Both the position numbers and the translations under genes were made by a program. From Roseibium litorale (lineage in GTDB: Bacteria; Pseudomonadota; Alphaproteobacteria; Rhizobiales; Stappiaceae), in assembly GCF_014842915.1 (NCBI RefSeq), contig NZ_JACYXI010000015.1:1-64000 (forward strand): a stretch of 64,000 bases of DNA. The letters are read 5' to 3'. Position 1 is the stretch's first letter. Each line of letters opens with the position of its first letter. The notes beneath the pieces were generated by a model. That model was not told the DNA's origin. It ran no database searches and worked only from the letters and a program-made list of their open reading frames with translations. Of this stretch, positions 1 through 64,000 are shown in pieces.

Positions 1-72
1 ATCTTTGGGAACAAGCTGATCGAGCGTCACAATCTCGAGCGCTGTCTGGGCGGGGCCGGGCTTCTTCAACAT
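1..72 (-). CDS. IS1182-family transposase, N-terminal 24 residues (partial)
   Basis: Reading from the ATG at 72-70 down to the window edge gives an open 24-codon frame beginning MLKKPGPAQTALEIVTLDQ and continuing LVPKD. From memory of the family, this is the usual opening of IS1182/DUF772-type DDE transposases, which continue HLLRKI. The rest lies to the left of the window, so it cannot be judged whether the gene is intact. There is no strong ribosome-binding site in front of the ATG. Confidence 0.72.
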   Translation of the reverse strand, partial: MLKKPGPAQTALEIVTLDQLVPKD

Positions 73-126
73 AAAGACACTGAATCAAAAACCACAAGCA
101 AATGCTACGGGTTTGTCAGCAGTCTG
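1..126 (-). mobile_element. 5' end of an IS1182-like insertion sequence (truncated by window edge)
   Basis: The element holds the start of a transposase gene on the minus strand and an outer end at 126. The terminal 16 bases (111-126, read on the minus strand CAGACTGCTGACAAAC) recur at both copies of the 41.6 kb repeat. The end abuts exactly the stem of the hairpin at 127-157. The IS1182 assignment rests on the transposase N-terminus; the other end lies outside the window. Confidence 0.75.
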
Positions 127-160
127 AAACCCCGCGCAGCCATGCAGCGCGGGGTTTTTG
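127..160 (-). terminator. Rho-independent terminator of the ABC importer operon, abutted by the IS
   Basis: Perfect 11-bp stem AAACCCCGCGC (127-137) and GCGCGGGGTTT (147-157). It lies 26 bp downstream of the permease stop on the minus strand. On that strand the U-run is cut to three bases because the IS begins right after the stem. Read on the plus strand it has five U's, so it may work in both directions. Confidence 0.8.
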
Positions 161-182
161 TCTGGTTGAGCCGTTGGCTCGT

Positions 183-947
183 TCAGGGCCGGTTTGCGCC
201 GCGGTGGGCCCAGCCCGTCATTCTCAACTCGATCCAGGCCATGAGGGCGTACATAACGATCCCGAGCACGGCGAGAGCCACAAGGCCCGCCCAGACGAGC
301 GGAACGTTGAACTGGGACTGTGCTGCCAGCATCATGTGGCCGATGCCGGAGTTGGCGGCAACGGTTTCGGAGATCACCGAGCCGACGAAGGCCAGAGTGA
401 TGGCAATCTTCAGGGAGCCGAAGAAATAGGGCATTGACCGGGGAATGCCGACCTTCAGCATGATGTCCAGCTTCTTCGCGCCAAGAGCGCGCAGCACGTC
501 TTCCATTTCGGGTTCAATGGTCGCAAGGCCCGTTGCCACGTTCACGACAATTGGAAAGAAGGCGATCAGGAAGGCCGTGATCACGGCCGGGATCGTGCCA
601 ATTCCGAACCAGATCACCAGGATCGGGACCACGGCGACCTTCGGAACCGAGTTGAAGCCAATCATCAGCGGATAAAGCCCGGCGTAAACGGCTCTGCTCC
701 AGCCAATTGCCAGCCCGAGCAACAGGCCTCCCACCACGGCAAGCCCGAAACCCAGCAGGGTCGTGAAGAGGGTTTGCAGCGAGTTCTTCCAGATCGGATG
801 CCAGTACTGAATGAGCGAGGCGAAAATGTCCGTCGGCGCAGGCAGGATAAAGACCGGAAGCTTGAGGGCGGTCACCGCCAGCTGCCAGACAACGAAGAGC
901 CCGATGGTCCAGAGCCAGGGGGCGGCCTTGATCCACTTGTCACTCAT
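183..947 (-). CDS. ABC transporter permease, NitT/TauT (SsuC/TauC) type
   Basis: Integral membrane subunit of an importer, 254 aa. It has about six hydrophobic segments, and the cytoplasmic EAA loop that contacts the ATPase is visible as LRALGAKKLDIMLKVGIP around residue 155. This loop and the overall length fit the BPD_transp_1 domain of the SsuC/TauC/ThiX group. Its start overlaps the stop of the ATPase gene by 4 bases (ATGA), so the two are translationally coupled. It is the last gene of a three-gene minus-strand operon that ends in the hairpin at 127-157. The substrate cannot be read from the permease. Confidence 0.9.
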   Translation of the reverse strand: MSDKWIKAAPWLWTIGLFVVWQLAVTALKLPVFILPAPTDIFASLIQYWHPIWKNSLQTLFTTLLGFGLAVVGGLLLGLAIGWSRAVYAGLYPLMIGFNSVPKVAVVPILVIWFGIGTIPAVITAFLIAFFPIVVNVATGLATIEPEMEDVLRALGAKKLDIMLKVGIPRSMPYFFGSLKIAITLAFVGSVISETVAANSGIGHMMLAAQSQFNVPLVWAGLVALAVLGIVMYALMAWIELRMTGWAHRGANRP

Positions 948-1735
948 GCGGCTGCCCTCGCTTCTGCAATGTAGCCACGCAGTTCGTGGACGATGTCGTT
1001 GAAATCCGCCTCATAGGTCAGATAGATGGGACGGGGGCGGGGGAAGGTGATCTGCTTTTCCAGGATCACCCGTCCCGGACGGGCGCTCATGACGAAGACC
1101 CGGTCGGCGAGATAGACCGCCTCGCGCAGGTCATGGGTGACGAGGATGGTGGTGAAACCCTTTTCTGCGTGGAGATCCCGCATGACCTGCCACAGCTCTT
1201 CGCGGGTGAAGGCGTCGAGCGCGCCGAAGGGCTCATCCAGCATCAAGAGGGCAGGGTCGTGGATCAGGGCGCGGCAGAGATTTGCGCGTTGCTGCATGCC
1301 ACCGGAAAGCTGCCAGGGAAATTTCTCACCAAAGCCCTTCAATCCGACCAGGGATAGAAGGTCCTCGGCCTTCTGCAGATAGGCGGACCGTTCCTTCGAC
1401 AGTTTACGGCGGTGAGGCTGGACGATTTCCAGCGGCAGCATGACGTTCTGAAGCGTTGTGCGCCAGGGCAGCATGGAGGGGTTCTGAAACGCCATACCAG
1501 CCATGGAGACGGGGCCGTCGACTTCCTTGCCCGCGACTTCCACCGTGCCTGACTGGGGCCGCATCAGGCCCGTTGCCAGTTTCATGAGGGTGGACTTGCC
1601 GCATCCGGAGGGGCCGACGACCGCAGCGAATTCGCCTTTGCGGATCGTCATGTCCAGCCCGTCGAGGGCAAGGGTGCCGTCTGGGCCGCCGCCGTAGGTC
1701 AGGCGGATGTTGCGCAGGTCAACAAATCCGGACAC
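944..1735 (-). CDS. ABC transporter ATP-binding protein, SsuB/TauB type
   Basis: Cytoplasmic ATPase subunit of the importer, 263 aa. Walker A GPSGCGKST is near residue 42, the ABC signature LSGGMQQRA near 143 and Walker B LLMLDEPFGALD near 163, followed by a switch histidine in VTHD. The order and spacing are those of a complete nitrate/taurine/aliphatic-sulfonate class ATPase. It sits between the binding-protein gene (67 bp upstream) and the permease gene (overlapping), and is expected to pair with both. Confidence 0.92.
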   Translation of the reverse strand: MSGFVDLRNIRLTYGGGPDGTLALDGLDMTIRKGEFAAVVGPSGCGKSTLMKLATGLMRPQSGTVEVAGKEVDGPVSMAGMAFQNPSMLPWRTTLQNVMLPLEIVQPHRRKLSKERSAYLQKAEDLLSLVGLKGFGEKFPWQLSGGMQQRANLCRALIHDPALLMLDEPFGALDAFTREELWQVMRDLHAEKGFTTILVTHDLREAVYLADRVFVMSARPGRVILEKQITFPRPRPIYLTYEADFNDIVHELRGYIAEARAAA

Positions 1736-1802
1736 GTGATGTTTCCTGTGTTTTGGGGAGATCCTCCCCGGCGCTGTGCCAGGGAGGTTTTCAATCTTCG
1801 GG

Positions 1803-2813
1803 TTATTTCACCATCCGCTCTTCGGCAGGCGGCAGGAAGCTCGGGTCGAAGACCTTTTCAGGGGCAGGCGGATGATCGCTGACGCCCATGGAAATCTTCA
1901 GGTAGTCCATGGACTTGGCGAGTTTTGCCATGTCCACACCACCAAAGCCGTTCGCTTTTACGGCTGGAGTGGCGATGGAATCATTCACGGCCATTGTGAG
2001 ACGTTCCACTTCCACCGGCTCGCTCAGCACTTCGTTCCGCTTCATCACGTATGGGATGGCGGCGGCAGGATCCGCGATGGCGTCGAGATAGCCCTTCACC
2101 AGAGCTTTCACGAAGCCCTTCACGGCATCCGGATTTGCGGCGGCAAAGTCCGTGTTGACCATCACCACGTTGCCGTAGATATCGAGACCGTTCTCGGTCA
2201 TGAGGATGACGGAGAGGTCGTCTTCCGGAACGCCCTGGGCCTTCAGGTTCAGGACGGAGGAGAAGGAGAAGCCGAAGATGCCGTCGACCTGGCCCTGAGC
2301 CAACATCGGTTCACGAACCGGGAAACCGACGTTTTCGATGGTGATACCGGAGGTGTCGATACCGGCAACCTCGGCAAAGGCGGGCCACTGGCCGAAAGCG
2401 GCATCCGGCGGCGGGGCGCCCAGCTTCTTGCCCGCGAGGGACTTCGGATCTTCCGTCACGCCAAGGCTTTTGCGGCCGATCACGGCGAGCGGCGGGCGCT
2501 CATAAGCCATCATCACGGCCTTGACCTTGAGGTCCGGTTCTTCGTCCATCAGCTTGATCAGCGCGTTGATGTCGCCGAAGCCCATCTGATAGGTACCGGT
2601 GGCCACCCGCGGAATGGACTCGCGTGAGCCGGCGCCGGAATCGATGGTGACGTCCAGGCCTTCGTCCTTGAAATAGCCCTTGTCGAGCGCGATGAAGAAC
2701 GGAGCTGCCGGGCCCTCGAACTTCCAATCGAGCGTGAACTTGATTTCGGTGCCGGCGAAGGCCGATGTGGCTGACATCGCCAGGCCAACGGCCATTCCGA
2801 TCAGATGACGCAT
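1803..2813 (-). CDS. ABC transporter periplasmic substrate-binding protein, NMT1/THI5-like
   Basis: 336 aa from the ATG at 2813, chosen because GAGGGG stands 6 bases upstream and the following residues (MRHLIGMAVGLAMSATSAFA) form a clean Sec signal peptide ending AFA. The mature part begins with a lysine/tryptophan-rich LDWKFEGPAAPFF segment followed by ALDKGYFKDEGLDV, typical of NMT1/THI5-like binding proteins. Such proteins bind thiamin pyrimidines, riboflavin, sulfonates or nitrogen heterocycles, so the ligand is open. It is the first gene of the importer operon and has two palindromic operator candidates upstream. Confidence 0.88.
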   Translation of the reverse strand: MRHLIGMAVGLAMSATSAFAGTEIKFTLDWKFEGPAAPFFIALDKGYFKDEGLDVTIDSGAGSRESIPRVATGTYQMGFGDINALIKLMDEEPDLKVKAVMMAYERPPLAVIGRKSLGVTEDPKSLAGKKLGAPPPDAAFGQWPAFAEVAGIDTSGITIENVGFPVREPMLAQGQVDGIFGFSFSSVLNLKAQGVPEDDLSVILMTENGLDIYGNVVMVNTDFAAANPDAVKGFVKALVKGYLDAIADPAAAIPYVMKRNEVLSEPVEVERLTMAVNDSIATPAVKANGFGGVDMAKLAKSMDYLKISMGVSDHPPAPEKVFDPSFLPPAEERMVK

Positions 2814-2878
2814 GCTGTTCCCCTCTGGTTTTTCCAGTTTGTGACAGCGAGAGTGTTGGGAATATGCACAGGTTACAA

Positions 2879-2892
2879 GCACAATATTGTGC
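2879..2892. promoter_or_regulatory. 14-bp perfect palindrome, operator candidate
   Basis: GCACAATATTGTGC, a perfect dyad, 65 bp upstream of the binding-protein start codon. The GCAC-N6-GTGC form resembles a regulator half-site pair, but the cognate protein is not in the window. Confidence 0.5.
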
Positions 2893-2972
2893 GTCTATTT
2901 TTTGGGCATTCCGGTGCCTAATCGATGGCCGTTTCCGGAAAATCCAGACAAAACAGGGCACTTTCAATCAAG

Positions 2973-2985
2973 CTGGTCTGACCAG
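2973..2985. promoter_or_regulatory. 13-bp perfect palindrome, GntR/FadR-type operator candidate
   Basis: CTGGTCTGACCAG, a perfect odd-centred dyad. The core TGGTCTGACCA fits the TNGTNNNACNA pattern reported for FadR-subfamily GntR regulators. It lies between the divergent importer and DUF3445 genes. No GntR gene is in the window, so this is inference. Confidence 0.5.
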
Positions 2986-3185
2986 ATCGCTGGTGGATAA
3001 AAAATCGGCTCGCAATACGGGAAAGACATGGCCAGAATTGAGGCAGTCTCTTGCGTCATTCTACGGCTCCCGTCCGTAGAAACCCTGCCTTTTCAGGGAC
3101 TTTTCTGGTCCCAGCGATTTTTCACGCTGGCTCTGAGGGCAGGATGGAGGAGGTCTTAGCCTCAGGTTTTTGGTTCGGAGCAGTC

Positions 3186-4106
3186 ATGGCCTTTCTTCAC
3201 ACTCCCTATGATGGCTCAAAGCAGCCGTTTTCCGTCGGGCTTGAGCCTGCAGGGGAGGCGGAGTGGCTTGAGACGGATGAAGCCTTTTTGCCTCAGCTCG
3301 CCCGCAAGCAGGATCTTCTGGCCTCCGCGCGGGAGACGGTTTTCCAGGCAAAGGAAGATACGGTTGATGCCCAGAGGGAGGTGCTGGATCTGGTTGTTTC
3401 GAACCTGCGCAGCCGGCCGGATGCCTATCCTGACTGGAGCGGTGGTCTGCCTGTTCTGCGTCATGAAAACGGTGAGGCAGTGTTCGCAGGCGGTCCCGGC
3501 GAGCCGGAGCTTCTGACCGCGTCGCGGTTCATTCAGGAAGACCTGGTCCTGATGCGCAAGAGTGACGCTGGCTATTATCTTGCTGCCGCCTGTCTCTGTT
3601 TTCCTTCCTCCTGGTCTCTCGCAGACAAGTTCGGTCAGTCCATGCATGGCATTCACGAGCATGTGCCAGATTTCAACACTGGCCGCATGGGGCAAGTGGT
3701 TGCCCGGATTTTCCAGAATCTTCAGACCAGCCAGCTTCTCGCCCGCTACAACTGGTCGATTTACGACACACTGGAACTGCATCACCCCAAGCCAAAGAGC
3801 CTGTCACCGCAGATTTTGGATGGCAGTCTTGCGTCTCTCGGGGCTCTGTTCATCCGGGTGGAGCGGCAGACCTTGCGCCGGTTGCCGGGATCCGGAGATA
3901 TCCTCTTCACCATCAAGATCCACCATGATCCGATCTCCCAGCTGCAACGCGACCCAAGGGGCTGTGCACTGGTAGGCAGCCTCAGAGAGCAGCTTCTCGG
4001 CCTTTCCGCCGATCAGCTTGCCTACAAGGGCTTGATGCCCTTCCGGGATGCGCTCGCAAGCGCCTTGTCCCGCATGGCGGCAGCTGAGTCTGAAGCGCTG
4101 GCCTGA
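3186..4106 (+). CDS. DUF3445 protein, haem-dependent oxidative N-demethylase-like
   Basis: 306 aa from ATG 3186, selected because GGAG lies 5 bases upstream and the N-terminus then matches the family (FLHTPYDGSKQPFSVGL). The stretches SRFIQEDLVLMRK and AACLCFPSSWSLADKFG, followed by MHGIHEHVPDF, are hallmarks of DUF3445. That family includes the dimethylamine mono-oxygenase subunit DmmA and is named haem-dependent oxidative N-demethylase. The protein would be cytoplasmic. It is divergent from the ABC importer, which suggests, without proof, that the importer brings in a methylated nitrogen compound. Most homologues are of unknown substrate. Confidence 0.85.
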   Translation: MAFLHTPYDGSKQPFSVGLEPAGEAEWLETDEAFLPQLARKQDLLASARETVFQAKEDTVDAQREVLDLVVSNLRSRPDAYPDWSGGLPVLRHENGEAVFAGGPGEPELLTASRFIQEDLVLMRKSDAGYYLAAACLCFPSSWSLADKFGQSMHGIHEHVPDFNTGRMGQVVARIFQNLQTSQLLARYNWSIYDTLELHHPKPKSLSPQILDGSLASLGALFIRVERQTLRRLPGSGDILFTIKIHHDPISQLQRDPRGCALVGSLREQLLGLSADQLAYKGLMPFRDALASALSRMAAAESEALA

Positions 4107-4245
4107 CGTTTTCCTCGAAAAACCGGTCAGTCCAATCCTGCGTATAGAAGCGTGCTGGTGGTGGGGTTCCAGGCACCCTACATTTGGCTTTGGATGGCCA
4201 TGAGGCCGCGGATATCAGGATAGCCAGTTTTCAGGGAACCCATGC

Positions 4246-5613
4246 ATGGCGCGCTACAAGGATAGGGAAAGCAACCGGCTGACGGCCCGGGTTGGGCGCT
4301 ATGCGAGAGTGGGAACCAATGTCGGCGGCATTGCCGCCAAGATGGCGGGTGCCAGAATCTTCGGGATGGAGTTAGATAGCGGCAAGAATGCTGGCGAGTT
4401 GGCGGCGGCGCTGGGCGGGCTGAAGGGCCCTTTGATGAAAGTGGCGCAGCTTCTGTCGACCATTCCGGACGTGCTGCCGCCGGAATATGCCGAAGAGCTC
4501 TCAAAGCTTCAGTCCAACGCCCCGCCCATGGGATGGGCCTTCGTCAAACGCCGGATGCGAGCCGAACTTGGGGCTGATTGGCAAAGCCTGTTCGGGGCCT
4601 TCGACAAGGAGCCCGCGGCGGCTGCCTCGCTGGGTCAGGTCCACCGTGCGGCCAGTCTTGAAGGCACACCGCTTGCCTGCAAGCTGCAATACCCGGACAT
4701 GGCCTCTGCCGTTGAAGCGGACCTGCAGCAGCTTCAGATCCTGCTGTCCCTCCATCGCCGGATGCAGAGCGCGCTGGATACGCGGGAGATCGGCAAGGAA
4801 ATCAGCGCCAGGGTGCGTGAGGAGCTGGACTACAAGCGGGAAGCTGCGCACATGGCGCTTTACCGCCGGTTTCTGGAGCCCTCGCCCCAGGTGCGGGTGC
4901 CGCAGGTGGTGGACGGGCTCTCAACCGGCCGCCTGCTGACGATGACTTGGCTCGAAGGGGCTCCGCTTCTTTCTTATAAGTCGCATGATCAGCAGGACCG
5001 GAACCGGATCGCCGCTGCCATGTTCCATGCCTGGTGGCATCCCTTCAGCCATATCGGCGTCATCCACGGCGATCCGCATCTTGGTAATTACACCGTCTTT
5101 GAAGAGGAGGGGCGTCCAGCAGGGATCAACCTTCTCGACTATGGCTGCATCCGTATCTTTCCGGAAAGCTTCGTTGCGGGTGTGGTCGGCCTGTACCGTG
5201 GTCTTTTGGAGGGGGATGGCGAGCGGGTCGTCCATGCCTATGAGACCTGGGGCTTCAAGGGTCTGACCCGGGAGCTGATAGATGTTCTCAACATCTGGGC
5301 CCGGTTCATCTACGGACCGCTTCTGGATGACCGGACGCGCACGATTGCCGATGGGGTGAAGCCATCCGATTATGGCCGCAAGGAAGCTTTTACGGTCCAC
5401 AAGGCGCTGAAGGAGCTTGGCCCCGTAACGGTGCCGCAGGAATTCGTCTTCATGGACAGGGCGGCGATCGGCCTGGGTGCGGTGTTCCTGCATTTGCAGG
5501 CAGAGTTGAATTTCTTCCGTCTTTTCAACGAGCAGATTGAGGGGTTTTCGGCAGAGGCCGTCGCCTTGCGCCAGAAGGAGGCCTTGCAGACAGCGGGATT
5601 GCAGGCGGGCTAG
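4246..5613 (+). CDS. ABC1/UbiB-family atypical kinase
   Basis: 455 aa. The ABC1 core is present: an A-rich loop AAAASLGQVH near residue 126, the nucleotide-site lysine in LACKLQYP, the catalytic HGDPHLGN near 279, and DYG in place of DFG. The N-terminal KxGQ motif is replaced by KVAQ (MKVAQLLST near residue 65). I recall this variant as common in a rhizobial subgroup. Members support ubiquinone biosynthesis or other lipid-linked functions, probably as ATPases or small-molecule kinases. There are no ubi genes nearby, so the exact role is open. The gene stands alone between DUF3445 and the oxidase subunit. Confidence 0.88.
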   Translation: MARYKDRESNRLTARVGRYARVGTNVGGIAAKMAGARIFGMELDSGKNAGELAAALGGLKGPLMKVAQLLSTIPDVLPPEYAEELSKLQSNAPPMGWAFVKRRMRAELGADWQSLFGAFDKEPAAAASLGQVHRAASLEGTPLACKLQYPDMASAVEADLQQLQILLSLHRRMQSALDTREIGKEISARVREELDYKREAAHMALYRRFLEPSPQVRVPQVVDGLSTGRLLTMTWLEGAPLLSYKSHDQQDRNRIAAAMFHAWWHPFSHIGVIHGDPHLGNYTVFEEEGRPAGINLLDYGCIRIFPESFVAGVVGLYRGLLEGDGERVVHAYETWGFKGLTRELIDVLNIWARFIYGPLLDDRTRTIADGVKPSDYGRKEAFTVHKALKELGPVTVPQEFVFMDRAAIGLGAVFLHLQAELNFFRLFNEQIEGFSAEAVALRQKEALQTAGLQAG

Positions 5614-5744
5614 TTTGGCCCTAGGGCAGGCTTGCGGAATTTTTCCCGCACTCAGCGGAGAGAATTGCCGTCGCAATGATTGCCCAACCTCACCGGTTTA
5701 TTGTAAAGACCGTGGCTGAAGTTTGTTTCGAACCGGGGGATAGC

Positions 5745-6026
5745 ATGTCCAACGATACCGCATCTGCAATGGACTACAACGCCCATGAGCAGACCTACGA
5801 AGGTTTCATCAATTTCTCGAAGGTCGGCACCATCGCTGTCCTCAACATTGTTCTGTGCCTGATCCTGTTCGCTTTCGGTGGTACGGCTGCGACGGTTTTC
5901 GGCTGGCTCATGCTGATTGCAAACATCATTGCGACGGCTGTCGGTCTCGCCCTTGGCGAGAAGGGCTGGGTTGCTCCGGCTGGCGTTTTCGTGCTCAGCG
6001 GCCTTCTGGCTATCCTGACTGTTTGA
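5745..6026 (+). CDS. aa3-type cytochrome c oxidase subunit IV
   Basis: 93 aa from the ATG at 5745, preceded by GGGGGA with 4-base spacing. An open frame runs 23 codons further upstream but lacks a ribosome-binding site. The short hydrophilic N-terminus MDYNAHEQTYEGFINFSK followed by two hydrophobic helices is the pattern of the bacterial aa3 oxidase small subunit IV. This is an inner-membrane protein that packs against subunits I and III. The gene is far from any ctaCDE cluster, as is usual in this group. A strong terminator follows at 6077. Confidence 0.82.
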   Translation: MSNDTASAMDYNAHEQTYEGFINFSKVGTIAVLNIVLCLILFAFGGTAATVFGWLMLIANIIATAVGLALGEKGWVAPAGVFVLSGLLAILTV

Positions 6027-6075
6027 TCGGATTGAGCGCGCGGTCCGCCCGCTGCGCTTTCTGAAGCAGTCCATG

Positions 6076-6116
6076 AGGCTCCAGGTGCGGTCACCGCGCC
6101 TGGAGCCTTTGTTTTT
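6076..6116 (+). terminator. Rho-independent terminator after cytochrome oxidase subunit IV
   Basis: Long stem GGCTCCAGGTGCG / CGCGCCTGGAGCC with a GTCA-type loop, followed by TTTGTTTTT. It separates the oxidase subunit from the pseudouridine synthase gene. Confidence 0.85.
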
Positions 6117-6151
6117 GCGCGTTGCATTTGAGACCGGAGCGGGCGATACGC

Positions 6152-6826
6152 ATGGCCATGGAAGACAACGGCCCCATTCCTTTCACCTATATGCCGCCAG
6201 AAGGCCCCCTGCAGGTTCTGCACGCGGACCATGAGATTCTTGTTGTGGTCAAGCCTTGCGGCTTGCTGAGCGTGACCGGCCGTGGGGAAGGGCGGGAGGA
6301 TGCCCTGGCAACACGCGCGCCGCAGCTCTTCAAGGGCGCGCGGATCGTGCACCGGCTGGATCTTGATACGTCAGGTGTGATGGTGCTGGCCCGGACGGCG
6401 GAAGCGCACCGTCATCTCGGTCTTCAGTTCGAGCGGCGTCACACGGACAAGACCTATATCGCCCGTGTCTGGGGCACCGTTGCCGAGGATCTGGGAGAGG
6501 TCGATCTGCCGCTGGTCGTCGACTGGCCTAACCGCCCCAAGCAGAAAATCTGCCATGAGACGGGCCGCCGGGCGCTGACCAACTGGGAAGTGATTGCCCG
6601 GGAAGACAAGACCACCTTGATGCGTCTGAAGCCCGTAACCGGGCGTTCCCATCAGCTGCGCGTGCATATGCTCAGCCTCGGTCATCCGATCATCGGCGAT
6701 CCGCTTTATGCGGAAGGTGAGGCTTTGGCCGCTTCTGCGCGCCTGCAGTTGCACGCCTATGATCTCACCATCCACCATCCGTCAGGCGGCGAGCGCCTGA
6801 CGTTTGTTGCGGAATGCCCGTTCTGA
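6152..6826 (+). CDS. rluA: RluA-family pseudouridine synthase
   Basis: Converts uridine to pseudouridine in structured RNA. 224 aa from ATG 6152 (a TTG ten codons upstream is possible; an ATG two codons downstream is also close to the GGAGCGGG site). The catalytic motif HRLDLDTSG with its active aspartate lies near residue 74, and the family motifs TYIARVWG, GRSHQLRVHM and GDPLYA follow in order. There is no S4 domain, and the length matches E. coli RluA (219 aa), which acts on 23S U746 and tRNA U32. The exact target is inferred from that similarity. Confidence 0.87.
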   Translation: MAMEDNGPIPFTYMPPEGPLQVLHADHEILVVVKPCGLLSVTGRGEGREDALATRAPQLFKGARIVHRLDLDTSGVMVLARTAEAHRHLGLQFERRHTDKTYIARVWGTVAEDLGEVDLPLVVDWPNRPKQKICHETGRRALTNWEVIAREDKTTLMRLKPVTGRSHQLRVHMLSLGHPIIGDPLYAEGEALAASARLQLHAYDLTIHHPSGGERLTFVAECPF

Positions 6827-6848
6827 GCCTTGCCTGAAACTTGCGAGC

Positions 6849-7703
6849 TCAGCGCTTGCCGCGGTCGATACGGGACAGGCCCTCGCGGGCCAAATCGTTG
6901 GAACTGTCCAGCGTCAGAGCCTTGCTGTAATTCCGCCGGGCGTCATTGGTCTTGTTGTTCATTTCAAGCGCAACGCCACGGTTTGCCCAGGCCACGGACG
7001 AATTCTTGTCCAGATTGATGGCAACCGTCAGGTCTTCCAGCGCGGCGTTCGGGTCATTGATGGCCAGATAGGAAATGCCACGGGCGGTGTAGGGCTCGTT
7101 TGCATTGGGATTCAGGCCGATGGCGATGGAGAAGTCCTCAATCGCCTGCTGGTGCTGCCCTTGCGCCTGATAGATCAGTCCTCTGTTGAAGAAGGCTCGG
7201 GCGTCGCCGCTGTTCTCGGCGATTGCGGCGTTGAAGTCCTGCAGGGCCTGCGGAAACTGGCCCAGTTCGCGGTAGGCATTGCCGCGTCCAACAAGTGCAA
7301 TATCGTAATTGGGCTTCAGGTTCAGCGCGCTGCTATAGTCCTGGATCGCGGCCTGAATGTTGTTCTGGCGGCGGCGGACAAGAGCACGGTTGGCGTAGGC
7401 CTGATAGGAATTGGGATCCAGTTGCAGGGCGGTGCCGAAATCCTGGACGGCAAGGTCGAGCTTGCCGGCCTGGCCGTATGCGATGCCGCGGGTGTTATAA
7501 GCCGAGGCGTCGCGTGGATTGGCTTCCACAACAGCTGTCAGGGAGGAAATGTTGGCTGCCGAACCGACTGCGCTGTCGAACGGTGTGTCTTCATAGCTGG
7601 AGGACTGACAGGCTGTCAGAAGCGTCAGTCCGAGAATTGCTGGAGCGATTCTGCGTGCGGATGAATGCCACTTGTCGAGGATACGCTTGCGGTTCTGATG
7701 CAT
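6849..7703 (-). CDS. TPR-repeat lipoprotein
   Basis: 284 aa from ATG 7703 (an upstream in-frame start is less likely). A lipoprotein signal peptide ends in LTLLTAC, so the cysteine near residue 32 would be lipidated. About six tetratricopeptide repeats follow (for example AYNTRGIAYGQAGKLDLAVQ and RAFFNRGLIYQAQGQHQQAI). They are regular 34-residue units with an alpha-proteobacterial NlpI-like layout, suggesting an envelope scaffold. No catalytic domain is seen. It is convergent with rluA, with only about 20 bp between stops. Confidence 0.85.
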   Translation of the reverse strand: MHQNRKRILDKWHSSARRIAPAILGLTLLTACQSSSYEDTPFDSAVGSAANISSLTAVVEANPRDASAYNTRGIAYGQAGKLDLAVQDFGTALQLDPNSYQAYANRALVRRRQNNIQAAIQDYSSALNLKPNYDIALVGRGNAYRELGQFPQALQDFNAAIAENSGDARAFFNRGLIYQAQGQHQQAIEDFSIAIGLNPNANEPYTARGISYLAINDPNAALEDLTVAINLDKNSSVAWANRGVALEMNNKTNDARRNYSKALTLDSSNDLAREGLSRIDRGKR

Positions 7704-7812
7704 TAGCCTGCCTGATGTTCTTTCTGTGTCTCGTCCAGAATAGACCAACCCGCCCGTGAGGTCAGCCATTGACCGGCCTGTTCAGCATCCGGATTTAGAT
7801 ACCTTAAAACAC

Positions 7813-7845
7813 GAAATGCCGACCGTTGTTACGGTCGGCATTTCT
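7813..7845. terminator. Perfect dyad between rpsU and the TPR gene
   Basis: GAAATGCCGACCG / CGGTCGGCATTTC with a 6-7-base loop, 40 bp downstream of rpsU on the minus strand. There is no long U-run, so it is a weak terminator or an mRNA 3'-end stabilising stem. Confidence 0.6.
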
Positions 7846-7884
7846 GCGTCTCCAAAAAAGGAGGAAGAGCTCGGCGCTCGCTGA

Positions 7885-8112
7885 TTAGCGGCCGCCAGAG
7901 CGGCCCAGCACAAGGCCTTCACGCTGTGCGCGCTTGCGGGCAAGCTTGCGTGCGCGGCGAACGGCTTCAGCCTTCTCACGAGCCTTCTTGACGGACGGCT
8001 TTTCGAAGTGGCCGCGAAGCTTCATTTCGCGGAACACGCCTTCACGCTGCAATTTTTTCTTGAGCGCCTTGAGCGCCTGATCGACGTTGTTGTCGCGAAC
8101 CAGAACCTGCAC
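7885..8112 (-). CDS. rpsU: 30S ribosomal protein S21
   Basis: 75 aa, starting [20 protein letters not shown] and ending in a very basic tail ([15 protein letters not shown]). This is the standard S21 layout: a small protein near the 3' end of 16S rRNA that helps initiation. In alphaproteobacteria rpsU usually stands alone, as here. Confidence 0.97.
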
Positions 8113-8481
8113 GCGTCTTAATCCTGTTCTGTGACGGACCGCGGCAAGCGCGACCGTATCTCTGCCTGAATGGAAATGAACCGCGCCTCAAAACCGTCTA
8201 GCTATTTTCCGCAGTCTTCCGCGGAAAACTCCGGGGAAAGAGACAAGCAGATCATGCCGCCGCCGATGCGTCGCTCACTTTGGCGGGGGTCTTACCAGAA
8301 GGCCCGCGCCTTGTCCATAATCAAAAGCCCGGATTTCCGCTTCTTGTGAGCCGTTTTTAGCCCCGTGGGCGCTAGCGAAAGTGAGTCAGGGTAGCAAAAC
8401 ACCTCTGGACACACCTGCTGAGTAGAAATAGGTCTGGTTGCGCATCATGCGCGTCCCTCCCAATCCACAAAGGATCTTCCC
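8113..8481. other. 369-bp divergent intergenic region between rpsU and the MATE gene
   Basis: No gene supported. It should contain the rpsU promoter. A long-range dyad (CTCACTTT at 8274-8281 against AAAGTGAG at 8378-8385) encloses a GC-rich segment with GGCGGGG and CCCCGTGGGC that could fold. No terminator with a U-run is seen. Confidence 0.5.
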
Positions 8482-9894
8482 GTGCCAGTTCCGGCCGACA
8501 CTGAGACATTTGCCGAGCGGACCGTACGGGTCTGGCGCAGTGATATCAGGCCGACCTTGTCACTGGGCTTGCCTCTGGCCGGCGCGCAGCTTGCTCAAAT
8601 TGCCATCAACGCGACCGACGTGCTGATGATCGGCCGTTTGGGTGCGGAAAAGCTGGCGGCGTCTGTTCTGGCCTTCAACATGTACGTTCTGATGTGGTTC
8701 TTCGGTATGGGAATCATCCAGGCCGTGATTCCCCTTGCTACACAGGCTCGCGGGCGGCGCGACCTTCGCCAATTGCGCCGTGTTGTGCGGATGGGGCTAT
8801 GGGTGGCTTTTCTCTATTGTGTCCCGGCGCTGGTTGTCCTGCATTTCGCCGAAGAAGTTCTGGTTTTCCTTGGGCAGGATCCGGTGCTCGCCAAGCTCGC
8901 GGGCGGATACATGGACTGGCTGAAATGGACCATCCTGCCGTCCTTGGTTTTGTTCGCCTTGCGGGCTTTTCTGACGGTCATGGAAAAGTCTCAGGTCGTC
9001 CTGTTCGCTACGATCACCGGAGCGCTTGCCAATGCAGTCTTCGATTATCTGCTGATTTTTGGTGAACTCGGGTTTCCGAAACTCGAACTGGCCGGAGCAG
9101 GGATTGCGTCGGTCGGCAGCTCACTGGCAACCCTGTTGTTCCTCTTCGTATATACCCTGAGGCATCGCCGCCTGCGGCGTTATTCCTTGTTCGGACGTCT
9201 TTGGCGGCCGGACTGGCAAGTGCTCGCCCAGATTCTGAAACTCGGGCTCCCGATTGCGGTGACGATCGTTGCTGAAGGCGGATTGTTCACGGCGTCTTCG
9301 ATCCTCATCGGCTGGCTCGGAACCTTGCCGCTGGCAGCCCACGGGATCGCGCTGCAAATCGCGTCCATCACCTTCATGGTGCCGCTTGGAATCAGTCAGG
9401 CGGCCTTGACCCGTGTTGGCCTTGCGGCAGGCCGCCGGGATCTTGGGGGCGTCGGCCGGGCGGGCTGGACGGCGCTGGCGGTGGCGGAGATCTTCATGTT
9501 CCTCTGCGCGGTCACTTTCTGGGTGATTCCGGAGACACTGATTTCCTTGTATCTGGATTTCTCCAATCCCCAGTCTCAGGAAGTTCTGAGTCTTGCGGTG
9601 ACGTTCCTGGCTGTGGCCGCGATCTTTCAGATTGCAGATGGCGCGCAGGCCATTGGAACCAACATCCTGCGTGGCCTCGGTGATACCACCGTGCCGTTGA
9701 TCTATGCCCTGTGCGGGTACTGGATCATCGGCATCAGCCTGTCTCTTGGTCTGGGATTCTGGGCCGGATGGGGCGGGGCGGGTGTCTGGAGCGGATTGGC
9801 CGGAGGGCTGGCCACGGTCGGGGCGCTAACCCTTATCCGGTTCTACCGGCGCGAGACGCTGTGCCTGATCAAGGCGGCGCCTGCAGGCCGCTAA
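8482..9894 (+). CDS. MATE-family multidrug efflux transporter (NorM-like)
   Basis: 470 aa from a GTG at 8482 preceded by AAGGA. Twelve hydrophobic segments form two pseudo-symmetric halves. The first is opened by LSLGLPLAGAQLAQIAINATDVLMIG, the second by ILKLGLPIAVTIVAEGG, both typical of MATE proteins. The family exports cationic compounds in exchange for Na+ or H+ across the inner membrane. No regulator is adjacent. The gene is convergent with purK. Confidence 0.9.
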   Translation: MPVPADTETFAERTVRVWRSDIRPTLSLGLPLAGAQLAQIAINATDVLMIGRLGAEKLAASVLAFNMYVLMWFFGMGIIQAVIPLATQARGRRDLRQLRRVVRMGLWVAFLYCVPALVVLHFAEEVLVFLGQDPVLAKLAGGYMDWLKWTILPSLVLFALRAFLTVMEKSQVVLFATITGALANAVFDYLLIFGELGFPKLELAGAGIASVGSSLATLLFLFVYTLRHRRLRRYSLFGRLWRPDWQVLAQILKLGLPIAVTIVAEGGLFTASSILIGWLGTLPLAAHGIALQIASITFMVPLGISQAALTRVGLAAGRRDLGGVGRAGWTALAVAEIFMFLCAVTFWVIPETLISLYLDFSNPQSQEVLSLAVTFLAVAAIFQIADGAQAIGTNILRGLGDTTVPLIYALCGYWIIGISLSLGLGFWAGWGGAGVWSGLAGGLATVGALTLIRFYRRETLCLIKAAPAGR

Positions 9895-9927
9895 CGTCGC
9901 CGGTTCTTCGAGACAGACAGAGACAGA

Positions 9928-9952
9928 AAACCGCGCTCAGGTTGAGCGCGGT
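9928..9952 (-). terminator. Terminator hairpin built into the purK stop region
   Basis: On the minus strand ACCGCGCTCA-ACC-TGAGCGCGGT is followed by TTTCTG. The last codons and the TGA of purK form the stem, so terminator and coding end overlap. It may also serve the convergent MATE gene. Confidence 0.75.
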
Positions 9953-11031
9953 GTGATCCGGTTGACGTGGCCCATCTTGCGGCCCGCACGGGCTTCGGCC
10001 TTGCCGTAGAGATGCAGGCGGGCATTGGCCTCGGTCAGGATCTGCGGCCAGCTATGGCAGTCATCTCCGATGAGGTTTTCCATCACAACGTCGGAGTGGC
10101 GCTCTGCCGAACCGAGTGTCCAGCCCGCGACCGCGCGGATGTGCTGTTCGAACTGTGACGTCAGGCAGGCGTCGTCCGTCCAGTGGCCGGAGTTGTGCAC
10201 GCGCGGTGCGATTTCATTGACCAGGAGGGTCTCGGCATCACCGGTTCCGCTCAGGAACATTTCAACGCCCATGACGCCGACATATTCCAGAGAGGAGGCA
10301 ATCCGGATCGCCATCTCCCGCGCCTTGGCAGCCGTCCCGGCAGAGACGTTGGCAGGCACGGTCGAGGTCTTCAGGATGTGATGCTCGTGGTGGTTCTCGG
10401 CAAGGTCATAGGCGCTGCAAGCGCCATCGATGCCACGGGCGACAATTACCGAAACCTCGCGGTCAAACGGGATCAGCCGTTCCAGAACTGCGGGCACGCG
10501 GCCGATCTTGTCGTACGCCCCCCGCGCGTCCGCAGCGGAGCGGATCATGACCTGACCCTTGCCGTCATAGCCGAAGCGGCGGGTTTTCAGGACGCCTGTT
10601 CCGCCGAACAGTGTCAGGGCTGCTGCGAGATCCTCATCGCTGTCGATTGTGGCGTAGTCGGCAAGAGCCACGCCGCTCGCCCGCAGGAATTCCTTTTCGT
10701 GGAAACGGTCCTGGGAGACTTCAAGGGCCCGCACGCCGGGGCGGACGGGAAGACGGGAGGCTAGATGCATGGCCGTTGCGCCGGGAACGTTTTCGAATTC
10801 GTATGTCACGACGGCGCAGGAGGAGGCAAAGGCATCCAGTGCCGACACATCGTCATAGGGGGCGATCGTATATCCGGCAGCGACGTCAAAGGCAGGACTA
10901 TCCGGATCGGGACAGAAGATATGGGTCTTGAGTCCCAGGCTGGCAGCGGCGAGCGCGAGCATGCGGCCAAGCTGTCCGCCTCCCAGTATGCCAACCGTGT
11001 CTCCGGGGCGCAGGCGGGCGTCGTCAGTCAT
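9937..11031 (-). CDS. purK: 5-(carboxyamino)imidazole ribonucleotide synthase
   Basis: ATP-dependent carboxylation of AIR to N5-CAIR in purine synthesis. 364 aa from ATG 11031; a TTG seven codons upstream is possible. An ATP-grasp protein: the N-terminal GILGGGQLGRML, central GVLKTRRFGYDGKGQ and VPAVLERLIPFDREVSV, and C-terminal LVNEIAPRVHNSGHWT are all diagnostic of PurK. It follows purE in the same transcript with 38 bp between them, the usual purEK pair. Confidence 0.96.
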   Translation of the reverse strand: MTDDARLRPGDTVGILGGGQLGRMLALAAASLGLKTHIFCPDPDSPAFDVAAGYTIAPYDDVSALDAFASSCAVVTYEFENVPGATAMHLASRLPVRPGVRALEVSQDRFHEKEFLRASGVALADYATIDSDEDLAAALTLFGGTGVLKTRRFGYDGKGQVMIRSAADARGAYDKIGRVPAVLERLIPFDREVSVIVARGIDGACSAYDLAENHHEHHILKTSTVPANVSAGTAAKAREMAIRIASSLEYVGVMGVEMFLSGTGDAETLLVNEIAPRVHNSGHWTDDACLTSQFEQHIRAVAGWTLGSAERHSDVVMENLIGDDCHSWPQILTEANARLHLYGKAEARAGRKMGHVNRITPRST

Positions 11032-11069
11032 GGCCACGGTTTCTTGCTCCAAGTCAGTGTTGTGTGCGT

Positions 11070-11564
11070 TCAGGCCGGATCGTTGACCGGGCGCTCGGTG
11101 ACGGCGGCCGTCCGCCCAGTGCGGAAGGCTTCAAGGGCCTTGTCGATGTCAGGATTCATCAGGGCCAGAACGGCGGCGGCAAGCAGGGCCGCGTTGGTCG
11201 CGCCCGCCTTGCCGATCGCAAGCGTCCCGACCGGAATGCCACCCGGCATTTGAACGATGGAAAGAAGACTATCCTGCCCGGAGAGGGCCCGGCTTTCAAC
11301 CGGCACACCGAAAACCGGCAATATGGTCAAGGCTGCAACCATGCCCGGCAGGTGGGCGGCACCGCCGGCGCCAGCTATAATCACCTTGAATCCCTCGGAC
11401 TTCGCGGACTTTGCAAAGTCATACATCCGGTCAGGGGTGCGGTGGGCGGAAACGATGCGGGCGTCATAGGCAATGCCCAGTTCATCCAGCACGTCGGCAG
11501 CATGCTTCATTGTGGGCCAATCGGATTGGCTGCCCATGATGATTGCGACGTCGGCGTTTGCCAC
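11070..11564 (-). CDS. purE: N5-carboxyaminoimidazole ribonucleotide mutase
   Basis: 164 aa class I PurE, which moves the carboxyl group of N5-CAIR to give CAIR. Diagnostic segments are [30 protein letters not shown] (active-site histidine) and [14 protein letters not shown]. First gene of the purEK operon on the minus strand. Confidence 0.97.
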
Positions 11565-11665
11565 GATTTATCCCCCGGTTTCCACAGGCCTTCAGAAGGG
11601 CGCGAAGTATAGGCATGAGCGGGTGCCATGCAAGGGTCTTGTGAGGATATGACAGAGTTGCCGTG

Positions 11666-11872
11666 TCAGGCGATGATATCCGGATGCAGCTGGTCTTCGA
11701 GCGCCGTGATCCGGTCCTTGATCTGCAGCTTCTTTTTCTTAAGGCGCTGCAATTGAAGGGCATCCGCGCTGCCCGATGCACTCAAGGCCTGAACGGCGGC
11801 GTCTAGATCCCTGTGCTCCTGCCGCAATTGGGCCAGTTCCATCCTCAGGGGCGTATCATCCGAAGCTGCCAT
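11666..11872 (-). CDS. DUF465 (YdcH-type) small coiled-coil protein
   Basis: 68 aa from ATG 11872, chosen because GGGA stands 8 bases upstream; the frame is open 21 codons further. The sequence is a charged helical hairpin (ELAQLRQEHRDLDAAVQAL, then LQRLKKKKLQIKDRITALE), which is the DUF465 fold. Function is unknown; these proteins are often abundant and divergently paired, as here with the second copy at 12243. Confidence 0.85.
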   Translation of the reverse strand: MAASDDTPLRMELAQLRQEHRDLDAAVQALSASGSADALQLQRLKKKKLQIKDRITALEDQLHPDIIA

Positions 11873-12242
11873 CAACTGTTCCCGAAACTGCACCGCCCAC
11901 CGGCTGTCCATAGCAAGAATAAACCGCACAGTCATGATGTCTAAAGACTGCTACAGGCCAATTTGCACTGATAGAATAAAGGGATGACACAGACCCGTTT
12001 CAGACGCAAATCCTCAGCGTCAAAACGGTGGGCAGAAAGGGTTCGCAAGCGGGGGGCGCGGCCTCAGCCTGACGGCACACTACGTCTAATATGTAGGTAT
12101 GTTTTTAGGCTTTTCTAAGGGTATTTCGCGCTTTTTATCTAAGGCAGCAAATAAATCTCCCAAGGCCCATTTCAGCAATCGACAAGCCTCAAATTTGTGT
12201 GGCAACATCTTCCTGTTTGAGCCAACAGACAGGAGGACATCC

Positions 12243-12422
12243 ATGTCAATGCAGTCGCATCTCGCAGAACTCGAACGCCGCCATGCGGCTTTGGAACGCA
12301 AGATCGAAGACGCGTTACTCCATCCGAGTACGGACTCCCTGGAACTGGCAGAAATGAAACGCCGCAAGCTCATGCTCAAGGACGAAATCAAGCGGCTTCA
12401 AGGTGACCCCACCATTCACTGA
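12243..12422 (+). CDS. DUF465 (YdcH-type) small coiled-coil protein, second copy
   Basis: 59 aa from ATG 12243 with a good AGGAGG site. An upstream in-frame extension to 12099 has no start signal and unlike composition. The core HLAELERRHAALERKIED followed by KRRKLMLKDEIKRLQ mirrors the divergent copy at 11666, so the two are paralogues. A strong terminator follows. Function unknown. Confidence 0.87.
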   Translation: MSMQSHLAELERRHAALERKIEDALLHPSTDSLELAEMKRRKLMLKDEIKRLQGDPTIH

Positions 12423-12477
12423 TTGAACGCATCCGGCGGGTATGAGAGGTCGTCCTCTCGTTGCCCGCCTTATGATA

Positions 12478-12512
12478 AACGCCGTGTCTGCAAGGACACG
12501 GCGTTTTCGTTT
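12478..12512 (+). terminator. Rho-independent terminator after DUF465 gene
   Basis: AACGCCGTGTC / GACACGGCGTT stem with a 6-base loop and a following TTCGTTT. It lies between the convergent DUF465 and acyl-CoA ligase genes and may serve both. Confidence 0.85.
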
Positions 12513-12557
12513 GGGTGTCTTTGAAGGTGCCAGACAGACAGTGGCGCGATGTCTGGT

Positions 12558-14201
12558 TCAAAGTGCCTTTGCCTGCTCGCGGAGTGCAAACTTCTGGATT
12601 TTGCCGGTCGAGGTCTTCGGGAGCTCGCAGAAGACGATGGTCTTCGGTGTCTTGAAGCTTGCAAGATGCTCCCGGCAGAAAGCCAAAAGGGTTGCCTGAT
12701 CCAGATTTGATCCGGCCTTAAGTTCAACGAAAGCGCAAGGGGTCTCACCCCATTTGTCATCGGGCCGGGCAACGACTGCTGCGGCCTGGACATCCGGGTG
12801 CTTGTAGAGCACTTCCTCCACCTCAATGGAGGAGATGTTCTCACCACCGGAAATGATGATGTCCTTGGAGCGATCCTTCAACTGAATATAGCCGTCCGGA
12901 TGCAGAACCCCGAGGTCTCCAGAGTGGAACCAGCCGCCCGCAAAGGCTTCCGCTGTTGCTTCCGGATTCTTCAGATATCCCTTCATCACGACATTGCCGC
13001 GGAACATAACCTCGCCCATGGTCACACCATCAGCTGGAACCGGCTCCAGCGTCTGGGGATCAAGGACGGTCAAGCCTTCAAGCGCCACGTAGCGCACGCC
13101 CTGCCGGGTCTTCTTCGCGGCTTGATCGGCAAGCGGAAGGGCATCCCATTCCTGTTTCCAGTCATTGACGACCGCCGGCCCATAGACTTCCGTCAGACCG
13201 TAGAGGTGGGTGACGTTGAAACCGGCGCCCTTCATGGCCGCGAGAACGCTCTCTGGCGGAGGAGCTGCAGCAGTGAAAAACTCCACGGACTGGTCCAGCT
13301 CCCGTTTGTCCTGAGGGGCGGTGTTGAGCAGGGTCGACATGATGATCGGGGCACCGCACAGATGGGTGACGCCTTCATCAGCGATCAGGTCCCACATGGT
13401 CTTGGGACGGACCCACCTCAGGCAGATATGGGTTCCGGCGACCACCGAGATCGACCAGGGAAAGCACCAGCCATTGCAGTGAAACATCGGCAGGGTCCAC
13501 AGATAGACCGGATGTTTTGTCATGGAGGCGGTCAGGATGTTGGCCTGGGCCAGCAGATAGGCGCCGCGGTGATGATAAACGACACCCTTGGGGTTTCCGG
13601 TCGTGCCGGACGTATAATTGAGGGCGATGGCATCCCACTCGTCTGCGGGCAGCGACCAGTCGAAATCAGCATCTCCGCTTTGGACGAAGGCCTCGTAATC
13701 AAGCGTGCCAAGCCTTGAGCCCTCCTGGGGAAACTCAGGATCGGAATAGTCGATGACAAGGGGCCTTACCTTTGCCAGGGCAAGCGCTTCCTGCATGACG
13801 GGTGAGAATTCACGGTCCGTGATCAGGACCTTGGTTTCCGCATGGTCGAGCTGGAAGGCAATGACAGCGGCATCCAGGCGGGTGTTGAGCGAATGCAGCA
13901 CCGCGCCGGCCATGGGCACGCCATAGTGAGCCTCTAGCATGGGCGGAACGTTGGACAGCATCACCGAGACGGTGTCGTTCTTTCCGACGCCTGCATGAGT
14001 CAGAGCAGAAGCCAATTGACGGCTGCGGGCATAGAACTCCCAGTAGCTGGTACGCTGGCGGCCATGCACGATGGCGATGTGGTCCGGGAAGACATCGGCA
14101 GCCCGCGCCAGAAAGCTCAAGGGGCTGAGGGGTGCATAGTTCGCGGCCGTCTTCTCAAGGCCAGTCGTGTATGGATTGGGGCTTTCGCTGGTGAGGCCCA
14201 T
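12558..14201 (-). CDS. Acyl-CoA synthetase, AlkK/DmdB-like
   Basis: 547 aa AMP-forming ligase. The AMP-binding P-loop YTSGTTGNPKGVVYHHRG is near residue 190, FTAAAPPPESVLAAM and HLYGLTEVYGPAV follow, then GGWFHSGDLGVLHPDGYIQL and the hinge DRSKDIIISGGENISS, with the catalytic lysine in KTSTGKIQKF near the C-terminus. The opening PLSPLSFLARAADVFPDHIA is shared by medium-chain ligases and DmdB, the methylmercaptopropionate-CoA ligase of marine alphaproteobacteria. I cannot separate these by eye. Upstream lies a short direct repeat at 14239-14269. Confidence 0.85.
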   Translation of the reverse strand: MGLTSESPNPYTTGLEKTAANYAPLSPLSFLARAADVFPDHIAIVHGRQRTSYWEFYARSRQLASALTHAGVGKNDTVSVMLSNVPPMLEAHYGVPMAGAVLHSLNTRLDAAVIAFQLDHAETKVLITDREFSPVMQEALALAKVRPLVIDYSDPEFPQEGSRLGTLDYEAFVQSGDADFDWSLPADEWDAIALNYTSGTTGNPKGVVYHHRGAYLLAQANILTASMTKHPVYLWTLPMFHCNGWCFPWSISVVAGTHICLRWVRPKTMWDLIADEGVTHLCGAPIIMSTLLNTAPQDKRELDQSVEFFTAAAPPPESVLAAMKGAGFNVTHLYGLTEVYGPAVVNDWKQEWDALPLADQAAKKTRQGVRYVALEGLTVLDPQTLEPVPADGVTMGEVMFRGNVVMKGYLKNPEATAEAFAGGWFHSGDLGVLHPDGYIQLKDRSKDIIISGGENISSIEVEEVLYKHPDVQAAAVVARPDDKWGETPCAFVELKAGSNLDQATLLAFCREHLASFKTPKTIVFCELPKTSTGKIQKFALREQAKAL

Positions 14202-14238
14202 GTCCGCTTCCTCCCGTTCGTCAACGGCGACATGAAAA

Positions 14239-14269
14239 CTGCAAATGCGTCAATCTGCAACGCGTCATT
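14239..14269. promoter_or_regulatory. Tandem direct repeat upstream of acyl-CoA ligase
   Basis: CTGCAAATGCGTCAAT followed directly by CTGCAACGCGTCATT, 38 bp upstream of the ligase start codon. A one-and-a-half-turn direct repeat in a promoter is a plausible activator or repressor site; the protein is unknown. Confidence 0.35.
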
Positions 14270-14332
14270 CGGCTAGGTGTGCCTGTGGGGGGAGAGAAAC
14301 GGCCTTGCTCGGGACAAAAAGCCTTTTCAGCC

Positions 14333-15094
14333 TCACAGTATGCTGGCTGCGCCGTCCCAGATCAGTTTGATGCCGACGGCAACCATCACCGTATAAATGA
14401 TGCCGTAAAAGGCCTTCTGCTTGACGATCTTCACGAGTTTTACACCGGCAAGGGTCGCAACGGGAGCAAGAGGCAGGAGAACCAGAGACGTTTCCAGATT
14501 GGTTGCATCGAACTGGCCGAGCAGAAAATAGGGAACGAGCTTCACAGCGTTCACGACGCTGAAAAAGATCACTGCAGTTCCGGCAAAAAGCGTCGGCGCA
14601 AGCCGGAGCGGCACCATGTAGAGCTGGAACGGAGGGCCGCCCGTGTGGCTGACAAAACTCGTGAAGCCCGCGATCAGTCCCCAGAACGTGCCTTTGGGCA
14701 GGTTGTGCTGACTCGCCCCGACGGTACGGTGGCGCTTAAGTAGGTAGTCGGCGACGAAGAGCAGGGACAGACAGCCCACGAGCAGCCGGACGAATGCCTC
14801 GTTCACGAGGGCGGCCGTGGCCCAGCCCACACCAATGCCAGCTATGGCGGCAGGCAGCAGGATGGTGAGGCTGCGCTTGTCCGCGTGACCCTTATAGGCA
14901 AGCAGGCCGACAATATCCATGACAACCAGAATGGGGAGCATGATGCCTGCGGCCTGAACCGGCGAGATCACCAGCGCCATCAGGGGTACGGCCAGCATCG
15001 CGAAGGAACCGCCGAAGCCGCCTTTGGACAGGCCTGCAAGCAGCACCGCCGGAATCGCGGCTGCATAGAACATTGGATCGGCGATGGGATGCAT
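14333..15094 (-). CDS. TauE/SafE-family membrane permease
   Basis: 253 aa from ATG 15094 (the frame is open far upstream but the extension is not membrane-like). About eight hydrophobic segments; LLAGLSKGGFGGSFAMLAVP near the N-terminus and FTSFVSHTGGPPFQLYM in the second half are the two repeat signatures of TauE/SafE proteins. The family exports sulfite, sulfoacetate or other small anions. Its position between two CoA ligases hints at organosulfur or organic-acid metabolism, but this is inference. A second family member is at 42291. Confidence 0.87.
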   Translation of the reverse strand: MHPIADPMFYAAAIPAVLLAGLSKGGFGGSFAMLAVPLMALVISPVQAAGIMLPILVVMDIVGLLAYKGHADKRSLTILLPAAIAGIGVGWATAALVNEAFVRLLVGCLSLLFVADYLLKRHRTVGASQHNLPKGTFWGLIAGFTSFVSHTGGPPFQLYMVPLRLAPTLFAGTAVIFFSVVNAVKLVPYFLLGQFDATNLETSLVLLPLAPVATLAGVKLVKIVKQKAFYGIIYTVMVAVGIKLIWDGAASIL

Positions 15095-15282
15095 GAAACT
15101 CGCACCGGCAAGGTGGCAGAAGGGAGCTGCACTCAACCACGCGGGCAGGCCTACGTAAAGACCCTTCCCCTTCGAATGTCTTATGGCGCGGCTCTTGCGC
15201 GGCAAGCTGCGGTTGCCGCAATCTGCAGCCATGAAAATGCCGCCGCAGGAGGGGTGCGGCTGCCGGAGGAGGAGCAACGCCA

Positions 15283-17196
15283 ATGTCGAGCCGGTACGCG
15301 GAAACATACAAATCCTGGAAAGAGGATCCTTTCGGGTTCTGGAAGGCCGCAGCCTCGAAAATCGACTGGATCCGGACGGGGGAGCAGGTTTTCGATCCCG
15401 AGTCAGGCCCCTATGGCCGCTGGTTCCCGGACTGGGAGTGCAATACTTGCTACAATTGTCTCGACCGTCATGTGGAACGTGGCCGTCCGGGCCAGCCCGC
15501 TCTGATCTATGACAGCCCGATTACCGGCAAGAAGGCGGTCTATTCCTATCAGCAGCTGCTGGACAAGGTCGTCGCCTTGTCTGCCGTTTTGCAGGACCAG
15601 GGGATCGGCAAGGGCGACAGGGTCATCATCTATATGCCGATGGTGCCGGAAGCTGCGATGGCAATGCTTGCCTGTGCCCGGATCGGCGCAATCCACTCGG
15701 TCGTCTTTGGCGGTTTTGCCGCGCATGAACTTGCCACCCGGATCAACGATGCCACCCCGAAAGCGATTATTGCTGCTTCATGCGGGATCGAACCCGGCCG
15801 TGTGATCGCTTACAAGCCGCTGATCGATTCCGCGATCGAGCAAGCAAGTCATAAGCCCGATTGCTGTCTTGTGTTCCAGCGCGAGCAGGCAGAGGCAAAC
15901 CTCATCGAGGGGCGGGACCATGATGCCGGTGCGCTGATGGCGGCGGCGGAAGCAGAAGGGCGTGAGGTTCCCTGCGTTCCGGTCAAGGCGACTGATCCGC
16001 TCTATATTCTCTATACATCCGGAACGACGGGGCAGCCCAAGGGCGTGGTTCGCGACACGGGCGGCCATATGGTGGCTCTCAAATGGTCGATGGAGAACCT
16101 TTACGATATCCAGCCGGGAGAGGTTTTCTGGGCCGCCTCTGATGTCGGCTGGGTGGTTGGTCACTCCTACATCGTTTACGCACCGCTGCTGCACGGCTGC
16201 ACGACAGTGGTGTTCGAAGGTAAACCGGTGGGAACGCCTGATGCGGGTGTTTTCTGGAGGGTCATTTCCGAGCACGATGTCGTGTCGCTCTTCACGGCGC
16301 CGACGGCCTTCCGGGCGATCCGGAAAGAGGACCCGGATGGGAAGCTGATTGCTGAATACGACCTGTCCCGCTTTAGAGCGCTCTTTCTGGCCGGGGAACG
16401 GGCTGACCCTGACACCGTGCAATGGGCAGCCGATCAGCTTCAGGTGCCCATTGTTGATCACTGGTGGCAAACGGAGACCGGCTGGTGCATCGTCGGCAAT
16501 CCGCTCGGCTTGGGGAAACTGCCAGTCAAACCAGGTTCTCCGACGGTCCCGATGCCGGGGTATGACGTGCAGATCCTGGATGACGGGGGGCATCCGCTTG
16601 GGCAAGGAGCACTGGGCAATATTGTCATCAAACTGCCGCTTCCCCCAGGGTGCCTTCCGACCTTGTGGAATGCGGAAAAGCGTTTCTTCGATGCCTATCT
16701 CAATGATTTCCCGGGCTATTACAAAACATCTGATGCAGGGATCATCGATGCCGACGGCTATCTGTCGATCATGTCGCGGACGGATGACATCATCAACGTC
16801 GCAGGGCACAGGCTCTCGACCGGCGCGATGGAAGAGGTGCTGGCAACGCATCAGGATGTCGCCGAATGTGCGGTTATCGGCATAGCGGATCAGCTGAAGG
16901 GTCAATTGCCCTGTGGATTTGTCGTGCTGAAGTCTGGCGTGAATCGCCCGCATGAAGAGATCGAAAAGGAACTGATCGGTCTTGTGCGAAACCAGATTGG
17001 ACCTGTTGCCGCCTTCAAGATCGCGATCACCGTGGACCGTCTGCCCAAGACGCGTTCGGGTAAGATCCTGAGGGCGACCATGCGTCAGATCGCCGATGAT
17101 GAGAGCTACAAGATGCCCGCGACAATCGACGATCCGGCGATTCTGGAGGAGATCACGCTTGCTCTCAAGCAGCACGGCATTATCAAAAGGGCCTGA
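15283..17196 (+). CDS. prpE: Propionate--CoA ligase
   Basis: 637 aa AMP-forming ligase of the acetyl/propionyl-CoA synthetase group with the N-terminal ACAS segment (YAETYKSWKEDPFGFWKAAA). Motifs in order: VFGGFAAHELATRINDA, P-loop YTSGTTGQPKGVVRDTGGH, VDHWWQTETGWCIVGNPLG, hinge SRTDDIINVAGHRLSTG and catalytic LPKTRSGKILRATMR. The WWQTETG segment and DTGGH after the P-loop point to PrpE rather than Acs. In marine alphaproteobacteria PrpE also activates acrylate from DMSP. AGGAGG-like site upstream; terminator at 17248. Confidence 0.93.
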   Translation: MSSRYAETYKSWKEDPFGFWKAAASKIDWIRTGEQVFDPESGPYGRWFPDWECNTCYNCLDRHVERGRPGQPALIYDSPITGKKAVYSYQQLLDKVVALSAVLQDQGIGKGDRVIIYMPMVPEAAMAMLACARIGAIHSVVFGGFAAHELATRINDATPKAIIAASCGIEPGRVIAYKPLIDSAIEQASHKPDCCLVFQREQAEANLIEGRDHDAGALMAAAEAEGREVPCVPVKATDPLYILYTSGTTGQPKGVVRDTGGHMVALKWSMENLYDIQPGEVFWAASDVGWVVGHSYIVYAPLLHGCTTVVFEGKPVGTPDAGVFWRVISEHDVVSLFTAPTAFRAIRKEDPDGKLIAEYDLSRFRALFLAGERADPDTVQWAADQLQVPIVDHWWQTETGWCIVGNPLGLGKLPVKPGSPTVPMPGYDVQILDDGGHPLGQGALGNIVIKLPLPPGCLPTLWNAEKRFFDAYLNDFPGYYKTSDAGIIDADGYLSIMSRTDDIINVAGHRLSTGAMEEVLATHQDVAECAVIGIADQLKGQLPCGFVVLKSGVNRPHEEIEKELIGLVRNQIGPVAAFKIAITVDRLPKTRSGKILRATMRQIADDESYKMPATIDDPAILEEITLALKQHGIIKRA

Positions 17197-17247
17197 GGGC
17201 GCCGTCTAAAACGGCGTCGACAGGCTGGGGGGAAGCTCTTATGGTCA

Positions 17248-17276
17248 GGGCCGCCGCTTCGGCGGTCCATTTTTTG
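17248..17276 (+). terminator. Rho-independent terminator after prpE
   Basis: GGCCGCCGC-TTC-GGCGGTCC stem followed by ATTTTTT, lying 50 bp after prpE and just before the SDR start site. Confidence 0.8.
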
Positions 17277-17295
17277 ACAGGCCAAGAGGTTTTCT

Positions 17296-18084
17296 GTGAC
17301 CCTGAAGAACAAGGTTGCCATCGTTACTGGCTCTGCACGCGGTATCGGTTTTGCCATCGCGAAGCGTTTCGTGGAGGAAGGTTCGAAGGTCATCATGTCC
17401 GACGTGGATGACGATGCCGGACAGGCAGCGCAAGAGGAACTCGCCGCCCTTGGGGAGGTGACCTACATCCACTGCAATGTGGCGGAACGTCTAGATGTCC
17501 GCAACCTGATCGCCGGAACGCTGAACGCCTATGGCGATATCGATATTCTGGTCAACAATGCCGGGATCGTTGCAGGCGGGGACTTCCTGGACCTGGATAT
17601 CGACGACTTTGACCGGGTTCTGAACGTCAACCTCAGGGGCACTTTCCTGTGCTCCCAGGCCGTCGCCCGGCATCTGGTGGAGAAGGTGGAAAACGGCGGA
17701 GAGCCGGGAACCATCATCAACCTGTCGTCGATCAACTCGGTTCTCACAATTCCCGGCCAGCTGCCTTATTGCGTTTCCAAGGGGGGTGTCGCCCAACTGA
17801 CCAGGACGGCGGCGGTTGCTCTGGCCCCCTATGGCATTCGGGTGAACGCGATCGGTCCCGGATCCATCATGACGGATATGCTGTCTGCTGTGAATAGCGA
17901 TCCGGCTGCCCGTGCCCGCGTTTTGTCCCGCACGCCGATGGGGCGTGTTGGTGAACCCTCTGAAATTGCGGGGATTGCCGTGTTCCTGGCGTCTTCCGAT
18001 TCCAGCTATGTCACCGGCCAGACCATTTTCGCCGATGGTGGGCGGCTGCCGCTCAATTACACGGTTGATGTGCCCGAGGCCTGA
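17296..18084 (+). CDS. SDR-family NAD(P)-dependent oxidoreductase
   Basis: 262 aa from GTG 17296, with AGAGG 8 bases upstream. The classical short-chain dehydrogenase pattern is complete: TGSARGIGFAIA cofactor loop at the N-terminus, NNAGI near 89, catalytic serine in NLSSINS, and YCVSK near 160 with the active tyrosine and lysine. A basic pair is absent and an aspartate (MSDVDDD) follows beta-2, so NAD is the likelier cofactor. The substrate is unknown. It follows prpE but has its own leader beyond a terminator. Confidence 0.88.
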   Translation: MTLKNKVAIVTGSARGIGFAIAKRFVEEGSKVIMSDVDDDAGQAAQEELAALGEVTYIHCNVAERLDVRNLIAGTLNAYGDIDILVNNAGIVAGGDFLDLDIDDFDRVLNVNLRGTFLCSQAVARHLVEKVENGGEPGTIINLSSINSVLTIPGQLPYCVSKGGVAQLTRTAAVALAPYGIRVNAIGPGSIMTDMLSAVNSDPAARARVLSRTPMGRVGEPSEIAGIAVFLASSDSSYVTGQTIFADGGRLPLNYTVDVPEA

Positions 18085-18109
18085 GCCTAGGGACCAGAAG
18101 TTCTTAAAT

Positions 18110-18150
18110 GAAAAACCCCGGGGCCTGTTGAGGCTCCGGGGTTTTGTTTT
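18110..18150. terminator. Bidirectional terminator between SDR and ABC exporter
   Basis: AAAACCCCGGGGCC / GGCTCCGGGGTTTT stem with A-run before and TTTTGTTTT after, placed between convergent genes, so it can stop both. Confidence 0.88.
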
Positions 18151-18173
18151 GAGTCTGGAACCTGGCGCAGGCC

Positions 18174-20054
18174 TCAGGCTGGAGCCACGGCCTTTTCAGC
18201 TTCTGCATGTGCCGTGTCGAATTGCAGGCGGGCCAGCTTCGCGTAAAGGCCATTGGCCGCCACAAGATCCCGGTGTGTGCCGGTCTCCACGATGCGGCCA
18301 TCTTCCATCACGACGATCCGGTCTGCCTTGAGCACGGTCGCAAGACGATGGGCAATAACCAGTGTCGTGCGGCCTTTCATAAGCCGGTCCAGCGCTCCCT
18401 GAACAAGATGCTCGCTCTCGGCATCCAGGGCGCTTGTTGCCTCGTCCAGGAGCAGCACGGGTGCATCGCGCAGAATGGCACGGGCGATTGTCAGGCGCTG
18501 TTTCTGTCCGCCGGAAAGGGTCACGCCACGCTCCCCGACCATTGTATCGTAGCCTTTGGGCAGGGCCATGATGAAGTCATGAGCGGAGGCTGCCCGGGCT
18601 GCTGCCTCAATTTCGTCTCTGGAAGCGCCGGTCCGTCCGAAAGCGATATTCTCCGCAATTGTCTCGGCGAAGATTGCGGCGTCTTGCGGCACGAGCGCGA
18701 TGTTGTGGCGCAGATCCTGCGGATCCAGGTCCTTCAGATTGATGCCATTGAAGTTTACGGAGCCGCTAACCGGATCATAGAAGCGGGTCAGAAGGTGGAA
18801 CAGCGTCGACTTGCCTGCGCCGGAAGGGCCAACCAAGGCCACCGTTTCACCCGGCTGGATGGTCAGGCTGACATCCTTGAGCACAGGACGGTCAGCTGCG
18901 CCCTGATAGGAGAAGCTGGCGGACTGGAACTCGATCGGCGCGCTATGAGCATCTGGTAGCTGCTTCGGGTGGGCTGGGACATCGATCTCCGGCTGGATCT
19001 CCAGAAGCTCAGCCAGCCGCTCGGCGGCACCTGCGGCGGAGGACAGCTCGCCCCAGATTTCGGAAAGCGTCGCAAGTGATCCGGCGGCCAAGATGGAATA
19101 GAGCAGGAACTGGCTCAGTTCGCCGCCGGTCATCTTTCCGGCAAGAACGCTGTTTGCACCGATCCAGAGAACGGCAACAATGCTTGCGCCGATGATGAAG
19201 ATGGCAAAGCCGGTGAGGAAGGCGCGGGCGAGGGTGGCTGTTCGGGCGGCATGGAAGGCAGTGTCTGCCGCTGCTGCGAACCGGGCGGAGGCCGCAGTCT
19301 CCTGGGTGAAGGCCTGAAGGATCCTCACGGAGGAGAGCATTTCGCCGGCATAGGCTGCGCTGTCGGCCAGCGTGTCTTGGGCGGCTCTCGAGCGCTTGCG
19401 CACCTTGCGGCCAAAGCCGATGAGCGGAAGCAGGATGACGGGGATCGCCGCAAGGACAATAACCGACAGATGGGGACTGGTGATCACCATCATGATGGAG
19501 GAGCCGATGCACATGACCAGATTGCGCATCGCCTGCGACGCGCTGGCCCCGAAGGCGGATTTGATTTGTGTCGTGTCCGCGGTCAGCCGCGACAGGATTT
19601 CGCCGGAGCGGGACTTGTCGTAAAAAGAAGCGCTGAGACGGGTGAGGTGCGAGAAAACATCGGAGCGCAAATCCGCGACGACCCGCTCCCCGATCCACAT
19701 CACCAGAAAATAGCGGATGGCGCTGGCGGCGGCGAGCGCTGCGACAACCCCGAGCAGCATTCCGAAATAGGAGTTGATCAGGCCCGGGTTGTCCCCGCCG
19801 AACCCCTGGTCGATCATCCGCCGCACGGCGGTCGGCAGGATCAGGGTGAAGACCGCGGCTGCGACCAGGGCGGTCAAGGCCATGAATGTCATGGCGCGGT
19901 AGCGCTTCAGATAGGGCAGAAGCCTTGCAAGAGGCCTCAGGCTGCGGCGGGTTTGGATGTTGTCCGGCGTTTGGCGGCGGGCCACTGTATCGTTCCACGT
20001 TCTTCTGTTTCTAGGACCGTTGATAGACTTGAGGGATCGGGCGCGAAAAACCAA
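18174..20054 (-). CDS. ABC transporter, fused permease and ATPase (MsbA/LmrA-like)
   Basis: 626 aa half-transporter. Six membrane helices occupy roughly residues 55-330, then an ATPase with Walker A GPSGAGKST, a Q-loop, signature LSGGQKQRL, Walker B VLLLDEATSALD and H-loop AHRLATV. The layout is that of homodimeric exporters of lipids or drugs. The ATP/LPS class cannot be fixed by eye. The start is uncertain: a GTG 23 codons into the frame is also possible. It is divergent from rpmE. Confidence 0.9.
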   Translation of the reverse strand: MVFRARSLKSINGPRNRRTWNDTVARRQTPDNIQTRRSLRPLARLLPYLKRYRAMTFMALTALVAAAVFTLILPTAVRRMIDQGFGGDNPGLINSYFGMLLGVVAALAAASAIRYFLVMWIGERVVADLRSDVFSHLTRLSASFYDKSRSGEILSRLTADTTQIKSAFGASASQAMRNLVMCIGSSIMMVITSPHLSVIVLAAIPVILLPLIGFGRKVRKRSRAAQDTLADSAAYAGEMLSSVRILQAFTQETAASARFAAAADTAFHAARTATLARAFLTGFAIFIIGASIVAVLWIGANSVLAGKMTGGELSQFLLYSILAAGSLATLSEIWGELSSAAGAAERLAELLEIQPEIDVPAHPKQLPDAHSAPIEFQSASFSYQGAADRPVLKDVSLTIQPGETVALVGPSGAGKSTLFHLLTRFYDPVSGSVNFNGINLKDLDPQDLRHNIALVPQDAAIFAETIAENIAFGRTGASRDEIEAAARAASAHDFIMALPKGYDTMVGERGVTLSGGQKQRLTIARAILRDAPVLLLDEATSALDAESEHLVQGALDRLMKGRTTLVIAHRLATVLKADRIVVMEDGRIVETGTHRDLVAANGLYAKLARLQFDTAHAEAEKAVAPA

Positions 20055-20234
20055 GGACTAAAATGCCGCGGGGGATTCACATTGGCCCCTTGTTTCGTGC
20101 CGCTTCATGCGGTATAGCCCCTCCACATGTTTCTGGGGCTGCGTCCGGATTTGGATCGGCGGCCCTTTGTTTCGTTTGCACCTGACTGTTGTCCCGCCAG
20201 GAGCGGACCGGAAAGGCGCAGGAAAGGACCGGCC

Positions 20235-20459
20235 ATGAAAACGGATATTCATCCCGATTACCACACCATCAAGGTTGTCATGACCGATGGTACCGAATTC
20301 TTCACCCGCTCCACGTATGGCGCGGAAGGCGACACTCTGGCTCTGGACATTGATCCGCAGTCCCATCCGGCATGGACCGGTGGCGACCGCCAGATCATGG
20401 ACCGTGGCGGCCGTGTTTCCCGCTTCAAGAACAAGTTCGCTGGCTTCCTGGGTTCCTAA
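20235..20459 (+). CDS. rpmE: 50S ribosomal protein L31
   Basis: 74 aa from ATG 20235 with AGGAAAGGA upstream. Begins [19 protein letters not shown] and keeps the FFTRSTYG and [12 protein letters not shown] segments and the basic RVSRFKNKF end. It has no cysteines, so it is the zinc-independent form usual in this order. The adjacent terminator shows a single-gene unit. Confidence 0.96.
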
Positions 20460-20487
20460 TCGGATCCAGCCGTTCCGGCCTTGTTTC

Positions 20488-20520
20488 AAAGACCCAGCTT
20501 CGGCTGGGTCTTTTCGTTTG
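20488..20520 (+). terminator. Rho-independent terminator after rpmE
   Basis: AAAGACCCAGC-TTCG-GCTGGGTCTTTT with a UUCG tetraloop and following CGTTT. Confidence 0.92.
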
Positions 20521-20621
20521 TGCTGAATTGAAATTGCTGCGCTGGTATCGCTTCAGGGCGGGAGACTGGCGCGAATTGGCACAGCCGGTTTGGGATGGGA
20601 TTGGGCCGGCAAGAGCGAACA

Positions 20622-20658
20622 AAGAAAAAGGGCCGCCCGGTTGGAGCGGCCCTTTTTG
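20622..20658 (-). terminator. Rho-independent terminator after rcdA
   Basis: On the minus strand AAAAAGGGCCGC-N8-GCGGCCC-type stem followed by TTTTTCTTTG; it lies 25 bp after the rcdA stop and has A/T runs on both sides. Confidence 0.85.
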
Positions 20659-20682
20659 TGGGGGCTGCAAAATGGCACGGGC

Positions 20683-21213
20683 TTAGCCCATCCGGCCAAA
20701 GGCTGCCTGAAGCTGTCCCAGCTGAAGTGCGACCGGATTGTCGTCCGCTTCGATGACCGGAGAGGAACGGTAGAGCATTTCGTCCAAATGCACGACCCGC
20801 TCCTGAAGGCGGATGGAACGGCTGATCAGGTCGCGCAGGCTCTCGGGCAGATCGTTCCAGGCGGTGCTTTCAACGGAGCTGCTAAGACGGTCAAGGCGAA
20901 CCTTGTTCTTCTCGCTGCTGGCCTGGTCCTTGGACATTTCACCTTCGTTCACAGCTCGCTGGAGCAGAAGCCAGGAGGCCAGCTGCATCAGGCGGGTGGT
21001 GAGCCGCATCGACTCGGTTGCGTAGGCAAGGGAGGCCGGGCGGTCCAGATTTTTGGATTCCTTGCGGCCATCTCCATCGAGATAGAGAGCCGTCTCTTCC
21101 ACAAGGGACATTCCCTCCTGAAACAGGCTCTGGAAATTGTCGGAACTGGCCAGGCGAAGAGCAAATGCGACCGGCTCTGCGCGTTCATCCATATAGGTGG
21201 GCTTGTCAGTCAT
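20683..21213 (-). CDS. rcdA: Protease adaptor RcdA (DUF1465)
   Basis: 176 aa helical protein matching DUF1465, the family of Caulobacter RcdA. RcdA is an adaptor that, with CpdR and PopA, brings CtrA and other substrates to the ClpXP protease. The N-terminal part VAFALRLASSDNFQSLFQEGM and the central LTTRLMQLASWLLLQRAVNEGEM are the conserved helices. There is no membrane or signal segment, so it is cytoplasmic. The neighbours (L31, DUF1192, quinone oxidoreductase, TrcR) form the usual gene group in this order. Confidence 0.87.
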   Translation of the reverse strand: MTDKPTYMDERAEPVAFALRLASSDNFQSLFQEGMSLVEETALYLDGDGRKESKNLDRPASLAYATESMRLTTRLMQLASWLLLQRAVNEGEMSKDQASSEKNKVRLDRLSSSVESTAWNDLPESLRDLISRSIRLQERVVHLDEMLYRSSPVIEADDNPVALQLGQLQAAFGRMG

Positions 21214-21620
21214 CGATCCGCTACGCCTTTAAGCTTCTTGTTTCACCATGCCGGCAGTCCCCTTAGACAATCGGGCACTTGACGAGACAAAGGTCCGTTG
21301 AGTGTTTCATGCCGGGACGCTGCGGCGCCTGTGCAACGAAATTTGCAAGCCGCGTGCCAGTTCTTGGCGATCAGCCGTCCGTTCTTGATCAGGAAGATAC
21401 AGGGACGGTCTGCGAAAAAAAAGAGCCGCAACGGATGCGGCTCAGAGTCATTAACAGGGAGGCGTCAAACAGAGTGGACAGGAGCCACTCAAGATCCAGA
21501 TGACTGGATAAATATGGTTATCGCGTAGAAAGCTTAATGATCAGTAAAATTCATGAAAATTGTACTGAATCTGTTCCGAATAGGGACGTAATGCATTCGC
21601 TGATGCTTTTATTGGCATAA
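21214..21620. other. 407-bp intergenic region between rcdA and DUF1192 gene
   Basis: No convincing gene. It should hold the rcdA promoter. A strong minus-strand terminator lies at 21415-21443, about 180 nt beyond the DUF1192 stop, leaving a long AT-rich 3' UTR or an unrecognised small transcript (21444-21620). A 25-codon frame on the minus strand there lacks a ribosome-binding site. Confidence 0.5.
21415..21443 (-). terminator. Rho-independent terminator, minus strand
   Basis: On the minus strand GAGCCGC-ATCCGTT-GCGGCTC is followed by eight T's. It is the first terminator downstream of the DUF1192 gene. Confidence 0.85.
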
Positions 21621-21824
21621 TTAACTAGGTGGTTTCCCGAAAAAAGCATTGGCTGCGTCCCTGACTTTACTCTTTTGGGACAGGACCTCTTCGGTACGGA
21701 GAATCTCCTGCTTCAGGGTTTCGACCCGCTCGGCGAGCTCCTGTTCGGAAAACCGGCTGAGATCTTCGCCCGCAGTGACGGGATTCCCGGCGGTCATTTT
21801 TCTGGGGGTTTCTTCCTCGAACAT
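21621..21824 (-). CDS. DUF1192 protein
   Basis: 67 aa from ATG 21824, chosen over an ATG ten codons upstream because AGGAGGAA precedes it. The sequence FSEQELAERVETLKQEI then LRTEEVLSQKSKVRDAANAFF is the DUF1192 pattern, a short coiled-coil protein of unknown function. It is normally divergent from the quinone oxidoreductase, as here, but a 267-bp inverted-repeat element has entered the shared promoter region. Confidence 0.8.
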   Translation of the reverse strand: MFEEETPRKMTAGNPVTAGEDLSRFSEQELAERVETLKQEILRTEEVLSQKSKVRDAANAFFGKPPS

Positions 21825-21918
21825 GCGTTCCTCCTGTCTGAGCAGGACTTTCATCCTGTTTCTTTGCCTGATTCCAGTTTGCCGGCCTGCGCGCGATTGT
21901 CTGATTCAGGTACACACC

Positions 21919-22185
21919 AGGGTGTGGACCCATAAATTTGAAGGCAATGGCGCGTCAACTGGCCGAGACAAGGCAAGGCGGGTGGCGAAAAGCGGGCTTT
22001 ATGCCCGGTTGAGACGCTCAACGCTGCCTTTCACATCCAGTTGCGCGTCCGGCAAGGATTTGGCGAATTCGTCCGGCTACAGCGTTGCAAGACTTTGAAA
22101 GCCATAAGGCTTCCTGCAGTCTTGCGCCTTGTATCCAAACAAATTCGCTCAAACCATTGCCTTCAAATTTATGAGTCCACACCCT
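21919..22185. mobile_element. 267-bp MITE-like element with 32-bp terminal inverted repeats
   Basis: The ends (21919-21950 and 22154-22185) are inverted repeats matching at 31 of 32 positions; the outer bases read AGGGTGTGGAC, then CATAAATTTGAAGGC. The interior has no open frame but several short hairpins, such as the one around 21982-22000. No target-site duplication is obvious. The structure is that of a miniature inverted-repeat element; the parent IS is not in the window. Confidence 0.85.
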
Positions 22186-22219
22186 AGATCTGTGTGATCT
22201 GCAAATGGAGATCAAGGCC

Positions 22220-23230
22220 ATGACGAGCTTGCCCGAGAAGATGAATGTTGTCGCCATCACTGCGCCTGGTGGGCCGGACGTTCTCGGTGTGGAGCAACGC
22301 TATGTGCCTGCCCCGCTCGGGGAGGATATTCTGATCCGCGTTGAAGCCGCGGGTGTGAACCGTCCGGATGTCCTCCAGCGCATGGGAGCCTATCCGCCAC
22401 CGAAAGGGGCATCTGATCTGCCCGGGCTTGAGGTTAGCGGTACGGTGGTGGACCGGGGCGTGAATGCGGCGAAGTTCCAGATCGGCGACAAGGTTTGCGC
22501 GCTGGTGGCTGGGGGCGGCTATGCGGAGTATTGCAAGGTCCATGAGGGGCATGCCCTTCCGGTGCCGGAAGGATTGAGCATGGTGGAAGCTGCTGCGCTT
22601 CCCGAAACTTTCTTCACGGTCTGGAGCAATGTCTTCGATCGCGTCGGCCTCAAGGCAGGAGAGCGTTTTCTGGTTCATGGCGGCACGTCCGGAATTGGCA
22701 CAACGGCCATCCAGCTGGCAAAGGCGTTTGGCGCGGAAGTGTTCACGACCGTTGGTTCCGAAGACAAGCTGGCAGCCGTGAAGGCGCTGGGCGCGGATCA
22801 TGCGGTGAACTACAACAAGACCGACTTTGTTGAGCACTTCCTGGAAGTGACCGGCAAGGAAGGCATTCACGTCATTCTGGATATGGTCGGCGGTGACTAT
22901 GTCGAGAAGAACTGGAAGGTGGCAGCTATCGAAGGCCGTATCTGCCAGATAGCGACCCTGAATGGCACCGCGGAAGAAGTGAACTTCTCCCGCCTGATGA
23001 TGAAGCGGCTGATCCACACTGGCTCGACTCTTCGGCCACGTGATGATGCCTTCAAAACCGCAATCGCTGAGTCCCTGCGTGCGCAAGTCTGGCCGCTAAT
23101 CGAGGCGGGGAGAATCAGACCGGTGATGGATTCAACCTTCCCGCTCGAACAGGCGGCTGAGGCGCACCGGCGCATGGAAAGTTCCGGGCACATCGGCAAA
23201 ATCGTGCTGACGGTCGGGGCCGGTTCCTGA
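22220..23230 (+). CDS. NAD(P)H-quinone oxidoreductase, zinc-less MDR family (TP53I3/Qor-like)
   Basis: 336 aa from ATG 22220 (GGAG 9 bases upstream; an ATG five codons earlier overlaps that site). The GroES-like domain begins MNVVAITAPGGPDVL, with GVNRPDVLQRMGAYPPP and GLEVSGTVVDRG; the Rossmann domain has HGGTSGIGTTAIQLAKAFG near residue 153. No zinc-binding cysteines, so a quinone reductase type. The start codon is only 34 bp from the end of the inverted-repeat element, so the promoter lies within or was made by it. Confidence 0.9.
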   Translation: MTSLPEKMNVVAITAPGGPDVLGVEQRYVPAPLGEDILIRVEAAGVNRPDVLQRMGAYPPPKGASDLPGLEVSGTVVDRGVNAAKFQIGDKVCALVAGGGYAEYCKVHEGHALPVPEGLSMVEAAALPETFFTVWSNVFDRVGLKAGERFLVHGGTSGIGTTAIQLAKAFGAEVFTTVGSEDKLAAVKALGADHAVNYNKTDFVEHFLEVTGKEGIHVILDMVGGDYVEKNWKVAAIEGRICQIATLNGTAEEVNFSRLMMKRLIHTGSTLRPRDDAFKTAIAESLRAQVWPLIEAGRIRPVMDSTFPLEQAAEAHRRMESSGHIGKIVLTVGAGS

Positions 23231-23410
23231 GCCATCCGGCAATCGCTTTGATGACTCAGGGGCTTCTGCGAATTCAGGGGGCGCATGAGCGTGAGCAATT
23301 GCGTTCGTCCGCAGATAAATGTATAAGATCACCTATCCCCCATCATTTTTGAATGGATCTTTGCTTTTTCGCCTTGCCGGGCGAGGGGGCTGACAGGAGG
23401 AATTTGACCG

Positions 23411-24136
23411 ATGGCGAACACGCCGCTGATGCCGAAGGCAACTGCCGTCTGGCTTGTCGACAATACCGCTTTGAGCTTCACGCAGATTGCGAATTTCTGC
23501 AAACTGCATCCGCTCGAAGTGAAGGCGATTGCTGATGGTGAAGCCGCTCAGGGCATCAAGGGTCTTGACCCCATCCTGACCGGCCAGCTTTCCCGTGAAG
23601 AGCTTGAAAAAGCGCAGAACGATCCGAACTATCAGCTGAAGCTGCATACTTCGAAGGTTGTCGTTCCGGAATCCAAGCGCAAGGGCCCGCGTTATACGCC
23701 GGTGTCCCGCCGTCAGGACCGTCCGAACGCGATTCTCTGGCTGGTGCGTAACCATCCGGAACTCAAGGACACCCAGATCATCCGTCTCGTCGGCACCACC
23801 AAGCCTACCATCGCGGCCATCCGCGAGCGTACCCACTGGAATTCGTCGAACCTGACACCGTCCGATCCGGTTACCCTAGGTCTGTGCAGCCAGCTCGAGC
23901 TGGACATTGAGGTCGAAAAGGCCGCCAAGAACGCGCCGATCCGTCCGGAAGCCGATTACGAGACCTTGATGCCGGTGGACGAAACCACCAGCGAGGATGC
24001 CATCGCTGCCGCTTTCACCATGGACACAAGCCGTCCTGTGAAGGAAGAGGAAGAAGAGTTCGACGCGGACGCAGTCTTCGCGAAGCTCAACTCCCTGAAG
24101 TCCTCATCCCGCAATGAAGACGAAGACGACGTCTAA
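23411..24136 (+). CDS. trcR: Cell cycle transcriptional regulator TrcR (DUF1013)
   Basis: 241 aa, AGGAGG site upstream. The N-terminal MPKATAVWLVDNTALSFTQI followed by ANFCKLHPLEVKAIADGEAA is a helix-turn-helix region, and a second one follows in LWLVRNHPELKDTQIIRLVG. This is the DUF1013 signature, named TrcR in recent annotation. The C-terminus is strongly acidic (EEEEEFDADAVFAKLNSL and DEDDDV-type end). Conserved across alphaproteobacteria; its partners are poorly known. The nearby rcdA gene supports a cell-cycle setting. Confidence 0.85.
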   Translation: MANTPLMPKATAVWLVDNTALSFTQIANFCKLHPLEVKAIADGEAAQGIKGLDPILTGQLSREELEKAQNDPNYQLKLHTSKVVVPESKRKGPRYTPVSRRQDRPNAILWLVRNHPELKDTQIIRLVGTTKPTIAAIRERTHWNSSNLTPSDPVTLGLCSQLELDIEVEKAAKNAPIRPEADYETLMPVDETTSEDAIAAAFTMDTSRPVKEEEEEFDADAVFAKLNSLKSSSRNEDEDDV

Positions 24137-24168
24137 GCGGACGGACCGTTTCAGGATCTGAACAGAGA

Positions 24169-24208
24169 AAGCCCCGGAAGTCCTCATGGATTTCCGGGGC
24201 TTTTCTTA
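24169..24208. terminator. Rho-independent terminator after trcR
   Basis: AAGCCCCGGAA / TTTCCGGGGCTT stem with a 10-base loop and TTCTT after it; lies between convergent trcR and the OmpA-like gene. Confidence 0.88.
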
Positions 24209-24228
24209 ATGCTTGCCTGACGGGGAGG

Positions 24229-25260
24229 TCAGCGTTCGGTCAGTTTCAGCTCAATCCGGCGGTTGCGGGCAAGCGCCTCGGGCGAATCCCCCTCCTCCAG
24301 AGGCTGGAACTCACCAAAGCCCGCAGCCACGAGCCGCTTCGGATCGACACCCTTGGAAATCAGATAGCGGACCACGGAAATTGCGCGGGCGGCGGAAAGC
24401 TCCCAGTTGTTGCGCAGGCGCCCGGAACCGGACAGGGGCCGGGCATCGGTGTGGCCATCGACACGCAGGACCCAGTTGATTTCGTCTGGTATTTCCTCGC
24501 TGAGCTCCAGGATTGCCTGGGCCAGCTTGTCCAGCTCCTTCTGCCCTTCCGGATTGACCTCTTCCGAGCCGGAGGAAAACAGAACTTCGGACTGGAAGAC
24601 GAAACGGTCGCCCACGACGCTGATGTCGGAGCGCTGAGACAGGATTTCGCGCAGGCGGCCAAAGAAGTCCGACCGGTAGCGGGACAGTTCCTGTACCCGC
24701 TGCACCAGAGCGGCGTTCAGCCGGCGGCCAAGGCTGGCGATCTTTGTCTGGCTTTCGCTTTCCTTGGCTTCGGCTGCTTCCAAGGCGGCATTGGCTGCGG
24801 AGATCTGGCGGCGGAGGGCCGCGATCTGCTGGTTCAGAAGCTCGACCTGCGCAAGGGCGCGCTGGGAGACCTGTTTTTCTTCGTCCAGAATGGTTTCCAG
24901 CTGGGCGGCACGTCCGCCGGCAGCTTCTGCCGCGCCGCTGTTGCTGTCGAGCAGGCCTTGCAGACGGTTGCGTTCATCCGTTGCCGAGCTGAGGCTTGCT
25001 TGCAGTCCCTGGATGGTTTCTTCCAGATTGCTGCTGTTCGCCCGCTCCATGGACAGCAGCTCGGTCAGCTCGCTGATCTGGGCGTTGAGGCGGTTCAGCA
25101 CCGTGTCGCGGCCGGACAGCTGCTGGCTCAGGAAAAACTGGGCGAGCATGAAGATGGACAGCAGGAAGATGATGACGAGAAGAAGGGTCGCCATGGCATC
25201 CACGAAGCCCGGCCAATAGTCGGTGCCCTGCTGTCGGCGTCTGGATCGCCAGCTCGACAT
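24229..25260 (-). CDS. MotB/OmpA-like peptidoglycan-binding protein
   Basis: 343 aa. One membrane helix near the N-terminus (FVDAMATLLLVIIFLLSIF) carries an aspartate (D21) at the place of the proton-binding aspartate of MotB/ExbD. A long coiled coil follows (about residues 50-190), then an OmpA_C domain with FSSGSEEVNPEGQ, VDGHTDARPL and NWELSAARAISV, ending NRRIELKL. It would span from inner membrane to peptidoglycan. It pairs with the MotA/TolQ-like gene 3 bp upstream. No flagellar genes are near, so this is a non-flagellar ion-driven pair of unknown role. Confidence 0.87.
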   Translation of the reverse strand: MSSWRSRRRQQGTDYWPGFVDAMATLLLVIIFLLSIFMLAQFFLSQQLSGRDTVLNRLNAQISELTELLSMERANSSNLEETIQGLQASLSSATDERNRLQGLLDSNSGAAEAAGGRAAQLETILDEEKQVSQRALAQVELLNQQIAALRRQISAANAALEAAEAKESESQTKIASLGRRLNAALVQRVQELSRYRSDFFGRLREILSQRSDISVVGDRFVFQSEVLFSSGSEEVNPEGQKELDKLAQAILELSEEIPDEINWVLRVDGHTDARPLSGSGRLRNNWELSAARAISVVRYLISKGVDPKRLVAAGFGEFQPLEEGDSPEALARNRRIELKLTER

Positions 25261-25263
25261 GGC

Positions 25264-26253
25264 TTACCCCTTGGCCCGGTCGAAGGCTGCAGAAATCGAC
25301 GCCAGAAGGGTCTCGACCCGTTTCTGCTGCTCTCCCTGCTGCTCCGCCCAGTCGCGCATCATCTGCTGTTCGGAGCGCACATGCTTGACGAGTCCCTGGA
25401 TGCCTTCGGCAAGGTTCGACATGGCTTGTGCGGCATTCTTGCTGGATCCGTCTTCCAGCGTCTTTTGCAGCTGGGCGAGAGACGCCTGGATTTGCTCGGT
25501 GTTGGAGGAGGGGACGGACATGACCGGACCGTCTTCCGGTTCGATGTCGGTGACGGTTGATAGCCAGTCCTCCAGCTCGTTGTAGAAGCGGTTCTGCGCC
25601 TGTCCGGCCTGAAGGTCGAGGAAGCCAAGCACGAGGGAACCGGTCAGACCGAAGAGCGAGGACGAGAAGGCCGTGCCCATGCCGGAAAGCGGGGCTTCGA
25701 GACCAGCCTTCAGATCCTCGAAGATCACGCCTGCATCGCCAGAGCCCACATTCAGCGACTGGATCGTCTGGCCAACGGCGGTGATGGTCTGCAGCAGACC
25801 CCAGAAGGTGCCGAGAAGGCCGAGAAACACGAGAAGTCCGGTCAGATAGCGGGAGATCTCGCGCGATTCCTCAAGGCGCATGCCGATAGAATCGAGGATT
25901 GAGCGGGCTGTCATCGGCGTCAGCGCCATTTCCCCGACCTTGTTGCCCAAAAGCGTCGCCATGGGTGCGAGCAGGACGGGCGACCGGGTGTCGAGGCCAG
26001 GATCCCCAATGCGGAAGCTGTTGACCCAGGAGATTTCGGGGAAGAGCCTGATAACCCTGCCGAACAGCAGGAGAACGCCAAGCCCGGCCACGAAGATGAT
26101 CAGACCGTTCAGGCCGGGGTTGCTCATGAAAGCGACCGAGATCTGCCGGTAGAGAATGAAGGCGATGAAGGAAACGATCACCAGGAAGATGATCATGAAA
26201 GAGAGATATGCCTTCGGACTGGACAGACTGTAGGGGTCGTAATCGCGTGCCAT
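25264..26253 (-). CDS. MotA/TolQ/ExbB-like proton channel protein
   Basis: 329 aa. Two hydrophobic segments near the N-terminus (FMIIFLVIVSFIAFILY and GLIIFVAGLGVLLLFG), then GLLVFLGLLGTFWGLLQTI and MGTAFSSSLFGLTGSLVLGF, which are the channel helices of the MotA/TolQ/ExbB family. The C-terminal third is a charged coiled coil (MRDWAEQQGEQQKRVET). Translated with the OmpA-like protein, separated by 3 bp. Conserved in this gene neighbourhood beside suhB and efp, so it is probably an envelope maintenance machine and not a defence system. Confidence 0.87.
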   Translation of the reverse strand: MARDYDPYSLSSPKAYLSFMIIFLVIVSFIAFILYRQISVAFMSNPGLNGLIIFVAGLGVLLLFGRVIRLFPEISWVNSFRIGDPGLDTRSPVLLAPMATLLGNKVGEMALTPMTARSILDSIGMRLEESREISRYLTGLLVFLGLLGTFWGLLQTITAVGQTIQSLNVGSGDAGVIFEDLKAGLEAPLSGMGTAFSSSLFGLTGSLVLGFLDLQAGQAQNRFYNELEDWLSTVTDIEPEDGPVMSVPSSNTEQIQASLAQLQKTLEDGSSKNAAQAMSNLAEGIQGLVKHVRSEQQMMRDWAEQQGEQQKRVETLLASISAAFDRAKG

Positions 26254-26400
26254 GAGTCGCCATCTATCGCCTGTTGAACGTCCTGAATTGATAGCGTGAT
26301 TTCCCGAGGCATGGAAACCGTTAATCAGGGTTTTACCAATTCCTCTTGCGCTGTGGCCTATCGGGTACGGCTATTGGGGCAATTGAATGGCTGGGGCCAG

Positions 26401-26438
26401 AAAACAAAAAAGGCGAACGTTTCCGCCCGCCTTTTGAG
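26401..26438 (-). terminator. Rho-independent terminator after suhB
   Basis: On the minus strand AAAAGGCGGGCGG / CGTTCGCCTTTT stem followed by TTGTTTT, 24 bp past the suhB stop. Confidence 0.8.
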
Positions 26439-26461
26439 AATACAAGTCTTCCAGGAAATGC

Positions 26462-27256
26462 TTATTCAGCAGCCTTCTTGATCAGGCGCAGCATGTGCTT
26501 GTGGGCGAACTCGTTGCCGGCAACCACATCGCCGGAAGTGAGCATGCTCTCCTTGCCTTCAGCGTCGGAAACATACCCGCCCGCTTCCTTGACCATCAGG
26601 ATGCCTGCTGCAAGGTCCCAGGAATTCAGGTTGTGTTCCCAGTAGCCGTCGAGGCGGCCAGCTGCGGTCCAGGCCAGATCCAGGGAGGCCGCGCCACACC
26701 GGCGGATACCTGCCACTTCCGGCATGAAGTAACGCAGTTCCTTCAGTGCACGGCCATGGTCACCCTTGCCGATCATCGGCAGGCCGGTGCCGAACACCAT
26801 ATCTGGCAGCTCGGAACGGGCTGCAACACGCAGGCGGCGGTCATTGACGAAGGCGCCACGGCCACGTTCCGCGGTGTAGAGTTCATCCATGACCGGGTTG
26901 TAAATCACACCGGCGACGACCTGTCCCGCGCGCTCCAGAGCGATGGAGATCGCGAAGATCGGAATGCCGTGCAGGAAGTTGGTGGTGCCATCGAGCGGAT
27001 CGATGTGCCAGCGGTGCTGGCCATCGGTGCCTTCGACTTCGCCGCTTTCTTCCATCACCAGACCAAAGGTCGGACGGGCACGGGTCAGCTCGGTGCGCAC
27101 AATTTCCTCGGCCCGTCGGTCTGCGGCAGAGACGAAATCTCCGGGGCCCTTGCGGGAGACCTGAAGGTTCTCGACTTCACCGAAGTCTCGGACGAGGCTG
27201 CGGCCAGCCTTGGAGGCTGCCTGAACCATGACATTGAGGAGGGCTGTGCGGGCCAT
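26462..27256 (-). CDS. suhB: Inositol monophosphatase family protein
   Basis: 264 aa Mg2+-dependent phosphatase. Metal-binding motifs are complete: GLVMEESGE near residue 68, IDPLDGTTNFLHGIP near 85 and SWDLAAGILMVKEAGG near 220. Hydrolyses inositol monophosphate or related sugar phosphates; SuhB of E. coli also binds the transcription machinery. Downstream of efp on the same strand with 70 bp between, so probably co-transcribed. Confidence 0.92.
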   Translation of the reverse strand: MARTALLNVMVQAASKAGRSLVRDFGEVENLQVSRKGPGDFVSAADRRAEEIVRTELTRARPTFGLVMEESGEVEGTDGQHRWHIDPLDGTTNFLHGIPIFAISIALERAGQVVAGVIYNPVMDELYTAERGRGAFVNDRRLRVAARSELPDMVFGTGLPMIGKGDHGRALKELRYFMPEVAGIRRCGAASLDLAWTAAGRLDGYWEHNLNSWDLAAGILMVKEAGGYVSDAEGKESMLTSGDVVAGNEFAHKHMLRLIKKAAE

Positions 27257-27326
27257 TTGCTGATTGCCGATGTTTCTTGGACGCGGGCGGGCCGGGCCCC
27301 CCGCGTCAGGTCAGGGATAAGATGGA

Positions 27327-27890
27327 TCAGTCCGCGCGGCGGACGTATTCCACAGTGCCGGTGTCGACGATGATCTTTTCGCCAGCCGTGATGAACGGCG
27401 GAACCAGAACGCGGACGCCATTTTCCAGGATCGCGGGCTTGTAGGACGAAGACTGGGTCTGGCCCTTCACCACTGCGTCTGCTTCGGTGATCTGAAGCGT
27501 GACGAACTGCGGCAGGCTGATGCCGATCGGGCGCTCTTCATGCAGTTCCACGGTCACCATCATGCCGTCCTGCAGGAAGGCTGCGCGGTCGCCAACGAAA
27601 TCCATTGCCAGCTCAAGCTGCTCATAGGTTTCGGTGTCCATGAACACCAGCTGGTCTTCCTGGGTGTAGAGGTACTGGAAGTCCTTCTGCTCCAGGCGAA
27701 CGCGCTCGACCTTGTCTTCCGACCGGAAGCGCTCATTGAGCTTGCGGCCATCGAGCAGGTTTTTGAGTTCGACCTGGGCGAAAGCGCCGCCCTTGCCCGG
27801 CTTGACGTGCTGGGTCTTGACGACTGCCCACAGCGTGTCCTGGTGCTGAAGAACGTTGCCAGGCTTGATTTCGTTACCGTTGATTTTCAT
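27327..27890 (-). CDS. efp: Translation elongation factor P
   Basis: 187 aa from ATG 27890 (the frame is open 32 codons further, without family similarity). Starts [20 protein letters not shown], with [18 protein letters not shown] containing the conserved lysine that is lysylated in many bacteria, and ends [18 protein letters not shown]. Rescues ribosomes stalled at polyproline. Polyproline clients are present in this window, for example TolA. Confidence 0.96.
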
Positions 27891-28030
27891 GGAACGACCG
27901 ATTGAGTGACTGAGAAATGGGGACCGGGCGCGCGGAACTGTCAGTCTAGACGGCACGGAAACCCAGCGTTGGCCTGTCCTACACAAATGCGGGACGGTTT
28001 CAAGGAAAAAAGCAGATTGGAGTTACCGGA

Positions 28031-29224
28031 TCAGGGGGAACCATTGCTCTCGTCGATGGTGGGAGCCATCAGGGTCGGAGCAAATTCCTGGGCTTTCTTG
28101 CGGGCCTCGGCCTGCGTTGCCTCATCAAGGCTGCCGACGAAACCATCAAGTTCCAGATCCGATACGCCCATGGTGCGGGCGACAAGATGCCAGGCTGCGG
28201 CAGAGACTGGATCGAGATCGCGGCCACGGCCATAGGCATAGACCCGGGCAAGTCTGTTCATGGCAACGGGATTGCCGGCAGTGGCTGCCCGCTCGAACCA
28301 GTCGGCAGCCTCTTTTTCATCCGGTTCCACGCCTTTGCCCTGGAAGCGCAGGATGCCATAGTAGACCTGCGCGGAGGGGTTACCCCTGCGCGCAGCCCTG
28401 CCCATCCAGTAGGCGCCCTTGCTTTCATCGGTCAAACCGCCGTAGCCTTCAAGGAAGGACAGAGCCAGCGTGTATTGCGCCTCGTCATCGTTCAGGTCTG
28501 CGGCTTGCTTCAGCAGTTCACGCGCCTTTTCCTCGTTGTAAGGGCGGCCTTCGCCTTCCTGATACAGGATAGCAAGATTGTAGATCGCCGACGGGATATT
28601 GGCCTTGGCGGCAATTTCAAAAAGATCCGCGGCCTTCTTTTTGTCCTGGGGCACGCCAGTGCCAAGAAGATAGAGCTGACCAAGCTGCATGGCGGCCGAT
28701 GTGTCGCCACTGTTGACGGCAAGCTGATACCACTCTGCGGCCTTGGTCTTGTCCTGCTGGATGCCCATGCCGGTTTCATGCATCACGCCCATCAAGGTCT
28801 GGGCATTGTGATCACCGGTCTCGGCAAGAGGGGTCGCGAAGGCAAGGGCAGTCAAATACCAGCCGCGCTGGAAGATGCCGTAGACAAAGTCTGCTGTAGC
28901 GCTCTGGCCTTCCGGCAAAGGCGGGAGGGGGCTCTCGATGGGGCTCTTGAGCTCCATCGGGAAGATGCCCTGATCCGCTTCAGCCGCGTTAGCGCTCTCC
29001 GCCGGAGTATCTGGCGCTGCGCCGACGCTGGCAGGGCCATCGTTTGCATCCTGGGCAGAGGATCCTCCGCTTGCCTCCTGCGGTGTGGCATCAGACTTCG
29101 CGGCCGCCGCAGGCTGCTCCATGTCCTGCTTCGCCGGCGCCTTGTCCTGGGCGGCCAGTTCATAGGTGCCTCCCACAAGGGCGGTCAGAAGCAGAGCAGA
29201 GGCTGCGGCGGTCCGAAGTTGCAT
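28031..29224 (-). CDS. Sel1-repeat protein, exported or membrane-anchored
   Basis: 397 aa from ATG 29224, only 4 bases after the thiE stop. The N-terminus (MQLRTAAASALLLTALVGG) is a signal peptide or anchor, followed by about 80 residues of low-complexity Ala/Gln/Asp-rich linker. About six Sel1-type repeats follow (for example MQLGQLYLLGTGVPQDKKKA and AIYNLAILYQEGEGRPYNEE), typical of ExoR-like periplasmic interaction proteins. Role unknown. Coupled to thiE by position, although a functional link is not evident. Confidence 0.83.
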   Translation of the reverse strand: MQLRTAAASALLLTALVGGTYELAAQDKAPAKQDMEQPAAAAKSDATPQEASGGSSAQDANDGPASVGAAPDTPAESANAAEADQGIFPMELKSPIESPLPPLPEGQSATADFVYGIFQRGWYLTALAFATPLAETGDHNAQTLMGVMHETGMGIQQDKTKAAEWYQLAVNSGDTSAAMQLGQLYLLGTGVPQDKKKAADLFEIAAKANIPSAIYNLAILYQEGEGRPYNEEKARELLKQAADLNDDEAQYTLALSFLEGYGGLTDESKGAYWMGRAARRGNPSAQVYYGILRFQGKGVEPDEKEAADWFERAATAGNPVAMNRLARVYAYGRGRDLDPVSAAAWHLVARTMGVSDLELDGFVGSLDEATQAEARKKAQEFAPTLMAPTIDESNGSP

Positions 29225-29228
29225 GGTT

Positions 29229-29870
29229 TCATTCCACGTCGACGAATGGGTGATTTTCCAAAATGGCGTTGGCCGCGGCAACGGCTGCCGCCGGTCCTTC
29301 ATTGTGGTTCCAGACCGCATCCTTCAAAGCGACGAAATCCGCGCCTGTTGCAGCGGTGTCTTCGATGGAGGTAATTGTGTTGCCCGCTAGGGCAACGCAT
29401 GGCGTCTCGAAGAGTTCCGCCCACCACTGTGCCCGGTCAATCGTCTTTGGGTGGGCTTCTTCCCGCTCGTCCAGATCGAGTTTGCCGTAGAAGATATAGT
29501 CCACGCCGGTTTCGGCGATTTCCATGTCCTCATGCCTCAGTTTGGTGCCGCCTGCGCCAACGATCCGCTCAGGCTGGAGGCTTTCGACAGCGAGCTTGAT
29601 GTCCTCAAGGGAGGTCTCGACATGGGCGCCATCCGCGCCTGTGCGGCCTGCGACCTGGGTGTCGCCATAGATCAGGGCGGCGGCGCCACCGTCCTGGATG
29701 ATCGGAACCAGACGTTCGGCTGTGTCCTGCAGAGCCTTGCTGCTTGCCTGGGGCATGTAGATCAGCACGCACGCGACATCCCCGCCCGAAAGCGCATCCT
29801 TGAGCTTGGGGGCGAAGTCGGCGGGGTCGAAGACCGGAGGGGTCACGAGAAAGAGGCGAGGACGGTTCAC
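29229..29870 (-). CDS. thiE: Thiamine phosphate synthase-like protein
   Basis: 213 aa TIM-barrel protein. RLFLVTPPVFDPADFAPKL, GAAALIYGDTQVAGRTGADGAH and VDYIFYGKLD fit the thiamine monophosphate synthase / TenI fold, which joins the pyrimidine and thiazole halves of thiamin. Canonical ThiE motifs are only partly kept (GADGVH is GADGAH; the phosphate loop G-S-P-T is replaced), so it may have a divergent role. It sits downstream of fba in the group common to rhizobia. Confidence 0.72.
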   Translation of the reverse strand: MNRPRLFLVTPPVFDPADFAPKLKDALSGGDVACVLIYMPQASSKALQDTAERLVPIIQDGGAAALIYGDTQVAGRTGADGAHVETSLEDIKLAVESLQPERIVGAGGTKLRHEDMEIAETGVDYIFYGKLDLDEREEAHPKTIDRAQWWAELFETPCVALAGNTITSIEDTAATGADFVALKDAVWNHNEGPAAAVAAANAILENHPFVDVE

Positions 29871-30008
29871 GAAGCGGTTCCGGTTTATGGGGTGACTGCA
29901 GAATGCTTCTATTGTCCCTAAAGACGGCGAAAGAGGGACGCAAGGCCCCTCTTTGCTGAAAGCTCGTCAGATAGTGAGCGTGTTACCGGATGAGGTCCAG
30001 CACTTTTC

Positions 30009-31076
30009 TCAGGCGACCTTCGGGTCCAGGCTGCCATCCTTGTAACGGGCGGCCATTTCAGCCAGCGTGATGACGCGCTTGATCTTCGATGCTTGTCCGG
30101 CGGTGTTGAATTCTTCCAGACGGGAAATGCAGAGCTTTTCCATCGCCTCGCGAGCGGGCTTCAGATACTTGCGCGGATCGAATTCGCCCGGGTTTTCGGA
30201 CAGAATCTTACGGATCTGGCCGGTCATGGCCATGCGGTTGTCCGTGTCGATGTTGATCTTCCGCACGCCGTTCTTGATGCCGCGCTGAATTTCTTCGACC
30301 GGCACGCCCCAAGTCTGAGGCATCTTGCCGCCATATTGGTTGATGATGTCCTGAAGATCCTGAGGGACCGAGGACGAGCCGTGCATCACCAGGTGGGTTT
30401 CCGGCAGCCGGCGGTGGATTTCCTCAATCACATGCATGGCGAGGATATCGCCATCCGGCTTGCGGGTGAACTTGTAGGCGCCGTGGGAGGTGCCCATGGC
30501 GATTGCCAGAGCGTCAACCTTGGTCTCCTTGACGAACTTGACGGCTTCGTCCGGATTGGTCAGCAGCTGATCGTGACTCAAAACGCCTTCAGCGCCGTGG
30601 CCGTCTTCCTTATCGCCCATGCCGGTTTCCAGCGAGCCGAGAACACCCAGTTCGCCTTCGACGGAGATGCCGCCCAGATGAGCCATGTCGGTGACCGTCT
30701 TGGTGACGCCGGTGTTGTAGTCCCAGTCCGCCGGGGTCTTGCCATCGGCCTTGAGGGAGCCGTCCATCATCACGGACGTGAAGCCGGACTGGATGGCGGT
30801 CATGCAGGTTGCCGGCTCGTTGCCATGATCCAGATGCACGCAGACCGGGATATGCGGGTAGATTTCGCAAACCGCATCCATCATGTGTTTCAGCATCACG
30901 TCATGGGCATAGGCACGTGCACCGCGGGAGGCCTGGATGATGACGGGAGAATCTGTACGGTCGGCAGCGGCCATGATGGCCAGGGCCTGTTCCATATTAT
31001 TGATATTGAACGCGGGAACACCGTAGTCGTGCTCAGCTGCATGATCCAAAAGCTGGCGAAGCGTGATACGTGCCAT
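30009..31076 (-). CDS. fba: Fructose-bisphosphate aldolase, class II (Calvin-cycle subtype)
   Basis: 355 aa zinc aldolase that splits fructose-1,6-bisphosphate to two triose phosphates. Zinc-site segment [15 protein letters not shown], then [29 protein letters not shown] and [10 protein letters not shown] are all in order. The length and insertion pattern fit the CbbA/Calvin subtype. It is downstream of pgk on the same strand but across a 244-bp AT-rich gap with its own likely promoter. Confidence 0.95.
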
Positions 31077-31276
31077 TCAAAACTCCCGTGTTGGCTTGGC
31101 GCGTCGATGCCGGTGATGGCCGAAGTCTTCGCGCTGCGTCAAATTTGGAAGTGTACTTAGCAAATACCGGCGGTTTGAAAAGACACCTGCCGAAACCTAA
31201 ATCGTTTGAAATTCAAATAGTTTCGTAATTTTTCAGCTGTCTTTAATTTGGACTGTAAATTAATTTTTGCAAGCGC

Positions 31277-31320
31277 GAAATGCCCCTGTCCGGACATAAT
31301 TTCTGGACAGGGGCCGAAAT
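31277..31320 (-). terminator. Dyad after pgk
   Basis: CCCCTGTCC-N12-GGACAGGGG directly downstream of the pgk stop on the minus strand. The following bases are only moderately U-rich, so it is a weak terminator or processing stem before fba. The stretch to 31076 is AT-rich and shows nothing else. Confidence 0.55.
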
Positions 31321-32514
31321 TTAGACTTCCAGAGCTTTGACGCCCGGCAATTCCTTACCTTCCAGCCATTCGAGGAAAGCGCCGCCTGCGGTGGAGACAT
31401 AGGAGAAGTCATCCGCAACGCCAGCGTGGTTCAGAGCCGCGACTGTGTCGCCGCCGCCGGCGACCGAATTCAGCTGGCCGGCCTTGGTGCGGGCTGCTGC
31501 GTGACGTGCGGCTGCGACGGTTGCCGTGTCGAAGGGGGCGATCTCGAAGGCGCCAAGCGGGCCGTTCCAGACCAGCGTGTTGGCAGCGTCGATCTTCTCG
31601 GCAACCTTGGCGATGGAGGCGGCTCCAACGTCGAGCATCATGGCATCGGCCGGGATGGCGTCGAGCGTCACGGTCTCGTTAGCTGCGCCTGCCTTGAACT
31701 CCCGGGCAACGACGGCGTCTGCAGGAAGAACGATTTCGCAGCCGGACTTTTCAGCCGCGGCCATGATCTTGCGGGCGGTATCTGCCAGATCGTGTTCGCA
31801 GAGCGACTTGCCAACGTTGACGCCCTGTGCGGCGAGGAAGGTGTTGGCCATGCCGCCGCCGATCACCAGCATGTCGACCTTGCCGACCAGATTTTCCAGA
31901 AGGTCGATTTTTGAGGAGACCTTCGCACCGCCGACAACAGCCAGCACCGGGCGCTTCGGCTCACCAAGGGCAGAGCCAAGGGCTTCCAGTTCGGCCTGCA
32001 TGGTGCGGCCCGCATAGGACGGCAGCAGACGGGCAATGCCCTCGGTAGAGCCATGGGCGCGGTGTGCTGCGGAGAAGGCATCGTTCACATAGAAGTCGCC
32101 ATTGGCAGCAAGGGCCTTGGCAAAGTCCGGATCGTTCTTTTCCTCGCCCTTGTAGAAACGGGTGTTTTCCAGAAGGAGCACGTCGCCGTTGGAAGCTTCT
32201 GCGATGGCTTCCTCAACCGATGCGCCAATGCAGTCGTCAACGAAATCGACCGGCGCGAGCAGCAGGTCTGCAAGCGGCTGGGCGACCGGCTCAAGGGACA
32301 TGTCGGCGACGCGCTCGCCCTTCGGGCGGCCGAAGTGGGCCAGAAGAATGACCTTTGCGCCCTTTTCGGAGAGTTCCTGGATGGTCGGCAGAACGCGCTC
32401 GATACGCGTGGTGTCGGTCACCTTGCCACCGTCCATCGGAACGTTGAGGTCGACGCGCACAAGCGCGCGCTTGCCTGCGATATCGTTGAGATCGTCGAGA
32501 GTCTTGAAGGCCAT
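31321..32514 (-). CDS. pgk: Phosphoglycerate kinase
   Basis: 397 aa from ATG 32514. Transfers phosphate between 1,3-bisphosphoglycerate and ADP. Conserved segments: [50 protein letters not shown], the ATP-site [17 protein letters not shown], and the C-terminal [15 protein letters not shown]. Full length, with no ribosome-binding site stronger than CGGA. Part of a glycolytic run tkt, gap, (exporter), pgk, fba. Confidence 0.97.
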
Positions 32515-32535
32515 GAGAGAGATATCCGTCAAATG

Positions 32536-33165
32536 TCAGCGCGTGGAACTGGTGGTTGCGGCAATGCCGATTCCGAACAGGGTCAGCAATACACCAAAGG
32601 AGCGTTCAATCCAGAGCTTGGCACGGAAGAAAGTGTCCCGGACCCGGCTCTGCGTGAAGAAGAGGGTGACCAGCACGAACCAGAGGAACACGCCTGAGGC
32701 CATGATGGCGCCATAGCCGATCTGAACGGCAAGGGGAGTGCCAGGCGCCGTGACCTGCACGAAAACACTCAAGGCGAACATGGTGGCCTTGGGGTTCGTG
32801 GCATTGGTGAGGAAGCCCCAGCGGAGCGCCTTGAGGGGCGGCATCGCCGTTGCCTGATCGGCAACAGGCATGTCCCGGCTGGCGCCCCGGTACATGGTGA
32901 TCCCCAGGAAGATCAGATAGGCCGCGCCGATCAGCTTGATCGAGTTGAAGAGCAGGATCGACTGGGACACAACCAGGCCAATGCCGGCAATGGCATACGC
33001 AGAGTGGACAACAAGAGCCAGACCGATGCCGAGCGCCGTCATGAAGCCCGCGGTCCGCCCGCCAACGAGAGCGTTGCGGATAACCACCGCGAGATCGGCA
33101 CCCGGCACGATGGCGACGATGATGGTTAGGGAAAGAACTGTAAATAGCTCGACCAATTTGAGCAT
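32536..33165 (-). CDS. LysE-family amino-acid or metabolite exporter
   Basis: 209 aa from ATG 33165. Six hydrophobic segments; SLTIIVAIVPGADLAVVIRN near residue 10 and RWGFLTNATNPKATMFALS in the middle are LysE/RhtB signatures. The protein would export an amino acid or small molecule across the inner membrane. It is placed between gap and pgk, 22 bp from the pgk start and after the gap terminator, an unusual interruption of the glycolytic cluster. Confidence 0.87.
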   Translation of the reverse strand: MLKLVELFTVLSLTIIVAIVPGADLAVVIRNALVGGRTAGFMTALGIGLALVVHSAYAIAGIGLVVSQSILLFNSIKLIGAAYLIFLGITMYRGASRDMPVADQATAMPPLKALRWGFLTNATNPKATMFALSVFVQVTAPGTPLAVQIGYGAIMASGVFLWFVLVTLFFTQSRVRDTFFRAKLWIERSFGVLLTLFGIGIAATTSSTR

Positions 33166-33182
33166 CCTAGGCCGTGAGGAAC

Positions 33183-33222
33183 AAAAAAGGGCGGATCCGG
33201 TCAAGCCGCATCCGCCCTCAAT
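33183..33222 (-). terminator. Rho-independent terminator after gap
   Basis: On the minus strand AGGGCGGAT / ATCCGCCCT outer stem with a GCGG/CCGG inner part, followed by TTTTTTG. It lies 37 bp after gap and overlaps the region upstream of the exporter gene, so gap ends a transcript. Confidence 0.85.
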
Positions 33223-33258
33223 TCTAGTCCGGATGACGTGTCATCCGCATGGCATCAC

Positions 33259-34269
33259 TCAGATCAGCTTTGCCATGGCGACGGCGGTGTCGGACATGCG
33301 GTTGGAGAAGCCCCACTCGTTGTCGTACCAGGCCAGAACGGAGACCATCGTGCCGTCCATGACCTTGGTCTGGTCCAAAGCAACGGTGGAGGAATGCGGG
33401 TCGTGGTTGAAGTCGATCGAGACGTTCGGTGCGTTGGTGTAACCCAAAACGTTCTTCAGACGTCCGTCAGCGGCAGCAATAAGTGCCTTGTTGACCTGTT
33501 CTGCGGTGACTTCCTTCGAAGAGATGAACTTGAAGTCGACCAGGGAGACGTTCGGGGTCGGAACGCGGACCGAAATACCGTCGAGCTTGCCAGCCAGAGA
33601 CGGGATCACCAGGCCGATGGCCTTTGCAGCGCCGGTCGAGGTCGGGATCTGGCTCATGGCTGCTGCGCGGCCGCGGTACAGATCCTTGTGCATCGTGTCC
33701 AGTGTCGGCTGGTCGCCGGTGTAGGAGTGGATCGTCGTCATCATGCCGCGTTCGATGCCGAATTCGGCATGCAGAACGTCAACCACCGGTGCCAGGCAGT
33801 TGGTGGTGCAGGAGGCGTTGGAGACGACGAGATCGTCCTTGGTCAGAACGCCATGGTTGACGCCATAAACGATGGTCTTGTCTGCGCCGGTTGCCGGTGC
33901 AGACACCAGAACGCGCTTTGCGCCTGCTTCCAGGTGCAGGGCAGCTTTTTCCTTTGCGGTAAAGATGCCGGTGCATTCCATTGCAATGTCGACACCCAGC
34001 TCGCCCCACGGCAGGTCCTTCGGATCGCGGATCGCGGTGACCTTGATCGGGTTGCCGCCAGCGATGGAGATGGTGTCGCCGTTGACGGTCACTTCAGCCG
34101 GAAAACGGCCGTGGACGGAGTCAAAACGAAGCAGGTGGGCGTTGGTTTCAACTGGACCCAGGTCGTTGATGGCAACGACTTCGATGTCGGTCCGGCCGGA
34201 CTCGACGATGGCACGAAGAACGTTCCGGCCGATGCGGCCAAAACCGTTGATTGCTACCTTGGTCACCAT
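33259..34269 (-). CDS. gap: Glyceraldehyde-3-phosphate dehydrogenase, type I
   Basis: 336 aa from ATG 34269 (GGAG 8 bases upstream). NAD-binding VAINGFGRIGRNVLRA at the N-terminus, active cysteine in SNASCTTNCLAP near residue 150, and the C-terminal SVLAWYDNEWGFSNRM. Forms the glycolytic cluster with tkt upstream (142 bp) and pgk and fba downstream. Confidence 0.97.
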   Translation of the reverse strand: MVTKVAINGFGRIGRNVLRAIVESGRTDIEVVAINDLGPVETNAHLLRFDSVHGRFPAEVTVNGDTISIAGGNPIKVTAIRDPKDLPWGELGVDIAMECTGIFTAKEKAALHLEAGAKRVLVSAPATGADKTIVYGVNHGVLTKDDLVVSNASCTTNCLAPVVDVLHAEFGIERGMMTTIHSYTGDQPTLDTMHKDLYRGRAAAMSQIPTSTGAAKAIGLVIPSLAGKLDGISVRVPTPNVSLVDFKFISSKEVTAEQVNKALIAAADGRLKNVLGYTNAPNVSIDFNHDPHSSTVALDQTKVMDGTMVSVLAWYDNEWGFSNRMSDTAVAMAKLI

Positions 34270-34411
34270 ATTCCACTCCATGGTTCACAGCGCATGCTTT
34301 GGCGCGCCGGTATCATTGGCCACGGCGGCGTGGCCGATTGGACGGAGCCCGAACGGCATCGCCCCGACTGGCTGCCCGCGTCTGACGAGGGCAGTCTGAT
34401 TTTGGTATGGC

Positions 34412-36400
34412 TCAGGCCTTGAGCTTGGCCTGAGCGGCTGCGACGACGGCGTCGGAAGTGATGCCGAAGTGCTCGTAAAGCTTTTTGTAAGGGCCGCTGG
34501 CGCCGAAGCCATGCATGCCGACAAAGAGGCCGTCATTGCCGATGAAGCGGTCCCAGCCCATGCGGATGCCTGCTTCGACGGCGATCTTGACCGGACTGTC
34601 GCCGATGACGGCGGCCTGGTAGTCCTCGGACTGGGTCTCGAAGAGCTCGAAGCACGGAACCGAGACCACACGGGCCGCGACACCAGCTTCCTGCAGCTTG
34701 CCATGTGCTTCCACCGCCAGTTCGACTTCCGAGCCGGAGGCGAAGAGGGTGACGGCAGCTTCATCGTCGCTGTCGATCAGCACATAGGCGCCACGGGCAC
34801 ACAGGTTGTCTTCTTCGTAGGAGGTGCGCAGAGCCGGAAGGTCCTGACGGGTCAGGGCCAGAACGGACGGAGCGTCCTTGGTTTCCAGAGCCAGCTGCCA
34901 GCACTCGAGCGTCTCGGTGATGTCTGCCGGACGGAAGAACAGCAGATCCGGGATCGCGCGCAGAGCGGCGTAATGCTCGACCGGCTGGTGGGTCGGGCCA
35001 TCTTCGCCGAGGCCGATGGAATCATGCGTCATCACATGGATCACGCGCTGCTTCATCAGGGCGGCGAGGCGGATGGACGGACGGCAATAGTCGGAGAAGA
35101 TCAGGAAGCCGCCGGAATAGGGGATCAGCCCACCGTGCAGAGCCATGCCGTTCATGGCAGCAGCCATGCCGTGCTCGCGGATGCCCCAATGGATATAGCG
35201 ACCGGAGAAGTCGTCTGGAGTGACGGAGGCTGTCTGCTTGGTCTTGGTGTTGTTTGAACCGGTCAGGTCAGCGGAGCCGCCAATGGTTTCCGGAATGACT
35301 TCGTTCAGGACGGTCAGAACAGCCTCTGAAGCCTTGCGAGTTGCCATCTTCGGTTTGGTTTCCGCGAGCTGCTTCTTGTACTCCTGCACTGCGGCTTCGA
35401 AGCCTGCAGGGAGGTCGCCGCGGTTCCGGCGTTCGAACTCGGCGCGGGTGTCGGCGTCCTTGGCGGCGAACCGCTTCTGCCAGTCCTTGTGAGCCTGAGC
35501 GGAACGCAGGCCCGCGATGCGCCATGCGTCGAGAATGTCGCTCGGGACTTCAAACGGCTCATGCGGCCAATTGAGAGCCTCACGGGTGGCCGCCGCTTCC
35601 TCAGCGCCCAGCGGAGAACCGTGGACGCCGTTGGTGCCGGCCTTTTTCGGCGAACCGAAGCCGATGGTTGTCTTGGCTGCGATGAGGGTCGGGCGGTCGC
35701 TGGACTGTGCCTGACGGATCGCACTTGCGATCGCTGCCGGATCGTGACCATCGATCGAGATGGTGCTCCAGCCGGAAGCGGCGAAACGGGCGGTCTGATT
35801 GGTCGAATCGGTGATGTCGACGCGGCCGTCAATCGAGATGCCGTTGTCGTCCCAGATCACGATCAGCTTGTTCAGCTTCAAGTGGCCTGCAAGCGAAAGT
35901 GCTTCCTGGCTGATGCCTTCCATGAGGCAGCCATCACCGGCCAGCACATAGGTGAAGTGGTCGACGATGTCAGTGCCGAAGCGGCTTTCCTGCAGCTTTT
36001 CGGCGATGGCCATACCAACCGCGTTGCCGAGACCCTGTCCGAGCGGACCGGTGGTTGTTTCGATACCGGCCCCATGGCCGAATTCCGGATGGCCGGCAGT
36101 GCGTGCGCCGATCTGACGGAAACTCTTAAGTTCGTCGAGAGTGAAGTCTTCGTAGCCGAGAAGATAAAGTACGCTGTAGAGCAGCATGGAGCCGTGGCCG
36201 GCCGACAGGACGAAGCGGTCCCGGTCGCACCAGTTGGGCGCCGTCGGATCGAACTTCAGGAATTCGGTGAAGAGCACCGTCGCGATGTCAGCTGCCCCCA
36301 TCGGCAGGCCTGGGTGGCCAGACTTTGCTTTTTCCACGGCATCGATGGCAAGGAAGCGGATCGCATTTGCCATGCGCTGGTGTTTTTCAAGATCGGCCAT
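34412..36400 (-). CDS. tkt: Transketolase
   Basis: 662 aa from ATG 36400. Thiamin-pyrophosphate enzyme of the pentose phosphate and Calvin pathways. Features in order: [18 protein letters not shown], the TPP site [13 protein letters not shown] near 155, [20 protein letters not shown], and [20 protein letters not shown]. Full length. First gene of the minus-strand sugar-phosphate group and divergent from DUF4164-zapA. Confidence 0.97.
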
Positions 36401-36930
36401 GTGTGTCCCGTAGCTTGTGTCGGCGCAATGCCGGAGAAATCCAATGTGCCGTCCCGGCATCAGGTCCAGAACGGGCGGGAGGGAGCAATGCCAGCCTTGG
36501 CGCAGACTGCCCACCCCAGCCCAGAAGGCGCCCGACAAATATCAGGAACATTGCGCGAGTCAATCAATCCGCATTGTCTAAGGGGCATTGAATGAGCCCA
36601 AAAAGGACTGAGGATTCTGCCACTGTTCCCATTGACGTATTCATCAGGGCTTGCCTAATCTCGAAACCGTGGCGTCAAACTGAGCTGGAATGACAGTATC
36701 TGGCCATTGTCTTGCCCGGAATTGTTCGCACTCTGGTTGAACAGGTTTCCATAGTCTCCGAAGTTCCGGCGGCTTCCGAAACCGCTCTGGTGGTTGATTT
36801 GCCTTATAGGCTGGGCGTCCGGGGCTGGACGACCGAGCGTCTTTGCTAGATATGCAGGATCAGGTTTGCTGCAAAGCAATATGAAAACTGCAAGGTGCCT
36901 CAGCACCGTAGCTTGGAGAAACGACAGGGA
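36401..36930. other. 530-bp divergent intergenic region between tkt and DUF4164-zapA
   Basis: It should hold the promoters of both directions and a long tkt leader. An 83-codon frame on the minus strand (36655-36906) has no ribosome-binding site and no recognisable motifs, so I do not call it. No terminator, repeat or structured RNA was recognised. Confidence 0.5.
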
Positions 36931-37227
36931 ATGGCAGAACAGGGACCACGTTCCGGGGTGACCATTGAAGCTGCCTTGCAGCGTCTGGCAAAGGCGCTAG
37001 GAACGCTCGAGACCTCTGTTCAGCGCCGGATTGAATCCGACCGCTCGCTCAATTCCCTTCAGGATGACCTCCAGCGGCTGGGCGAGGACCGGTCTCAGCT
37101 CGCAAATAGTCTCGACAAGTCCGAGACGAGAGCGCAGCGCCTGGAAGACGCCAATCGGGACGTTTCCCGGCGTCTGGTGTCCGCAATGGAAACCATCCGC
37201 AGCGTTCTTGACGCGCAAGGAGGATAA
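36931..37227 (+). CDS. DUF4164 coiled-coil protein
   Basis: 98 aa from ATG 36931 (GGAG 12 bases upstream). Almost entirely heptad-like (IEAALQRLAKALGTLETSVQ then LQDDLQRLGEDRSQLANSLD), a family found next to zapA in rhizobia. By position, 5 bp before zapA, and by its coiled-coil nature it may work with ZapA or at the divisome, but this is inferred. Confidence 0.8.
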   Translation: MAEQGPRSGVTIEAALQRLAKALGTLETSVQRRIESDRSLNSLQDDLQRLGEDRSQLANSLDKSETRAQRLEDANRDVSRRLVSAMETIRSVLDAQGG

Positions 37228-37232
37228 GGCCG

Positions 37233-37604
37233 GTGGCTCAGATCAATGTGATCATAAACGGCCGGTCCTTCCGGATGGCTTGCGACGACGGGGAAGAGGA
37301 CCGGTTGATCGGCCTTGCCAAGCGTTTCGATGGGTGGATCGATGATCTCCGCGGTGCTTTCGGCGAAATTGGCGACCAGCGGCTGACCGTGATGGCAGGT
37401 ATCATGGCAACGGACCAGCTTGTCGAACTGGAAAAGAAGATCGCTGCCTTGGAAGCGGATCTGTCGCAGGCCAAGGAAGCCCAAGCCACTGCAGTGAAGA
37501 CCCTGAACACCCACGAGAGCGATGTGGCTGGTGCGGTCGACAAGGCGGCAGCGAAAATCGAATCACTGGCGGAAGCCCTCAGCCGTAGCCTCCGGTCCGA
37601 ATAG
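37233..37604 (+). CDS. zapA: Cell division protein ZapA
   Basis: 123 aa from GTG 37233. The N-terminal VAQINVIINGRSFRMACDDG followed by EEDRLIGLAKRFDGWIDDL is the ZapA head domain, and a coiled coil follows (LVELEKKIAALEADLSQAKE). ZapA bundles FtsZ filaments at midcell. In this order zapA is followed by 6S RNA and 5-FCL; here a LuxR-type gene has come between. Confidence 0.92.
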   Translation: MAQINVIINGRSFRMACDDGEEDRLIGLAKRFDGWIDDLRGAFGEIGDQRLTVMAGIMATDQLVELEKKIAALEADLSQAKEAQATAVKTLNTHESDVAGAVDKAAAKIESLAEALSRSLRSE

Positions 37605-37640
37605 CCGTTGCCGTCCGGCTTGCGCAAAGACCCGTAAAAT

Positions 37641-38774
37641 TTATCCGTTGCGGGTCAGGAAACAGAAGCGCTCCAATCTCGAGACCAGTGCTTTCTGGTT
37701 ATTGACCCCGCATTTGGCCATCGCAGATTTTAGCTGCTTGCGGACCGTGTCGGTCGCAAGCCCGTTTTCCGCAGCATAGTCCGCCAGCGCCGTTCCCTTG
37801 GCGACGGCGGAAATGGCGCGGGTTTCAGCGCTGGTAATCGAGAACAGCTGGGCGAACCGGGAAGCTTCCTCGTGCGTGATGACCATTTCTGCAGAAAGCG
37901 GCGTAATGACCAGCATGATGGATGGTCCCGACAAAGCGTTAAAATGCGACAGAACCGGTGCCGATGAGATGACCCTGACACTGTATTGATCCATCGTCAG
38001 AGGATCGCAGGCCAAAAAGGCGCCGGTGCTGGATCCCCGTGCTCCTGCCAGTTTTCCAAGCGTTTCCTGAAAGTCATCATCCGTCTTTTTGTCGGTGAAG
38101 GAGAGCTGCTTGTTCCGGCTGGCCATCAAGCCCGTCCGGAGATGCTCTTCCGCAATGCTGTTGGCAAAAAGAAGGTTCCGTTTGGCATTCAGAATGACCA
38201 CGGCCCTTCCCGTGTTGGACCAAAGATCTCCGAGCAGCCCCCGTTGAAGGTGAAGTTCTGTATTGGCCGTATAGAGTCTTACGGCCCGGCGAAGGCCTGG
38301 TAGCAGGCCCTGCAGGCGATGGAGTTGCGAGGAGTTGAAAGGAATCGCGTCGTTCAGGGGAGCTATGCCGAGGCCCATGAACGTATCGGGAGAGGAGAGA
38401 TTGCAAAGAGCGAGGTTCCGCATGCCGTTCATTACAAGAATCTCGTTGTAGACTGTGTCCGTTCGGATCTCCTCGGGGCTGAGAACATCTGGTTCCAGCA
38501 GGACCTTGCCGATCGGAGCGCTCACGACCCGGGGCACACGTCTGTCCATGATGAAATAGTCGCTGAGATATGTGGCGTAGGCATCCTCATTTCCGCGCTC
38601 GAAATGCTCGATAACGGGCTGGCTGCCAATGGTGTCGATGACGATGAGATTGACAGCCGAGCCGCCGATGAAGTCGGAAAGCCGGATCAAGGCATCGCGC
38701 CAGAGTTCGGGAACTAGCGCGGCATCAAAAAAAAGATCTGTAAGTGTCTCAAGGCCTTCGCTGAAGTCAGTCAT
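37641..38774 (-). CDS. LuxR-type transcriptional regulator with PAS-like N-terminal region
   Basis: 377 aa. The C-terminal 65 residues form a helix-turn-helix of the LuxR class (FSITSAETRAISAVAKGTAL followed by ENGLATDTVRKQLKSAMAKC). The first 300 residues have no autoinducer-domain signature that I recognise, but TGRAVVILNAKRNLLFANSI around residue 185 resembles a PAS fold. No synthase gene is nearby, so it is an orphan regulator. It lies on the opposite strand between zapA and 6S RNA, a place normally without a gene. Confidence 0.8.
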   Translation of the reverse strand: MTDFSEGLETLTDLFFDAALVPELWRDALIRLSDFIGGSAVNLIVIDTIGSQPVIEHFERGNEDAYATYLSDYFIMDRRVPRVVSAPIGKVLLEPDVLSPEEIRTDTVYNEILVMNGMRNLALCNLSSPDTFMGLGIAPLNDAIPFNSSQLHRLQGLLPGLRRAVRLYTANTELHLQRGLLGDLWSNTGRAVVILNAKRNLLFANSIAEEHLRTGLMASRNKQLSFTDKKTDDDFQETLGKLAGARGSSTGAFLACDPLTMDQYSVRVISSAPVLSHFNALSGPSIMLVITPLSAEMVITHEEASRFAQLFSITSAETRAISAVAKGTALADYAAENGLATDTVRKQLKSAMAKCGVNNQKALVSRLERFCFLTRNG

Positions 38775-39070
38775 GGAATTGGAGCCCTTGAGACTGTGTC
38801 TGTGCCCAGATGATCCTAATCAGCAAATGTTTGACATACCCCATTTGGGGGATGCGGAAGCATAGGTATTTGTGTCAGAGAAAAGGCGGCTACTGCAAGC
38901 CTGTTTTTTATGTCTTTGGGATGTGAGTTGTTAAATTTACTTGATCCATTTACTCGGATCACCTACCGCAACCCGGCGGAAACGACCTTGGGACCGGCAA
39001 CTTGCCGGTCCCATTTTTATTGCGGGTTTGGCTTTTGGTCAGAAGGGATGATCTCCCCTTGTACTGTCCT
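38775..39070. other. 296-bp region between LuxR-type gene and the 6S RNA promoter
   Basis: Contains a CCCCATTTGGGG dyad at 38840-38851, 66 bp upstream of the regulator start, and a hairpin GGGACCGGCA-ACT-TGCCGGTCCC near 38991-39014 followed by ATTTTTATT, which looks like a plus-strand terminator. No protein gene was recognised. Confidence 0.55.
38990..39021 (+). terminator. Rho-independent terminator upstream of 6S RNA
   Basis: GGGACCGGCA / TGCCGGTCCC-type perfect stem with a short loop followed by ATTTTTATT. It would end any plus-strand transcript coming from the zapA side, which insulates the 6S RNA promoter. Confidence 0.8.
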
Positions 39071-39099
39071 CTGGCAAAGTGCCTGACACGGCGCTATAT
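39071..39099 (+). promoter_or_regulatory. Sigma70-type promoter for 6S RNA
   Basis: -35 CTGGCA (39071-39076) and -10 CTATAT (39094-39099) with a 17-base spacer, placing the transcription start at about 39106, right before the closing stem of the RNA. Confidence 0.6.
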
Positions 39100-39105
39100 G
39101 ATAAC

Positions 39106-39256
39106 CTGGCTGCGCGACACGTCAGGAACCATATCCCCGGGGCCTTACGCATTCCTTTGGGAGCTGTCCCCGCTTCGGACCGTGGTCTGTTGCATACGGC
39201 GCCCACCTACATAGTAGGTTTCCCGGGATTGCGAATTCCAACGGTCGTGCGGCTTT
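39106..39256 (+). ncRNA. ssrS: 6S RNA (ssrS)
   Basis: About 150 nt, between zapA and the 5-FCL gene, the classical 6S location. The 5' CTGCGCGAC (39110-39118) pairs with 3' GTCGTGCGG (39244-39252) to close the rod. The segment with GGCGCCCACCTAC, ATAGTAGGTTTCCCGGG (39199-39226) matches the 3' arm that I recall from alphaproteobacterial 6S RNAs, including a CCTAC/GTAGG hairpin. 6S RNA binds the housekeeping RNA polymerase in stationary phase. Ends are estimated to a few bases. Confidence 0.75.
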
Positions 39257-39294
39257 GCACTTTGAAGCCAGCTTCCGAGCCAAAGATCTGAGCC

Positions 39295-39876
39295 ATGTCT
39301 GAGCATCCTTTGACACCGCCTGCCGAGGCAAAGGAGCGCCTGCGCCGGCAGGCGCTGACACGGCGGGCGGCTCTGACGGGTGTGGACAGGGCTGAAGCCT
39401 CTCTCAAGCTTGCAGATTTCGCAACGGATCTGGAATTGCCGGCCGCTGTGGCAGTGGCGGGTTTCTGGCCGATTCGGGACGAGATCGATCCCCGGCCCTT
39501 GCTTGTTAAGCTGCGCGATATGGGGCATCCCCTCTGTCTGCCTGCTGTCATTCACCCCACGCTCATTTTCAGAAGTTTTGGCCGGGACACAAAGTTTGTT
39601 CCAGGCGGGTTTGGGACAATGGCCCCTTGCCCGGATGCGGAAGAACTGCGCCCGGATGTGCTTTTGATGCCGCTGGCCGCCTTTGATAGCCGCGGAAACC
39701 GGATCGGATATGGCAAGGGGCATTACGACCGTGCCATTGCGGTTCTTGAAAAAGAGGCCCCGGTCGTGTGTATCGGTCTGGCATTTGATGTTCAGGAGGT
39801 TGGCGAAGTGCCTGCCGAAGCCCATGACCGGCGGCTGGACGCCTTGTTGACCCCTACCGGTCTGCGCCGGTTCTAA
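39295..39876 (+). CDS. fau: 5-formyltetrahydrofolate cyclo-ligase
   Basis: 193 aa. ATP-dependent conversion of 5-formyl-THF to 5,10-methenyl-THF. Conserved RLRRQALTRRAALTG at the N-terminus, GFWPIRDEIDPRPLL in the middle, and the C-terminal loop FDSRGNRIGYGKGHYDRAI typical of the family. About 40 bp after 6S RNA, which suggests read-through from the same transcript, as in many bacteria. Confidence 0.94.
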   Translation: MSEHPLTPPAEAKERLRRQALTRRAALTGVDRAEASLKLADFATDLELPAAVAVAGFWPIRDEIDPRPLLVKLRDMGHPLCLPAVIHPTLIFRSFGRDTKFVPGGFGTMAPCPDAEELRPDVLLMPLAAFDSRGNRIGYGKGHYDRAIAVLEKEAPVVCIGLAFDVQEVGEVPAEAHDRRLDALLTPTGLRRF

Positions 39877-39891
39877 CTTCCGAGAGGCTTT

Positions 39892-40716
39892 ATGAAGCTC
39901 TTGTTCCTTGGCGACCTGGTCGGGCGCACCGGCCGGACTGCTGTCATCGATCAGTTACCCGCCATTGTCGAAATGCAGCAACTGGATTTCGTCGTCGTCA
40001 ACGGAGAGAACTCTGCTTCCGGTTTCGGCATTACCGAGGCAATCCTGCAGGATGTGCTGGATGCGGGGGCGGATGTCGTGACCACTGGCAACCACGTTTG
40101 GGATCAGCGCGACACGCTCGTCTACATTGAGCGGCAGGACCGGTTGCTGCGCCCATTGAACTATCCCGTTGGCACGCCAGGACGCGGCGCGCATCTCTAT
40201 ACGGCCCGCAATGGCGCGCAGGTCATGGTCGCCAATGTGATGGGCCGCGTCTACATGGATGCCATGGATGATCCCTTTGCCCGGATCGAGCGCGTTGTCG
40301 ACGATTGCCCGCTTGGTCAGGTTGCGGATGCCATCATCATTGACATGCATGCGGAAGCGACCAGCGAAAAGCAAGCCATGGGTCATTTCCTTGACGGGCG
40401 TGTGAGCCTGGTGGTGGGAACCCACACCCATGTCCCAACCGCGGACCATCAGATCCTGCCGGGGGGCACCGCCTATATGTCAGATGCAGGCATGTGCGGC
40501 GATTATGACAGTGTGCTCGGCATGGAAAAGGATGAGCCGGTGAACCGGTTTCAGCGCAAGATTCCGGGCAACCGGTTCACGCCTGCGTCGGGTGAAGCGA
40601 CCATCAGCGGTGTTGCCGTTGAAACCGACGACCGGACAGGCTTGGCACTAAGGGTTGCTCCGGTCCGTATCGGCGGCCGTCTGGAGCCGGTACTGCCGTT
40701 CTTCTGGCAGAGCTGA
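39892..40716 (+). CDS. YmdB-type metallophosphoesterase (TIGR00282)
   Basis: 274 aa. Metal-binding residues are visible in FLGDLVGRTGR (N-terminus), VVVNGENSASGFGIT, TTGNHVWDQRD and VVGTHTHVPTAD. This is the YmdB group, calcineurin-like enzymes with 2',3'-cyclic nucleotide phosphodiesterase activity in Bacillus. Its start is 15 bp after the 5-FCL stop, so the two are co-transcribed. Confidence 0.92.
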   Translation: MKLLFLGDLVGRTGRTAVIDQLPAIVEMQQLDFVVVNGENSASGFGITEAILQDVLDAGADVVTTGNHVWDQRDTLVYIERQDRLLRPLNYPVGTPGRGAHLYTARNGAQVMVANVMGRVYMDAMDDPFARIERVVDDCPLGQVADAIIIDMHAEATSEKQAMGHFLDGRVSLVVGTHTHVPTADHQILPGGTAYMSDAGMCGDYDSVLGMEKDEPVNRFQRKIPGNRFTPASGEATISGVAVETDDRTGLALRVAPVRIGGRLEPVLPFFWQS

Positions 40717-40843
40717 CTGCGCTGACGGGATGATGCGAAGCCTGTAGGAGGCCGCCAACGGCCCCCGCTGGATTTTCTGAGCGGCTTTGCCTATAAGCGT
40801 CCCAACTTTTCAAAAGACACATCCGCACGAGCCGAGAAGAGCC

Positions 40844-41578
40844 ATGGCAGGACATTCACAGTTCAAGAACATCATGCACCGCAAGGGCCGGCAGGACGCG
40901 ATCCGGTCGAAGATCTTTTCCAAGCTGTCGAAGGAAATCACCGTCGCAGCAAAGGTCGGTGGTCCGGATATCGACGGCAACCCGCGCCTGCGCCTTGCGG
41001 TTCAGAACGCCCGCGCCCAGTCTATGCCGAAGGACAACATCCAGCGTGCGATCAACAAGTCCCAGTCTGGTGACGACGACAACTATGAAGAAATCCGCTA
41101 TGAGGGCTATGGCCCCGCAGGCGTTGCCATTGTTGTTGAAGCTCTGACGGACAACCGCAACCGCTCTGCTTCCAACATCCGCTCCTACTTCACCAAGTGC
41201 GGCGGGTCATTGGGCGAAACCAACTCGGTTGCCTTCATGTTCGACCGGGTTGGCGAGATCACCTACAAGCCGGAAACCGGCGACGCGGATGCGGTCCTGG
41301 AAGCTGCCATCGAAGCTGGCGCGGATGATGTGCAGTCCGACGAAAACGGCCACACCATCTACACGGCCTTTGAAGACTTGAACGATGTTGCCAAAGGCCT
41401 GGAAGCTGCTTTTGGCGAAGCTGAGTCCGTCAAGATCATCTGGAAGCCGCAGAACCTGACGCCGGTCGATAACGAGAAGGCCCAGACGGTCATCAAGCTG
41501 CTCGACATGCTCGAAGACGACGATGACGTCCAGAACGTCTACGCCAACTGCGACATTGATGCGGAAGCTCTGGCTTGA
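40844..41578 (+). CDS. yebC: YebC/PmpR-family protein
   Basis: 244 aa from ATG 40844. Starts [19 protein letters not shown] and includes the conserved [19 protein letters not shown] and [18 protein letters not shown]. The family is annotated as a transcriptional regulator and more recently linked to translation of proline-rich stretches. Its terminator has been tripled by the element array at 41612. Confidence 0.95.
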
Positions 41579-41632
41579 GGCCGGATTTCTGACGCAAGGC
41601 TGAGTTAAGACAACCCCGGTTTTGCCGGGGTT

Positions 41633-41772
41633 CAGACTGCTGACAAACCTCTGAGGCCTATCGAAGAGGTTCAGATTCACGGAACGTCACAGATTCAAGT
41701 CGTGAACATATCGGAATCAAAACCCCTCAATTCTGGCAGCCGCCAAAAACCGAGGGGTTTGTAATCAATCTG
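41633..41772 (+). mobile_element. MITE-like element, copy 1
   Basis: 140 bp starting CAGACTGCTGACAAACC and ending TTTGTAATCAATCTG. No coding capacity. Contains an inner hairpin with AAACCCCTC and GAGGGGTTT arms (41720-41760 region). Confidence 0.8.
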
Positions 41773-41793
41773 AACCCCGGTTTTGCCGGGGTT

Positions 41794-41933
41794 CAGACTG
41801 CTGACAAACCTCTGAAGCCTATCGAAGAGGTTCAGATTCACGGAACGTCACAGATTCAAATCGTGAACATATCGGAATCAAAACCCCTCGATTCTGGCTG
41901 CCGCCAAAAACCGAGGGGTTTGTAATCAATCTG
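41794..41933 (+). mobile_element. MITE-like element, copy 2
   Basis: Same 140-bp sequence as copy 1 with four substitutions; flanked by terminator stems on both sides. Confidence 0.8.
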
Positions 41934-41966
41934 AACCCCGGTTTTGCCGGGGTTGTTTGTTTTTGA
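41934..41966 (+). terminator. yebC terminator, copy with intact U-run
   Basis: Third copy of the AACCCCGG / CCGGGGTT stem, the only one followed by a U-rich tract (GTTTGTTTTT). It is probably the original 3' part of the yebC terminator. Confidence 0.8.
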
Positions 41967-41974
41967 AGAGGGGA

Positions 41975-42286
41975 ATGGTGTTGGAAAGCCGGATTTTCGG
42001 ACTGACGCAGCTGGATGCCAAGACCTTGCCGGAGCGTGCTCTGAAGCTGGCAGAATAGGCGGGAGAAGTAGCCCAGGCCGTTCTGTCGGCAACGGGAGCC
42101 CCGGGTTCCGCCTACAAGGGGCTGAACCTTGAGGATGTGCGTGAAGAAGCAGCGGATGCCGCAATCGTTGCGATCAGCATTCTGGCCCAGACCTGTGACG
42201 ACGAGGCGATGTTCGATGCCGAGCTGCAGCGGTTGCTGTCAGAAAAATGCACCAAATGGGAAGCTGTTCTCAGTCGGCAGGCATAA
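41975..42286 (+). pseudogene. MazG-like nucleotide pyrophosphohydrolase, nonsense-mutated
   Basis: From ATG 41975 (GAGGGGA just upstream) one frame runs to TAA 42284-42286, 103 codons, broken once by TAG at 42056-42058. The residues around the stop read LPERALKLAE-stop-AGEVAQAVLSATGAP, where the family has an EExGE metal-binding motif, so a GAG to TAG change is the simplest reading. The later part (LEDVREEAADAAIVAISILA) is the second conserved helix of MazG-like NTP pyrophosphohydrolases. No downstream start with a ribosome-binding site restores the first motif. Confidence 0.78.
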
Positions 42287-42290
42287 TGCC

Positions 42291-43055
42291 TCAGCGGCCG
42301 AAGAGCGGGTCGAGAAGCGGCATTGAGGACAGGGCTGCCAGCGCGATCAGCGAGTAGGCGATCAGACGGTAGAACTTCGGGTCGGCCTTGCCGAAGCCTT
42401 TGGAGCCAAGAAACAGTCCAATCGCATAGAGCGGGGTTCCGGCAATGGCCAGATGCAGCACCGGGAGGTTGAAGAAGCCCTTGAGCCAGTAAGCGAAGAC
42501 GGTGCCGACGCTGGCAAGGGCAAAGAACACGATCAGATTGGCGCGCACGACCATTGGCTCCTTCGCACTGGACAGCCAGAAGGCAACCACCGGCGGGCCA
42601 GCGACCTGGCTGACGCCGCCGAGGACGCCTGCGACCATGCCTACCCCGAAGGAGATGGGAGGGCTGGGCCGGTTGCGGTAGCGCCAGCCGGAAATCAGCA
42701 GAACGAGCACGGCGGCAACAATGCCGAAGATGATCCAGCGCAACAGCAGGGTGTCCATCGTGGCGAGCAGCCAGGTGCCTGCATGGACGAAGAGCACGGA
42801 TGCGATGACAGCCGGAATGATCGTGCTCCAGTCGCAGATCCGCAGGGCCCGGACCACCAGCGGCATGGCGACGACGAAGTCGAGGATCAGAAAGCTGGCG
42901 GCGGCCGTCGGCGGAAAGATCAGGCTGGTGGCCACCGGCATGTAGATCATCCCCGCGCCGAAACCGGCGAAACCGCGCACGCATCCGGCAATCAGCAGCA
43001 CACTGCAAAGCAGCAGGAGAACTCCCGGTTCGAAGGACGTGTAGATGTCGAACAT
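42291..43055 (-). CDS. TauE/SafE-family membrane permease, second copy
   Basis: 254 aa with about eight hydrophobic segments. [20 protein letters not shown] and [19 protein letters not shown] are the two TauE/SafE repeats. Distinct from the copy at 14333. Stops 4 bp from the pseudogene end and is divergent from ruvC. Probably exports a small anion; the substrate is unknown. Confidence 0.88.
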
Positions 43056-43155
43056 GCAGGCCGCGCAGGGTGAGGTGGGAAAAACAGCGTCTAATCACTG
43101 CCTAAGGGCGGCTTCTGCTGGCGTCAACTCGCAAGTTTTGTTACCGGTTTGTTCT

Positions 43156-43671
43156 ATGACACATCCGATTCGAGTTCTCGGCATTGATCCGGGGTTGCGG
43201 CGCACAGGCTGGGGCATGATTGAGGTGATCGGCAACAGGCTGATCTTCATTGCCTCCGGCACGGTGACTTCCGACAACAAGCTGGGACTGGCGGAGCGGC
43301 TGGTACAGCTGCATGACGGCTTGAGCGAGATCGTTCGCAAGCAGGAGCCGATGGAAGCAGCTGTGGAGCACACATTCGTCAACAAGGACGCCGGAGCGAC
43401 GCTCAAGCTGGGTCAGGCCCGCGGGATTGCGTTGCTGGTTCCGGCTCTCGCAGGACTGAGTGTTGCCGAATATGCGCCGAACCTCGTGAAGAAAACGGTT
43501 GTGGGGACTGGTCACGCGGAGAAAGAGCAGATCCGAGCCATGGTGAAGATCCTCATGCCGCGGGCGGTTTTTGATACGGATGATGCTGCGGATGCGCTGG
43601 CGATTGCGATTTGCCATGCCCATCACCGCGGGTCGGCAACGGGGCGCATGGCCCAGGCAGGTGCAGCATGA
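43156..43671 (+). CDS. ruvC: Crossover junction endodeoxyribonuclease RuvC
   Basis: 171 aa from ATG 43156. Cuts Holliday junctions with Ruv[21 protein letters not shown] holds the first catalytic aspartate, [20 protein letters not shown] the glutamate, and [16 protein letters not shown] the C-terminal acidic pair. Its stop overlaps the ruvA start (ATGA). No strong ribosome-binding site. Confidence 0.96.
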
Positions 43672-44285
43672 TCGGAAAGCTCAAGGGAACCATCGACAGC
43701 TATGGCGAGGATCATGTGATCCTGGATGTCCACGGTGTCGGCTATCAGGTCTACTGTCCTTCGCGGGTGCTGCAGACCCTGCCCAAGGCAGGGGAGGCCG
43801 CGGTCCTTTTCATAGAGACCATGGTGCGGGAAGACATGATCCGGCTCTTCGGCTTTTCCCAGGAAGCCGAGCGTGAATGGTTCCGCCTGCTGATGACTGT
43901 ACAGGGCGTTGGGGCCAAGGTGGCTCTGGCGGTTCTTGGTATTCTGAGGGCCAGCGAGATTGCAAATGCCATCGCGCTTGGCGACAAGGCAACGATTTCG
44001 CGGGCGCCGGGTGTTGGCAAGCGGGTCGCGGAACGTATTCTGGCAGAGCTGAAGGACAAGGCTCCGGGGTACGCGTCCGTCGATGCGGAGACAATCTCCG
44101 TATCCCAGACGGTCAATGAGAAGGTCGCTGCGCGGCCGGTTGCCGAAGCGGTCTCGGCTCTGACGAATCTGGGATATGGTCAGCCCCAGGCCAGCGCGGC
44201 AGTGGCGCGGGCGATGAAAACGGCCGGCGAAGAGGCGACAACGGAAACGCTCATTCGCCTCGGCCTGAAGGAGCTGGCGCAGTGA
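43668..44285 (+). CDS. ruvA: Holliday junction branch migration protein RuvA
   Basis: 205 aa. DNA-binding tetramer that loads Ruv[21 protein letters not shown] opens the OB domain; helix-hairpin-helix segments are [12 protein letters not shown] and [19 protein letters not shown]; the C-terminal domain ends [15 protein letters not shown]. The start overlaps ruvC and the stop overlaps the next gene. Confidence 0.97.
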
Positions 44286-44527
44286 CGGTTTTCTGGTTCG
44301 TTGTTGTTGCGGTCTGTATCTTCCTTCTGGGTGTTGGCGGGATGATCGTTCTGGATCACAAGTTCTCCCAGGCGGTGCAGGGGAGGGACTATACGGTCAA
44401 GGGCCGCAGAGTGCTCAGCGATGACCCGTTCGTGCGCAAGACGTTCCGGAAGTTTCATGCCATCCGGGTGGCCTATTCGTTTTTTCTAATCGCTCTTCTC
44501 GTGGTGGTCGTGTCCAATGCCGGATGA
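44282..44527 (+). CDS. Small two-helix membrane protein between ruvA and ruvB
   Basis: 81 aa from GTG 44282, overlapping the ruvA stop by 4 bases and the ruvB start by 11. Hydrophobic ends ([20 protein letters not shown] and [18 protein letters not shown]) flank a basic middle ([21 protein letters not shown]). I do not recognise the family. The double overlap shows it is translated as part of the ruv operon, which is uncommon. Confidence 0.72.
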
Positions 44528-45557
44528 AACGCGTCTTGTCTCGCCGGAAATCCGTGGTGACGAAATCGACACCACCATGCGCCCTCAGGCTTTGGACGAG
44601 TTTGTCGGTCAGGCTCAGGCCCGCGCCAACCTGAAGATCTTCATCGGCGCTGCGAAGGCGCGTGGCGAGGCGCTCGACCATGTGTTGTTCGTAGGTCCTC
44701 CGGGCCTCGGCAAGACGACGCTTGCGCAGATCATGGCTCGTGAACTGGGTGTCAACTTCCGGGCCACTTCCGGTCCGGTAATTGCCAAGGCAGGAGATCT
44801 CGCAGCGCTGCTGACCAATCTGGAAGAACGGGACGTTCTCTTCATTGATGAAATCCACCGCCTCAATCCGGCGGTCGAGGAAGTGCTCTATCCGGCGATG
44901 GAGGACTATCAGCTCGATCTGATCATCGGGGAGGGGCCCGCTGCCCGCTCGGTGAAGATCGATCTGGCGAAGTTTACCCTGGTTGCGGCAACGACCCGCC
45001 TCGGGCTGCTGACGACTCCGCTGCGTGACCGTTTCGGGATTCCTGTCCGGTTACAGTTCTATACGGTTCCGGAACTGGAGCATATCGTCAACCGCGGTGC
45101 GCGGATCCTGGGTGTTGGCATGGCACCGGATGGCGCTCACGAGATTGCCAAGCGTTCCCGTGGTACGCCGCGCATCGCAGGCCGGCTTCTGCGCCGTGTC
45201 CGCGATTTTGCCATAGTGGCGGGCGTGGATCACGTGGACCGCGCTCTGGCTGACCGTGCCCTCTCCCAGCTTGAGGTGGACAGCGCTGGACTTGATAGTC
45301 TGGACCGCCGTTATCTGCATCAGATTGCCGTCAACTTTGGCGGTGGCCCAGTTGGGATCGAGACTATTGCTGCAGCTTTGTCTGAGCCGCGTGATGCGAT
45401 TGAAGAAATAGTTGAGCCCTATCTTATTCAGAACGGCTTCTTACAGCGCACCCCCCGGGGCAGGGTACTGACACCGCAAGCTTTTGCGCATTTGGGACTT
45501 GCCGTTCCGCAGAAAATTGATGCACCGCAACTCGGTCTTTTTCAGGAGCCTGACTGA
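44517..45557 (+). CDS. ruvB: Holliday junction branch migration ATPase RuvB
   Basis: 346 aa AAA+ motor. Starts [20 protein letters not shown]; Walker [19 protein letters not shown] near residue 61, Walker [13 protein letters not shown] near 113, sensor [17 protein letters not shown], and the C-terminal winged helix [20 protein letters not shown]. Complete. Confidence 0.98.
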
Positions 45558-45654
45558 GTACGAATATTCTTAAGAATTTAATTCGACATCTGCCTTAATT
45601 ATTTGTTTTGGAACCTAGAGGAATATCGCCCCCAAAATACCCCGGGGGATTCCG

Positions 45655-47769
45655 ATGATTCGCAAACACCTATCGACCAAACTTGCGCTGATGTTTTTGG
45701 CGGGTGCCGTGCTGATGTGCGCTGCTATTGTGACTGTTACAGCTTATCTGGCGAGCGGCGTTGCGAACACTCAGGCCGACCGGGCCTTGCGCAGCGCGAC
45801 TCAGGCAAAGGCGGAGACGCTTGGTCTTGCTCTAGATCAGCTGAACCAGAGCGCGAATTTCTATGTTGGGCTTCAGGAGGCCCGCGACGGTTTGATGAAG
45901 ATGACCGCCGGCTGGAAGAACCTGAAGACCGATCAGACCGCTATCCTTCGCAAGATGTTTGTGGAGGACAATCCCAATGCTCCGGCTGAACGTTACTTGA
46001 TGACGAAGTCGGAGGAGAAGAACTACTACTCCAGCAATCATGAGCTGATCCATGCTTCGTTCCGTGGCCTGATCGAACAGGGGCTTTTCTCTGGAATCGC
46101 GTTGTCTGACCCGACCGGAAACATCACCTACTCTTATAACAAGGGGGAAGAATTCGGCCGGAACGCTGCCGATCCCTTGCTGGCAAACAACGCTTATGGG
46201 GTTGCGTTAAAGCCGCTGGTGGAGGCAGGAACGGCAGGCACACTGAAGTCGGGTGATATATTCACCTCTGGTTTCATGACAGACGCAGACGGAAATGTCA
46301 GTCTGGTCCTGGCTGCGCCGGTTTTCTATCTGGACCGTTTCTTCGGAGCCGTCGGGCTTCAGGTCAATATGGAGCGGTTTGCCAGCTTCCTGAACGATTT
46401 GACGGGTCTGGGGGACAGTGAGCGCGTGATCCTTGTTGATTCCGCCGACCATCTCGTCGAAGTCAGCGCATCCGGTGCGGCAGCGCGCACTTTCGCGCTC
46501 GCCGACATTCAGTCTGCTCCCGGAATTCTGAATATTGATGGCACCACCTATCGTTTCTCCCGGACAGATAACGACATCCATGGCAAATCCTATGGGCTGA
46601 TTGAGGCTGTGCAGCAGAGTGAGCTCTCTGCCGCAGCACACAAGATCAGCTATGGAGCTGTTATCACCGGTGTACTTTGTCTGCTGCCCGTGGTGGGACT
46701 TATCTGGTGGCTGACCATACGCATGTTCGCGCCCCTGCAGACCCTTACCGGCGCAACCCGGAGGATAGCGGACGGGGATCTGGATGTGGCCGTGGATGCA
46801 ACGGAGCGTGCTGATGAGATCGGTGATATGGCCCGCTGTATTGAAGTGTTTAAGCAAAACTCGCTGGAGCGGGAACGGCTTGCCGAGGAACGAAAGGCAG
46901 GTCACATCGCCAGGGAACGCCGCGAGAAAAACATCGACAGCTTGATCGCGGCCTTCCGGTCTGAAGCACAAGCAGTCTTGTCCTCGGTGGAGGAGAACCT
47001 GATCCGCGTGGAAGACATGTCAAACCTCCTGAGCGAGCGGTCCAATGCGGCAGCCAACCGTGGCAGCGTGGCCGTTGGAGATTCAGAAAGCGCCTCGTCC
47101 AATGTCCAGGCTGTTGCCTCGGCGACCGAGGAGCTGAATGCCTCGATCTCTGAAATTGCCCGGCAGGTTGAAACAACGGCCGAAATTGTTGGCCGGACCA
47201 CCAGCAATGCTCAATCCTCAAACGAGAAAATCGCAGGTCTTGCGGATGCTGCCAACAAGATCGGAGATGTTGTTTCCCTCATTTCCGAAATTGCGGAGCA
47301 AACCAATCTTCTGGCATTGAACGCGACCATCGAAGCGGCACGGGCCGGAGAAGCTGGCCGCGGCTTCGCCGTCGTTGCATCGGAAGTCAAGTCGCTGGCT
47401 GGACAGACCGCAAAGGCAACGGAAGAAATCTCGGCTCAGATCGCCGCGATCCAGGCATCGACCAACGAAGCCGTGGAGGAGATTGCTCTGGTCTCCGGCT
47501 CTATGGATGAGGTGAATAATTATACCTCCGCCATCGCCAGCGCCGTGCAGCAGCAGGGGGCGGCAACCCGTGAGATTTCGCTCAATGTTACCGAAGCGGC
47601 TCAGGGCACCATGAGCGTGACGACAGCGGTGTCTTCGCTGAGCCACGATGTTGAGGAAAATGCGTCTTCTGCCGATCATATGCGCGAGGCGACCTTGCAG
47701 ATGAAGCGGCAGGCGGAGCAGCTCCGTCAGTCGGTGGAACGCTTCCTGAGCGAGGTTGCTGCTGCCTGA
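45655..47769 (+). CDS. Methyl-accepting chemotaxis protein
   Basis: 704 aa. TM1 at residues 8-32, a large periplasmic dCache-type sensor (to about 330), TM2 around 335-355, HAMP to about 410, and a signalling domain whose hairpin tip [20 protein letters not shown] is near 545. No C-terminal NWETF-type pentapeptide. The gene starts about 100 bp after ruvB and ends in a strong terminator, so it is its own unit. An ATTCTTAAGAAT palindrome is at 45566-45577. The ligand is unknown. Confidence 0.92.
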
Positions 47770-47798
47770 CAGCGGGGCTTCGATCTAGGAGTACCTAC

Positions 47799-47839
47799 AA
47801 AGCCCTGCCACCTGACCGTGGCAGGGCTTTTTGATTTTG
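47799..47839 (+). terminator. Rho-independent terminator after the chemoreceptor gene
   Basis: AAAGCCCTGCCA-N8-TGGCAGGGCTTT followed by TTGATTTT. Confidence 0.92.
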
Positions 47840-47962
47840 CGCAAGGGCGCGTTTGCTTACACGGTCTATTAAATTTCCGTCATCTTCGTGTTTTCGGGAA
47901 CCGCTACCCCTGAAGCGCGTTTGCAATAGGACTGTTTCGAGCATTCCTGAAAGGAACACGCT

Positions 47963-48460
47963 ATGTCTGAGCTGATCGTGATTGGATACAAGGATAATGC
48001 CACGGCGGAAGAAGCCCGGCAGACCCTTTACTCCCTCTCCAAGGAATATCTGGTCGATGTGAAGGACGCCGTGGTCGCCGAAGCCACCGACAAGGGTGAC
48101 GTGAAGCTGCACCAGATGGTGTCCATGTGGGGCGTTGGTGCCAGCGGAGGCGCCTTCTGGGGTTTGCTCGCCGGTATCCTGTTCTTCAATCCTCTGCTTG
48201 GTGTCGCAGCCGGTGCCGGGGCTGGGGCGCTGGCCGGGGCCCTTACCGACTATGGCATCAACGACAACTTCATGAAGGAAGTGGCGAAGGTTCTTCAGCC
48301 TGGACAGGCAGCATTGTTCATCCTTGCCGACCGGGCTGCGTCGGACAAGGTCATCGATAAGCTCTCGGTTCATGGAGGGCAAATTCTGCGGACCAACCTG
48401 GATAACTCCAAGGAACAGGAACTGATCTCCGAATTCAGCAAGGCGCGAACGGGGCTCTAA
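47963..48460 (+). CDS. DUF1269 membrane protein
   Basis: 165 aa with GAAAGG upstream. The N-terminal SELIVIGYKDNATAEEARQT and ATDKGDVKLHQMVSMWGVGA followed by a Gly/Ala-rich hydrophobic hairpin (GGAFWGLLAGILFFNPLLG and AAGAGAGALAGALTDYGIND) is the DUF1269 pattern, close to glycine-zipper proteins. Function unknown. Followed by another small membrane-protein gene. Confidence 0.83.
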   Translation: MSELIVIGYKDNATAEEARQTLYSLSKEYLVDVKDAVVAEATDKGDVKLHQMVSMWGVGASGGAFWGLLAGILFFNPLLGVAAGAGAGALAGALTDYGINDNFMKEVAKVLQPGQAALFILADRAASDKVIDKLSVHGGQILRTNLDNSKEQELISEFSKARTGL

Positions 48461-48516
48461 CGCCTTTAAGACAGCATGTGCCCATCGACCATAGGATGAA
48501 CGTCAAGGAGACGATT

Positions 48517-48678
48517 ATGGAAACCTATCTTTTTGTTCAGCCGCTTGTTGCCCTTATTGCCGGCATCTTGATCCTTCTCGTGCCACGGATCTTGAACTAC
48601 GTGGTGGCCTTCTATCTGATCCTGATCGGTCTTACCGGTCTCCTGCCGCACTTGATGTCGGGCAATGGCATGATGTGA
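48517..48678 (+). CDS. DUF3096 small membrane protein
   Basis: 53 aa from ATG 48517 with AAGGAG 7 bases upstream. Two hydrophobic stretches joined by a proline/arginine turn (LVALIAGILILLVPRILNYV then VAFYLILIGLTGLL), the DUF3096 pattern. Function unknown. A dyad follows at 48716. Confidence 0.75.
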   Translation: METYLFVQPLVALIAGILILLVPRILNYVVAFYLILIGLTGLLPHLMSGNGMM

Positions 48679-48715
48679 CCACGGGACGGAACGCGCACAG
48701 CGGTTCCGGAAGACG

Positions 48716-48764
48716 AAACCAATATCGGGGGGGCCTAGCTGGCCGCCCTGATATTGGTTTTAAG
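48716..48764 (+). terminator. Long dyad with AAACCAATATC / GATATTGGTTT arms
   Basis: AAACCAATATCGGGG and CCCTGATATTGGTTTT pair around an interior GGCCTAGCTGGCC. It lies 40 bp after the DUF3096 gene and is a plausible terminator, though its U-run is short. Confidence 0.6.
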
Positions 48765-48818
48765 GCCTGCAGTCTGCTAAAGCAGCGTGGTGTTCACTCA
48801 AGACCGCGTGGAAGTGCT

Positions 48819-49271
48819 GTGTCTGACTGGCCTGATCTTGCCGGCCGCATTGAAGGCGGTTCTCATATTTTGCCTATACGGGTCTACTATGAGGACACGG
48901 ATTTCACAGGCGTTGTCTATCACGGCGCATTTATTAAGTTCTTCGAGCGGGGACGGTCCGATTATCTCCGGCTGTGCGAAGTTCATCATAAACTTCTTCT
49001 GCATGAAGATCCCTCCCGTAGCCTGGCTTTTGCTGTCCGGCGAATGGAGGTCGAGTTTCTGCGGCCCGCGAAGATAGATGATGTCCTGGAAGTGCAAACA
49101 ACTCTTGTTGAAGCCAGGGGAGCCCGCTTGTCTCTCCGCCAGGAAATCAGGCGCGATGGAGAGCTGCTGAGCAGTGCGGATGTGTTTGCCGCCGTCATCA
49201 ATGGCCACGGCCGGCCGGCACGGCTGCCCAAGGAGCTCATGTCCCGCCTGATCGCGCGGACAGCGCCATAG
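48819..49271 (+). CDS. ybgC: Tol-Pal system acyl-CoA thioesterase YbgC
   Basis: 150 aa from GTG 48819, with GGAAG 4 bases upstream; the frame is open upstream to 48675 but the extra residues do not match the family. Hot-dog fold thioesterase: LPIRVYYEDTDFTGVVYHGA carries the active aspartate, followed by FERGRSDYLR and VRRMEVEFLRPAKIDDVLEV. Precedes tolQ by 274 bp. Confidence 0.9.
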   Translation: MSDWPDLAGRIEGGSHILPIRVYYEDTDFTGVVYHGAFIKFFERGRSDYLRLCEVHHKLLLHEDPSRSLAFAVRRMEVEFLRPAKIDDVLEVQTTLVEARGARLSLRQEIRRDGELLSSADVFAAVINGHGRPARLPKELMSRLIARTAP

Positions 49272-49545
49272 TCCTGCCAGATCTATTCCTTATTGAAATT
49301 CTGATCAGGCCCGGATCTGCTTCAAGAAATTGTTTTGTCAGAAACGGACGGTATTAACAGGTCCGTAACCTTAATTGATTCTTTTAAACTTCGGTTCAAA
49401 GTCTTTGCCGAAGTCCCAGTTTCGCCAAAATCGGCGGTCAGAGAGACATCGAGCCGATGAGGATCATGCTCGTGATCCGCACCCGAAAAGTGTTCCGAGC
49501 GTTTAACACAGGCAATACGTACCCGGCCAAGAGGTCTTTTGTTTC
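49272..49545. other. Intergenic region upstream of tolQ
   Basis: 274 bp, AT-rich around 49330-49400 and with TTAACAGGTCCGTAAC (49353-49368), a TTAA-N7-GTAA near-match to a CtrA box. This is the likely tol promoter region. No gene seen. Confidence 0.5.
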
Positions 49546-50253
<708 letters not shown>

Positions 50254-50256
50254 TCC

Positions 50257-50706
50257 ATGGGCATGCAGCTCGGAGGCGCGGGTGGCGGCGGACGGCGCGG
50301 CCGTCGCAGACGCCGCAACCAGCCGGTTAGCGAAATCAACGTGACGCCGATGGTCGACGTCATGCTCGTGCTGCTCATCATCTTCATGGTGGCGGCGCCG
50401 CTGTTGACGGTTGGCGTTCCGATTGATCTCCCCGAAACCCAGGCCAAGGCCCTGGAGGGGGACAAGGAACCGATCACCATATCGGTGAACTCCGATGGCC
50501 AGATCTTTATCCAGGAAACGGAAATCCCGCTGGAAGAGGTCGTGCCAAAACTCAAGGCGATTGCCGCAAACGGTTATGAAGAGCGCATCTATGTGCGCGG
50601 CGACCAGAATGCCGACTACGGCATGATGATGAAGCTCATGGGCCGGATCAATGCCGCAGGGTTCAAGCGGCTCGGTCTTGTCACTCTCGAAGAACGGAAT
50701 TCGTGA
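50257..50706 (+). CDS. tolR: Tol-Pal system protein TolR
   Basis: 149 aa ExbD/TolR family. The helix [20 protein letters not shown] carries the conserved aspartate (near residue 32) for proton passage. A Gly/Arg-rich cytoplasmic N-terminus ([17 protein letters not shown]) precedes it, and the periplasmic domain contains [17 protein letters not shown]. Followed by tolA after 6 bp. Confidence 0.96.
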
Positions 50707-50712
50707 CGCTCT

Positions 50713-51696
50713 ATGCGTGCAGGTCTTATTGCATCCTTGGCCGGGCATACGGCTCTCCTCCTCTGGGGGCTTATCGCCTTTCCGGATGCGAAGACTTTTG
50801 ACGTCAAGCCGGTGGATTCCCTGCCTGTTGACCTGGTGCCGATTTCCGAGCTGACCAGGCTACAGAAGGGCGAGAAGGACGCGAAGGAAATCCGCGAAGT
50901 TCCGTCCACCAAGCCGGTCGAAAAGCCCAAGCAGGAAACGCCGAAGCCGGACGATGCGCCTGGAGAGGCAAAGACAGCTCAGGCCAGTACCCCGCCGCCA
51001 ACTCCTGCGCCAACCCCGGAACCTGAGCCGAAAAAGCCGGAGCCGAAGAAGCCCGAGCCCAAGGAACCGCCCGCACCGGCTGCAACGCCTGCGCCTCCCA
51101 AGGAGCCGAAGCAGGAACCCAAGCCGGTGGCGGAAGCCCCAACGCCCCCCAAGGAGCCGGAACCGGCCCCTGTCGAGGAGCCGAAGGAAATCCTGACCAG
51201 CGTTGCGCCTAAGACCAAGCCCAAGCCACCCAAGCCGGTTCAGCAGACCCAGACCGCGCAGCAGCAGCCCAAAAAGGACTTCAACACCAACCAGATCGCG
51301 GCCCTCCTGAACAAGGTGGAGCCGGCAGGTGGGGGGTCGCAGTCGACACAGCCCGCATCCCTTGGCAGCCCGAAGGGGGAGCAGCATGTGCAGATGACCC
51401 AGTCTGAACTGGATGCTCTGCGCGGCATGATTGCCCGGTGCTGGAGCCCGCCTGTCGGTGCGATCGGAGCCGAGGACCTGAAGGTCCGGCTTCAATTCAG
51501 CCTGAGCGAGAGCGGCGAAGTTCAGGGCAGCCCTGAGGTTCTGAATTCCAGCAGTGCGCCTGGTTTCCGCGCCGCCGCGTCCAGTGCGGTCCGTGCGGTG
51601 ATGCGCTGCGCCCCCTATTCGCTTCCGATCCAGAAATACGATGCCTGGAAGGAAGTCATCATCAACTTTGATCCGCGCGAAATGATCGGCGGGTGA
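50713..51696 (+). CDS. tolA: Cell envelope protein TolA
   Basis: 327 aa. One N-terminal helix ([20 protein letters not shown]), then a long Pro/Lys/Glu-rich spacer (about 60-200) unlike the Ala/Lys helix of E. coli TolA, and a C-terminal TonB/TolA-like domain ([20 protein letters not shown] and [18 protein letters not shown]). The proline-rich spacer makes it a likely EF-P client. Bridges inner membrane to TolB/Pal. Confidence 0.9.
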
Positions 51697-51728
51697 TTTC
51701 AGTGAGTGGACACAAGGAGCCGATGCCA

Positions 51729-53081
51729 ATGAGCGACCTGCCGAGTGTTGCCCGTCTCAAATCCCGGGTGGCCGGGATGTTTGCCGCATGTGTGATGTCT
51801 GTTGGGGCGTTTCTTTGCGCTGCTGCGCCTGCGCATGCCCTGATCGAGATCGACATTACCCAGGGCAATGTTGAGCCGATGCCAATCGCCTTGCCGTCTT
51901 TCACGGCTGAGGGGGGGGATCCCAAGCTGTCTGCGGACATGACCGCAGTCATCTCGGCAGACCTCAAGCGGTCGGGCTTGTTCCTGCCGCTCGATCCGGC
52001 GAGCTTCATCCAGACCAATATGGGTGTCAGCACCACGCCCCGTTTCGGTGACTGGCGGACGATCGGGGCCCAGGCTCTGGTGTCCGGCTCCGTGGTCAAG
52101 CAGAACGATGGACGGCTGCGGGCAGAGTTCCGGCTTTGGGATGTGTTCGCCTCCGAGCAGATGCTGGGTCAGCAGTTTTACACGACGCCCGAAAACTGGC
52201 GCCGTCTGGCGCATATCATCGCGGATGCGATCTATGAGCGTCTGACCGGTGAAAAGGGCTATTTCGATACCCGCATCGTCTATGTTGATGAAACGGGGCC
52301 GAAGGACAAGCGTATGAAGCGTCTGGCCATCATGGATCAGGACGGCTTCAACGTGCGTTACCTGACACGGGGCGATGACCTCGTTCTGACCCCGCGTTTC
52401 TCGCCGACGACGCAGGAAATTACCTATATGTCCTACGGCGGGGCCGAACCGAGTGTCTATCTGCTGAACATCGAGACGGGGCAGCGCGAGATTGTCGGCA
52501 ACTTCCCGGGCATGACCTTCGCACCGCGCTTTTCGCCCGATGGGCAGAAAGTGGTGATGAGTCTTGAGCAGGGCGGGAACGCGAACATCTTCACGATGGA
52601 TCTGAGGTCCCGCAAGACCACGCGTCTGACCAATACGGCCGCGATCGACACCAGTCCCTCGTTCTCCCCGGACGGCAGTCAGGTGGTGTTCGAATCCGAC
52701 CGTGGCGGCACTCAGCAGCTCTACGTAATGAATTCGGACGGATCGAACGCGCAGCGCATCTCGTTCGGCCCGGGCCGTTATTCAACGCCGGTCTGGTCTC
52801 CACGCGGCGATCTCATCGCCTTCACCAAGCAGCATCAGGGCCGGTTCATGATCGGTGTGATGAAGCCGGATGGAAAGGGTGAGCGCATTCTGACTGAAGG
52901 ATATCACAACGAAGGTCCGGCCTGGGCGCCGAATGGCCGTGTGCTGGTGTTCTTCCGTGACACGCCAGGTGCGAATGGCGGTCCTCAGGTCTGGACAGTG
53001 GACCTGACAGGATACAACGAGCAGCGTATTCAGACGCCAGCGTTCGCATCAGACCCGTCCTGGTCGCCCCTCATCGACTAA
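51729..53081 (+). CDS. tolB: Tol-Pal system beta-propeller protein TolB
   Basis: 450 aa from ATG 51729; GGAG lies 9 bases upstream, while the ATG six bases earlier is too close to it. Signal peptide up to AAAPAHA. The N-terminal domain ([19 protein letters not shown]) is followed by propeller repeats such as [20 protein letters not shown] and [20 protein letters not shown]. Periplasmic, binds Pal and TolA. Confidence 0.96.
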
Positions 53082-53099
53082 CGCCTCTGCGGAGGCAGT

Positions 53100-53133
53100 C
53101 AAAGACCTTCACCTCAACCGGGTGAGGTCTTTG
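53100..53133 (+). terminator. Hairpin after tolB, weak terminator or attenuator
   Basis: CAAAGACC-TTCACC / GGGTGA-GGTCTTTG stem without a long U-run, 19 bp after tolB. It would lower read-through into pal. Confidence 0.6.
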
Positions 53134-53166
53134 ATCCGGTAGGTGTTGAGCCAGACGGAATTTACC

Positions 53167-53220
53167 GGTTAAGGTTTCGCTAACCATGTTTCAAAAGCGG
53201 GCATTAACCATCCTTGGTTA
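53167..53220. promoter_or_regulatory. Two dyads upstream of pal
   Basis: GGTTA-N9-TAACC (53167-53185) and TAACCA-TCCT-TGGTTA (53205-53220) in the 184-bp gap before pal. The first contains TTAA-N7-CTAAC, a near-match to the CtrA consensus. They suggest that pal has a separate regulated promoter. Confidence 0.45.
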
Positions 53221-53265
53221 GAGATTGTTTTCCCTGTCGGGGCCGGTGGGGATAGGAGAATTCAG

Positions 53266-53760
53266 ATGTTTGAAATGGGGACTTTCGCACGCGGTGCGAA
53301 GATCGGTGCAGCGCTCGGTGCGCTTTTGTTCATGGCTGCCTGTGCGCAGACCAACCCGGACGGGCTGAACGGTGGCGCGGGCAACGCAACACCTGGGTCC
53401 GGCCAGGACTTCGTGGTCAACGTCGGCGACCGTATCTTCTTCGAAGAAGATCAGTCCACGATCAATTCCCAGGCCAAGGCAACCCTGGACAAGCAGGCGC
53501 AGTGGTTGGGCCAGTACTCGCGCTACAGCATCACCGTCGAAGGTCACGCTGATGAGCGCGGCACGCGACAGTATAACATTGCTCTGGGTGCGCGCCGTGC
53601 AACGGCTGCCCGCGATTATCTAGTCGCCCGTGGTGTCAATCCGTCCCGGATCAAGACCATTTCCTATGGCAAGGAGCGTCCGGTCGCTGTTTGTAACGAC
53701 AACAGCTGCTGGTCTCAGAACCGCCGCGCTGTGACTGTTCTGGACAACGCGATCAACTGA
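53266..53760 (+). CDS. pal: Peptidoglycan-associated lipoprotein Pal
   Basis: 164 aa lipoprotein; lipobox LLFMAAC near residue 24. OmpA_C domain with DRIFFEEDQSTINSQAKATL, TVEGHADERGTRQYNIALG and NRRAVTVL. Anchors the outer membrane to peptidoglycan and to TolB. Ends in a strong terminator. Confidence 0.97.
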   Translation: MFEMGTFARGAKIGAALGALLFMAACAQTNPDGLNGGAGNATPGSGQDFVVNVGDRIFFEEDQSTINSQAKATLDKQAQWLGQYSRYSITVEGHADERGTRQYNIALGARRATAARDYLVARGVNPSRIKTISYGKERPVAVCNDNSCWSQNRRAVTVLDNAIN

Positions 53761-53787
53761 TCCGCTGGACTGGTGTGAGATTTTTGA

Positions 53788-53820
53788 AAGGGGCCGGAGA
53801 AAATCCGGCCCCTTTTTTCA
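53788..53820 (+). terminator. Rho-independent terminator after pal
   Basis: AGGGGCCGGA-GAAAA-TCCGGCCCCTTTTTT. Confidence 0.93.
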
Positions 53821-53971
53821 TGGAAACCACGGACCCGGCCTGTTCACTTGCAGTTTCTTTGAAAATTCAGTGTATTCGTCAAAATTTGGCCGAAGTCACT
53901 GCACTCTGTGGTATCGAAGCCAGGTAAGGGGCACGATGGTCGTGTCCTCTTTGTCACGTCGGAGGAAGAGC

Positions 53972-54916
53972 ATGGCGAAACTTCGAGGATTGACGATCCT
54001 CCTTGCCGCGGCGCTGATGGCCGTTCTTTATTCGGCCCCGTCTGAAGCCCAGATTTTTGGCCGTAAAAGCGATGATTCAGCCGTTCGATTGAATGAGCTC
54101 GAAGACCGCATGCGGAACCTGACTGGTCAGCTGGAGCAGCTGAGCTATCAGATGCGCGAGATCCAGGATCAGATGCGCCGTATGCAGGAAGACAACGAGT
54201 ACCGGTTCCAGCAGCTTGAAGGCGGAGCTGGCAACGCCAACCGTCCGGCGGCCGGAAAACGTTCAGACCTCGGTCAGCCGCAAGGAGCTGACCAGAACCA
54301 GGGGCTTGCCCCTGGTCCACAAACTCTCGGATCCCTGGGGGGCGGGGGAGATGCGGAATGGTCGGCTTCGGGCGGGTATTCCAATGACGAGCAGCCCGCT
54401 CCGCTTGGCAATGGGCCGATCGATCTGTCCCAGCTGGCCGGCGGCGGTCTGCAAGGTGTTCCTGGCCTGAACCAGGACGCGGGAACGGCAAAGGCCGCTG
54501 ATGAGATCGCCGGGCTGTCCAGCAGCACGGGAGACCCCCGCGAGGACTACAACAGGGCATACAGCCAGGCAGTCAACGGCGACTATGCCTCTGCCGCCGC
54601 AGGTTTCCAGTCCTTTCTGCAGCTTTATCCTCAGGACCGCCTGGTGCCGAGTGCCCAGTACTGGCTGGGGGAAAGCCTGCTTGCCCAGCGGAAATTCCGG
54701 GAAGCCGCGGATGCATTCCTGAAGACCTATACCGAGCATCCGGGCAGCGACAAGAGCGCTGACAGCCTGTTGAAGCTCGGGGTTTCTCTGGCAGGACTTG
54801 GCGAGCGGGATGCCGCCTGCGCGACTTTCTCCGAATTGCAGTCGAAATATCCGAATGCCGCGCCAGCTGTTCTTGAGCAGGCCCGCGACGAGCGCCGCCG
54901 CGCGAAATGCTCGTGA
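53972..54916 (+). CDS. cpoB: Cell division coordinator CpoB (YbgF)
   Basis: 314 aa from ATG 53972 with GGAGGAAG upstream. Signal peptide ending PSEAQ, an N-terminal coiled coil (LNELEDRMRNLTGQLEQLSY), a low-complexity Gly/Gln linker (about 95-200), and C-terminal TPRs (DYNRAYSQAVNGDYASAAAG, AQYWLGESLLAQRKFREAAD). Periplasmic partner of the Tol system that couples outer-membrane constriction to septal wall synthesis. Confidence 0.93.
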   Translation: MAKLRGLTILLAAALMAVLYSAPSEAQIFGRKSDDSAVRLNELEDRMRNLTGQLEQLSYQMREIQDQMRRMQEDNEYRFQQLEGGAGNANRPAAGKRSDLGQPQGADQNQGLAPGPQTLGSLGGGGDAEWSASGGYSNDEQPAPLGNGPIDLSQLAGGGLQGVPGLNQDAGTAKAADEIAGLSSSTGDPREDYNRAYSQAVNGDYASAAAGFQSFLQLYPQDRLVPSAQYWLGESLLAQRKFREAADAFLKTYTEHPGSDKSADSLLKLGVSLAGLGERDAACATFSELQSKYPNAAPAVLEQARDERRRAKCS

Positions 54917-54925
54917 CGTCGAGCC

Positions 54926-56230
54926 ATGCCGGAAACTCCTGATACTGATGGCTTTCCGGCCAGTGAGGCTCCGCTCGACGCTCGCGAATTTGACCAGCTT
55001 TTCTTTTCTCTGAAATCCGCCTCATCACTTGCACTGGGTGTTTCCGGAGGTGCTGACTCTCTCTGTTTGCTGCATGCGCTTGCAGATTGGCGTGGCAGAA
55101 ACGGCTGGGGAGGCGCGCTGTATGTTCTGACCGTCGACCACGGTCTGAGACCTGAGAGCGCTGCCGAAGCGGAAATGGTCGCCAGCCACTGCCGGTCGCT
55201 TGATATCGAGCATGAAACGCTTCTCTGGACAGGCGGGAAACCTGTCTCGAACATTCAAAGCGAAGCCCGCAAGGCACGTTACCGTCTTTTCCGTGAAGCG
55301 ATGGAGCTCCGGGGAACCCGTACGTTGGTGTTGGCGCATCATCTTGATGATCAGGCCGAAACTTTTCTCGACCGCCTGACCCGCGGAAGCGGCGTTACGG
55401 GATTGGGCGCCATGTCTGCCTGTCAAGACCACGGACCGGAAGGGCTGCAGATTTTCAGGCCATTTTTGTCTCTTCCCAAGGCACGGCTCGTTGCAACCCT
55501 CCGCTCCGCGGGGATTGCGTGGGTTGAGGATCCGTCCAACAGCAATCCTGCCTACAAGCGGGTCCGCCTTCGCCAGATGGCGGATCATCTGGCGTCTGAG
55601 GGGCTCGACCGGGAACGTATCGCCAGGACCGCCCAAAACATGAGAAGAGCGGATGAAGCGCTCGAAAGCTGGGTCTCTTCGGTTGAGGTCTCTGCTGTAG
55701 AGGCTCATGCGGCTGGTCCGTTGCAGCTCGCATTGACAGATTACGTGCCGTTGCCCGAAGAAATCCGCCTGCGCCTTTTGTCGCGGCTTACTGCAAGGGT
55801 CTCCAACCGGGCCGTCGGGCCCCGGCTTGAAAAACTGGAGGGTGCGGATTGCCGCCTTTGCAAAGGGAAGCCGGTCCGGCTCACTTTAAACGGCGCAGTC
55901 CTGGACCTGGCGAAGAAGCGGCTATCAATTTGGCGTGAGGCGGGCCGTGCCCTGGCTCCGCCGGTCCCGCTGGTGCAGGGCGCGCCGCAAACCTGGGACG
56001 GCCGGTACAGCTGCGCAGCTTGCGGAGAAACGCCAGGCCCGGACTTGTATTTCGGGGCGCTGGCCGATGCTCCGGGTCCCGCTGTGCCAATTCATTGGCC
56101 GGACGGGTGGCCGAAGGCGGCATTCAGGACGGCTCCGGCGGTCTGGAACAGCAGGGAACTTTTACAGGTTCCAGAGCTTTATGTTGCGGACGGCTGGGCA
56201 GGGCGATTCCGGTTCAGGCCGCTCAAATGA
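54926..56230 (+). CDS. tilS: tRNA(Ile)-lysidine synthase
   Basis: 434 aa. Modifies C34 of the AUA-decoding tRNA. PP-loop LGVSGGADSLCLLHALADW near residue 37, VDHGLRPESAAEAE, LAHHLDDQAETFLDRLTRGS and GIAWVEDPSNSNPAYKRVRL are all family motifs. The C-terminal part, with CAACGE and a terminal GRFRFRPL, is divergent. Only 9 bp after cpoB. Confidence 0.94.
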   Translation: MPETPDTDGFPASEAPLDAREFDQLFFSLKSASSLALGVSGGADSLCLLHALADWRGRNGWGGALYVLTVDHGLRPESAAEAEMVASHCRSLDIEHETLLWTGGKPVSNIQSEARKARYRLFREAMELRGTRTLVLAHHLDDQAETFLDRLTRGSGVTGLGAMSACQDHGPEGLQIFRPFLSLPKARLVATLRSAGIAWVEDPSNSNPAYKRVRLRQMADHLASEGLDRERIARTAQNMRRADEALESWVSSVEVSAVEAHAAGPLQLALTDYVPLPEEIRLRLLSRLTARVSNRAVGPRLEKLEGADCRLCKGKPVRLTLNGAVLDLAKKRLSIWREAGRALAPPVPLVQGAPQTWDGRYSCAACGETPGPDLYFGALADAPGPAVPIHWPDGWPKAAFRTAPAVWNSRELLQVPELYVADGWAGRFRFRPLK

Positions 56231-56432
56231 CAAGCAGGAAGACGAACTTGGGTCGGCCAATGCAAGGAAGAGCCATTTTGCCTCGTTGTTTTTCGCTAGA
56301 GTTTAAGAAAAAAGTCAGTTCAAGAGGGCCACAGTGGCGCAACGCCTTGGCAGAGGCGGTTCAGCAACCTATCTTGAACATCAAGAACAAACCCCTCGCA
56401 TAGTTTCCGCGTCTTGCGGCCAAGGGATCGAG

Positions 56433-58352
56433 ATGAACGCAAATTTCCGCAACCTCGCTTTATGGGTGATCATTGCAGTCCTGCTGATCGCCCTGTTCCA
56501 GCTGTTCCAGGGATCTGGACAGCGGACCACGGCATCCGAGATACCATTCTCCCAGTTTCTCAGTTCCGTTGAGCGAGGCGAAGTCAAGGATGTGACGATC
56601 CAGTCACAGCAGGTGCTGGGTCATTACACCTCTGGCGGCACGTTCCAGACTTACGCGCCTGATGGTGCGCAATATGTCGATGCGCTCAGCAACAAGGGCG
56701 TGACGGTTACGGCCCGCCCGCCCGCAGATAACAATTCTCTCGTCAGCCTGCTGTTCAACTGGCTGCCGATGCTGGTCATTCTTGGGATCTGGATTTTCCT
56801 GATGCGCCAGATGCAGGGTTCAGGCGGCAAGGCGATGGGTTTTGGAAAGTCCAAGGCCAAGCTGCTGACGGAAGCCCATGGCCGGGTGACCTTTGAGGAT
56901 GTTGCCGGTATCGACGAGGCCAAGGAAGATCTCCAGGAAATCGTCGAGTTTCTGCGCGACCCGCAGAAGTTCCAGCGTCTTGGTGGCCGGATCCCGCGCG
57001 GCGTTCTGCTTGTCGGTCCTCCGGGCACCGGTAAGACGCTGACAGCCCGTGCTGTTGCTGGCGAGGCAAATGTTCCGTTCTTCACCATCTCCGGTTCTGA
57101 CTTCGTTGAAATGTTCGTTGGTGTTGGTGCATCCCGTGTCCGTGACATGTTCGAGCAGGCCAAGAAGAATGCGCCTTGCATCATCTTCATCGACGAAATC
57201 GACGCCGTTGGCCGCCATCGCGGCGCAGGCCTCGGCGGCGGGAACGATGAACGTGAGCAGACCCTGAACCAGCTTCTGGTCGAGATGGATGGTTTCGAGC
57301 CGAACGAAGGCATCATTATTATCGCCGCGACCAACCGTCCGGACGTTCTCGATCCGGCCTTGCTGCGCCCGGGCCGTTTCGACCGCCAGATCGTTGTTCC
57401 GAATCCGGATATCACGGGGCGCGAAAAGATTCTCAAGGTTCACATGCGCAAGGTGCCGCTGGCTCCGGATGTCGATGTGAAGACGCTCGCACGCGGAACC
57501 CCCGGCTTTTCTGGCGCGGATCTGATGAACCTCGTTAACGAAGCGGCTCTTCTGGCGGCCCGCCGCTCCAAGCGTCTGGTCACCATGGCTGAGTTCGAGG
57601 ATGCCAAGGACAAGGTCATGATGGGCGCGGAGCGCCGTACCCTGGTCATGACCGAAGAAGAAAAGAAGCTGACAGCTTATCATGAAGCCGGTCATGCCCT
57701 GGTTGCCCTCCATCAGGCTGCTTCCGATCCGATCCACAAGGCGACGATCATTCCGCGTGGCCGTGCGCTGGGTATGGTGATGCGTCTGCCTGAGAAGGAT
57801 CAAGTCTCTCTGACCCGTGCCAAGTGCAAGGCCGATCTAGCCGTTGCCATGGGTGGCCGTGTGGCTGAAGAAATGATCTTCGGGTATGAGAAGGTCACCT
57901 CCGGTGCTTCCGGGGATATCCAGATGGCAACCAAGCTGGCTCGTGCGATGGCGACTCAGTTTGGTATGTCCGACAAGCTCGGTCCGCTTCTCTACGGTGA
58001 GAATCAGGAAGAAGTCTTCCTGGGGCACTCCGTTGCGAAGAACCAGCACGTATCTGATGAAACCCAGAAGGTCGTTGACGCGGAGATCAAGTCTTTCGTC
58101 AATCAGGGCTATGAGACCGCCAAGAGGATCCTGGGTGACCATGAGGATCAGCTTCACACGATCGCCAAGGGTCTACTCGAATACGAAACCCTCTCTGGCG
58201 AAGAGATCAAGAACCTGCTCGACGGCAAGCCTCCGGTGCGTGATACCGGTGATGATCAGCCGATCGGCCGGTCTTCGGCGGTCCCGCCGACGGGCCTGAA
58301 GCGCGGTGGAGACGAAGCTCCCGGCGGCATGGCGCCTCAGCCTCAGGCCTGA
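56433..58352 (+). CDS. ftsH: ATP-dependent zinc metalloprotease FtsH
   Basis: 639 aa from ATG 56433. Two helices ([16 protein letters not shown] and [14 protein letters not shown]) surround a periplasmic domain. AAA core: Walker A GPPGTGKT near 195, Walker [13 protein letters not shown], second region [19 protein letters not shown]; zinc site [10 protein letters not shown] near 417. Degrades membrane proteins and short-lived regulators such as LpxC and sigma32. Confidence 0.98.
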
Positions 58353-58377
58353 TCCGATCCGCAGAGTTGGAAAACGC

Positions 58378-58409
58378 GATGCCCGGCTTTTGCCGGGCAT
58401 TTTTTTAAG
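58378..58409 (+). terminator. Rho-independent terminator after ftsH
   Basis: ATGCCCGGC-TTT-TGCCGGGCAT followed by seven T's. Confidence 0.94.
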
Positions 58410-58507
58410 GAACGGATGGTAACATTCGCTCACAAATTTTGAACCGCACACTCTGCCGATAAGGTCTAAAAGGGTGCTGAAATCAATGAAAAAGGCGATC
58501 TGAACCC

Positions 58508-59851
58508 ATGCGCAAGTTCTTCGGAACCGATGGCATCCGCGGCCAGGCAAACACATTCCCGATGACGGCCGAGATGGCTCTCAAGGTCGGTATGGCCGCC
58601 GGTCTTGCCTTCAAGACCGGCGGACACAAGCATCGTGTCGTGATCGGCAAGGACACCCGTCTTTCCGGGTACATGATCGAAAACGCGCTGGTTGCCGGCT
58701 TCACATCGGTCGGCATGGATGTGTTTCTGCTCGGTCCGATGCCTACGCCCTCCGTTGCTATGCTGACCCGTTCGCTGCGTGCTGACCTTGGCGTGATGAT
58801 TTCCGCCTCCCACAATCCGTTTCAGGACAACGGCATCAAGTTCTTTGGTCCCGATGGCTTCAAGCTGAGCGATGCGATCGAAAGCGAAATAGAGCGTCTT
58901 GCTGTCAGCGATATGACAGCCAGCCTGTCTGGGCCGCGCGATCTTGGCCGGGCCAAGCGCATCGATGGCGCACAGCAGCGCTATATCGAATTTGCCAAGC
59001 GTACATTGCCGCGTGAAATGAGCCTGGAAGGCTTGCGGGTCGTGATCGACTGCGCGAATGGAGCTGCATACAAGGTGGCGCCCGAGGCCCTCTGGGAGCT
59101 CGGGGCCGATGTCATCCCCCATGGCGTGACGCCGGATGGCTACAACATCAACAAGGACTGCGGATCCACGTCGACAGACGCACTGGCGCGGCGGGTCCAC
59201 GAGGTGAGGGCCGATATCGGTATTGCGCTCGACGGCGATGCCGACCGGGTGATCATTGTTGACGAAAACGGCGAAACAATCGACGGCGATCAGCTCATGG
59301 CGGTGGTTGCCCAGTCCTGGCAGGCGCATGACCGGCTGTCTCAGCCTGGTATTGTCGCGACGGTCATGTCCAACCTCGGTCTCGAACGTTACCTTGGCGG
59401 TCTTGGGCTGTCTCTTGCCCGGACCAAGGTCGGGGACCGCTATGTGGTCGAGCACATGAGGGCGAATGGCTACAATGTTGGCGGCGAGCAGTCCGGCCAC
59501 ATCGTTCTGTCGGACTTCGCGACCACCGGCGATGGGCTGATTGCGGCCCTGCAGGTGATGGCCTGTGTCAAGGATCAGGGGCGCCCGGTCTCGGAAGTTT
59601 GCCGCCGCTTTGATCCTGTGCCGCAGGTGCTCAAGAACGTCCGCTATGCCGGTGGAGCGCCGCTGGAGCAGAAAACCGTGCAGGAAGCGATCAGGGATGG
59701 CGAGAACCGTCTCGGAAATTCCGGCCGTCTTGTGATCCGTGCCTCTGGAACGGAGCCGCTTATCCGTGTGATGGCAGAGGGGGATGACGCGGCGCTTGTC
59801 AATCAGGTGGTGAATGACATTGTCGACGTCGTCGCCAAGTCTGCCGCCTGA
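58508..59851 (+). CDS. glmM: Phosphoglucosamine mutase
   Basis: 447 aa. Converts glucosamine-6-phosphate to glucosamine-1-phosphate for cell-wall and LPS precursors. [20 protein letters not shown] opens the protein; the phosphoserine loop [20 protein letters not shown] is near 97; metal loop [15 protein letters not shown]-terminal [15 protein letters not shown]. Separate from ftsH by a terminator. Confidence 0.97.
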
Positions 59852-59881
59852 CACGGACTAATCCGCCTTGGGGTTCCTTTG

Positions 59882-59916
59882 CCCTGTCTGACTTTGGTCA
59901 GGCAGGGTATTTTATT
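59882..59916 (+). terminator. Rho-independent terminator after glmM
   Basis: CCCTGTCTGA-CTTTGG-TCAGGCAGGG with one G-U pair, followed by TATTTTATT. Confidence 0.85.
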
Positions 59917-59987
59917 AAATTTTCATTACGTAAGCTTGTGGCTGTTAACGCAATATTTACGTAAAAAAACACAGTTAAGAAACAGGG

Positions 59988-60002
59988 TTAAATCAAGCTT
60001 AA
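59988..60002 (+). promoter_or_regulatory. CtrA-box candidate upstream of the outer-membrane protein gene
   Basis: TTAAATCAAGCTTAA, an exact TTAA-N7-TTAA, 82 bp before the start codon. This is the CtrA binding pattern of alphaproteobacteria. Several further TTAA words surround it. Confidence 0.55.
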
Positions 60003-60022
60003 GACATTTCCGGCATCCTTAA

Positions 60023-60036
60023 CGAGATTAATCTCG
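60023..60036. promoter_or_regulatory. 14-bp perfect palindrome upstream of the outer-membrane protein gene
   Basis: CGAGATTAATCTCG, a perfect dyad 48 bp before the start codon, within the leader or core promoter; operator candidate. Confidence 0.5.
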
Positions 60037-60083
60037 AACGGCCCGCAATCAGACGCGGTCGCCTGATGTAAAAGGACGAGGAC

Positions 60084-60902
60084 ATGGTCACATTTTTAAA
60101 GCGATTGTCTTTGGCAGGCGCTGCAGCACTTGTTTCCAGCGCAGCCTGGGCAGCGGACTTGCCGGCTCCGGTGATTGAATACGCCCCGGAAATCCCGGCC
60201 TCTGGCGGCTGGTACCTGCGCGGGGATATCGGTTACAAATTCTACGGCGATCCCGATGGCAGCTTCAACGACTCCGTCGTCGGCAACCTGCGCTACCAGC
60301 GTGAAAGCATGGATGATGCCTGGATGGTTGGCGTCGGCGTTGGCTATCAGTTCACTGATTATTTCCGCAGTGACATTACGCTCGACTATGAAACTCCGTC
60401 CAAGACCCGCGGCTACGCCGTTTGCGGCACCTGTAGCGGTGGCTTCTCGCGTGAAAGCACGGATGTGGATGTCTGGACCGTCATGCTGAACGGCTATGTC
60501 GACATTGGTACCTGGAATAACATCACGCCTTATGTCGGTGCCGGCATCGGTGCTGCCTATGTCAGCACAAACAACACCATCTCCGAAAACCCGGGCGGCG
60601 CGACCACTCGTTATGATGGCCGCCATGGTGAGTGGAACCTGGCCTGGGCCCTGATGGCTGGTGCGTCCTATGCGGTTACGCCGAACTGGAGCATTGATGC
60701 TGGTTACCAGTACCGCGATCTCGGCACGGCCAAGACCGTGAAGTACTACAACACCGGTTCCGGTCAGACCCGCTCGACCTTCAAGGATCTGACGGCTCAC
60801 GAAATCCGCCTTGGCGTGCGCTACAAGTTTGACAGCTATGCCGCAGCGGCTCCGGCGCCGGCTTACTATCCGTCCAGCCAGCCGCTGACGAGCAACTTCT
60901 AA
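60084..60902 (+). CDS. Outer-membrane beta-barrel protein (Omp25/Omp31-like)
   Basis: 272 aa. Signal peptide to SAAWAAD; then alternating amphipathic strands with aromatic girdles (GGWYLRGDIGYKFYG, VGVGVGYQFTDYFRSDITLD, AWALMAGASYAVTPNWSIDA) and a C-terminal strand EIRLGVRYKF followed by an Ala/Pro-rich tail. Resembles the small eight-strand porin-like proteins of rhizobia and Brucella. A CysXXCys pair (VCGTCSGG) lies in an extracellular loop. Own promoter and terminator. Confidence 0.88.
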   Translation: MVTFLKRLSLAGAAALVSSAAWAADLPAPVIEYAPEIPASGGWYLRGDIGYKFYGDPDGSFNDSVVGNLRYQRESMDDAWMVGVGVGYQFTDYFRSDITLDYETPSKTRGYAVCGTCSGGFSRESTDVDVWTVMLNGYVDIGTWNNITPYVGAGIGAAYVSTNNTISENPGGATTRYDGRHGEWNLAWALMAGASYAVTPNWSIDAGYQYRDLGTAKTVKYYNTGSGQTRSTFKDLTAHEIRLGVRYKFDSYAAAAPAPAYYPSSQPLTSNF

Positions 60903-60926
60903 GAAATTCAGATCTTTCTGGATCGG

Positions 60927-60957
60927 AAAGGCCGGGCAATCTGTCCGGCCTTTTTGT
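60927..60957 (+). terminator. Rho-independent terminator after the outer-membrane protein gene
   Basis: AAAGGCCGGG-N8-CCGGCCTTTTT. Confidence 0.92.
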
Positions 60958-60990
60958 TACAGTAAGGCTACCCCTCACGAAACTATTTGA

Positions 60991-61067
60991 CGGAGCCTGG
61001 CAACAGGCATATGCCGGTCAGTGGGCCACTCCTCCCCACCGAGGGGCTGCTATCTGAGAGGGTAGAA
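60991..61067 (+). ncRNA. serC leader RNA motif candidate
   Basis: Structured leader ending 3 bp before serC. A GNRA-capped hairpin GCCTG-GCAA-CAGGC (60995-61008), a second stem GTGGG/CCCAC (61021-61039) and a third CTATC/GGTAG (61050-61065) that holds the ribosome-binding GAGAGGG. It resembles the alphaproteobacterial serC motif described from comparative RNA searches, by my recollection. Sequestration of the ribosome site suggests translational control. Confidence 0.55.
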
Positions 61068-61070
61068 TTT

Positions 61071-62249
<1,179 letters not shown>

Positions 62250-62252
62250 GTG

Positions 62253-62732
62253 ATGCTCGCCGATCCGCTAAGCGCCAAGCTTGCGGGATTCGTGCAGGAC
62301 ATAGGAATACCGGTGCATCTGGCCGATCTGCCGGATCCGACGTTTCTGCCCGGAATTGATATCCGGTTCGGCGAGCTGATTGTTGACGAGAAACGCCTGC
62401 TGTATCCGGGCGATCTGCTGCATGAGGCAGGGCACGTGGCTGTCGCGTCCCCTGAAGAACGGCAGCTGGAGAAACTGGATCCTCAGCCTGGCGATGAGAT
62501 GGCGACACTTGCGTGGTCCTATGCGGCTGCCCGCCATCTCGAGATTTCCGTTGAGGTCGTCTTTCACCCCGATGGCTACAAGGGCGGTGCCGACGCGCTG
62601 ATCGAGAATTTCTCGGCCGGCCGCTATGTCGGTGTTCCCCTGCTTCAGTACTACGGCATGTGTTACGAGCCGAGGCTGGCGGCCGAAGAGGGTGTCGACC
62701 CCTTTCCCAATATGCTGCGCTGGTTGCGCTAA
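62253..62732 (+). CDS. Conserved hypothetical protein with HEAGH motif
   Basis: 159 aa from ATG 62253 (a GTG one codon earlier also possible). LLHEAGHVAVASPEERQLE near residue 54 is a HEXXH-type motif; further conserved-looking parts are LAWSYAAARHLEISVEVVFH and GVPLLQYYGMCYEPRLA. No signal or membrane helix. I cannot name the family. Placed between serC and serA with 4 and 15 bp gaps, so it is co-transcribed with serine biosynthesis. Confidence 0.75.
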   Translation: MLADPLSAKLAGFVQDIGIPVHLADLPDPTFLPGIDIRFGELIVDEKRLLYPGDLLHEAGHVAVASPEERQLEKLDPQPGDEMATLAWSYAAARHLEISVEVVFHPDGYKGGADALIENFSAGRYVGVPLLQYYGMCYEPRLAAEEGVDPFPNMLRWLR

Positions 62733-62747
62733 CTTTCAGGTACGAAC

Positions 62748-64000
62748 ATGGCACCCAGAGTTCTCATTTCGGACAAGCTGTCCGACGCGGCGGTCCAGAT
62801 CTTCAAGGACCGCGGTATCGACGTCGATTTTCAGCCCGATCTCGGCAAGGACAAAGACCGGCTGTTGTCGGTCATCGATCAGTATGACGGGCTTGCGATC
62901 CGCTCTGCGACCAAGGTCACGGAAAAGATCATCGCTGCGGCTTCCCGGCTGAAAGTGATCGGCCGCGCGGGCATCGGTGTCGACAATGTCGATATCACGA
63001 AGGCCACGGCCCGGGGCATCATTGTGATGAACACCCCCTTCGGCAACGCCATCACGACGGCGGAACACGCGATTGCGATGATGTTCTCGCTTGCCCGCCA
63101 GATCCCGGCCGCCGACGCCTCAACCCAGGCTGGGAAGTGGGAAAAGTCCGGCTTCATGGGAGTGGAAATCACCTCCAAGACGCTTGGCCTGATCGGTTGC
63201 GGCAACATCGGCTCCATCGTTGCCGACCGGGCTATAGGATTGCGGATGAAGGTGGTTGCGTTTGACCCATTCCTGACACCTGAACGGGCTTCTATTCTTG
63301 GCGTCGAAAAGGTTGAACTGGACGAGTTGCTGCGCCGGGCTGACTTCATCACGCTGCACACGCCGCTGACGGACAAGACCCGCAACATCATCGATGCGGC
63401 TGCCATCGCCAAGATGAAGACCGGGGCCTATCTGATCAACTGCGCCCGTGGGGGTCTCGCCGATGAGCAGGCTGTGCGCGATGCACTGGACAGCGGCAAG
63501 CTGGCAGGGGCAGGGTTTGACGTGTTTGTCGAGGAACCGGCAAAGGAAAATGTGCTTTTTGGCGCGCGCAACTTTGTCTCAACGCCGCATCTGGGAGCGT
63601 CAACCAGCGAAGCGCAGGAGAATGTCGCTCTGCAGGTCGCCGAACAGATGTGCGACTATCTGCTGCATGGGGCGGTGTCCAACGCCCTGAACATGCCGTC
63701 TATCTCGGCTGACGAGGCGCCGAAGCTTACACCTTTTGTCAGGCTGGCGGAGCAGCTTGGTCTGTTTGCAGGCCAGCTGACCGAAAGCGGGATCAAGACC
63801 ATCCGTCTGGAATATGCCGGTGCCGTTGCGGACCTCAACACCCGGGCTTTGACCTCGGCGGCGCTGACCGGGGTGCTGACCCCTCTGTTGCAGACCGTCA
63901 ACATGGTCTCCGCCCCTGTGGTTGCCCGTGAACGCGGGATCGAGGTGGAAGAAACCCGCCGTGAGCAGAAGGGGGCCTTCGAGACCTATATCCGGCTGAC
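62748..64000 (+). CDS. serA: D-3-phosphoglycerate dehydrogenase (3' part beyond window)
   Basis: 417 codons are present and open to the window edge. First step of serine synthesis. MAPRVLISDKLSDAAVQIFK; NAD site TLGLIGCGNIGSIVADRA near 146; active-site arginine in LINCARGGLADEQAV; histidine in VSTPHLGASTSEA. The substrate and allosteric domain continues (KTIRLEYAGAVADLNTRALT). The long form with about 530 residues and an ACT end is expected. Confidence 0.96.
   Translation, partial: MAPRVLISDKLSDAAVQIFKDRGIDVDFQPDLGKDKDRLLSVIDQYDGLAIRSATKVTEKIIAAASRLKVIGRAGIGVDNVDITKATARGIIVMNTPFGNAITTAEHAIAMMFSLARQIPAADASTQAGKWEKSGFMGVEITSKTLGLIGCGNIGSIVADRAIGLRMKVVAFDPFLTPERASILGVEKVELDELLRRADFITLHTPLTDKTRNIIDAAAIAKMKTGAYLINCARGGLADEQAVRDALDSGKLAGAGFDVFVEEPAKENVLFGARNFVSTPHLGASTSEAQENVALQVAEQMCDYLLHGAVSNALNMPSISADEAPKLTPFVRLAEQLGLFAGQLTESGIKTIRLEYAGAVADLNTRALTSAALTGVLTPLLQTVNMVSAPVVARERGIEVEETRREQKGAFETYIRL

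Follow-up and report, generated by a model that had tools for sequence, protein, structure and literature searches.

We propose that the terminator of yebC in the window (the whole 64,000-nucleotide stretch of Roseibium litorale DNA analyzed here) has been entered twice by a mobile element that uses a hairpin as its target. We put the probability at about 0.85 that one account explains the locus as a whole: a MITE, moved by an IS1182-family transposase, takes a hairpin as its target and is joined at the 5′ feet of that hairpin, and two such insertions gave the array that now follows yebC. The genome sequences that we compared show an empty site in a relative, many whole-hairpin duplications, their centring on the hairpin dyad, a duplication length that follows the hairpin, and element ends shared with IS1182 elements; we infer movement in trans, recognition of a cruciform, joining at its 5′ feet, and the two insertions with their order. 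Hairpin targeting by IS1182-family elements is itself already known.

Results

An alternating array at the yebC terminator

The order T-E-T-E-T, in which stems (T) alternate with longer elements (E), had been proposed from the window alone, and it was borne out: three identical 21-bp copies of T (AACCCCGGTTTTGCCGGGGTT), at 161-bp spacing, have two 140-bp copies of E in between (Table 1). The span originally given, 41612-41956, is correct in its start and structure but 2 nt too long at its end, as the last T stops at 41954. E1 and E2 do differ at four sites (positions 23, 67, 97, and 106 of E), and the ends of E are, as described, imperfect inverted repeats, with 78% identity over 41 nt when the adjoining hairpin is counted in. 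The claim that only the last T has a U-run agrees with a consensus scan for intrinsic terminators over 41500-42100, in which T3 alone scored, although shuffled sequences average 0.8 such sites and the scan alone is therefore weak. Identification of the upstream gene as yebC was confirmed by Pfam, which placed the product of 40841-41575 in the YebC/TACO1 family (PF01709, 207.5 bits; PF20772, 110 bits).

Table 1 Features of the array and of the cut-off IS element in the window
Feature	Position	Strand	Remarks
IS left end	1..126	-	Left end of full IS1182-type element, cut by contig end; first 24 transposase residues
IS target hairpin	127..157	.	31 bp, target of that IS; matching copy flanks right IS end on contig C7
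yebC	40844..41578	+	TACO1/YebC family; gene whose terminator is the target
T1	41612..41632	+	21-bp yebC terminator hairpin (target duplication), no U-run
E1	41633..41772	+	140-bp putative MITE, CAGAC...ATCTG, four differences from E2
T2	41773..41793	+	Second hairpin copy, no U-run
E2	41794..41933	+	140-bp putative MITE, identical over 140 nt to dispersed copies L002-L005
T3	41934..41954	+	Third hairpin copy
Terminator tail	41955..41964	+	GTTTGTTTTT, native tail, present only after T3; also after the single hairpin of G044

The RNA fold of E2 has a predicted energy of -44.7 kcal/mol (z -4.5). The 15-nt end CAGACTGCTGACAAA, with at most 2 mismatches allowed, is found three times in the 64 kb against 0.12 expected, a count that 0 of 100 shuffles reached; the third match is the end of a cut-off IS at the very start of the window. 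Four Rfam matches within 41400-42200 were rejected, all of them being under their gathering scores (PyrR, 28 against 54; BSnc120, 25.7 and 17.3 against 114; sroD, 18.2 against 50), and were taken as chance resemblance of hairpins. Separately, the gene after T3 (41975-42286, plus strand) has an in-frame stop at 42056-42058 where the relative G044 has none, and so looks like a recent pseudogene; a Pfam search of both its pieces gave no match.

An empty site in a relative and other copies of E

Among the other 44 genomes of the genus, the nearest, G044 (YebC 98% identical), has an empty site after yebC, with a single T between the same flanks (151/160 and 111/120 identical positions). Its hairpin is AACCCCGGTTTTACCGGGGTT, followed by the same GTTTGTTTTT tail as in the window. 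The yebC gene was found in 45 of 45 genus genomes, and the 230 nt 3′ of it were inspected in 30, the window's own among them; E after yebC was seen in none of the 29 others inspected, 24 of which have, by eye, a CCCCGG...CCGGGG hairpin at this place.

The genome of the window holds seven copies of E, one of them damaged. The expectation that further copies would lie between stems held for four of the five dispersed ones, each with a complete terminator hairpin on both sides and each with a different hairpin: L002-L005 match E2 at 140/140 positions and sit in four different terminators, within whole-hairpin repeats of 20-24 bp. The fifth (L006) shows a gap of 14 nt close to its left end; the left side lacks a matching hairpin, and the right side adjoins a hairpin. 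With the G044 empty site and these copies in other hairpins, the supposition that T is the duplicated target holds, and it is true for the element family.

When E2 and the hairpins were searched for in the 45 genus genomes, nothing beyond matches of 22-39 bp was found outside this genome. Among 385 class genomes, the sole other match to E (72% over 89/140 nt) was in G301, from another family, where two E-like elements each lie between whole-hairpin repeats. Among 72,556 plasmids there was one match, in pPAN2 of Paracoccus pantotrophus (79.7% across all 140 nt), which has a GGCCGCC/GGCGGCC-type hairpin on both sides with unequal outer bases. E thus has the features of a MITE: a length of 140 bp, no transposase gene, a left end, CAGACTGCTGACAAACC, common to IS elements, and whole-hairpin repeats. 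Judged by its sequence, E is a transposase-less MITE of the hairpin-targeting branch of the IS1182 family, and it would be moved in trans by an IS1182-type transposase.

While examining flanks, we also saw further element types in the same genome that have the same left end and different interiors (GTCATCCCGG..., TTTCCCGGACG...); these are L107, L110, L113, L118, L121-L124, L126-L128, and others.

Partner IS elements

The complete genus genome G017 carries elements of about 1.53 kb with matching TCAGACTGCTGACAAACCC ends, which share the left end of E and encode a 456-aa IS1182-family transposase. This protein is of the IS1182-type DDE class by NF033551 (471 bits, cut-off 270) and by Pfam (DDE_Tnp_1_6 and DUF772). 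Each of the six IS copies of G017 lies between two copies of its hairpin, which differ by one mismatch in two cases. Inverted terminal repeats surround one transposase gene in such elements, the ends matching at 12-14 of 14 positions in the 35 repeat-bearing loci from other genera. No solved structure related by sequence to the transposase was found at E 0.1, and an AlphaFold model was set aside for its mean pLDDT of 53.

A full-length copy of this transposase was not found in the assembly that contains the window, which has only N-terminal pieces of 22-24 residues at contig ends. The window itself starts at the start of contig C6, inside an IS1182-type element. In this assembly, the hairpins that flank the IS match six left contig ends one-to-one to six right ones: the shared stretch is 22-31 bp in five pairs (with one mismatch in one) and 11 bp in the sixth. 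The 11-bp pair (contigs C10 and C15; L040 and L116) shares just the 5′ arm and loop, not the whole hairpin, which points either to a joint of another kind or to subsequent loss.

Hairpins that face inward and have T-rich tails lie immediately inside the IS ends. They were counted, without a random control, at 22 of 29 left ends and at 27 of 29 right ends, and may terminate transcription that comes in from outside. By eye, such terminator-like hairpins (for example in L145, L146, and L033) show paired changes between species. A Novosphingobium sp. MW5 contig (L219) encodes, next to a masked run, the same transposase as G017 (100% identity), indicating either recent transfer or contamination.

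Duplications are centred on hairpins and follow their length

The 16-nt end TCAGACTGCTGACAAA occurs at 111 places in 19 of the 45 genus genomes, and the reversed control pattern occurs at none. Among the 95 distinct ends in the loci fetched from the genus, 78 adjoin a hairpin (score at least 9), compared with 80 of 4000 control positions. A repeat of at least 12 nt was detected at 42 of the 95 ends, which include some pairs of ends from a single element. Its centre lies no more than 0.5 nt from the hairpin dyad in 31 of the 42 rows and is off by at least 1 nt in 11. The repeat of E2 was set by hand because the search had picked up the identity between the two E copies. At many of the 53 ends with no repeat, the element runs off the contig or the stretch.

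For other genera, 55 of 80 loci were used, after 19 truncated and six Brucella loci had been left out, and 35 of the 55 have a direct repeat of 16-28 bp with 0-1 mismatch. In a repeat-blind test, the strongest hairpin in each empty site of about 100 nt was picked by a contiguous-helix measure without use of the repeat; it was centred on the repeat in 34 of 35 cases, against a null expectation of 1.3% per site. Duplication length correlated with hairpin length (rho 0.66, p 1.9e-5), and in 19 of 34 loci the repeat extends exactly one pair beyond the G.C-bounded hairpin on each side; the other 15 depart from this. The contiguous-helix measure was adopted only after the RNAfold span had failed (14 of 35 centred within 0.5 nt; rho 0.39 for length) because interior loops let the helix run on into the flanking sequence.

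Of the 20 loci with no repeat, eight meet a contig end within 120 bp, one is masked, and 11 are mismatched between sides. In six of the mismatched loci both sides have a strong hairpin but not the same one, as recombination between copies would produce; three have a strong hairpin on one side only (in one of which the left end was not found), and two have weak hairpins only. Among five plasmid IS loci, that of Rhizobium binae has a 20-bp hairpin repeat and ISCfr1 a short repeat; two Enterococcus loci (about 40% identity) and one Sinorhizobium plasmid locus have no convincing hairpin repeat. At L183:2990-3060 of Mesorhizobium sophorae, we observed T-IS-T followed directly by a 13-nt element remnant (CAGACCGCTGACA) and by part of a third, T-like copy that has a U-run; this is probably another array, now decayed. 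A scan of all loci collected for intact tandem junctions returned only the window's own.

We also hand-picked 57 duplications from the genus, other-genera, and phylum loci, ranging from 16 to 32 bp. In this set the centre offset is 0 in 48 of 57, an upper figure because 16 mismatched genus rows were excluded (L025, L051, L052, L057, L059, L068, L070, L113, L114, L117, L119, L122, L134, L136, L138, and L142). A...T is the outer pair in 43, G+C makes up 89% of positions 2-7, positions 2-8 hold at most 0.75 bit, which is largely G+C content, and all 57 have an A-rich left or T-rich right flank (at least 3 of 6). From their A/T flanks and outer A...T, the targets resemble terminators, and an A:T pair is somewhat preferred at the foot.

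Two subfamilies within the IS1182 family

A family-model search of 150 phylum genomes gave any match in 83 and a match above the cut-off in 19; 30 loci were fetched, of which 18 were read. L230, L231, and L233 have CAGACTGCTGACAAA ends and hairpin repeats of 17-26 bp, L231 being apparently the same site as L161, and L234 has similar ends with unmatched hairpins. Nine of the 18 have a 4-bp duplication (GGCC, GGTC, and similar) and different ends, and the five others are other or unclear. ISCfr1 has a 4-bp duplication, or one of 6 bp with the ends set one base inward. One branch (100/96) in a tree of 51 transposases separates 40 rows that have hairpin-type ends from eight 4-bp rows; since the two sets were sampled differently, the tree shows two subfamilies, not the order of change.

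Discussion

We hypothesize that an IS1182-family DDE transposase of CAGACTGCTGACAAA-ended elements moves the non-autonomous E in trans, and that it would recognize its target, a rho-independent terminator, as a hairpin rather than by sequence. Each 3′ end of the element would be joined to one of the hairpin's two 5′ feet. The hairpin would most likely be extruded as a cruciform, where the feet would lie side by side whatever the stem length, and gap repair would then copy the whole hairpin onto both sides. DDE elements are generally taken to make a near-fixed target duplication, as the spacing at which their two active sites grip B-form DNA is set. A length of 16 to 32 bp that follows the hairpin implies that the target must be folded or very flexibly read. 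A folded target, whether cruciform or strand, is suggested because the length varies while the centre stays constant, which is hard for a fixed-stagger complex on linear DNA. The hairpin-centred repeats and the length correlation indicate that hairpin size sets the duplication length, and the simplest way to this rule would be for a hairpin or cruciform to be folded and joined at each of its 5′ feet. We hold it somewhat better than an even bet that this DDE clade uses extruded terminator cruciforms with 5′-foot joining, such that structure, not a fixed stagger, dictates duplication length.

A hairpin need not form if what the transposase recognizes, on linear DNA, is short inverted marks on both sides of the target at flexible spacing, each an A:T pair next to a G+C-rich block, and the outer A...T pairs, the G+C content of positions 2-7, and the A/T-rich flanks of the 57 duplications are what such marks would look like. 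Yet the centre stays on the dyad over the whole span of lengths, the low information at positions 2-8 is largely G+C content, and a DDE complex of fixed geometry would give a near-constant stagger, as in the 4-bp members; we consider reading of linear marks improbable. Nor does much speak for untargeted insertion of which only events in terminators survive, others being harmful. The yebC frame is intact and the native U-run is retained after the last hairpin copy, as survival would have it, but selection on location can neither fix the duplication edges at the hairpin feet nor couple their length to the hairpin, and the proportion of ends that adjoin a hairpin (78/95 against 80/4000 in controls) also counts against this explanation, to which we give hardly any weight.

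For the array itself, the best reading is that the yebC terminator received two insertions, one after the other. That the second went into a T, as the original prediction had it, is favoured, not proven. A single insertion could have given T-E-T, and unequal recombination or replication slippage the second E-T unit, E1 and E2 diverging later; tandem duplication directly gives two units that agree in orientation and register at a distance of 161 bp. Against this stand the complete identity of E2 to four dispersed copies, the four differences of E1, one of which it has in common only with the dispersed L006, and the identity of the three T copies. At the variant site shared by E1 and L006, the Paracoccus relative has the common base; this one site is thin evidence, which gene conversion could blur. 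Duplication in place is an unlikely, if still serious, alternative to a second insertion.

Stem-loop targets have been described for IS1272 and TnSha1 of staphylococci. As far as the cited portions of these papers go, IS1272 deletes its stem-loop target (Wan 2017, PMC5678879), and the targets of IS1272/TnSha1 are hairpins that include several terminators and that are deleted, not duplicated (Furi 2016, PMC4923244); both papers cite the Siguier 2015 review for palindromes as targets of some IS1182 members. The elements described here resemble IS1272 and TnSha1 in belonging by name to the IS1182 family and in having as target a stem-loop of any sequence, often a terminator. Unlike IS1272, which deletes or replaces the stem-loop without duplication, they duplicate the whole of it: we considered replacement of the IS1272 type and rejected it, with a whole hairpin on both sides at the window and L002-L005 and repeats in 35 of 55 IS loci. 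Wan 2017 draws attack at the 5′ foot as a hypothetical pathway b, with no example in the portion cited. A duplication that equals the stem-loop and is dyad-centred, as that pathway predicts, is what the centring in 34 of 35 loci and the G044 empty site display.

More widely, the cited portion of PMC12056078 has IS1182-related transposases acting on sequence or structure, with or without target duplication or deletion. The short-duplication members, such as ISPse1, for which a 4-bp duplication is listed in PMC3281130, also have a DDE transposase, and the phylum loci were found under the same NCBIfam model; they differ (phylum loci, ISCfr1, ISPse1) in their inverted repeats and in their short fixed duplications, as far as these are described. 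E is like bacterial MITEs, on the account in the available text of PMC10969869, in being short, in lacking a transposase gene, in sharing inverted ends with IS elements, and in having direct target repeats, and unlike them in that its repeats are whole terminator hairpins of varying length. In that text of the review, IS1182 and hairpin are absent and terminator occurs four times in other senses. In the literature searched, as far as its accessible text goes, variable whole-hairpin duplication, such a MITE, and an alternating array were unreported beyond the hypothetical pathway of Wan 2017; this statement excludes ISfinder and two Siguier reviews, where earlier notice is possible.

A duplication length that follows the hairpin is unusual among mobile DNA of such kind, and the loci appear to be real examples of the pathway drawn as hypothetical for IS1272 (in the cited portion of Wan 2017). 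As barcodes, the duplicated hairpins allow broken contig ends to be paired, and structure-guided transposition becomes directly testable, with natural targets ready-made. If the proposed mechanism is true, the element would rebuild the host terminator on each side, making insertion nearly cost-free, and re-entry at the same site would build alternating arrays. This suggests a route to persistence, in that the hairpin and native U-run are still downstream of the upstream gene after insertion.
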